A stretch of DNA of 22,730 nucleotides from positions 1 through 22,730 of IMG/VR virus record IMGVR_UViG_3300021425_000207. The stretch is one strand, 5' to 3'. Below are positions 1 through 22,730 of the stretch, one piece after another. Within the stretch, counting starts at the first letter, position 1. Every line of letters starts with the position of its first letter. The notes beneath the pieces are model-generated. The model did no database searches and had not been told where the DNA came from. It saw only the letters and a list, made by a program, of their open reading frames with translations. The position numbers and the translations under genes are program-made. The DNA comes from a virus.

Positions 1-68
1 AGGTCGTTTCCAGTTTCAGCGAATTGATCCAGAACTTGAATGAAAAACTCTTTGCGGGTGGTGATCAT
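1..68 (-). CDS. Unknown small protein, 5' part only
   Basis: The reading frame opens with ATG at 68 and runs off the left edge of the window. The visible N-terminus reads MITTRKEFFIQVLDQFAETG and contains nothing I recognise. The leader is A/C-rich (AACAACACAAATG) with no Shine-Dalgarno sequence, as for many genes here. A CTATAAAG box lies about 35 nt upstream at 101-110, so this gene probably begins its own short transcript. The function cannot be judged from 22 residues. Confidence 0.6.
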   Translation of the reverse strand, partial: MITTRKEFFIQVLDQFAETGND

Positions 69-100
69 TTGTGTTGTTAATTGGGTTGAAGATGTTGGGT

Positions 101-112
101 GTCTTTATAGCG
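101..112 (-). promoter_or_regulatory. Probable promoter box CTATAAAGAC
   Basis: On the minus strand GCGCTATAAAGAC lies in the 62-nt gap between the gene ending at 131 and the ATG at 68. It resembles the ACTATAAGAG box of the repeated cassettes at 0.9-5.7 kb but has no upstream stem-loop. I infer a -10 element; I see no -35 match. Confidence 0.4.
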
Positions 113-130
113 CATCCCATTCTATTCTTA

Positions 131-304
131 TCAGTCTTCTAACAAATGAGGGTAGTAGTTTTCTACCTCTTCTTTCAGTTCTTCGTCTGTATAAATGTCC
201 ATCTCTTTGTCGATCATATCAAACAACAATGCCATCATATCTTTGATGTCCATTCCATCAATAATCTCGTTGATGTATGCGTCTTGGAGTTGTTCGCGGT
301 TCAT
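131..304 (-). CDS. Small highly acidic protein, unknown
   Basis: A 57-aa protein starting at the ATG at 304 (MNREQLQDAY); a longer frame opens only with TTG inside the preceding gene's end. It has about 18 Asp/Glu against 4 Lys/Arg and looks largely helical, with an amphipathic middle (IKDMMALLFDMIDKEMD). There is no recognisable domain. It is the fourth gene of the operon that starts at 891 and sits 11 nt after the preceding stop. Strong acidity in a tiny phage protein is compatible with binding a basic or DNA-binding host protein, but that is only inference. Confidence 0.75.
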   Translation of the reverse strand: MNREQLQDAYINEIIDGMDIKDMMALLFDMIDKEMDIYTDEELKEEVENYYPHLLED

Positions 305-315
305 GTCAGTTAGTG

Positions 316-486
316 TCAAACAGTTGCAGGGGACAGAGATACTTCAACTCGTTTCAGATTCAATCCTGCGAGTTGATCAAGAACGCGATTGTGAATCTTA
401 TCACAAGCGTTCTTTGCACGAGATTGCTCATACCAAATGGTACGGCATCCGTCGTTGGTTTCTACTTGGATTCGGAACGTTTGCAT
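316..486 (-). CDS. Small protein, unknown
   Basis: A 56-aa ORF (MQTFRIQVET...), ATG at 486, stop TGA at 316-318. The pattern is an N-terminal beta strand, a central basic helix (EQSRAKNACDKIHNRVLDQL) and a C-terminal strand (LKRVEVSLSP), which suggests a small alpha/beta fold. It lies 9 nt after the preceding stop and 11 nt before the next start, filling a gap that would otherwise be empty in a compact operon. Function is unknown. Confidence 0.7.
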   Translation of the reverse strand: MQTFRIQVETNDGCRTIWYEQSRAKNACDKIHNRVLDQLAGLNLKRVEVSLSPATV

Positions 487-495
487 CAGTTTGAA

Positions 496-684
496 TCAGA
501 AAGGGTTGGACCAGTTGTATGCTTGATAGTTGGAAACATAACCCTCTTTGTTAAGCATATCAACAAAGTTGTTCCAGGATTCACGTTTGGCAACCACGTC
601 ACCTTTGAGCGAAGGATCGGAGATAGTTTCACACTTCCAGTTGTAACGAAACTGCGAAAGAACTTGTGCTTTAGTGTGACGCAT
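496..684 (-). CDS. Small protein, unknown
   Basis: A 62-aa product starting at ATG 684 (MRHTKAQVLSQFRYNW); an in-frame extension to 708 would need a TTG start and has no ribosome site. It is rich in aromatic residues (four Trp), ends YNWSNPF, and is weakly basic. No domain is recognised. It is the second gene of the cassette-driven operon beginning at 891. Confidence 0.7.
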   Translation of the reverse strand: MRHTKAQVLSQFRYNWKCETISDPSLKGDVVAKRESWNNFVDMLNKEGYVSNYQAYNWSNPF

Positions 685-717
685 GAGTTGTTGTGAATGA
701 AAGGACAAAAGTTGAAC

Positions 718-891
718 TTAGTTGTTTTCAGTCAGTTCGAAGATCTTACGGATCTTGTTTTGTGCAGACCTAGACAGTTCTGCTTCTTCAGAACCATAAT
801 CTTGATAGTCACTCAGAGCAGAGAAGATTGCATCCCACTCATCTTCAGTGAAGAGATTGCGATAGACTGTTGCGGAGAGTTGTTGAGACAT
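718..891 (-). CDS. Small protein, unknown (first gene of operon)
   Basis: A 57-aa protein (MSQQLSATVY...ELTENN), ATG at 891, preceded by the cassette copy at 902-973 with its AAAGGA Shine-Dalgarno about 11 nt upstream. That placement makes it the first gene of the leftmost operon (891 to at least 131). It is predicted helical with an acidic centre (TEDEWDAIFSALSDYQDYGSEEAE) and a basic C-terminal helix (RSAQNKIRKIFEL). I cannot assign a function. Confidence 0.75.
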   Translation of the reverse strand: MSQQLSATVYRNLFTEDEWDAIFSALSDYQDYGSEEAELSRSAQNKIRKIFELTENN

Positions 892-901
892 TTGAGTTCG
901 T

Positions 902-973
902 TTCCTTTGACTCTTATAGAATACACGAGAACCGACCCTTCGGCGGTTTTAGTGGACAGTTCTAGAACCGTCC
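902..973 (-). promoter_or_regulatory. Repeated stem-loop/promoter cassette, copy 1
   Basis: Read on the minus strand: a stem-loop with arms GGACGGTTC / GAACTGTCC (one G-U pair, loop centred on CTAG), then a second hairpin AACCG / CGGTT, then the box ATTCTATAAGAG and AAAGGA before the ATG at 891. The first hairpin starts 10 nt after the stop of the gene at 983. There is no U-tract after the hairpin, so it is not a standard intrinsic terminator. The box is one base shorter than in copies 2-5. Confidence 0.75.
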
Positions 974-982
974 CATTTTGCT

Positions 983-1144
983 TTACCAATACTTGGCACA
1001 TGCATCATCATAAGATGCACCACGAGGAACTTGCGAACAGAATCGCTCCATCTTCGTGTCTTGCATTTGTGTTACACTTCGAATGGCATTGATCCCAATG
1101 TTTGTACCAATGATGACGATGACTGCTACAAGAATTAAACGCAT
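983..1144 (-). CDS. Small membrane-anchored or exported protein
   Basis: A 53-aa ORF with a strongly hydrophobic N-terminus (MRLILVAVIVIIGTNIGINA) typical of a single transmembrane anchor or uncleaved signal. It is followed by a short soluble tail with two Cys (CSQVPRGASYDDACAKYW) that could form a disulfide if periplasmic. The start at 1144 lies 3 nt after the preceding stop. It is the last gene of the operon beginning at 2485; cassette copy 1 follows directly. Function unknown. Confidence 0.75.
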   Translation of the reverse strand: MRLILVAVIVIIGTNIGINAIRSVTQMQDTKMERFCSQVPRGASYDDACAKYW

Positions 1145-1147
1145 GAT

Positions 1148-1468
1148 TCAGTTAGCGATGAGATCCATGTTCAGGTTGTTGACACACTGCACACCGCAGT
1201 AGTATGCATCCAGAAACTTATCGAAAGTCTCGACAGTTTCAGTAACCGAGTGAAGAGGAGTTACCTCTTTACGATAAGAAACAGTGAAGACATCAACAGT
1301 TCCATCATCAACATACTTTGCAGAATGAGTGATAGCAATGTCGCTATTCTCTTTGAAACGATAAACAGAACGAGTGTTGAGGTGATGAGCAGTCAACTCA
1401 CTGCCAAAGTATTGCTCTGCTTTCCAACCTTGACGAAAGAGTGACATTTGAGTTGCGTTGTTTTCCAT
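1148..1468 (-). CDS. Protein of unknown function, 106 aa
   Basis: I place the start at ATG 1468 (MENNATQMSLF); a longer frame to 1519 would need TTG. A second possible start is the internal Met at 1447. The protein reads as alternating strands (SVYRFKENSDIAITH, TVDVFTVSYRKEV) and a C-terminal helix with a Cys pair (DAYYCGVQCVNNL). No family is recognised. The sequence just upstream, GTGCAATAGTAACAACATG, resembles the cassette box GTGCAATACTATAAG, so a weak internal promoter may sit here. Confidence 0.7.
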   Translation of the reverse strand: MENNATQMSLFRQGWKAEQYFGSELTAHHLNTRSVYRFKENSDIAITHSAKYVDDGTVDVFTVSYRKEVTPLHSVTETVETFDKFLDAYYCGVQCVNNLNMDLIAN

Positions 1469-1475
1469 GTTGTTA

Positions 1476-1532
1476 CTATTGCACAGATCCGGATCGCCCG
1501 TAGTTCGGCATGATACCAAACGGCAGATCCAT
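1476..1532 (-). CDS. Possible 18-aa leader peptide
   Basis: In the 106-nt gap between the genes at 1575 and 1468, a frame opens at ATG 1532 and encodes MDLPFGIMPNYGRSGSVQ, ending 7 nt before the next ATG. A weak AAAGGG lies 12 nt upstream. The same gap contains the palindrome GATCCGGATC (1486-1495) and TATCG/CGATA arms. It may be a leader peptide or simply unused sequence; an ORF this short is easily produced by chance. Confidence 0.22.
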   Translation of the reverse strand: MDLPFGIMPNYGRSGSVQ

Positions 1533-1574
1533 TGATCAGTGCCCTTTATCGGTGACCCATAGAACGATAATCTC

Positions 1575-1793
1575 CTATGCTACACATTCCTTGATAAACT
1601 TCCGCAGTTCGGAAGACATTCCAGGAGAAAGTGTAGAACGACCTTTGCTCCCATGAGTCGGAAGTGTGAAAGTTCGTTGTACCTTAACGTGTGTGACTTT
1701 CAGGTGTTTGCCACCCTTCTTGATCACACATCCAACCTCCGAAGTGACTTTAATCACCTCAGACATTTTCATCGGACGAGTAGACTTTGCCAT
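1575..1793 (-). CDS. HicA-like small protein (possible RNA interferase fold)
   Basis: A 72-aa protein whose pattern fits the HicA/YcfA double-stranded-RNA-binding-like fold. A helix containing VIKVTSEVG is followed by GGKH (27-30) in the position of the family's GSH motif, a strand pair LKVTHVKV...TFTLPTHG (PTHG 45-48, like the family's VPxH), and a final helix after LSPGMSSELRKFI, like the usual 'GTLRKIL'. His30 would be the catalytic-type histidine. HicA toxins cleave mRNA and normally pair with HicB; I see no HicB gene adjacent. It could be a non-toxic nucleic-acid-binding relative. The basic N-terminus (MAKSTRPMKM) may be extra. Confidence 0.6.
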   Translation of the reverse strand: MAKSTRPMKMSEVIKVTSEVGCVIKKGGKHLKVTHVKVQRTFTLPTHGSKGRSTLSPGMSSELRKFIKECVA

Positions 1794-1889
1794 GATAAAA
1801 AAGTGCTGTGGGTTTTTCCACTCCTCTACAATACAGACAAACCCGACAGAATCCAGCGGAATCTAGGAGACTGAAACAATCTGTAACAA

Positions 1890-2099
1890 TTAGTTGTTAT
1901 TATCTTCCCAAGGCACATCCGACATATCGAGTTCACCATTGACACAAAACTCTTCAAGAAGATAATCAACAGTGACTTCCATCATAGCAGCAATGCCTTC
2001 GAGTTGAATGAACTTATCAAGTTCAATTTCGTAGTATTCAGTTTCAACAGTGTTAGTCAACATGTCGATGTTAGTGTTGTCGTTGTTGGAATGTTTCAT
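1890..2099 (-). CDS. Small acidic protein, unknown
   Basis: A 69-aa product, ATG at 2099. An Asn/Thr-rich N-terminus precedes a helical segment (YYEIELDKFIQLEGIAAMMEVTVDYLLEEF) and an acidic tail ending PWEDNNN. It is strongly acidic overall. A 96-nt gap separates it from the HicA-like gene downstream; I see no clear terminator or promoter in that gap. No family recognised. Confidence 0.7.
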   Translation of the reverse strand: MKHSNNDNTNIDMLTNTVETEYYEIELDKFIQLEGIAAMMEVTVDYLLEEFCVNGELDMSDVPWEDNNN

Positions 2100-2108
2100 G
2101 ATTAAATG

Positions 2109-2267
2109 TCAACGAGTGGTGCGTTGGATAAACTCTCCAGTCATCTTAAATGCTTCACCAGTGTGATAGCGAACAGGTGCAAAGATGAAGAACGCAACCA
2201 GATAAGTAAGACCGATCAGTTTCATTTTGTTGGGAGACTTGAAGGACAAATACTTACGTCGGGACAT
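2109..2267 (-). CDS. Small single-TM membrane protein
   Basis: A 52-aa ORF starting MSRRKYLSFK at ATG 2267, 8 nt after the preceding stop. A basic N-terminus precedes one hydrophobic segment (LIGLTYLVAFFIFAPV, about residues 17-32), then an amphipathic tail (AFKMTGEFIQRTTR). By the positive-inside rule the N-terminus would face the cytoplasm. An internal Met at 2225 is an alternative start. Function unknown. Confidence 0.65.
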   Translation of the reverse strand: MSRRKYLSFKSPNKMKLIGLTYLVAFFIFAPVRYHTGEAFKMTGEFIQRTTR

Positions 2268-2275
2268 TAACTTAA

Positions 2276-2485
2276 TCAGACGATGGTATCAGAATTGGGA
2301 TCAAAAGTTACCTCAGAAATAACATCAAAATCCTCAGTCATTTTGACGTAATTCCACTCACCTTCATCCTCACCTTCTTGATAAAGATGAATGAAACCTG
2401 CGGAATCAGTTTTTACAAAACAACCATCATAATTGTCCTCATCGAAGACATAACCAGATGCAATCAGTGCGTCAGTGAAAGTCAT
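2276..2485 (-). CDS. Small acidic protein, first gene of operon
   Basis: 69 aa. The start is ATG 2485 (MTFTDALIASGYVFDEDNYDG), not the in-frame extension to 2521, which would translate the promoter cassette. AAAGGA lies about 11 nt upstream, supplied by cassette copy 2. The product is acidic and probably mostly beta (YDGCFVKTDSAGFIHLYQEGEDEGEWNYVKM is split by turns). It heads the operon 2485-983. No family recognised. Confidence 0.75.
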   Translation of the reverse strand: MTFTDALIASGYVFDEDNYDGCFVKTDSAGFIHLYQEGEDEGEWNYVKMTEDFDVISEVTFDPNSDTIV

Positions 2486-2495
2486 TTGAGTGCAA

Positions 2496-2570
2496 TTCCT
2501 TTGACTCTTATAGTATTGCACCGATTGGGTGCGTTTGGGGAGAATAGTGGACAGTTCTAGAACCGTCCAC
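2496..2570 (-). promoter_or_regulatory. Repeated stem-loop/promoter cassette, copy 2
   Basis: The clearest copy. On the minus strand a 24-nt hairpin (2547-2570) has arms GTGGACGGTTC / GAACTGTCCAC with one G-U pair. A second hairpin GCACC / GGTGC (2518-2532) follows, then GTGCAATACTATAAGAG and TCAAAGGAA, then ATG at 2485. The preceding gene stops at 2582, 11 nt before the hairpin. The stop-proximal sequence TAAAGCAAAA is shared with copy 1. Confidence 0.8.
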
Positions 2571-2581
2571 TTTTGCTTTAC

Positions 2582-2812
2582 TTAGACCTCAGCATTAGGA
2601 TCTAACATTTTAGCATCCAGATCAAGAACGTCTGCAATTCTATAGATAATCGTCCAAAGATTGTCGTCCTCGTCATCTAAAGTTTCGCAAGTCTTTTGCA
2701 GATACTCTATATCTATTTGCATTTCAGTGCATTTAGAGTCAAGATCATCAACGAGGTGAGCAATCTCTTCAATGCGATCTTGAAGTTCTTCAATGGTGTT
2801 TTTAATGAACAT
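2582..2812 (-). CDS. Small coiled-coil protein
   Basis: A 76-aa acidic protein, ATG at 2812. Heptad-like hydrophobic spacing through IEELQDRIEEIAHLVDDLD and MQIDIEYLQKTCETL suggests a coiled coil over residues ~5-50, followed by a short C-terminal helix (IIYRIADVLDLDAKML). It is probably oligomeric. It is the last gene of the operon 3637-2582. No family recognised. Confidence 0.75.
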   Translation of the reverse strand: MFIKNTIEELQDRIEEIAHLVDDLDSKCTEMQIDIEYLQKTCETLDDEDDNLWTIIYRIADVLDLDAKMLDPNAEV

Positions 2813-2822
2813 GATGTTTGCT

Positions 2823-2990
2823 TTAGTAATTGTTCAGATTACGGTAAGGACGATAAGAAGAACCGTACATAGATTGGTTGTAACGTTTCTGGTCAAGAAT
2901 ATCCTCATACTCATCAGGAGTGAGGTAATCTTCCCAGCAACCGCTATACTCTTCTACTTGAACTTTGTCAGTGTAGTTGTAGTTCACCAT
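2823..2990 (-). CDS. Small Tyr-rich protein
   Basis: A 55-aa ORF (MVNYNYTDKV...), ATG at 2988-2990 overlapping the end of the upstream gene by 7 nt and ending 10 nt before the next start. It has about eleven Tyr, an acidic middle (WEDYLTPDEYEDILDQ) and a polar basic C-terminus (SSYRPYRNLNNY). The tight overlap supports it as a real gene although it is under 60 residues. Function unknown. Confidence 0.7.
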   Translation of the reverse strand: MVNYNYTDKVQVEEYSGCWEDYLTPDEYEDILDQKRYNQSMYGSSYRPYRNLNNY

Positions 2991-3172
2991 GCGACTTGTG
3001 CCTCCTTAATGTCAGAATTGTAATACTTTTGGAAGATAGAATTGATCACAGGATACCAGGGTTCATTGCTACTCGGATACCCACATTCTTGTGCATCACG
3101 AAGAAACTTAAGGATGCAAGTCTGTTCATCTTGAGTTAGATCAACTCGGTTAAGATTGTAACCAGTGTTCAT
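2984..3172 (-). CDS. Small protein, unknown
   Basis: 62 aa (MNTGYNLNRVDLTQDEQ), ATG at 3170-3172 overlapping the upstream TGA in an ATGA arrangement. The body LTQDEQTCILKFLRDAQECG and SIFQKYYNSDIKEAQ looks helical. No domain recognised. The start context AACAAATGAACA is the same as that of the gene at 3342. Confidence 0.75.
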   Translation of the reverse strand: MNTGYNLNRVDLTQDEQTCILKFLRDAQECGYPSSNEPWYPVINSIFQKYYNSDIKEAQVAW

Positions 3173-3342
3173 TTGTTTGCGGGAAAGTTACGGCAGACAG
3201 CATCACACAAGGTTTTCACCAATTCATTCTTATCTTCGTTGTATTCATCTCCCCAAGTATCATAAAAGAAACCTTCAATGATACAATCAATGTCTTCCAT
3301 CAGTTGTTCACGAGCAGTCAGCATTTCGAGTTTGTTGTTCAT
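3169..3342 (-). CDS. Small acidic protein, unknown
   Basis: A 57-aa ORF (MNNKLEMLTAREQLMEDIDC...), linked by ATGA overlaps to both neighbours (stop at 3169, start at 3342). Its first half is an acidic helix, its centre contains YDTWGDEYNEDKNE, and the C-terminal half has a CDAVC motif with two Cys four residues apart. No family recognised; the coupling on both sides supports reality. Confidence 0.75.
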   Translation of the reverse strand: MNNKLEMLTAREQLMEDIDCIIEGFFYDTWGDEYNEDKNELVKTLCDAVCRNFPANK

Positions 3343-3401
3343 TTGTTAAGCGGAGTGAAGAACCAAAGAATAATTAAAGAACCAAGAATAACCGTTGTCA
3401 T
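3339..3401 (-). CDS. 20-aa membrane micropeptide
   Basis: An ORF of only 20 codons encodes MTTVILGSLIILWFFTPLNK, essentially one hydrophobic helix with a short polar end. Its ATG overlaps the upstream stop (TGATG at 3399-3403) and its TGA overlaps the next ATG (ATGA at 3339-3342), so it fills exactly the space between two real genes. Without it the operon would have an uncharacteristic 58-nt gap. I infer a translated single-TM peptide of unknown role, for instance a membrane-active or membrane-protein-modulating peptide. Confidence 0.6.
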   Translation of the reverse strand: MTTVILGSLIILWFFTPLNK

Positions 3402-3637
3402 CAGTAGTGTGCTTCAGAAGTGTCAAGTTTGTCAGACCATTCTGCAATCTTGTCGTAGCATTTCTTACGAGTGTTCTCACAATCCTGACCGAAGTCAGTC
3501 AGGAATTGAAAAGCATATTTGATGCGATTCTCAGGTTGAGCAAGCACACGATCCAATTCTTTACGCTGTTTCTCTACACGAGCATTGTGAGCAAACATCT
3601 CACGATCAGCGAAAGAAGTGGTGAAGTAAGGGTGCAT
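3401..3637 (-). CDS. Small charged helical protein, first gene of operon
   Basis: 78 aa, ATG at 3637, served by the AAAGGA of cassette copy 3. A long charged helix (REMFAHNARVEKQRKELDRVLAQ) is followed by FQFLTDFGQDCENTRKKCYDKIAEW with two Cys. It has near-neutral charge and coiled-coil-like character. It heads the operon 3637-2582. No family recognised. Confidence 0.75.
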   Translation of the reverse strand: MHPYFTTSFADREMFAHNARVEKQRKELDRVLAQPENRIKYAFQFLTDFGQDCENTRKKCYDKIAEWSDKLDTSEAHY

Positions 3638-3646
3638 TAAGTTCGT

Positions 3647-3722
3647 TTCCTTTGACTCTTATAGTATTGCACCAATCAAGACCCTTTGGCGGGTTTAGTG
3701 GACACTTCGCTCAACTGTCCAC
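3647..3722 (-). promoter_or_regulatory. Repeated stem-loop/promoter cassette, copy 3
   Basis: Minus strand: hairpin arms GTGGACA / TGTCCAC around a GTTGAGCGAAG-type loop (3698-3722), a short ACCC / GGGT hairpin, then GTGCAATACTATAAGAG, TCAAAGGAA and ATG at 3637. The hairpin lies inside the last codons of the upstream gene, whose stop is at 3676. The conserved box at 3647-3672 is identical to copies 2, 4 and 5. Confidence 0.78.
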
Positions 3723-3888
3723 CGGTCTCTTGTTTCTTTGCTCTGTTGTTGGTAATCTGCCGATCTAATTCATAATGAATGGAGATCAATTTGTTGATCA
3801 TAAACTGCTCGTACTCGTTACCTTTCAGAAGTTCAATAACATTATTCACTTGCATTTGTGCAAGGATAAGATTAGTTTGTTCAGTCAT
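3676..3888 (-). CDS. Small protein, unknown; 3' end made of cassette
   Basis: 70 aa. Of two nearby ATGs I choose 3888 (MTEQTNLILAQMQ) because GGAGG lies 7 nt upstream and the ATG overlaps the preceding stop as ATGA; the ATG at 3894 is too close to GGAGG. The body is helical (NNVIELLKGNEYEQFMINKLISIHYELDRQI). The last ~11 residues (SEVSTKPAKGS) are encoded by the stem-loop cassette, so the C-terminus may be an acquired extension. Function unknown. Confidence 0.75.
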   Translation of the reverse strand: MTEQTNLILAQMQVNNVIELLKGNEYEQFMINKLISIHYELDRQITNNRAKKQETGGQLSEVSTKPAKGS

Positions 3889-4088
3889 CCCCATGCCTCC
3901 ATGAACTCATCAAGATGGTAAATGTCATCCGTTGCTGTTTCTTCAATCAACTCATCATAGGACATTTCTTTCAACATTTCAAGGTATTCTTCAGGAGTTG
4001 CATCCTCATCTGGATCAAAATCATCATGACAAAGAAACACATACTCATTGTAGAGTGCGTCAATAAGTTGCTCTTTGGATACAGTCAT
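3885..4088 (-). CDS. Very acidic small protein
   Basis: 67 aa starting MTVSKEQLIDALY at ATG 4088 (ATGA overlap with the upstream stop). About 22 Asp/Glu against 2 Lys make it one of the most acidic products in the window. Long runs such as DDFDPDEDATPEEYLEML suggest a DNA-mimic-like or partner-binding surface, although I recognise no ArdA- or Ocr-type family. Fourth gene in operon 4922-3676. Confidence 0.75.
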   Translation of the reverse strand: MTVSKEQLIDALYNEYVFLCHDDFDPDEDATPEEYLEMLKEMSYDELIEETATDDIYHLDEFMEAWG

Positions 4089-4285
4089 TCTTCTAAACGA
4101 ATAAATTGATTCATCAGATTCCAATAAGTGTAATAGTAATCTTTCTCCATGTTGTTACGAACAAGACCAGAGAAAGAGTGTAGATTGTTTCGCTCAATCT
4201 TCACTCTATTCTCATCCCACCACTTATCAAACTCTCTTGCTTTTTTATAGTGGAGTTTGGAGATTGAATCATTATCGTAATTCAT
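4085..4285 (-). CDS. Small basic helical protein
   Basis: 66 aa (MNYDNDSISKLHYKKAREFD...), coupled to both neighbours by ATGA overlaps. It is rich in aromatic and basic residues (FDKWWDENRVKIERNN; KDYYYTYWNLMNQFIRLEE) and predicted all-helical. No family recognised. Confidence 0.75.
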   Translation of the reverse strand: MNYDNDSISKLHYKKAREFDKWWDENRVKIERNNLHSFSGLVRNNMEKDYYYTYWNLMNQFIRLEE

Positions 4286-4674
4286 CGGATATAAAGAAAA
4301 CCACCGTATTGATCACAAATGAGAGGATTATCTGCCAGTTGATCAATATAGAAACGAATACCCTTTGCAGGTGCTTTAACCGATGCAGGTTTGTAACATG
4401 CACCAGTGGCATTCTCCACGAACATGTAAGCAGAACGTCCACGTTGACGCTCACCACCAGAGACCAAATAGGTCATCAGTTTGATATACTTACGACCGAA
4501 CTCTGCTTCAACTTGGTAATAAGTATTGTGACCAGATTCAATGGAATTAACTTTCCACTCATTGTTCAATCGTTCCACGAGACTATCAACGAGGAACTCG
4601 GATTTGGTTTGATTCAGAACAGCAGACATTTGATCTCGTTGTTGTTGGTGAAAGTGTTGTTTAATTAAACTCAT
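4282..4674 (-). CDS. Conserved-looking phage protein, 130 aa
   Basis: Start at ATG 4674, sharing TAATG with the preceding stop; an internal Met (MSAVLNQTKSEF) 15 codons later is an alternative. Residues ~20-50 look helical. The C-terminal two thirds look like a compact beta-rich domain (YYQVEAEFGRKYIKL; GRSAYMFVENATGACYKPA; KGIRFYIDQL; GGFLYIR). It has the look of a well-kept globular protein of the cyanophage small-gene pool, but I cannot name a function. Confidence 0.75.
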   Translation of the reverse strand: MSLIKQHFHQQQRDQMSAVLNQTKSEFLVDSLVERLNNEWKVNSIESGHNTYYQVEAEFGRKYIKLMTYLVSGGERQRGRSAYMFVENATGACYKPASVKAPAKGIRFYIDQLADNPLICDQYGGFLYIR

Positions 4675-4922
4675 TAACACGCCATCCCAAGACCACCTTG
4701 AAACTGAGGAATCTCGTTGAAACCAGTTACATTGTAACCGTAACCTTCAACCCGAGAATCTACCTCACGTTGGAAGTCTTTCTTGTTAATCAGAGACTTG
4801 GATTGCGTCCCACCCATGAAAGTAACGATCTTAATCATGCGGGACTCGCTAACACTTCCGTCATTGAACTTGACGGGATAGAAGTCAACAACCATGTTGC
4901 CATCTTTAGAAGTGAGTTGCAT
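4674..4922 (-). CDS. Small protein, first gene of operon
   Basis: 82 aa (MQLTSKDGNMVVDFYPVKF), ATG at 4922 with the cassette copy 4 AAAGGA upstream. Several short strands and a Gly-rich C-terminus (EIPQFQGGLGMAC) are visible. It heads the operon 4922-3676 of five genes joined by overlapping codons. Function unknown. Confidence 0.75.
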   Translation of the reverse strand: MQLTSKDGNMVVDFYPVKFNDGSVSESRMIKIVTFMGGTQSKSLINKKDFQREVDSRVEGYGYNVTGFNEIPQFQGGLGMAC

Positions 4923-4931
4923 TTGACGCGA

Positions 4932-5005
4932 TTCCTTTGACTCTTATAGTATTGCACGGATCAACGGGATCCGCAACCGATAGTGGACAGCACGGCGACT
5001 GTCAC
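4932..5005 (-). promoter_or_regulatory. Repeated stem-loop/promoter cassette, copy 4
   Basis: Minus strand: hairpin arms GTGACAG / CTGTCCAC with a one-base bulge (4983-5005), a second hairpin CGGATC / GATCCG (4957-4973), then GTGCAATACTATAAGAG, TCAAAGGAA and ATG at 4922. The hairpin overlaps the stop codon (5002-5004) of the upstream gene. Confidence 0.78.
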
Positions 5006-5256
5006 ATTGCTCCTACTCCATGCAGTTCTGCTTCAATAACATCAAAGATCTCGCTATAAATGTGATCGTAATCGTCTAGATTTCTAATAACTTTCTCCGC
5101 AACATCATCACTAATGTTAAACTTTTCTCCCACACAGTCAGGATAATCAACTACATCATCTTTAGTAAAGATCCATGCAGCAACAGGTGCATTTTCTCCA
5201 TGATATTGAATCAATTTCTCAACAGATTTGCGGAGTTCTTTGAGAGTGCGAGTCAT
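5002..5256 (-). CDS. Small acidic protein, unknown
   Basis: 84 aa from ATG 5256 (MTRTLKELRKSVEKLIQYHG); a GTG at 5265 that overlaps the previous stop is an alternative adding three residues. A basic N-terminal helix is followed by an acidic region (KDDVVDYPDCVGEKF...VIRNLDDYDHIYSEIFDVIEAEL). It is the last gene of operon 5680-5002, with its stop inside cassette copy 4. No family recognised. Confidence 0.75.
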   Translation of the reverse strand: MTRTLKELRKSVEKLIQYHGENAPVAAWIFTKDDVVDYPDCVGEKFNISDDVAEKVIRNLDDYDHIYSEIFDVIEAELHGVGAM

Positions 5257-5261
5257 GAGTT

Positions 5262-5471
5262 TCACTTGAGAATGATACGGTAGTCAATACTTTTGATGCA
5301 CCATCCTACCATCGAGGTGATCTCTTCCACCAAATCATCACCATCAACTGCCTCCCAAATCGACCCGATAATCTCATCAGTCAGATCCATGGCATCGCTA
5401 TAACAAAACTCCTCAGGATCATCAAAGGCATCCTCAAAATCAAACTCAATTTCAGTAACTTGGAATTGCAT
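5262..5471 (-). CDS. Very acidic small protein
   Basis: 69 aa, ATG at 5471. About 20 Asp/Glu against 3 Lys/Arg; the first half (IEFDFEDAFDDPEEF) is almost polyanionic and the second half helical (LTDEIIGSIWEAVDG). It may mimic nucleic acid or bind a basic partner; that is inference from charge alone. Middle gene of operon 5680-5002. Confidence 0.75.
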   Translation of the reverse strand: MQFQVTEIEFDFEDAFDDPEEFCYSDAMDLTDEIIGSIWEAVDGDDLVEEITSMVGWCIKSIDYRIILK

Positions 5472-5479
5472 GATAATAC

Positions 5480-5680
5480 TCAGACAGATTCTTTACGGAG
5501 TTCAGAAACAATTTGACTCAGATCATCAATAGCATAATTCATTGCAGATTTGGAGTAACCAGTAGCAAACGGGTAACTACGATCATTATCACCAGACTCA
5601 AGATCTACCTCATAACAAACATTAACTGCTTTGGTAAGTGCGTCGATAACTTGTATCAAACGTCCGTCAAGGTTGTGCAT
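5480..5680 (-). CDS. Small protein, first gene of operon
   Basis: 66 aa (MHNLDGRLIQVIDALTKAVN), ATG at 5680. It is helical with a polar centre (ESGDNDRSYPFATGYSKSAMNYAIDDLSQIV). The cassette copy 5 box lies upstream, but the AAAGGA to ATG distance is about 16 nt, longer than in copies 2-4. No family recognised. Confidence 0.75.
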   Translation of the reverse strand: MHNLDGRLIQVIDALTKAVNVCYEVDLESGDNDRSYPFATGYSKSAMNYAIDDLSQIVSELRKESV

Positions 5681-5696
5681 AACGAATTAGGTGTGA

Positions 5697-5773
5697 TTCC
5701 TTTGACTCTTATAGTATTGCACCTTAGAGACGATCCTGGCGCCTCTGGTGTGCAGTTTGAAGACTGTCACCAG
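5697..5773 (-). promoter_or_regulatory. Repeated stem-loop/promoter cassette, copy 5
   Basis: Minus strand: hairpin arms CTGGTGACAGT / ACTGCACACCAG with a small internal loop (5745-5773), then AGAGGCG / CGTCTCT (one G-U, 5726-5746), then GTGCAATACTATAAGAG and TCAAAGGAA before the ATG at 5680. The hairpin overlaps the stop (5767-5769) of the upstream nucleotidyltransferase-like gene. This hairpin type (GTGACAGT/ACTGCAC) differs from copies 1-3 but matches the decayed copy at 8372. Confidence 0.78.
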
Positions 5774-6708
5774 GACTTCTGTGCGGTGAAGTTTCTGAAA
5801 CTAAACTCCCGACGATTGATGAGTTTATATGTACCAAACTCATTGGTCATAACGTAACCCTCATGATCACATTCTTCACCAGCAAAGTAACACTCAATGT
5901 CCTCATCAGTAGACATACCTTCCATCAACAAATGTTTGATGTGGATGATAAGTCGATAGAGGAAAGTTAGTCTCTTACCCATACCTGCATGGGACAAATC
6001 TTTCTCTTCACGAATACACTTATTGATCGCAACTTTCAGTTCTTGTCCTTCTTTTCCTTCAGGTAATCTAAGAAAATTGCTAACCAAATCTGCAAGACCG
6101 AGAAGGTAATCAATGCGACGATGACGGGAGGTAATGGATGCATTAGTGTTCAAGAAATGAGTCTTAGTTTGTTGAAAAGGTTTCTCTTTTGGACGTTCAG
6201 AATATACTTCGGGAGGAGTAACATCCCAAGGGAAACCGAAGCGAACCTCTGCATCTTTGATGGTCTCACCAACATAATGAGTGTGTGCAGCAAAGACTAT
6301 AGATTCAGGATGAATCTCCTGAGTCATCTTGTAAGTAATTGTATTCGGAGTAAATGTATTTGAACCACCCCAACCTATGAAGTCACCTTGATAGATTCCC
6401 TGCAATCTAGGAAGACATTCAAAACACATGTGCAGGATGGATGCTACATTTGGAATGTGTCCGTGATTAGTTTCAATATCTGCGTGGTTATAGTTAATCT
6501 TAATCTTCTTCTTATTGAATACACTTTTCGTACCCACAAAGAACTTACCGTTCTCGGGATTGATACCCCAAACTACAGCGGGAGCACCATCATACTTGAC
6601 GGATAGAGTATTGTTACGTTCCCACAGAAAGTTAAGCATCTGACGGAAACTATCCCGACCCTCAAGTAGAGAATCCTCAGGATGTTCTAAGTGAGTGTTC
6701 TTTTTCAT
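5767..6708 (-). CDS. Ligase-type nucleotidyltransferase-like protein
   Basis: 313 aa from ATG 6708; the in-frame extension to 6759 is rejected because it would translate an intrinsic terminator. Residues 38-41 read KYDG in SVKYDGAPAVVWG, matching motif I (KxDG), the lysine that takes AMP or GMP in DNA ligases, RNA ligases and capping enzymes. Later EGYVM (283-287) resembles motif IV and YKLINRR (~294-300) resembles motif V. Between them QGDFIGWG is in the place of motif III. The order and spacing fit a covalent nucleotidyltransferase fold, but there is no recognisable OB or DNA-binding domain. It could repair nicked RNA or tRNA, or ligate DNA; the substrate is unknown. It is transcribed on its own, between a terminator and cassette copy 5. 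Confidence 0.6.
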   Translation of the reverse strand: MKKNTHLEHPEDSLLEGRDSFRQMLNFLWERNNTLSVKYDGAPAVVWGINPENGKFFVGTKSVFNKKKIKINYNHADIETNHGHIPNVASILHMCFECLPRLQGIYQGDFIGWGGSNTFTPNTITYKMTQEIHPESIVFAAHTHYVGETIKDAEVRFGFPWDVTPPEVYSERPKEKPFQQTKTHFLNTNASITSRHRRIDYLLGLADLVSNFLRLPEGKEGQELKVAINKCIREEKDLSHAGMGKRLTFLYRLIIHIKHLLMEGMSTDEDIECYFAGEECDHEGYVMTNEFGTYKLINRREFSFRNFTAQKSW

Positions 6709-6714
6709 ATTAGT

Positions 6715-6743
6715 ATCATTGCACAAAAAAACTCCCCTGTCAA
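6715..6743 (-). promoter_or_regulatory. Possible promoter built into the terminator hairpin
   Basis: On the minus strand TTGACA (6743-6738) forms the loop and inner stem of the terminator at 6724-6750. AATGAT follows 17 nt later (6720-6715). The predicted start would fall on the A of the ATG at 6708, giving a leaderless mRNA. The nearby GTGCAATGATACTAATATG also resembles the cassette box GTGCAATACTATAAG. The -10 match is only 4 of 6. Confidence 0.35.
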
Positions 6744-6750
6744 GGGGAGT
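6724..6750 (-). terminator. Rho-independent terminator
   Basis: Perfect 8-bp stem ACTCCCCT / AGGGGAGT with a 4-nt loop, followed on the minus strand by seven T. It begins 11 nt after the stop of the gene at 6762 and closes the two-gene unit 7180-6762. Confidence 0.92.
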
Positions 6751-6761
6751 GTGCAGCATGT

Positions 6762-6935
6762 TTAACTGTCACTACGATATGCTGGTTCTATTCCATTTAT
6801 TGTACGTTTGTCATGCAATTTTGTCAGAATAGAATCACAGTCCCAATAATCTTTTGAACTTGTTGTAGTTTTATTGATTTGATAATATCTAACAGCATCA
6901 TAAATGACACTGTACTCTTTTGCTGTTAGATTCAT
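6762..6935 (-). CDS. Small protein, unknown
   Basis: 57 aa from ATG 6935 (MNLTAKEYSVIYDAVRYYQI), sharing TAATG with the upstream stop; the longer frame to 6962 has no reason to be used. The N-terminal helix is aromatic and the C-terminal half is basic and polar (DCDSILTKLHDKRTING). It ends just before a strong terminator, so it is the last gene of its unit. Function unknown. Confidence 0.75.
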   Translation of the reverse strand: MNLTAKEYSVIYDAVRYYQINKTTTSSKDYWDCDSILTKLHDKRTINGIEPAYRSDS

Positions 6936-7180
6936 TAGGTAGTAAACTCTGAAACAATACACGAATCTAGACCATCTTCAGCAAGTGCGTAAGTGTAAGA
7001 CTTCTCGATATTTTCTCGGAGTTTATTGTAATGAGGTTGATTAAAGTTGCCCTCATCTTCAGCAACGATCAATTCAAAACACTCTTCGTCATCTTCAGCA
7101 ATCACATTCCAGATTCCACCATATTCACTACTGGGGAAGGGAACATAATGATCCACGACATAGAAAAACTTTTGTGCCAT
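6935..7180 (-). CDS. Small acidic protein, unknown
   Basis: 81 aa (MAQKFFYVVDHYVPFPSSEYGG), ATG at 7180. A strand-rich start (KFFYVVDHYV, GGIWNVIAEDDEECFELIVAEDEG) and a helix (HYNKLRENIEKSYTYALAEDG) look like a small alpha/beta protein. It is the first gene of a two-gene unit with a sigma70-like promoter at 7204-7232. AGAGG lies about 10-17 nt before the ATG. No family recognised. Confidence 0.75.
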   Translation of the reverse strand: MAQKFFYVVDHYVPFPSSEYGGIWNVIAEDDEECFELIVAEDEGNFNQPHYNKLRENIEKSYTYALAEDGLDSCIVSEFTT

Positions 7181-7203
7181 TGTTGTTTGTAAATTACCTC
7201 TAA

Positions 7204-7232
7204 AGTGTAAATGTTTTGTTCAGATTTGTCAA
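7204..7232 (-). promoter_or_regulatory. Sigma70-like promoter
   Basis: Minus strand TTGACA (7232-7227), 17-nt spacer, TACACT (7209-7204). The predicted start near 7197 lies just before AGAGG, leaving a short leader before the ATG at 7180. The -35 is a perfect consensus; the -10 matches 4 of 6. Confidence 0.5.
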
Positions 7233-7235
7233 GTA

Positions 7236-7619
7236 TTACCAACCCCTATCTGCTAACCAACTGCCAACTTTCCACGCCAACCAACCGATAAAACCACCAA
7301 GAATCATGGCGAGAATACCAGTGGAAGATATAGTTGCTAGACCCCAAATAAACAGAAGAGCAGAAACACCAAGACCAAAGACTACAATATTTGCACTAAA
7401 GTCCATGTCATAACCTTCACTGGAACTAGTGGAGGTTGAACTATTAGAGGATGAATAATCTATCGGTTCATTGTAAGCATATGTCCCAATAATGCGGAAT
7501 CCAGGCATAGAACCACGCATAGATTCAATTTGAGATTGAGCGCCAATACCGTTCAAACTTTCAACAATATCGGACTGAATTAAACTGTTGTGAGCAGTCC
7601 ACTTAACTTCGTACTTCAT
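7236..7619 (-). CDS. Two-TM membrane protein with soluble N-domain
   Basis: 127 aa. Residues 1-50 form a soluble domain (MKYEVKWTAHNSLIQSDIVE...GFRIIGTYAY), residues 56-69 a Ser/Thr-rich linker, and two hydrophobic segments follow at about 77-97 (ANIVVFGLGVSALLFIWGL) and 100-118 (TGILAMILGGFIGWLAWKV), ending in SWLADRGW. The glycine-rich hairpin of TM helices suggests an inner-membrane protein. The start is coupled (ATGA) to the upstream stop. It could act on the host membrane; I cannot name a family. Confidence 0.75.
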   Translation of the reverse strand: MKYEVKWTAHNSLIQSDIVESLNGIGAQSQIESMRGSMPGFRIIGTYAYNEPIDYSSSNSSTSTSSSEGYDMDFSANIVVFGLGVSALLFIWGLATISSTGILAMILGGFIGWLAWKVGSWLADRGW

Positions 7620-7795
7620 TTTACTTTGTTAATAGAAACGAACATGTAATCTTTAGGTTCTTGTTCATTGATTATTACTTCACTATAAACCGCCATTGCA
7701 TCACGATCCCGACCAGATTCTGCAAGATCGGAACACAAACATTCATGAAAGATTTCAAGACTATCAATCAATTTTTTGCGAGTCTTTTTAGACAT
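7616..7795 (-). CDS. Small protein, unknown
   Basis: A 59-aa ORF (MSKKTRKKLIDSLEIFHECL), ATG at 7795, 8-nt overlap with the upstream gene and ATGA overlap with the downstream one. A basic N-terminus precedes a helix with two Cys (HECLCSDL) and a mixed C-terminus. The couplings at both ends support it. Function unknown. Confidence 0.75.
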   Translation of the reverse strand: MSKKTRKKLIDSLEIFHECLCSDLAESGRDRDAMAVYSEVIINEQEPKDYMFVSINKVK

Positions 7796-8105
7796 AGAGA
7801 CACATCTCCAAGGGATTGAGGTTGATGGGCATAGCAGTGTAAGGAGTTGTATTATTTACATCTACCCTATCACCACATTTAGAAGAGTTTATCGGGGCAT
7901 AGTAACACTTTTGTTTTGCATCATAGAATCCCCAGATACAACGAGAGGGAGTATTGCCATTGTAAATAAACCCACGATCATATACAGTCCAGATAGAGTA
8001 AAGATTACGCTTAAAAGGTAGCGTCTCATATCTATATCCGTCTGGAGGAAAGTGGGGGAAACTTGTTTGTATTTCTCGTAAGATTTCATCGGGGACATCA
8101 CTCAT
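7788..8105 (-). CDS. Protein of unknown function, 105 aa
   Basis: MSDVPDEILREIQTSFPHFPPDGY start at ATG 8105 (ATGA overlap with the upstream gene). After an amphipathic helix it is rich in aromatic residues with four Cys (SRCIWGFYDAKQKCYYAPI; SKCGD; MCLYV), which could support metal binding or disulfides. No domain recognised. Confidence 0.75.
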   Translation of the reverse strand: MSDVPDEILREIQTSFPHFPPDGYRYETLPFKRNLYSIWTVYDRGFIYNGNTPSRCIWGFYDAKQKCYYAPINSSKCGDRVDVNNTTPYTAMPINLNPLEMCLYV

Positions 8106-8314
8106 TTCTCAACTTTCCAGTGTTCGTTGCCCTTGACAGGAACCCAGAAGTAGTATTTCTTATTCAAAGATTCGAGGAACATCCATTTTTGACCCTCATG
8201 TTCACGTTCTGCTTGAACAGCACAAGTATGGAAAAGATCCATCTCGTTTGCAAAACGATTCTTTGCTTTACGAGAAAGGGGAGTAACACAAACTCGTTTG
8301 GTCTTGGTAGTCAT
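8102..8314 (-). CDS. Small basic protein
   Basis: 70 aa (MTTKTKRVCVTPLSRKAKNRF...), ATG at 8314 with GAGAGG 8 nt upstream, the best ribosome site in this block. A basic N-terminus, an acidic/aromatic middle (EHEGQKWMFLESLNKKYYFWVPV) and KGNEHWKVEK at the end are visible. It heads the four-gene coupled unit 8314-7236. Function unknown. Confidence 0.75.
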   Translation of the reverse strand: MTTKTKRVCVTPLSRKAKNRFANEMDLFHTCAVQAEREHEGQKWMFLESLNKKYYFWVPVKGNEHWKVEK

Positions 8315-8315
8315 G

Positions 8316-8394
8316 AATTAACCTCTCAACTTGTTTAAGATAATGCATCCAGGAGCGGATTGGACGAAATAGTGTGCGGTTTGTTGACCGTCAC
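8316..8394 (-). promoter_or_regulatory. Decayed stem-loop cassette (copy 7)
   Basis: Minus strand: GTGACGGT / ACCGCACAC hairpin (8372-8394) matches the copy-5 hairpin GTGACAGT / ACTGCACAC with a compensated A-T to G-C change. It is followed by CACTAT as in other copies, then TGCATTATCTTAA where intact copies have TGCAATACTATAA, then GAGAGG and ATG at 8314. The hairpin and part of the box lie inside the 3' end of the upstream gene. Confidence 0.5.
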
Positions 8395-8778
8395 AGTGTT
8401 CCCTTTCGGGATCTTTTTGGTTTGTTTGGGTGCAGAACCCTTCTTTTTTTCCCGATCGGGAACATTGGAAACACCAGAACCCTTGCCACCACTGGGTTCT
8501 GTTTTGAGCAAATTACTCTTTTTTTGTGATTTTCGTTTGGCGGGTGGTTTGGGTTGTACCTGCGACCCAGATTTTCGTTTTTTGTATTTTTCTACTTTAC
8601 TCATGGCACTTTGAAAGGTGCGTGATACATCACTAAGCACACTTCCATTGTGAATGATAACCCACTCTTTATCACCAATGCATGGCACTACTGCCCACAT
8701 TCCATCGGGAGAGACATAATCTCTCACACATTTTGGATCAAGTAGTGTAGAGTTTTGGTTGTAGTATTTCTGACTCAT
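8335..8778 (-). CDS. Protein with basic, low-complexity tail
   Basis: 147 aa, ATG at 8778 overlapping the helicase stop (ATGA). The first ~65 residues form a small folded domain (CVRDYVSPDGMWAVVPCIGDKEW; TFQSAMSKVEKYKK). Residues ~66-130 are Lys/Ser/Pro-rich and disordered, with several KKK/KRK patches, and could bind nucleic acid. Translational coupling to the helicase suggests a partner or accessory to it. The C-terminal codons contain a cassette-type stem-loop. No family recognised. Confidence 0.75.
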   Translation of the reverse strand: MSQKYYNQNSTLLDPKCVRDYVSPDGMWAVVPCIGDKEWVIIHNGSVLSDVSRTFQSAMSKVEKYKKRKSGSQVQPKPPAKRKSQKKSNLLKTEPSGGKGSGVSNVPDREKKKGSAPKQTKKIPKGNTVTVNKPHTISSNPLLDALS

Positions 8779-9962
8779 CGACGGATCTCCGAGATAGCAG
8801 GTTGACCCTGATTAAACACCGTGTCTACAACCGCCTGAACCTTTTTAGAGGTGGAGATACCCACAGAGTCATAAACAGGGATGCAGACCAATCCAAAGGT
8901 CTTAGACTTGTCACCCAGACGGATAACGCGACCGATAGATTGCGAGATGCCAATATAATCCATGTTGCGGAGGAAGATGACACTTTCCAATCCGTTGACG
9001 TTGATACCTTCGGACAGGATGGAGTGGTGAAGAACCACAAACTTCTTGTTAGGATCTTTACCCCATGCATTTAGAGTGTCAAAGAATACCTCACGGTTCA
9101 CCTTTTGACCATCAATAATTGCACCAGTCTTGGAGGTAATCGTCATCCAAGAGTAACCACGATACGCGACATCTTTGCAGAAGTCGGAGTCACTCAACAG
9201 ACCCATGATCTGTTTGGTAGTTCTAGCACAGACCAGAATCTTGTCTACATTTTGGTCATCAATAGACTCGATCAGAAAGTCACTATCACGCGACCAGATC
9301 TTGAACTTATCCTGAACCATTCCGAGTTGTTTGACAACAACTTTAGGAGGAAGAATGTAACCCTGTTCAACCAACTCAGGTGCAGGAATGTTGCAGATTA
9401 CCTGACCATAAACCTCAGGCATATTCATCCCAGGTTTGTTGATAGTCAGAGAATGTTTCGGGGTTGCAGTAAAGAAGAAACAACGATCAGACTCGTTAGA
9501 GAAATACTCAGTCGCAGGGAAAAAGTTCCTTTTAACAGAGTTATGTGCCTCATCAAAATAGATGTTATTGACCTCAATATCCGACTGACGGATACGATCC
9601 AAAGAGTTGTAAGTAGTGAAGATCAGAACGTTCTCACCTGCGGTGCGGGCAGTGTTAGCAAACAGGTGAATCTTCTCGGGGTTAGTAGAAGAGAAGTGAT
9701 GAGTTTCACCACTGTGAACGTGCATCACATGAGTGTACTTAGTATCAATAAACTCCAGAAACTCTGCGGAGAGTTGTTCAGCAAGAAGGATGCGGGGTGC
9801 TACAACAACGGTAGTCATTCCGTTGTCAATATATTTGCAGTTACGGATAATATCAAAGAACATGGTAGGAGTCTTCCCACCACCAGTAGGTATAACGATT
9901 TGACCTTTATCGTATGCGAGCATTGCATCCAATGCACGGATTTGGTTAGGACGGAGTTGCAT
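8775..9962 (-). CDS. SF2 DEAD/DEAH-type helicase
   Basis: 395 aa from ATG 9962, with GAGG 5 nt upstream; the TTG at 9977 is not needed. Two RecA-like domains are visible: RPNQIRAL (Q-motif-like, 4-11), Walker A PTGGGKT (25-31), motif II DEAH (137-140), motif III TATP (165-168), then LSEGINV (~317-323) and the arginine-finger motif QSIGRVIR (341-348). This is the ResIII/UvsW-like organisation, an ATP-dependent translocase or helicase on DNA or RNA. It is short and lacks accessory domains. Upstream are a terminator and the ParB-like pair; downstream is a coupled basic protein. A role in phage recombination, replication restart or RNA unwinding is possible. Confidence 0.85.
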   Translation of the reverse strand: MQLRPNQIRALDAMLAYDKGQIVIPTGGGKTPTMFFDIIRNCKYIDNGMTTVVVAPRILLAEQLSAEFLEFIDTKYTHVMHVHSGETHHFSSTNPEKIHLFANTARTAGENVLIFTTYNSLDRIRQSDIEVNNIYFDEAHNSVKRNFFPATEYFSNESDRCFFFTATPKHSLTINKPGMNMPEVYGQVICNIPAPELVEQGYILPPKVVVKQLGMVQDKFKIWSRDSDFLIESIDDQNVDKILVCARTTKQIMGLLSDSDFCKDVAYRGYSWMTITSKTGAIIDGQKVNREVFFDTLNAWGKDPNKKFVVLHHSILSEGINVNGLESVIFLRNMDYIGISQSIGRVIRLGDKSKTFGLVCIPVYDSVGISTSKKVQAVVDTVFNQGQPAISEIRR

Positions 9963-9977
9963 TAACCTCGTGTTCAA

Positions 9978-10019
9978 TAAAATAATAATAACCCCTCACC
10001 AGTTGCCTGGCAAGGGGTT
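9978..10019 (-). terminator. Rho-independent terminator
   Basis: Minus strand stem AACCCCT / AGGGGTT with an inner CCAG / CTGG stem, followed by TATTATTATTTTATT. It lies between the 174-aa gene (stop 10038) and the helicase ATG at 9962. It should separate the ParB-like operon from the helicase operon, unless read-through is allowed. Confidence 0.85.
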
Positions 10020-10022
10020 TCC

Positions 10023-10039
10023 GATAAGGACTCCTTATC
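10023..10039 (-). repeat. Perfect small hairpin at stop codon
   Basis: GATAAGG / CCTTATC with a 3-nt loop overlaps the stop codon (10038-10040) of the gene at 10562. It sits directly before the terminator, giving a tandem hairpin 3' end. No U-tract of its own. Confidence 0.6.
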
Positions 10040-10562
10040 AAACCAGATAGTTCGATTCGTAGTCAATCAGTTCAGAAGGAATGAGATCTTCGAATACATC
10101 TCGGACTGCACCTTTCTCAGGATGGAATAGAGTAATACCGAGGTGATCGTACTTCAAATGAGTAGCAACATGGATGACAAATTGACCATCCCTGTTTTCA
10201 GTCAACTGACTGAGTTTGTTGTTCTCATCAGGAGTAACTTCGATAGTCTGACAACACATAAGGAAGAGAGTCTTGAACTTGTCCAGATCTGTCAACCAAA
10301 TATCTGCGTTGTCGTACACCATCCTTGCAACAAATTGAGGAGACATACAGTGATCTTTAGTAGTCTTATTCCCCTTGCGTTTTGCAGACATTGCTGCAGC
10401 ACTAATGTAACCCGTTTTGTTAGGTTCTCCTGCACAGAATACCTGATCATACAGGATTCTTGTCATGGATCTTTGTGTAAACTGATTTGCATCTTTCCAA
10501 AAAGGAAGAACTCCTCTCATTGCATGAAAAGTAATCTTTGCGAACTCTTCCCACTTATTCAT
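10038..10562 (-). CDS. Unknown protein, 174 aa, coupled to ParB-like
   Basis: MNKWEEFAKITFHAMRGVLPFW start at ATG 10562, overlapping the ParB-like stop (ATGA). The sequence is globular, with Lys-rich KRKGNKTTKDHCMSPQF in the middle, WLTDLDKFKTLFLMCCQTIEV and an acidic C-terminus (DVFEDLIPSELIDYE). The KDHCMSP segment could hold a metal or catalytic His/Cys, but I do not recognise a nuclease motif. It is probably functionally linked to the ParB-like protein by strict coupling and the shared terminator. Confidence 0.8.
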   Translation of the reverse strand: MNKWEEFAKITFHAMRGVLPFWKDANQFTQRSMTRILYDQVFCAGEPNKTGYISAAAMSAKRKGNKTTKDHCMSPQFVARMVYDNADIWLTDLDKFKTLFLMCCQTIEVTPDENNKLSQLTENRDGQFVIHVATHLKYDHLGITLFHPEKGAVRDVFEDLIPSELIDYESNYLV

Positions 10563-11641
10563 GCCCAGTCCTCCATGTTATCCTTCGAGTCAATCTGCGG
10601 AGTGAAGAGGAAGAAACTATCTTCAACAGGATTGTATTTACCTGCACGATAGTCATCAGCAATTCGCAGACACTTCTCCAACATGTCAGACATCATCTGA
10701 TCCCTCTTGTAGTCACGAACCTTTTGAAGTTTCCCAGAAGTCTGTTTGTTGATGGATGCAACAACTCCAACCTTTTCTACATCTTTGTGTTGAAGAAGCA
10801 AGCAAATATCAAAGAAACAACGAGGATCATAATCAAGGTCTTGAACACCACCAGTACCAGAACCACCCTTAAAGGTTTTGTTCAAGTATGCTACATCGTT
10901 CACGGGAGTAACCTTGGAACGAGTAGAGAACGCAGTGATCTCAGACTTATACTGAGAGACCCACTGTTTGCGACTCTCATCACTGTAAGACTTTACAGGA
11001 GTAATGATACCGTACTTTGCACGGAGTTTCTCACGGAGATAAGGAAACTCGTTGGTCTTCTGGTTAAGACGAATCAGACGGGCATTGATGGACTTGTCAT
11101 CATCAATGTCGATGATGTTCTTCTCAACCATGTTAGCGAGGGTGAGAATCACATCGTTTTCAGTACGAGGTGCCTTCACATATTCATCATCTTCGTCATT
11201 CTCGTTCGACTGATAGATCATCAGATCTTCTTCAGTATCGAACTTAACAAGTGCGACAAAGATAGTATCACGACCGGTCAGATAGTGTGCTTGAAGACGA
11301 TGTTCACCACACACAAGTTCATAGAGTTCTTTAGAAACTCCTTCACCATGACACTGAATGACAACAGGTTGTTCATAGGTGAAGAGATAACGTCCTTCTT
11401 CAATACGATCAACGAAAGTAGCAACAGTCTCCTGAATGAGACCTTCAGCACGAACTTTATTCGTCAGTACATTATCAGTTCGTCGCAGAATCTGTTTCAG
11501 AGGAACCTCAACGAACTCAATAAAGGTAAGACCTTCACCTTTAGGAATACGGTTTGCAGCAGTAACCAACTCTACCTTTTTTTCAAAGGAGAGATCAATC
11601 GGGTTAATCATAATTTGTTGTAAGGGTTGCGAAGTTTGCAT
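10559..11641 (-). CDS. ParB-like protein
   Basis: 360 aa, ATG at 11641 (an internal Met at 11611 is an alternative). Residues ~40-140 resemble the ParB/Spo0J N-terminal domain: strands FIEFVEVPLKQI, a helix NKVRAEGLIQETVATFV, a strand QPVVIQCHG, then GEHRLQAHYLTG (112-123), which corresponds to the GERRxRAxxxAG box that binds CTP or forms the nuclease-like site. The C-terminal half is helical with a Gly-rich loop (KGGSGTGGVQD) and no obvious helix-turn-helix. In phages such proteins serve as DNA-binding regulators or nucleases rather than partition proteins. There is no ParA nearby. Confidence 0.75.
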   Translation of the reverse strand: MQTSQPLQQIMINPIDLSFEKKVELVTAANRIPKGEGLTFIEFVEVPLKQILRRTDNVLTNKVRAEGLIQETVATFVDRIEEGRYLFTYEQPVVIQCHGEGVSKELYELVCGEHRLQAHYLTGRDTIFVALVKFDTEEDLMIYQSNENDEDDEYVKAPRTENDVILTLANMVEKNIIDIDDDKSINARLIRLNQKTNEFPYLREKLRAKYGIITPVKSYSDESRKQWVSQYKSEITAFSTRSKVTPVNDVAYLNKTFKGGSGTGGVQDLDYDPRCFFDICLLLQHKDVEKVGVVASINKQTSGKLQKVRDYKRDQMMSDMLEKCLRIADDYRAGKYNPVEDSFFLFTPQIDSKDNMEDWA

Positions 11642-11728
11642 TATGCTTAGACTTGTTCCCTATTGGGATCGTTGTCTCGCGGTGAGGAGTAGTTTTGGGT
11701 CATCACCTCATCGGACCATCGTATCTTA
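11642..11728 (-). promoter_or_regulatory. Intergenic leader of ParB-like operon
   Basis: 87 nt without a gene. The minus strand holds a TGAGG / CCTCA stem with a long loop and a small TCCC / GGGA hairpin just before the ATG at 11641. Hairpin-rich leaders of this kind recur at the cassettes, but the ATACTATAA box is absent. I cannot point to a convincing promoter. Confidence 0.25.
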
Positions 11729-11875
11729 TCAGAAGTTGTTCAGGAGTGCAAGAGTTTCAGAGTCAAATTGCTCACGAACTCCAGTGTTAGGCAACCAATC
11801 TTCAGGATTGGTTTCCATCATCGACGCATAGAGTTCATCGAAATCGTTGTACTCGTAATCAAATTCGTTGTTCAT
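11729..11875 (-). CDS. Small very acidic protein
   Basis: A 48-aa ORF (MNNEFDYEYNDFDELYASMM), ATG at 11875, 12 nt after the preceding stop. The first 20 residues are nearly all acidic or aromatic, and the rest (ETNPEDWLPNTGVREQF) is also acidic, with a hydrophobic end LALLNNF. No family recognised; operon position and coding pattern support it. Confidence 0.65.
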   Translation of the reverse strand: MNNEFDYEYNDFDELYASMMETNPEDWLPNTGVREQFDSETLALLNNF

Positions 11876-11886
11876 TGCGAAAAGAA

Positions 11887-12024
11887 TCAGTTAGTTTCGA
11901 CGTAGATGTAATTGGGATGTTTCTGTTTGAAAGCATCCACTTGTTGTTGGTTTTTAAGGAACACCGAGAGGGTAGTATTTGGATGTTCCTTAAAGTAATA
12001 CTTTACTTGAATCAGGTTCTTCAT
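11887..12024 (-). CDS. Small basic protein with internal RNA stem
   Basis: A 45-aa ORF (MKNLIQVKYYFKEHPNTTLS), ATG at 12024 overlapping the upstream stop as ATGA. Two short strand/helix units are visible (QVKYYFKEHPNTT; VFLKNQQQVDAFKQKHPNYIYV), the two halves slightly alike. The message contains an 11-bp perfect inverted repeat. Function unknown. Confidence 0.7.
   Translation of the reverse strand: MKNLIQVKYYFKEHPNTTLSVFLKNQQQVDAFKQKHPNYIYVETN
11953..11994 (-). repeat. 11-bp perfect inverted repeat inside a gene
   Basis: TTTAAGGAACA (11953-11963) and TGTTCCTTAAA (11984-11994) are exact reverse complements separated by 20 nt, within the coding sequence of the 45-aa gene. The stem also contains an AAGGAA Shine-Dalgarno-like run. 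It may be an RNA structure or a protein-binding site. Confidence 0.7.
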
Positions 12025-12404
12025 GCCATCAGTGCTCCACTAGGAATCTCTTGAGATTCTAGATAGGTTTCACGCCACTGGCAAGTATCGTGACAAATCC
12101 ATTCTCCATCAGTAGTGAATAGATATGCATACTCTTCTGCATCTTCAGTAAGATAGGTGCCGTGGTCTTTGTCAAGACGAGGAGGGCAATTCTCACCACG
12201 AGCAGAATAATACTCAGGTTGATGATTCTCATCCCAACAAGTGCTCATATCACCACCATCAATCAGTTCGGAAACTTGCTCTTTGGTGTTGTAATGAGTC
12301 TTCAGGATACGACCCAACCACTCAGGATAACCATCCCAGTGATGATAAGCAGAGAGAATAGAACCGTCAGAGAGTTCGATTCCAATGCGGGATCGGGTTG
12401 CCAT
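12021..12404 (-). CDS. Conserved phage protein of the MATRSRIG type
   Basis: 127 aa, ATG at 12404. The start MATRSRIGIELSDGSILSAY followed by HHWDGYPEWLGRILKTHYNT and LIDGGDMSTCWDE is a pattern I know from conserved hypothetical proteins in many tailed phages, including cyanophages. The His/Asp/Trp-rich middle and Cys residues (ENCPPRLDKDHGTYLTEDAEEYAYLFTTDGEW is interrupted by acidic turns) look like an enzyme or binding protein, but the function is unsettled. It is preceded by a degraded promoter cassette. Confidence 0.8.
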   Translation of the reverse strand: MATRSRIGIELSDGSILSAYHHWDGYPEWLGRILKTHYNTKEQVSELIDGGDMSTCWDENHQPEYYSARGENCPPRLDKDHGTYLTEDAEEYAYLFTTDGEWICHDTCQWRETYLESQEIPSGALMA

Positions 12405-12409
12405 GTCGT

Positions 12410-12487
12410 TTGATTTGTTTGACCCTCTTAATATACATGGATCAGACGACCGTGGCGCAGATGGTGGACAGTTTGACCAACTGGCAC
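12410..12487 (-). promoter_or_regulatory. Diverged stem-loop cassette (copy 6)
   Basis: Minus strand hairpin CAGTT / AACTG flanked by GTG / CAC (12464-12487), followed by TCCAC as in copies 1-4. The box reads GTATATTAAGAGGGTCAAAC where intact copies read ATACTATAAGAGTCAAAGG. It lies 2 nt past the stop of the gene at 12489 and directly before the gene at 12404. The Shine-Dalgarno element AAAGGA is lost. Confidence 0.5.
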
Positions 12488-12488
12488 A

Positions 12489-12656
12489 CTACAGTGTTTG
12501 AGTCTCCATACCAGTAACATTCATACCCCGACGAATCATCTTCATCATCGCCTCTTGAGCAGAATTAAGTTCAAAATAACATGCCCACTTGTGATCTTCA
12601 CCCAAATAGTAACCAACCTTATAGAACTCAGTTACTTGCGGTTTCCTTCTCTTCAT
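12489..12656 (-). CDS. Small basic protein
   Basis: A 55-aa ORF (MKRRKPQVTEFYKVGYYLGE), ATG at 12656, overlapping the 3' end of the upstream gene by 29 nt. A basic N-terminus, a strand-rich middle (EFYKVGYYLGEDHKWACYFEL) and a helix AQEAMMKMIRRG give an alpha/beta pattern. An AAGA precedes the ATG. It stops 2 nt before the diverged cassette. Function unknown. Confidence 0.7.
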   Translation of the reverse strand: MKRRKPQVTEFYKVGYYLGEDHKWACYFELNSAQEAMMKMIRRGMNVTGMETQTL

Positions 12657-12822
12657 TCTTCATAATAATAAGTTTTCCAGCAATCAAACCATAGAAGAGT
12701 TCATCTAGTCGATCTTCTTCTTGTTTGCAGGAGATTGCTTTCTCTTTCGAGAGTTTAATCAATGCGTTTAGTTCTTCTTCGTTGAGATTCCAGTCAACTA
12801 CGTTGTGCTCAGTAACTTGCAT
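12628..12822 (-). CDS. Small acidic helical protein
   Basis: 64 aa from ATG 12822 (MQVTEHNVVDWNLNEEELNA). The longer frame to 12951 overlaps a better supported 54-aa gene and is rejected. Helices NEEELNALIKLSKEKAIS and EEDRLDELFYGLIAGKLIIM look amphipathic. There is no clear Shine-Dalgarno (AGACAAATG). Function unknown. Confidence 0.7.
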   Translation of the reverse strand: MQVTEHNVVDWNLNEEELNALIKLSKEKAISCKQEEDRLDELFYGLIAGKLIIMKNEEKETASN

Positions 12823-12880
12823 TTGTCTCTGTCTGTTCTTAATTATTTTAACAGATTTATGAGATCTCTCGCATTGTTTC

Positions 12881-13045
12881 TTAACATTCTGTAACAAACT
12901 TCTCTTCAATAGCGAGAAGAGTTTCGTAAGGAATCCATGCAGGAGTTTCATTCGTAAACTGAACCTGAACTTCTCTCACCTTTTTTTGATGAAACTTAGA
13001 GTAACTTACTCTAGTATTCTTAACATAAGAAATTGGATTGTTCAT
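12881..13045 (-). CDS. Small basic protein
   Basis: A 54-aa ORF (MNNPISYVKNTRVSYSKFHQ), ATG at 13045 overlapping the previous TGA (ATGA). A basic segment (KKVREVQVQF) is followed by an amphipathic end (WIPYETLLAIEEKFVTEC). Coupled to the membrane peptide upstream. A 58-nt gap to the next gene shows no obvious signal. Function unknown. Confidence 0.7.
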   Translation of the reverse strand: MNNPISYVKNTRVSYSKFHQKKVREVQVQFTNETPAWIPYETLLAIEEKFVTEC

Positions 13046-13185
13046 TTTTTTAAGTGCTCCAATACTTTGACAAAATGCATATCACCATGAATATAACCTC
13101 CAATTATTATACCAGCAACACACAACATTAACAACCAAAGTGTCAATATAATCATCACATTGTCAGGTAATTTTTTTATGATCAT
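13042..13185 (-). CDS. Small single-TM membrane protein
   Basis: A 47-aa ORF. A basic start MIIKKLPDNV is followed by about 20 hydrophobic residues (MIILTLWLLMLCVAGIIIGG) and a His/Lys-rich tail (YIHGDMHFVKVLEHLKK). A single membrane helix seems certain from composition. ATGA overlaps with both neighbours. Function unknown; possibly acts with the neighbouring hydrophobic-N-terminus protein. Confidence 0.75.
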   Translation of the reverse strand: MIIKKLPDNVMIILTLWLLMLCVAGIIIGGYIHGDMHFVKVLEHLKK

Positions 13186-13361
13186 TGTGGTTCACATACT
13201 ACCATTTGATAATAGTTGCCGTAAGTATCTTGTGCTTGACGGCAGAAATACACTGGGTTCTTTGGTTGTAGTGATACGATCTCATTAAGAGTGACCAATG
13301 CAATAGCAAATTGTATGAATGGTAGAACCTTTACTATTGTCTCACGATAATTGTTATTCAT
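13182..13361 (-). CDS. Small protein with hydrophobic N-terminus
   Basis: A 59-aa ORF (MNNNYRETIVKVLPFIQFAI), ATG at 13361 directly abutting the upstream stop (TAGATG). Residues ~9-25 (IVKVLPFIQFAIALVTL) are hydrophobic enough for a membrane anchor or signal. The C-terminal part has two Cys 16 apart (VYFCRQAQDTYGNYYQMVVC) and could be disulfide-linked outside the cytoplasm. Function unknown. Confidence 0.72.
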   Translation of the reverse strand: MNNNYRETIVKVLPFIQFAIALVTLNEIVSLQPKNPVYFCRQAQDTYGNYYQMVVCEPQ

Positions 13362-13640
13362 CTACCACAAAGAAATAGGGCATTCTGATTTGGTGAATCT
13401 CCATTTCATTTCCATGAAACATCCACATTGTTTACATCTTTTAGTAACTTTATTGAATTGAGAACACTCATTACATAAGTCTTCCCTTAATTGTCTTTTT
13501 TCTTCTGAAACAAGAAGAGAATTTCCTTCTTTAACTCCTTGTCCAACATCTTTCAAAAATTCTTGAAAGTTCTGCATTTGTTGCCAAAAATCTGGATAAT
13601 CTTCTTGATTCACGAAATTTGGTGAGTTTTTATCATTCAT
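13362..13640 (-). CDS. Putative zinc-binding protein, 92 aa
   Basis: Start at ATG 13640; the extension to 13679 would need TTG and would translate a palindrome. Residues 1-50 are helical and polar. The C-terminal 40 residues hold six Cys: CNEC (56-59), CKQCGC (69-74) and C87, in the pattern CxxC-x9-CxxCxC-x12-C, typical of a zinc ribbon or knuckle. It resembles small Cys-rich proteins found near tail genes in cyanophages. It may be an assembly factor or regulator. Leader: the palindrome with a TTGACA at 13670. Confidence 0.7.
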   Translation of the reverse strand: MNDKNSPNFVNQEDYPDFWQQMQNFQEFLKDVGQGVKEGNSLLVSEEKRQLREDLCNECSQFNKVTKRCKQCGCFMEMKWRFTKSECPISLW

Positions 13641-13641
13641 A

Positions 13642-13670
13642 ATTTTACCAAAATAAAATGGAGGTGTCAA
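13642..13670 (-). promoter_or_regulatory. Sigma70-like elements facing the small-gene operon
   Basis: Minus strand TTGACA (13670-13665), 17-nt spacer, TAAAAT (13647-13642). Element and spacing fit sigma70 well, but the ATG at 13640 lies only one nt past the -10, so the predicted start falls inside the first codons. Either a later start is used or the match is accidental. Confidence 0.3.
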
Positions 13671-13678
13671 ATTTGACA
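13665..13678. repeat. 14-bp perfect palindrome TGTCAAATTTGACA
   Basis: A perfect palindrome in the 76-nt gap between the zinc protein and the coiled-coil protein. Each half carries TTGACA, one on each strand. A second imperfect palindrome ATAGAT / ATCTAT lies at 13685-13699. It is a candidate operator or back-to-back promoter core. Confidence 0.65.
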
Positions 13679-13702
13679 ACCCCCATAGATTATATCTATA
13701 AT
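13673..13702 (+). promoter_or_regulatory. Consensus sigma70-like promoter on the plus strand
   Basis: Plus strand TTGACA (13673-13678), 18-nt spacer, TATAAT (13697-13702): both hexamers perfect. No plus-strand gene follows; a transcript would run antisense into the coiled-coil gene and the long virion gene. It is the only convincing plus-strand expression signal I see. Confidence 0.45.
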
Positions 13703-13716
13703 AACTCTGTGCAGTT

Positions 13717-13902
13717 TCAAGAAACAGCTATATCCGGAGTATTTACATAGTTAAATGCTTCAAGTGCACCTTGAATCTTAACAAATTCTTCTTTCTTTGT
13801 ATTAAACTCTTTCTCAAGTTCCATGAGTTCTTCTCTGAGTTTAGATGATCTTTCATTCAACTCAGTAATCAGTTCCTGTACCGACTTCTTTTCTTCAGAC
13901 AT
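13717..13902 (-). CDS. Small coiled-coil protein next to fibre gene
   Basis: 61 aa (MSEEKKSVQELITELNERSS), ATG at 13902, 32 nt after the stop of the 2173-aa virion gene. Residues ~5-50 show continuous heptad spacing (LITELNERSSKLREELMEL; FNTKKEEFVKIQGAL), so it should form a coiled coil. The end NYVNTPDIAVS is not. The length and position suggest a small assembly partner or an additional trimerising element for the fibre, but that is inferred. Confidence 0.75.
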   Translation of the reverse strand: MSEEKKSVQELITELNERSSKLREELMELEKEFNTKKEEFVKIQGALEAFNYVNTPDIAVS

Positions 13903-13934
13903 AATTTTTTTCAGTAAATTACTGTGATTCGAAT

Positions 13935-16900
13935 TTATTTATTCGATTCCAAATCAGAGATTTTCTTCTTGAGTTCGGTAATTTCGCCTTTCAATTCTTT
14001 AACTGCCTCGATGAGAACTGCCGTCAAGTTACCATATGCAACTGACTTCATTCCTTCAGAGTCTGTGAGAACTACCTCAGGTAAAATTTTCTCAACTTCT
14101 TGTGCAATTACACCAATTTGATGTGAATTCGAAGTTGTTAGATCATACTCAACTCCTCTTAACTCATTTACTTTCTCTAATGGGTTTTCAATAGTCTTGA
14201 TATTTTTCTTAAGTCTTTCATCAGAGAATGCCGTAATTTGTCCATCAGCACTGATTGCAGCAACTGCTAAATTATTAACTCTAAATTCGTATCCACCAGT
14301 ACTAGATGGAGTGTCGAAATATGTCTTACCAGCATTACCCCAATAGACTCTATTTTGACCATCTGTTGATGACTGCCAAGTATTTACATCTAATAGAACA
14401 ATCTTAGAAGTGTCTTTACCGCCAACATACTGAGCATTCAAGTTTGAAACTTGAGTTGTAGATTGAACTTGAAGTGGAGAAGTTCCAGTAGGCAATGCAG
14501 ATACAAAGCGACCAGCAGTTACAATACCAAGAGGTTGACCAATAGCACCAGATCCACAGTTAATTAGAGTTACTGTTGATCCATTAAGACCGAAGTTTGT
14601 AATAATACCACTATTTGCATATATTCCATCACCAGCATCAGTTCCAGGCACTCCCAATCTTCCTGTAACAGAAACATTGTCATAGGTTAATGTTGTTCCA
14701 CTTATTGTAGTAACAATACCAGAATTGACATATCCAGTTGGAGCACCAATCCAACCAGAAACAACAGAAGTTGTTGTGAATCCAGTGTTGGAATATACGT
14801 TATTTCCATAACTATTACCTGTGTGTAGAGTTGTTACTACACCAACAGTGGAATAGAAGTTTGTAATAACTCCATTTGTACTTTGGAAGTTAGTGATAAT
14901 ACCTAGATTGATTCTAGCGTCTGGTGTTGCAAACTTACTATTTACTCTCAAGTTTGTAATAAACGAAGTTGAAGAGTTTAATGTTGTAATAGTTGCAGCA
15001 GTACCAGTAAGACTTACTATTGTACTTTCATCTGAACTTGTTCTTGCTAAAGTTGCAAATCCAACATATGGAACAGATAGGTGAGTAACTATTCCAGATT
15101 CAGATCTAACTGTATTTGATACAGATATATCATTTGCATTCTGTTGATCTGCATATAGTGTTGTAAATGTACCAAAACCACCAGGAGTTGTGCATACTAT
15201 TGTCTTAACATCTAGTGTGTCTGCAATAGTAGAAACACCAGCATGTGAAGAGTAGAATGAGTTTTGGAATCTTACTGTTGGAGTTGTAAATGTGACTGCA
15301 TATCCGGTGACTTCCATGTTACCGAATTGTGCAATATCTGTTACATCACTAGTAATGATAGAATAGTTCGTTGCGCCTAAACCAGAGAATACTGCTGTCT
15401 TATCAATCTGAAGAACTTCGAATGAAGCGTTTCCGATTGCTTGTGCACCAGCAAAAGTAACGGCAGAACCAACATATAGGTTCTTAACTTTCAGAGTACC
15501 ATTGACTTCCATGGCATCTGTGAAGTTATAGATGCCTTGACTTTGACCAATGCCAACTCTATCTAATGTTAAGAAGTCAGCATCTCTTTCTTTGGAAATC
15601 ATTCCAAATCTACGCCATTCACCATCGGCATAGATGTGACCTAAGTAACCACCAGCACTTGGACTGGATAGTAAATCAATATCACCCGCCTTTTTGGTGT
15701 CAGTAGGAGTAGAGATACCTACGGTTAGTTGTTTTGGTTGAGAAGCAACACCTTTGATGTATAGATCTCTGGTTTCAAGTCCCTCCTCAGACGTGCTGGT
15801 GACCTTCTGAGAGAAGTTTACTGGACCGTAGAACTGTGAGGTCTGATTATTATTTTCACCACCCTCAACGGTCATTCTCTCCTTAACTACGAGGTCATCG
15901 AAGATTCCACTATTTCTCTTCTCTGCTGTAGATGCTTGGGAATCATCTCCAAAGAAAGTAACGATTGGTGCCTCGATAATTTCCTCCTCACCAGTTGCAC
16001 CATTGATCTTAGTTGCACCTGAGAAGAACTCACCTCTGTCGTTCATACCAGTATAAACAACAGTACCACCATCTTGTTCTCTTGCTTGTGCAATTAGAAC
16101 CTCATCATCACTTAGAATTCTATCTTGTTTTACAGGTAGACCAGTAGAGTAGTTACCGGGACCAAAACCTAGGTATTCAAATGTATGTCCAGAAGCACGA
16201 AGAATAGATGGACGACGTAATTCTACAGGTAATACTTTAATCTTCTTGATTGTAGTACCCGCAACATAACTTGTGACTTTTGTTGAGAATTGTCCTCTTA
16301 TAACCTGGAAGTTTGATACGGTGGCATCAGAAGTAATTCTCAATATTTCGGAATCAATAATGATAAAATCACCTTTCTTGAATCCATCAGTTGAACTAAA
16401 TGTTAATGTAGTATCTGTGGATGTAATAGGTGTAGCAAGAGTTGTGGTAATACCCGCATAGATGTAGGATCCTCTACCTCCAAGATTCTCTTCACCAGCA
16501 CCAAGAGACTTATCATTTGCTGAGAATATCGACTTCAATAGTCTGGTATCAGTTAGATCTATTGTTGGATTGGAAGTTGTTATTCCTGCATTAAATGTAA
16601 ATGTAGTAACTCCAACAACATCAGATACTGAGAACTTTCTGCCAAAATAGGAATCTGGGTGCATACCAGATATTACAAATGTATTTCCTGATAGTAGTCC
16701 ATGACTATCATCAGTTGTTACAGTTGCAATACCAGTTTCTTGAGTAAACAACATTGTTGTTATACCAACACCTCTGGAAGCATGATATCCAAGAGGTAGA
16801 GATGAATCATTTCTACCAGTGTATATTCCAGAACTTAGATTAGGTACATAAATTTCAATTTCTTTTGCGTTTGGTATACTTGTGATCTTAAAGAGACCGT

Positions 16901-19900
16901 TTAGATTAGGATCAACAAGTCCACTTAGTTCAATACCATCACCAACATTATTGATAATACTAGTTACTTGAACAACTGCATATGTACCTGGAACTCCAGC
17001 AGGGAATGCTGAAATTGTCATAGTTTGACCAACACCATACGCAGCACCAGAATCTACAATAGAGATATTTGATACTGTACTTCCAGCAGAAACTGTAGTT
17101 TTGACACTAGCATTTCTACCAACAATGTCCGTATTGAGTAGTTCAGAGGAGTATATTGTTGTACTTCCAACTGAGTTATTGTATCCAGAACCGCCTTCAA
17201 TAATACTTAGTGACTTGATGCCATTAAATCTGTGTTCAATATCTGTGTATAGAACTACAGTTGTATTACCAACACCAGAAATAGTTACTCCAGTGATGCC
17301 AAATCCGATTCTATTATTTCCAAGGAAACTGTTAAGTGCTTCCTTAGTGAGGGATTTTCTTCTATCGTTGGTAGATACTTTTCCAAGAGGGAATATCTCA
17401 GCAAAACTGGTTGTAGGTTCTGGATCTACCTGATAGTTATCTCTATCTTGTTGTGGATATAAGTTTTTTACATCCTGGTTGAATCCTCTTTGACTTAAAC
17501 CAAATCCAACACTTTGATTTGGATTTATACTTCCCAGAACGCCAGTTATATTATAGACACCATCTTGACCATCTCCACCAGGGATAAGTTCTTTTAATTC
17601 ATTACTTCTGTAAATGAATAGAGACTCTTTAGACTTCTCTCTTTCAAATATTGGTAGTGCTTCAATTTGTTGTTGAGTTGATCTTGAGTTTACACTGTTT
17701 AGGAATGATCCAGGATCACTTGTTAATCCAACATAGGTAAATGTTCTGGGATTGGGAGTAGAATATACTTCAAATGATCCATTATATGGGAATAAAATAT
17801 TTGCAGAAGTGTTGTTCGTACTTATTACATTCTTAATTTTTACGGTGTCTCCACTAAGCAAATTATGTGGCAGTTCTGTGGTTACTGTAACAGTTCCAGA
17901 ATTGTATTCAATATCTTTAATAACTTTTGGATTTCTTAATTGTGTAGAATCACTTAGAGTAGAAGTTAAGAATGTTACCGATCCTATTCCAGTGTTCTTA
18001 GATTCTTGAATTACAAAACCATCTGTTGGTGGTCTAGAGTTTGCAAATTCTTTTGGAATAACATAACGCATCTTATAGAGACGATCTTCCAATCCTCTAT
18101 TGTCAATTTTTCTTGTTACAAAAGTTGTTCCACTAGAACTTCCTAAAATACTTGTTCCTATTCCTACAACTCCAGTATATACTGTGTTAGTAGATTCATC
18201 TCCAGATCCAATAATGTACCACTGACCTTCAGTTGTATCGAATTGAATTGGGTGTCCATACTCTCCAGGTAACTTATCGGAAACACTACTGATAACCTTA
18301 AGAACGCCACCAGAGTTAGAAATGCCAATAATTGTATTTCCTACAGTGGTATCATTTAGAGTACTGGATAATTTAATTTGATTTGGATTTAATCCTGTTG
18401 TATAAACATAATATATTTTTTCCCCTACAACGTTATTTGGTGTTTCGCCAGTATCACTATAAATTCTTACCTTTTCTCCATTGAAGAATTTGTGATCTTC
18501 AGTTAAAGTTAGAATATTTCCAGTAATACTATTGATTCCAGAGTTTCTTCCAACATAATACTCTTTTGCCGATGATGTTGAAGCAGCACCAGTATAAGTT
18601 TCACTTGGAACTTGCATTAAAACAGGTGTCGAGAAAGTATTTTCTCCAGTACCAATGTTTACTGATAGATATAGTTCTTCTCCTTTTTTAGATCCGATTC
18701 TGTAGGAGTCGATCTGGAATGGTGGAATTAAATCTAAACTCTTGTACTGATCAATCCATAGTTTTGATGTTTGACCAGCAGAAACAATTTTCTGTACGTC
18801 AAGTGCTAACCAACTTACGTTTGATACTCTTTCCGCTGGTTGTCTGGGTGGAATAACATGAGTAATATATGCAACATCGTCTCTATCAAAAGATTCTGGT
18901 CTGAAACCTGTGGATTCTAGTGATACCGCACCAAAGTTAGAGTTGGAGTTGGTGATGGACATGTCACCACCAGTTTCAGCAACAAAGTGACGTGCGAATC
19001 CAATAGCAAATACAGAAACTGCCTGAATAATGGCATTATTGGTCACTTTGATATGAGTACTTTCCCATCCCGATCTATAAATTGCTCTGGAGTTTGTATG
19101 TAGAGGTTTATCTCCTTCAGATACAGTTTCATTATCGTTGTAAATACTCGTTTCTTCATCATATAGAATGAATGCATCATCATCTTTTTGCAGAGAGATG
19201 CCAGTAAACTGAGCAGTAAGCATGGATTTAAATCCAGTTGCTTTGTTACCATCTGCCCACATACCATTCATACCAAATACTGATCTCAAGGTACATGAGA
19301 AAATATATGGTGATGCTGATGAAACACTATCAGACTCTACAATTACCTGTGCATTTGATATTTGTGCAATAGTTGGTAGGGCATTTCCAGGAGTTTCGGG
19401 AGCAACATAGGTGAACTGTGTATCACTATCAACATTACTTACAATGAAGGATCCATTATATGAATCAAAACTGGTTGTAATACCAGAGAGCAATACAGGA
19501 GTGTCTTTGAATAAACCATGTGGTTCATCAGTAATTACGGTAATTGTTGGAGTAGATACTACACCATTACCGGATCTTATACTACTGATGCCAATGGAGT
19601 CAGCACGTAAGTCTCCAACAATTCTGGATTCATCAATGGATGCACTGAAATCTGTATTTGAGGGGAAGTTTGTTAGACCTCTACCACTGGTATCTCCATA
19701 CGCAAAACTAACCTTAGCATAATACATGTCAAGGTCTGTTAGAGGTATAGATTCTGTACCTCCTAAGATTATATTATTAACACCGTCTGCATACTCAAAT
19801 ACGGTTAGTTTATGGTGAGAGTAACTTGGAGCAACCTTGATTCCATATGAATCCTTATAAACTGCTCTGAGTGGGTCTCCATCAAAAATAGTAAATGCAG

Positions 19901-20456
19901 TAAAGTAACAAGTACCAGTTACCTTGAACATTGATGTTGCTTCAACACCATCATTTTTTGGATCTGGTATATACAATGGACGAAGTTTTGTTTTACGGAG
20001 GTCTAAACCTACGATCGAAGTACCTCTTGGTAGGATTACACCACCATGAACTGAGTTAAACTTATATAAATCGTTATTCTCGTCAAATATTTCAAAATTT
20101 GATAGTTCAGAAAATTCTTGAATAGATGCTCCTATTGTTGTCCAAGCACCATTAAGTAACCTTTTGAACTCAGCAGTACCCCCTTGATTTGAAACAGAAT
20201 ATCCAGGTCTATTATCAATATAGTGAGTTCCAGGATATACTAATATAGTTGTTGTATCTATTCTATCGTTATTTTCTCCAGGTACAAATGAGAATCTAGA
20301 CGCCTCTAATACCGCTCTTTGGATCGTTTTAAATGGTCTTGTTAGAGAGTTACCTCTATTCTCAAAACTATCAGTAGCATCAAAATCAGAAGGGTTTACA
20401 TATAAAATATTACCTTCAGCATTTTTTAGGAAATTCTCTAATCTACTTAGGGGCAT
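13935..20456 (-). CDS. Giant virion/tail fibre-like protein with C-terminal S74 chaperone
   Basis: 2173 aa, ATG at 20456 with AGGA 9 nt upstream. The N-terminus (MPLSRLENFLKNAEGNILYV then RPFKTIQRAVLEASRF) matches the start of long structural proteins in cyanophages and probably attaches to the virion. The body is Thr/Ser/Gly/Val-rich and beta-structured, with recurrent modules of the type 'HxLxxGDxVxIxG' near residues 305, 655, 865 and 1252. Around 1830-1970 NSGIVTT/NFxSTxGVVT repeats suggest a beta-helix shaft. Residues ~2071-2173 are a peptidase S74/endosialidase chaperone: SDERLKKNI (Ser2078 is the expected self-cleavage residue), GVIAQEVEKILPEVV, then a coiled coil to the C-terminus. The chaperone folds the trimer and releases itself. 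Host-receptor binding or sheath decoration is likely. Confidence 0.88.
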   Translation of the reverse strand: MPLSRLENFLKNAEGNILYVNPSDFDATDSFENRGNSLTRPFKTIQRAVLEASRFSFVPGENNDRIDTTTILVYPGTHYIDNRPGYSVSNQGGTAEFKRLLNGAWTTIGASIQEFSELSNFEIFDENNDLYKFNSVHGGVILPRGTSIVGLDLRKTKLRPLYIPDPKNDGVEATSMFKVTGTCYFTAFTIFDGDPLRAVYKDSYGIKVAPSYSHHKLTVFEYADGVNNIILGGTESIPLTDLDMYYAKVSFAYGDTSGRGLTNFPSNTDFSASIDESRIVGDLRADSIGISSIRSGNGVVSTPTITVITDEPHGLFKDTPVLLSGITTSFDSYNGSFIVSNVDSDTQFTYVAPETPGNALPTIAQISNAQVIVESDSVSSASPYIFSCTLRSVFGMNGMWADGNKATGFKSMLTAQFTGISLQKDDDAFILYDEETSIYNDNETVSEGDKPLHTNSRAIYRSGWESTHIKVTNNAIIQAVSVFAIGFARHFVAETGGDMSITNSNSNFGAVSLESTGFRPESFDRDDVAYITHVIPPRQPAERVSNVSWLALDVQKIVSAGQTSKLWIDQYKSLDLIPPFQIDSYRIGSKKGEELYLSVNIGTGENTFSTPVLMQVPSETYTGAASTSSAKEYYVGRNSGINSITGNILTLTEDHKFFNGEKVRIYSDTGETPNNVVGEKIYYVYTTGLNPNQIKLSSTLNDTTVGNTIIGISNSGGVLKVISSVSDKLPGEYGHPIQFDTTEGQWYIIGSGDESTNTVYTGVVGIGTSILGSSSGTTFVTRKIDNRGLEDRLYKMRYVIPKEFANSRPPTDGFVIQESKNTGIGSVTFLTSTLSDSTQLRNPKVIKDIEYNSGTVTVTTELPHNLLSGDTVKIKNVISTNNTSANILFPYNGSFEVYSTPNPRTFTYVGLTSDPGSFLNSVNSRSTQQQIEALPIFEREKSKESLFIYRSNELKELIPGGDGQDGVYNITGVLGSINPNQSVGFGLSQRGFNQDVKNLYPQQDRDNYQVDPEPTTSFAEIFPLGKVSTNDRRKSLTKEALNSFLGNNRIGFGITGVTISGVGNTTVVLYTDIEHRFNGIKSLSIIEGGSGYNNSVGSTTIYSSELLNTDIVGRNASVKTTVSAGSTVSNISIVDSGAAYGVGQTMTISAFPAGVPGTYAVVQVTSIINNVGDGIELSGLVDPNLNGLFKITSIPNAKEIEIYVPNLSSGIYTGRNDSSLPLGYHASRGVGITTMLFTQETGIATVTTDDSHGLLSGNTFVISGMHPDSYFGRKFSVSDVVGVTTFTFNAGITTSNPTIDLTDTRLLKSIFSANDKSLGAGEENLGGRGSYIYAGITTTLATPITSTDTTLTFSSTDGFKKGDFIIIDSEILRITSDATVSNFQVIRGQFSTKVTSYVAGTTIKKIKVLPVELRRPSILRASGHTFEYLGFGPGNYSTGLPVKQDRILSDDEVLIAQAREQDGGTVVYTGMNDRGEFFSGATKINGATGEEEIIEAPIVTFFGDDSQASTAEKRNSGIFDDLVVKERMTVEGGENNNQTSQFYGPVNFSQKVTSTSEEGLETRDLYIKGVASQPKQLTVGISTPTDTKKAGDIDLLSSPSAGGYLGHIYADGEWRRFGMISKERDADFLTLDRVGIGQSQGIYNFTDAMEVNGTLKVKNLYVGSAVTFAGAQAIGNASFEVLQIDKTAVFSGLGATNYSIITSDVTDIAQFGNMEVTGYAVTFTTPTVRFQNSFYSSHAGVSTIADTLDVKTIVCTTPGGFGTFTTLYADQQNANDISVSNTVRSESGIVTHLSVPYVGFATLARTSSDESTIVSLTGTAATITTLNSSTSFITNLRVNSKFATPDARINLGIITNFQSTNGVITNFYSTVGVVTTLHTGNSYGNNVYSNTGFTTTSVVSGWIGAPTGYVNSGIVTTISGTTLTYDNVSVTGRLGVPGTDAGDGIYANSGIITNFGLNGSTVTLINCGSGAIGQPLGIVTAGRFVSALPTGTSPLQVQSTTQVSNLNAQYVGGKDTSKIVLLDVNTWQSSTDGQNRVYWGNAGKTYFDTPSSTGGYEFRVNNLAVAAISADGQITAFSDERLKKNIKTIENPLEKVNELRGVEYDLTTSNSHQIGVIAQEVEKILPEVVLTDSEGMKSVAYGNLTAVLIEAVKELKGEITELKKKISDLESNK

Positions 20457-20491
20457 CTTGGTTTCCTACAGTGACAAATCTATTCTTTTTA

Positions 20492-20499
20492 TATTTAGA
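20492..20499 (-). promoter_or_regulatory. Late-type promoter box TCTAAATA
   Basis: The minus strand reads TCTAAATA, one mismatch from the NATAAATA/TATAAATA late consensus of T4-like phages. The expected start near 20485 gives a ~30-nt leader with AGGA before the ATG at 20456, fitting late expression of a structural gene. The same CTAAATA appears upstream of the gene at 22103. Confidence 0.5.
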
Positions 20500-20503
20500 C
20501 ACT

Positions 20504-20533
20504 AAAAAACCTCCCCTAGAGGAGAGGTTTTAA
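20504..20533 (-). terminator. Strong, possibly bidirectional terminator
   Basis: Stem AAAACCTC / GAGGTTTT with an inner CCT / AGG continuation. The minus strand ends TTTTTTAG and the plus strand TTTTAA, so it can stop transcription in both directions. It separates the 252-aa gene from the virion gene. Confidence 0.85.
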
Positions 20534-20579
20534 AGTTCACACGGAAGGGATTTGTCGCTGGTGTTATAGTATCACCAGT
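20505..20579 (-). ncRNA. Candidate ~75-nt small RNA
   Basis: A perfect sigma70 promoter (20584-20613) is followed within ~75 nt by a strong terminator and no ORF. The implied RNA has a 5' hairpin CTGGTG / CACCAG, a single-stranded linker including CGACAAATCCCTTCC, and the terminator stem. GACAAATC is complementary to GATTTGTC in the leader of the adjacent virion gene. It could instead be the attenuated leader of that gene. Confidence 0.35.
20558..20578 (-). repeat. Hairpin enclosing GATACTATAA
   Basis: CTGGTG / CACCAG, 6-bp stem. Its 9-nt loop on the minus strand reads ATACTATAA, the same core as the repeated cassettes (ATACTATAAGAG). It may be a stray second promoter element or a degenerate relative of the cassette. 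Confidence 0.55.
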
Positions 20580-20583
20580 TTTT

Positions 20584-20613
20584 ATTATACTATATCTGTG
20601 AGTTTTTTGTCAA
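20584..20613 (-). promoter_or_regulatory. Consensus sigma70 promoter
   Basis: Minus strand TTGACA (20613-20608), 18-nt spacer, TATAAT (20589-20584): both hexamers are perfect. It overlaps the last codons and stop of the 252-aa gene. The first thing downstream is a hairpin and terminator rather than a gene. Confidence 0.6.
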
Positions 20614-21348
20614 AAATTTTAGTTTTATTCTATCTCGCACATATTGTAAGTATTTTTCATTATTAAATTTATTTGGAAATTTCCAAGTTGGTTCTTTTTC
20701 TGATTCTCTTGGGTGTAAATACCAATCAAACATTAGATTATATCTTGCACATGTATATGTTGCTTTAAAATTGTAAGTAGTGCTTGGTATGATGTATAAA
20801 GAATTTTCTACTCCTTTTAAATATTTTATTTCATTTCCTATGTTTGTCATTATGCCTGTTTTTTCAGATTCGGACTTTAAGAAATATACAATTCTAAAGT
20901 GAGTTAACTCTTCTACTCCACATCTTTCATTAAGCCAAACATCTCTATCGTCTATAGGAGTGCTAATTAAATTCCCAATAAAATCACCTAATGTAGTGGA
21001 ATGTTCCAACCAACAAGAATGTGCAGTTACTAAACCCTTATCAATATTAAATCTATCACAATATTGGAACATTATATTTTGCATATGCAAAGAAAATTTA
21101 TTCCATTTATCTACCGAGTATGGAAATTCTAAATCTTCACGATAAGAATTATCATCACAAATTTTTAATCCGTGGCAATCCAAGATTGGTTTAGTTATTG
21201 ATAAACTATGGCCATTCTTATCAATAAGATTATATTTCAATTGTTTATCACAATCTTCGATCAAAAAATCAATCATTTCTTGATCAAACACATTTGATAC
21301 TTTTACTATGTCATCTCCAAGAGGACTGTTTCCAGTTGAGTCTGTCAT
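20590..21348 (-). CDS. Unrecognised protein, 252 aa
   Basis: ATG at 21348, overlapping the end of the Mom-like gene by 38 nt. An N-terminal segment (VKVSNVFDQEMIDFLIEDC) resembles the start of small 2-oxoglutarate oxygenases found in phages. A beta-rich C-terminal half (HFRIVYFLKS; GVENSLYIIPSTTYNFKATY; ARYNLMFDWYL) ends in a pattern like the 'RYSL.FDW' strand of that double-stranded beta-helix fold. However, I cannot find the HxD...H iron triad, so an active oxygenase is doubtful. AT-rich codon use like its neighbours. Next to a fibre gene and a Mom-like gene. Confidence 0.7.
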   Translation of the reverse strand: MTDSTGNSPLGDDIVKVSNVFDQEMIDFLIEDCDKQLKYNLIDKNGHSLSITKPILDCHGLKICDDNSYREDLEFPYSVDKWNKFSLHMQNIMFQYCDRFNIDKGLVTAHSCWLEHSTTLGDFIGNLISTPIDDRDVWLNERCGVEELTHFRIVYFLKSESEKTGIMTNIGNEIKYLKGVENSLYIIPSTTYNFKATYTCARYNLMFDWYLHPRESEKEPTWKFPNKFNNEKYLQYVRDRIKLKFLTKNSQI

Positions 21349-21925
21349 TTAATTTTTTATCTAGAACTATTAAGTATCTATGCTTTCTAGATCTAATACG
21401 CCATTCTCCTTCAACACCTTTAATAGAACCTCTAGAATGTTTGGTTCCATCAGAGTAGTAAAAATCTTTTTTTGGATCAGTTAATCCATAATACTTAAAG
21501 TTACATGCTTTGTATATTGTTCCAGAATGATGATCAGCGTCAGCATAACTAAGAATAGCACGAACGTCAGCATCTTTCCTAAATCTTTTGATGCACCTAC
21601 TTACAAACCAAGAAGTTATATTATACTCTTCTTTTTGAACTTCTGGATCTACACATAGACGAGAGAGTTCGAATAGTCCCTCTTGTTCATCACGTTGTAA
21701 ACCAAATGCACCTACGGCAATTTCTGGGACAGGGAGACCAGTAAAAATGCAAGCAGCAAGACACTTCCCAATTCTAAGGGGGCATTCCCACTCAGTATGC
21801 CTGAAAAGTCCATAATTATACCCCGATTTGAAGTCTTTCGACTCATCTTTTAGATAGTGGTGAGTATAAAGAAGATCTTTTATTTCTTCTTTACTAACTC
21901 TATCTATGTAAAAATCACTCTTCAC
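21311..21925 (-). CDS. Mom-like GNAT protein (probable DNA base modification)
   Basis: 204 aa from GTG 21925. The pattern fits the Mom family of phage Mu and relatives: FYIDRVSKEEIKDLLYTHHYL at the start is split here after 20 residues; then SGYNYGLF, GLPVPEIAVGAFG, ELSRLCVDP (86-94), SWFVSRCIKRF, SYADADHHSGTIYKACNF (126-143), KYYG. In Mu, Mom has a GNAT fold and converts DNA adenine to an acetamido/carbamoylmethyl derivative that resists restriction. The conserved ELSRL, SYAD and HSGTIYKA segments hold the expected cofactor and active-site residues. Its length is usual. Here it lies in a structural-gene region, not beside replication genes. A GNAT enzyme with another substrate is the alternative. 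Confidence 0.72.
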   Translation of the reverse strand: MKSDFYIDRVSKEEIKDLLYTHHYLKDESKDFKSGYNYGLFRHTEWECPLRIGKCLAACIFTGLPVPEIAVGAFGLQRDEQEGLFELSRLCVDPEVQKEEYNITSWFVSRCIKRFRKDADVRAILSYADADHHSGTIYKACNFKYYGLTDPKKDFYYSDGTKHSRGSIKGVEGEWRIRSRKHRYLIVLDKKLNDRLNWKQSSWR

Positions 21926-21938
21926 TGGGTATAATTAC

Positions 21939-22103
21939 TTACTTTTGTTTGTGTTTCACGATATATTCTACTGTATTTGCTACATCATTCATAGCAGTTC
22001 TTAGATCACTTTGGTTTCCCGTATGTTGATCCATTGTTTGTGGATCGGTTAGGGACCATCTCCATTGATCCATCTGTTCGTTGTGCCAGAGATTAATGAT
22101 CAT
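21939..22103 (-). CDS. Small conserved-looking protein
   Basis: A 54-aa ORF, ATG at 22103, just after the tRNA. It begins MIINLWHNEQMDQWRWSLTD, a Trp-rich segment I associate with short cyanophage ORFs, followed by a helix (LRTAMNDVANTVEYIVKHKQK). Leader ACTAAATAAAATTAAAACC contains a late-type box at 22115-22122. Stop lies 13 nt before the Mom-like start. Function unknown. Confidence 0.72.
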   Translation of the reverse strand: MIINLWHNEQMDQWRWSLTDPQTMDQHTGNQSDLRTAMNDVANTVEYIVKHKQK

Positions 22104-22110
22104 GGTTTTA

Positions 22111-22122
22111 ATTTTATTTAGT
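22111..22122 (-). promoter_or_regulatory. Late-type promoter box ACTAAATA
   Basis: Minus strand ACTAAATA, one mismatch from NATAAATA, six nt past the tRNA 3' end and 11 nt before the ATG at 22103. It shares CTAAATA with the box before the virion gene. Confidence 0.4.
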
Positions 22123-22127
22123 TTTTA

Positions 22128-22201
22128 AGCCACAAGTCGGACTTGAACCGACGACCTACGGTTTACAAAACCGTTGCTCTATCCAGCTGAGCTATAGTGG
22201 C
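22128..22201 (-). tRNA. tRNA-Thr (anticodon UGU)
   Basis: Full cloverleaf on the minus strand: acceptor GCCACTA / TTGTGGC (one T-T mismatch), D-arm GCTC / GAGC, anticodon arm ACGGT-TTTGTAA-ACCGT with anticodon TGT reading ACA, and T-arm GTCGG-TTCAAGT-CCGAC. The discriminator is U; no CCA is encoded. Its first base follows directly on the U-tract of the cpeT terminator, so its 5' end may need processing of read-through RNA. It likely supplements host Thr decoding for the AT-rich phage genes. Confidence 0.93.
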
Positions 22202-22224
22202 AAAAAATCGGATTATTTCCGATT
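22202..22224 (-). terminator. Rho-independent terminator after cpeT
   Basis: Minus strand stem AATCGG / CCGATT with a 7-nt loop, then six T (22207-22202). It starts 7 nt after the stop of cpeT. The last T touches the first base of the tRNA. Confidence 0.7.
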
Positions 22225-22230
22225 ATTTAC

Positions 22231-22710
22231 TTATTTCTTATCAAAATTGAACAGTCCGTGATAGGATCCCCATACTTGTTCATCTGTATCTGGATCATGT
22301 CCAGTATCCGAAACTTGATAGTAATCTGGACCCAAATAAGCTTCTGTTTTTAAATAAGTATTATTTCCGTTTTTTTCAACATAACATTCTTTACAAACAT
22401 TAGTACCGTAAAATCTGTCTATGTCTGCATCATATTCAAAGAGTACGTCACAACCTTCTTTGTATAATCTTTCTTCTGTATCTTCATATGATTTTAGTAA
22501 AATTTTACCATCTTCCGTTTCACTTACTTCTACTATAGCAACTCTATATGGATCTTTATCTATAATATATTTTTGTGAAATTCTGAAATGAGTTTCATCT
22601 ATCTTAGTGTGATTAACTTCAATAAGAGCAAATTCTCTAGGCGCATGAAAAGCTTGACGTTGATTATCGAAATAACCTTCAAAATATTCAGTAAACTTTG
22701 TGATACTCAT
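22231..22710 (-). CDS. cpeT: CpeT/CpcT-type phycobiliprotein lyase
   Basis: 159 aa, ATG at 22710. It starts with the family-typical FTEYFEGYFDNQRQAF...PREFALIEVNH, followed by RISQKYIIDKDPYRVAI, a YEDTEERLYKEGCDVLF region, FYGTNVCKECYV, TYLKTEAYLGPDYYQVSDTG and VWGSYHGLFNFDKK at the C-terminus. CpeT/CpcT proteins bind bilins and attach or chaperone them to phycobiliprotein subunits; phage versions are usually somewhat shorter than host ones, as here. It is an auxiliary metabolic gene acting on host light harvesting. Phage copies have been seen to bind bilin without clear lyase activity, so enzymatic function is not certain. Followed by a terminator. Confidence 0.88.
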   Translation of the reverse strand: MSITKFTEYFEGYFDNQRQAFHAPREFALIEVNHTKIDETHFRISQKYIIDKDPYRVAIVEVSETEDGKILLKSYEDTEERLYKEGCDVLFEYDADIDRFYGTNVCKECYVEKNGNNTYLKTEAYLGPDYYQVSDTGHDPDTDEQVWGSYHGLFNFDKK

Positions 22711-22730
22711 TTTGAAAAAAAAAATCTTTT
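22711..22730 (-). other. Leader of cpeT, A/T-rich
   Basis: The last 20 nt hold the cpeT leader with a run of ten T on the minus strand and CAAA before the ATG. No Shine-Dalgarno sequence is visible; the promoter must lie outside the window. Confidence 0.4.

Follow-up and report, generated by a model that had tools for sequence, protein, structure and literature searches.

What separates the runs of very small genes in the variable zone of a T4-type cyanophage, and what might the repeated DNA between them do? This question is raised by a 22.7-kb IMG/VR virus record (IMGVR_UViG_3300021425_000207; all 22,730 nucleotides were analysed and are hereafter called the window), whose relatives are Synechococcus myoviruses. 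The genes concerned all lie on the minus strand, and the gene order in the window is a giant fibre-like gene, a helicase and small genes. A sequence-only reading had described a repeated intergenic cassette composed of a stem-loop and a promoter-like box, and such a cassette, in the variable zone of a T4-type cyanophage, is what we recover. The whole is best explained, with a probability of roughly 70%, as a promoter cassette with an upstream regulator-binding dyad and a partly fused terminator.

We found four exact occurrences of the 17-mer GTGCAATACTATAAGAG in the window, all on the minus strand (2505-2521, 3656-3672, 4941-4957 and 5706-5722), compared to a mean of 0.08 in shuffled sequence, where none of 100 shuffles reached four. 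Copy 1 reads GTGTATTCTATAAGAG (905-919, minus strand, for CTATAAGAGTCAAAG), which is one base shorter and carries substitutions; the five minus-strand copies reported earlier are thus real. Directly after the box, TCAAAGGAA follows in five of five copies, with an ATG shortly downstream.

Two classes of copy can be told apart, class A with TATTCT after a 16-nt spacer and class B with C and AATACT after a 17-nt spacer. Cassette 1 (895-977, minus strand; profile score 54 bits) is of class A with a spacer one base shorter, and combines the dyad GGGACGGTTCTAGAACTGTCC, a second hairpin AACCG/CGGTT and the box CTATAAGAGTCAAAGGA at 903-919. The other four, also on the minus strand, are of class B: cassette 2 (2489-2570; 48 bits) has the dyad GTGGACGGTTCTAGAACTGTCCAC, the hairpin GCACC/GGTGC, the extended -10 TGCAATACT and its box at 2497-2513; cassette 3 (3640-3722; 56.5 bits) has the dyad GTGGACAGTTGAGCGAAGTGTCCAC and its box at 3648-3664; cassette 4 (4929-5009; 57 bits) has the dyad GTGACAGTCGCCGTGCTGTCCAC, a -35-like TTGCGG, the hairpin CGGATC/GATCCG and its box at 4933-4949; and cassette 5 (5691-5773; 49.7 bits) has the dyad GTGACAGTCTTCAAACTGCACAC, the hairpin AGAGGCG/CGTCTCT and its box at 5698-5714. 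As had been noted, each copy precedes a run of three to six small ORFs, according to a mechanical ORF reading. On the minus strand, these units comprise about four ORFs for cassette 1 (131-891; the first is phrog_35733), about six for cassette 2 (983-2488; one matches the ‘toxin’ family phrog_18430), five or six for cassette 3 (2582-3637; the first is phrog_15469), about five for cassette 4 (3676-4922; the first is phrog_500 and the second phrog_3274) and three for cassette 5 (5002-5680). The five copies probably switch on these blocks of tiny genes.

The stem-loop that had been placed upstream of each copy can be drawn in all five, but the predicted stability of the cassette clearly exceeds that of shuffled sequence in copy 2 only (z -4.35); z is close to -2 for copies 1, 3 and 5, and the fold of copy 4 is not stable for its own composition (z +0.5 versus shuffles). 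When the window was searched against Rfam, the only match above the gathering score was a tRNA at 22128-22201.

The box is widespread in related phages, and its copies are not recent tandem duplications: the exact core CTATAAGAGTCAAAGGA is found in at least 118 IMG/VR stretches, and a 30-base box query finds at least 264 phage records, all of them named cyanophages of Synechococcus or Prochlorococcus. A profile built from 106 copies retrieved 441 elements in the loci searched, including two extra ones in the window. In the nine records searched in full, every exact core is confined to one zone of a few kilobases and lies on the coding strand, with two to six exact cores per record plus diverged copies; box-like matches outside the zone carry one or two mismatches and are about as frequent as those of a reversed control pattern. 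In annotated genomes, the boxed zone lies between a DNA methylase or helicase and gp25/gp6, a gene order that the window shares, and in Syn9 (DQ149023) CTATAAGAG is found at 46,346, 47,261, 48,615 and 51,057, with 53,053 as a further site. The box is absent from P-SSM2, P-SSM4, S-RSM4 and the freshwater phage S-CRM01, all four of which carry the dyad promoter; S-PM2 has no box and weak dyad matches only. Matches to a box-less model fall mostly in one zone per cyanophage genome, with a few weaker ones elsewhere. A host origin of the box was considered and rejected, as 257 Gb of bacterial genomes gave only three matches: two in contigs of metagenome-assembled genomes that we take as phage contamination, one of which equals in length an IMG/VR contig bearing the box, and one, at chance level, in a Bacteroidales metagenome-assembled genome. 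Among the papers searched, the letters of the box were found in no cyanophage paper bearing on promoters; the motif may already be described in the papers on promoter-early stem-loops and on Syn9 start sites.

What the family has in common is best seen in a non-redundant alignment, where the dyad is followed by a weakly conserved stretch, a TTG in half of the copies, a C- or T-rich spacer, TG, the -10, ATAAGAGTCAAAGGA and the ATG. At a fixed offset, 91 of 184 non-redundant copies carry the TTG of a -35, which precedes TATTCT by 16 nt or AATACT by 17 nt. The two hexamers match four of the six consensus -10 positions. Within the -10 area, TG reaches about 98%, A 100% and T 99%, values that are biased, as are all statistics inside the core, since most copies were collected by the exact core; those upstream of it are unbiased. 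Sigma-70 spacing (hexamers 16-18 nt apart) or an extended -10 is present in the family and weakly so in the window. The earlier description of a box with no recognisable -35 does not hold for the family, half of which has TTG at the right distance, while in the window it is clear in copy 4 alone and four of the five copies are without a clear one. The cassette is plausibly a promoter of the sigma-70 type whose -10 is extended. It fills the gap between two genes: the upstream stop lies 40-69 nt ahead of the box core in 250 of 308 copies, and most copies have their start codon 22-31 nt past the box's first base.

The dyad spans 20-23 nt (GTGMCAGTTG..AASTGKCMCAC in the alignment of relatives) and is held at a fixed distance from the promoter. 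In 303 of 337 copies (90%), 28 nt separate its conserved CA from the TG of the -10, with the sequence in between weakly conserved at many positions. In P-SSM2, P-SSM4, S-RSM4 and S-CRM01, the corresponding distance is 28-31 nt, mostly 30, and the hexamer is TATAAT, TATATT, TATTGT or TATGCT. The dyad could form an RNA hairpin in most copies. However, an RNA reading was rejected: arms swapped between unrelated copies pair as well as native ones (z +0.36), and no left-right complementary pairs were found among the top mutual-information pairs for the dyad, while the ratio of G-T to A-C changes is uninformative. As its arms are constant under swapping, the dyad behaves as a DNA site, and what had been called the first stem-loop is better described as a DNA-level dyad phase-locked to the promoter, with the second hairpin being the terminator-like one. 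We take the dyad to be a DNA-level operator at about -54, which is the newest part of the picture, and its locked distance to the start signals suggests that some protein controls these genes.

The variable hairpin around the -35 behaves in the opposite way. Its native arms pair better than swapped ones (z -5.3), as would be expected if the structure is kept by compensating changes, and a GC-rich stem around the -35 is found in 60 of 184 copies, compared to 11.7 expected. Among these 60, 23 have TTG in or at the loop and nine continue into a T-rich tail; the true T-tailed terminator form is thus restricted to a minority of copies. We read this arrangement as a promoter that is partly fused to the terminator of the previous unit. 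The sequences support a terminator role for that minority, and the window's own five copies may terminate transcription as well.

Such an arrangement recalls the promoter-early stem-loop (PeSL) elements that Arbiol et al. (2010) and Comeau et al. (2014) reportedly described in T4-like phages. Our comparison draws on the titles of these two defining papers and on PMC4503421. PeSLs are likewise short intergenic units of promoter plus stem-loop, several per hypervariable zone, with unrelated small genes on their flanks and occasional exchange points. The analogy drawn by the sequence-only reading is good in anatomy, and two defining features are present, namely several copies in a hypervariable region and exchange between unrelated flanking genes, but it does not extend to sequence homology with T4, as neither of our models (R1 and R2) matches T4 (AF158101), nor to covariation in the dyad. 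In a strict cyanophage PeSL, the first hairpin would be the RNA terminator of the upstream unit, an ordinary early promoter would follow and the main role would be that of a recombination site. The order of the parts and the presence of multiple copies in one variable zone agree with this, but in our alignments no T-run follows the first hairpin, its arms lack covariation and it keeps a set distance from the -10, a constraint that a terminator would not require, while the terminator hairpin overlaps the -35.

The recombination role can be assessed at the gene junctions, and here too the evidence falls on both sides. The same downstream gene is found behind different upstream genes, and the reverse, with the junction inside the cassette. 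Between ACG-2014a and ACG-2014b, a 234-bp match (93.6% identity) stops at one box (position 10596 of locus L130) and a 2.7-kb match (88%) begins inside the next (position 12002), a clean box-to-box replacement in which one phage has a restriction endonuclease and methylase pair and the other has other genes. By family, cassette identity is 0.70 when the upstream ends are 75-90% identical and the downstream genes differ, compared to 0.51 for the opposite combination and 0.44 among unrelated pairs; at high identity, the cassette sequence on the left side of the box tends to go with the upstream gene. The cassette is thus sometimes the exact joint of a gene replacement, but with no preference over other junctions of the zone. 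Across nine genomes or records, 12.7% of box junctions in the boxed zone are conserved versus 15.8% of the others (p 0.2, with ORF and family calls made mechanically), which goes against the proposal that boxes are preferred boundaries of shuffled blocks and against a strict PeSL, and the first junction within a unit varies just as much as the box junction does. A first comparison over a wider region (13% versus 32-39%) was set aside, as it had set the variable zone against its conserved surroundings. In a breakpoint map, the joints are scattered along the whole cassette and are only slightly more frequent in the box, a result that is partly true by construction because only the intergenic gap could hold joints. 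By these comparisons, the zone is shuffled gene by gene, with the box as one joint among many. Overall, we consider a strict PeSL improbable. Dense PeSLs have been judged absent from S-PM2 (PMC4503421), which has no box either. The element works in much the same way as a PeSL; with T4 homology absent and a terminator role supported by sequence for a minority of copies, we class it as a cyanophage form of promoter-terminator cassette rather than as a PeSL proper.

Even less probable is that the box and hairpins form a 5' leader RNA, such as a regulator site or a processing signal by the ribosome site, with the real promoter further upstream. The box does adjoin the Shine-Dalgarno sequence, the hairpins lie just upstream, and CTATAAGAGTCAAA is more conserved than a -10 would require (most copies having been collected by this core); yet the upstream gene ends so close to the box in most copies that little room is left for another promoter, and distant phages carry a canonical TATAAT there at an equal distance from the dyad. 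It is very unlikely that a phage factor such as a gp55-like sigma reads the box as if it were a version of the late motif NATAAATA: although TATAAGAG has six of the eight bases of TATAAATA and many copies are without a -35, the box is found only in the small-gene zone and not before structural genes, distant homologous cassettes carry TATAAT and half of the copies keep TTG at sigma-70 spacing.

Under the favoured reading of a promoter cassette with an upstream dyad, each copy would be a compact element occupying the space that separates two small-gene units of the variable zone, a zone that is probably expressed early. Host RNA polymerase with a sigma-70-type factor would read an extended -10 (TGCAATACT or TGTATTCT) together with a -35 that is weak or lacking, and we infer a transcription start just inside the box, which would leave an mRNA leader made up of scarcely more than the ribosome site AAAGGA plus some 10 bases. 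The phase-locked dyad, at about -65 to -43, would most likely bind a regulator made by the host or the phage that offsets the poor -35. As a hairpin is frequent in the -35 region, with a T-run added in some copies, the same DNA could also terminate the transcript that precedes it. Since the cassette is among the few DNA stretches common to unrelated small genes, exchange could occur within it too. More tentatively, and at somewhat less than even odds, the dyad could be the operator of an undescribed activator, phage-made or host-captured, that defines an early promoter class of T4-type cyanophages in which the promoter is fused to the preceding terminator.

Middle promoters of T4 likewise combine a -10 with a conserved upstream element, the MotA box, in place of a -35, but the MotA box lies at -30, whereas the cyanophages have a dyad, which lies at about -54. 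Cyanomyoviruses are without motA and asiA, and how early and middle genes are activated in T4-type cyanophages without Alt, MotA and AsiA is described as unclear, according to excerpts of PMC2984593. The same excerpts report a sigma-70-like motif for early promoters of S-PM2 and Syn9, which agrees with a host-type promoter before cyanomyovirus early genes, whereas a dyad, a terminator overlap or a common box is not mentioned in them (PMC2984593). Repeated intergenic cassettes bearing promoters are also found in halovirus HF2 (PMC8707807), an archaeal virus with an archaeal promoter type to which no relation is expected. T4-type cyanophages abound in the sea. A promoter class marked by a phase-locked dyad, which can be recognised from sequence across many genera, brings the activation question within reach of a test, since it makes predictions on start sites, directs attention to a dyad-binding protein and assigns many unnamed small genes to units that are probably early and host-directed. 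If the activator exists, its class would span phages of marine Synechococcus and Prochlorococcus as well as a freshwater one, in place of the Alt and MotA/AsiA of T4. The cassette may also serve as a defined joint in the clustered gene turnover and recombination that Kupczok and Dagan reported for the RIM8 lineage in variable region 1 (32,085-41,835 of their alignment; PMC6722890), as cassettes in S-RIM8 A.HR5 at 29,942-40,170 overlap that region, each range being counted in its own coordinate system.

Three more dyad promoters in the window, all on the minus strand, had been overlooked in the earlier reading. Upstream of a DUF6267 gene, a box-less one (6714-6773; 33 bits, fold z -3.5) runs from a dyad through the intrinsic terminator ACTCCCCTTGACAGGGGAGTTTTTTT, with a -35 TTGACA in its loop, to TGTGCAATGAT. 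It is the clearest overlap of terminator and -35 in the window, and a generic scan of the window for promoters and terminators gave its terminator, at 6731-6750, as the sole standout. A second (12429-12490; 37 bits), with the diverged box GTATATTAAGAGGGTCAAACAAA, precedes a 127-aa phrog_1987 gene, and a partial one, GTGACGGTCAACAAACCGCACAC (8353-8396; 18 bits), overlaps the end of the upstream ORF.

Alongside the two -10/spacer forms of the cassette promoters (classes A and B), alignments of related copies often show a further version of the -10 and box, GTGTATATTAAAAGAGTCAAAGG (for example, in the database stretches L006, L008, L034 and L090); copies of this third type tend to hold CCCC rather than TTG at the -35 position. 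The box also extends to contigs filed under bacterial metagenome-assembled genomes (MAGs): since this cyanophage sequence is present in NZVD01000053.1 (L133; Rhodopirellula) and NHCB01000011.1 (L134; Betaproteobacteria), and the former equals one box-bearing IMG/VR contig in length, both contigs likely represent phage contamination of the respective MAGs.

The related dyad promoter that lacks the box reads a DUF6267 gene of 313 amino acids (window 5767-6708, minus strand). In both P-SSM2 and P-SSM4, a gene that lies behind a dyad promoter likewise encodes HxEHPED-like residues at its start, and thus promoter and gene may have been kept together.

Within the small-gene unit that follows cassette 2, a 72-amino-acid open reading frame (ORF; window 1575-1793, minus strand) matches phrog_18430 and, more weakly, phrog_353, both of which carry the label ‘toxin’; its product may be a small host-directed or toxin–antitoxin-type protein.

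The minus strand also carries a tRNA gene close to the window end (22128-22201) and a 204-amino-acid ORF (21311-21925) that matches the Pfam Mom family (E value 1e-21), a family of DNA-base modification proteins.
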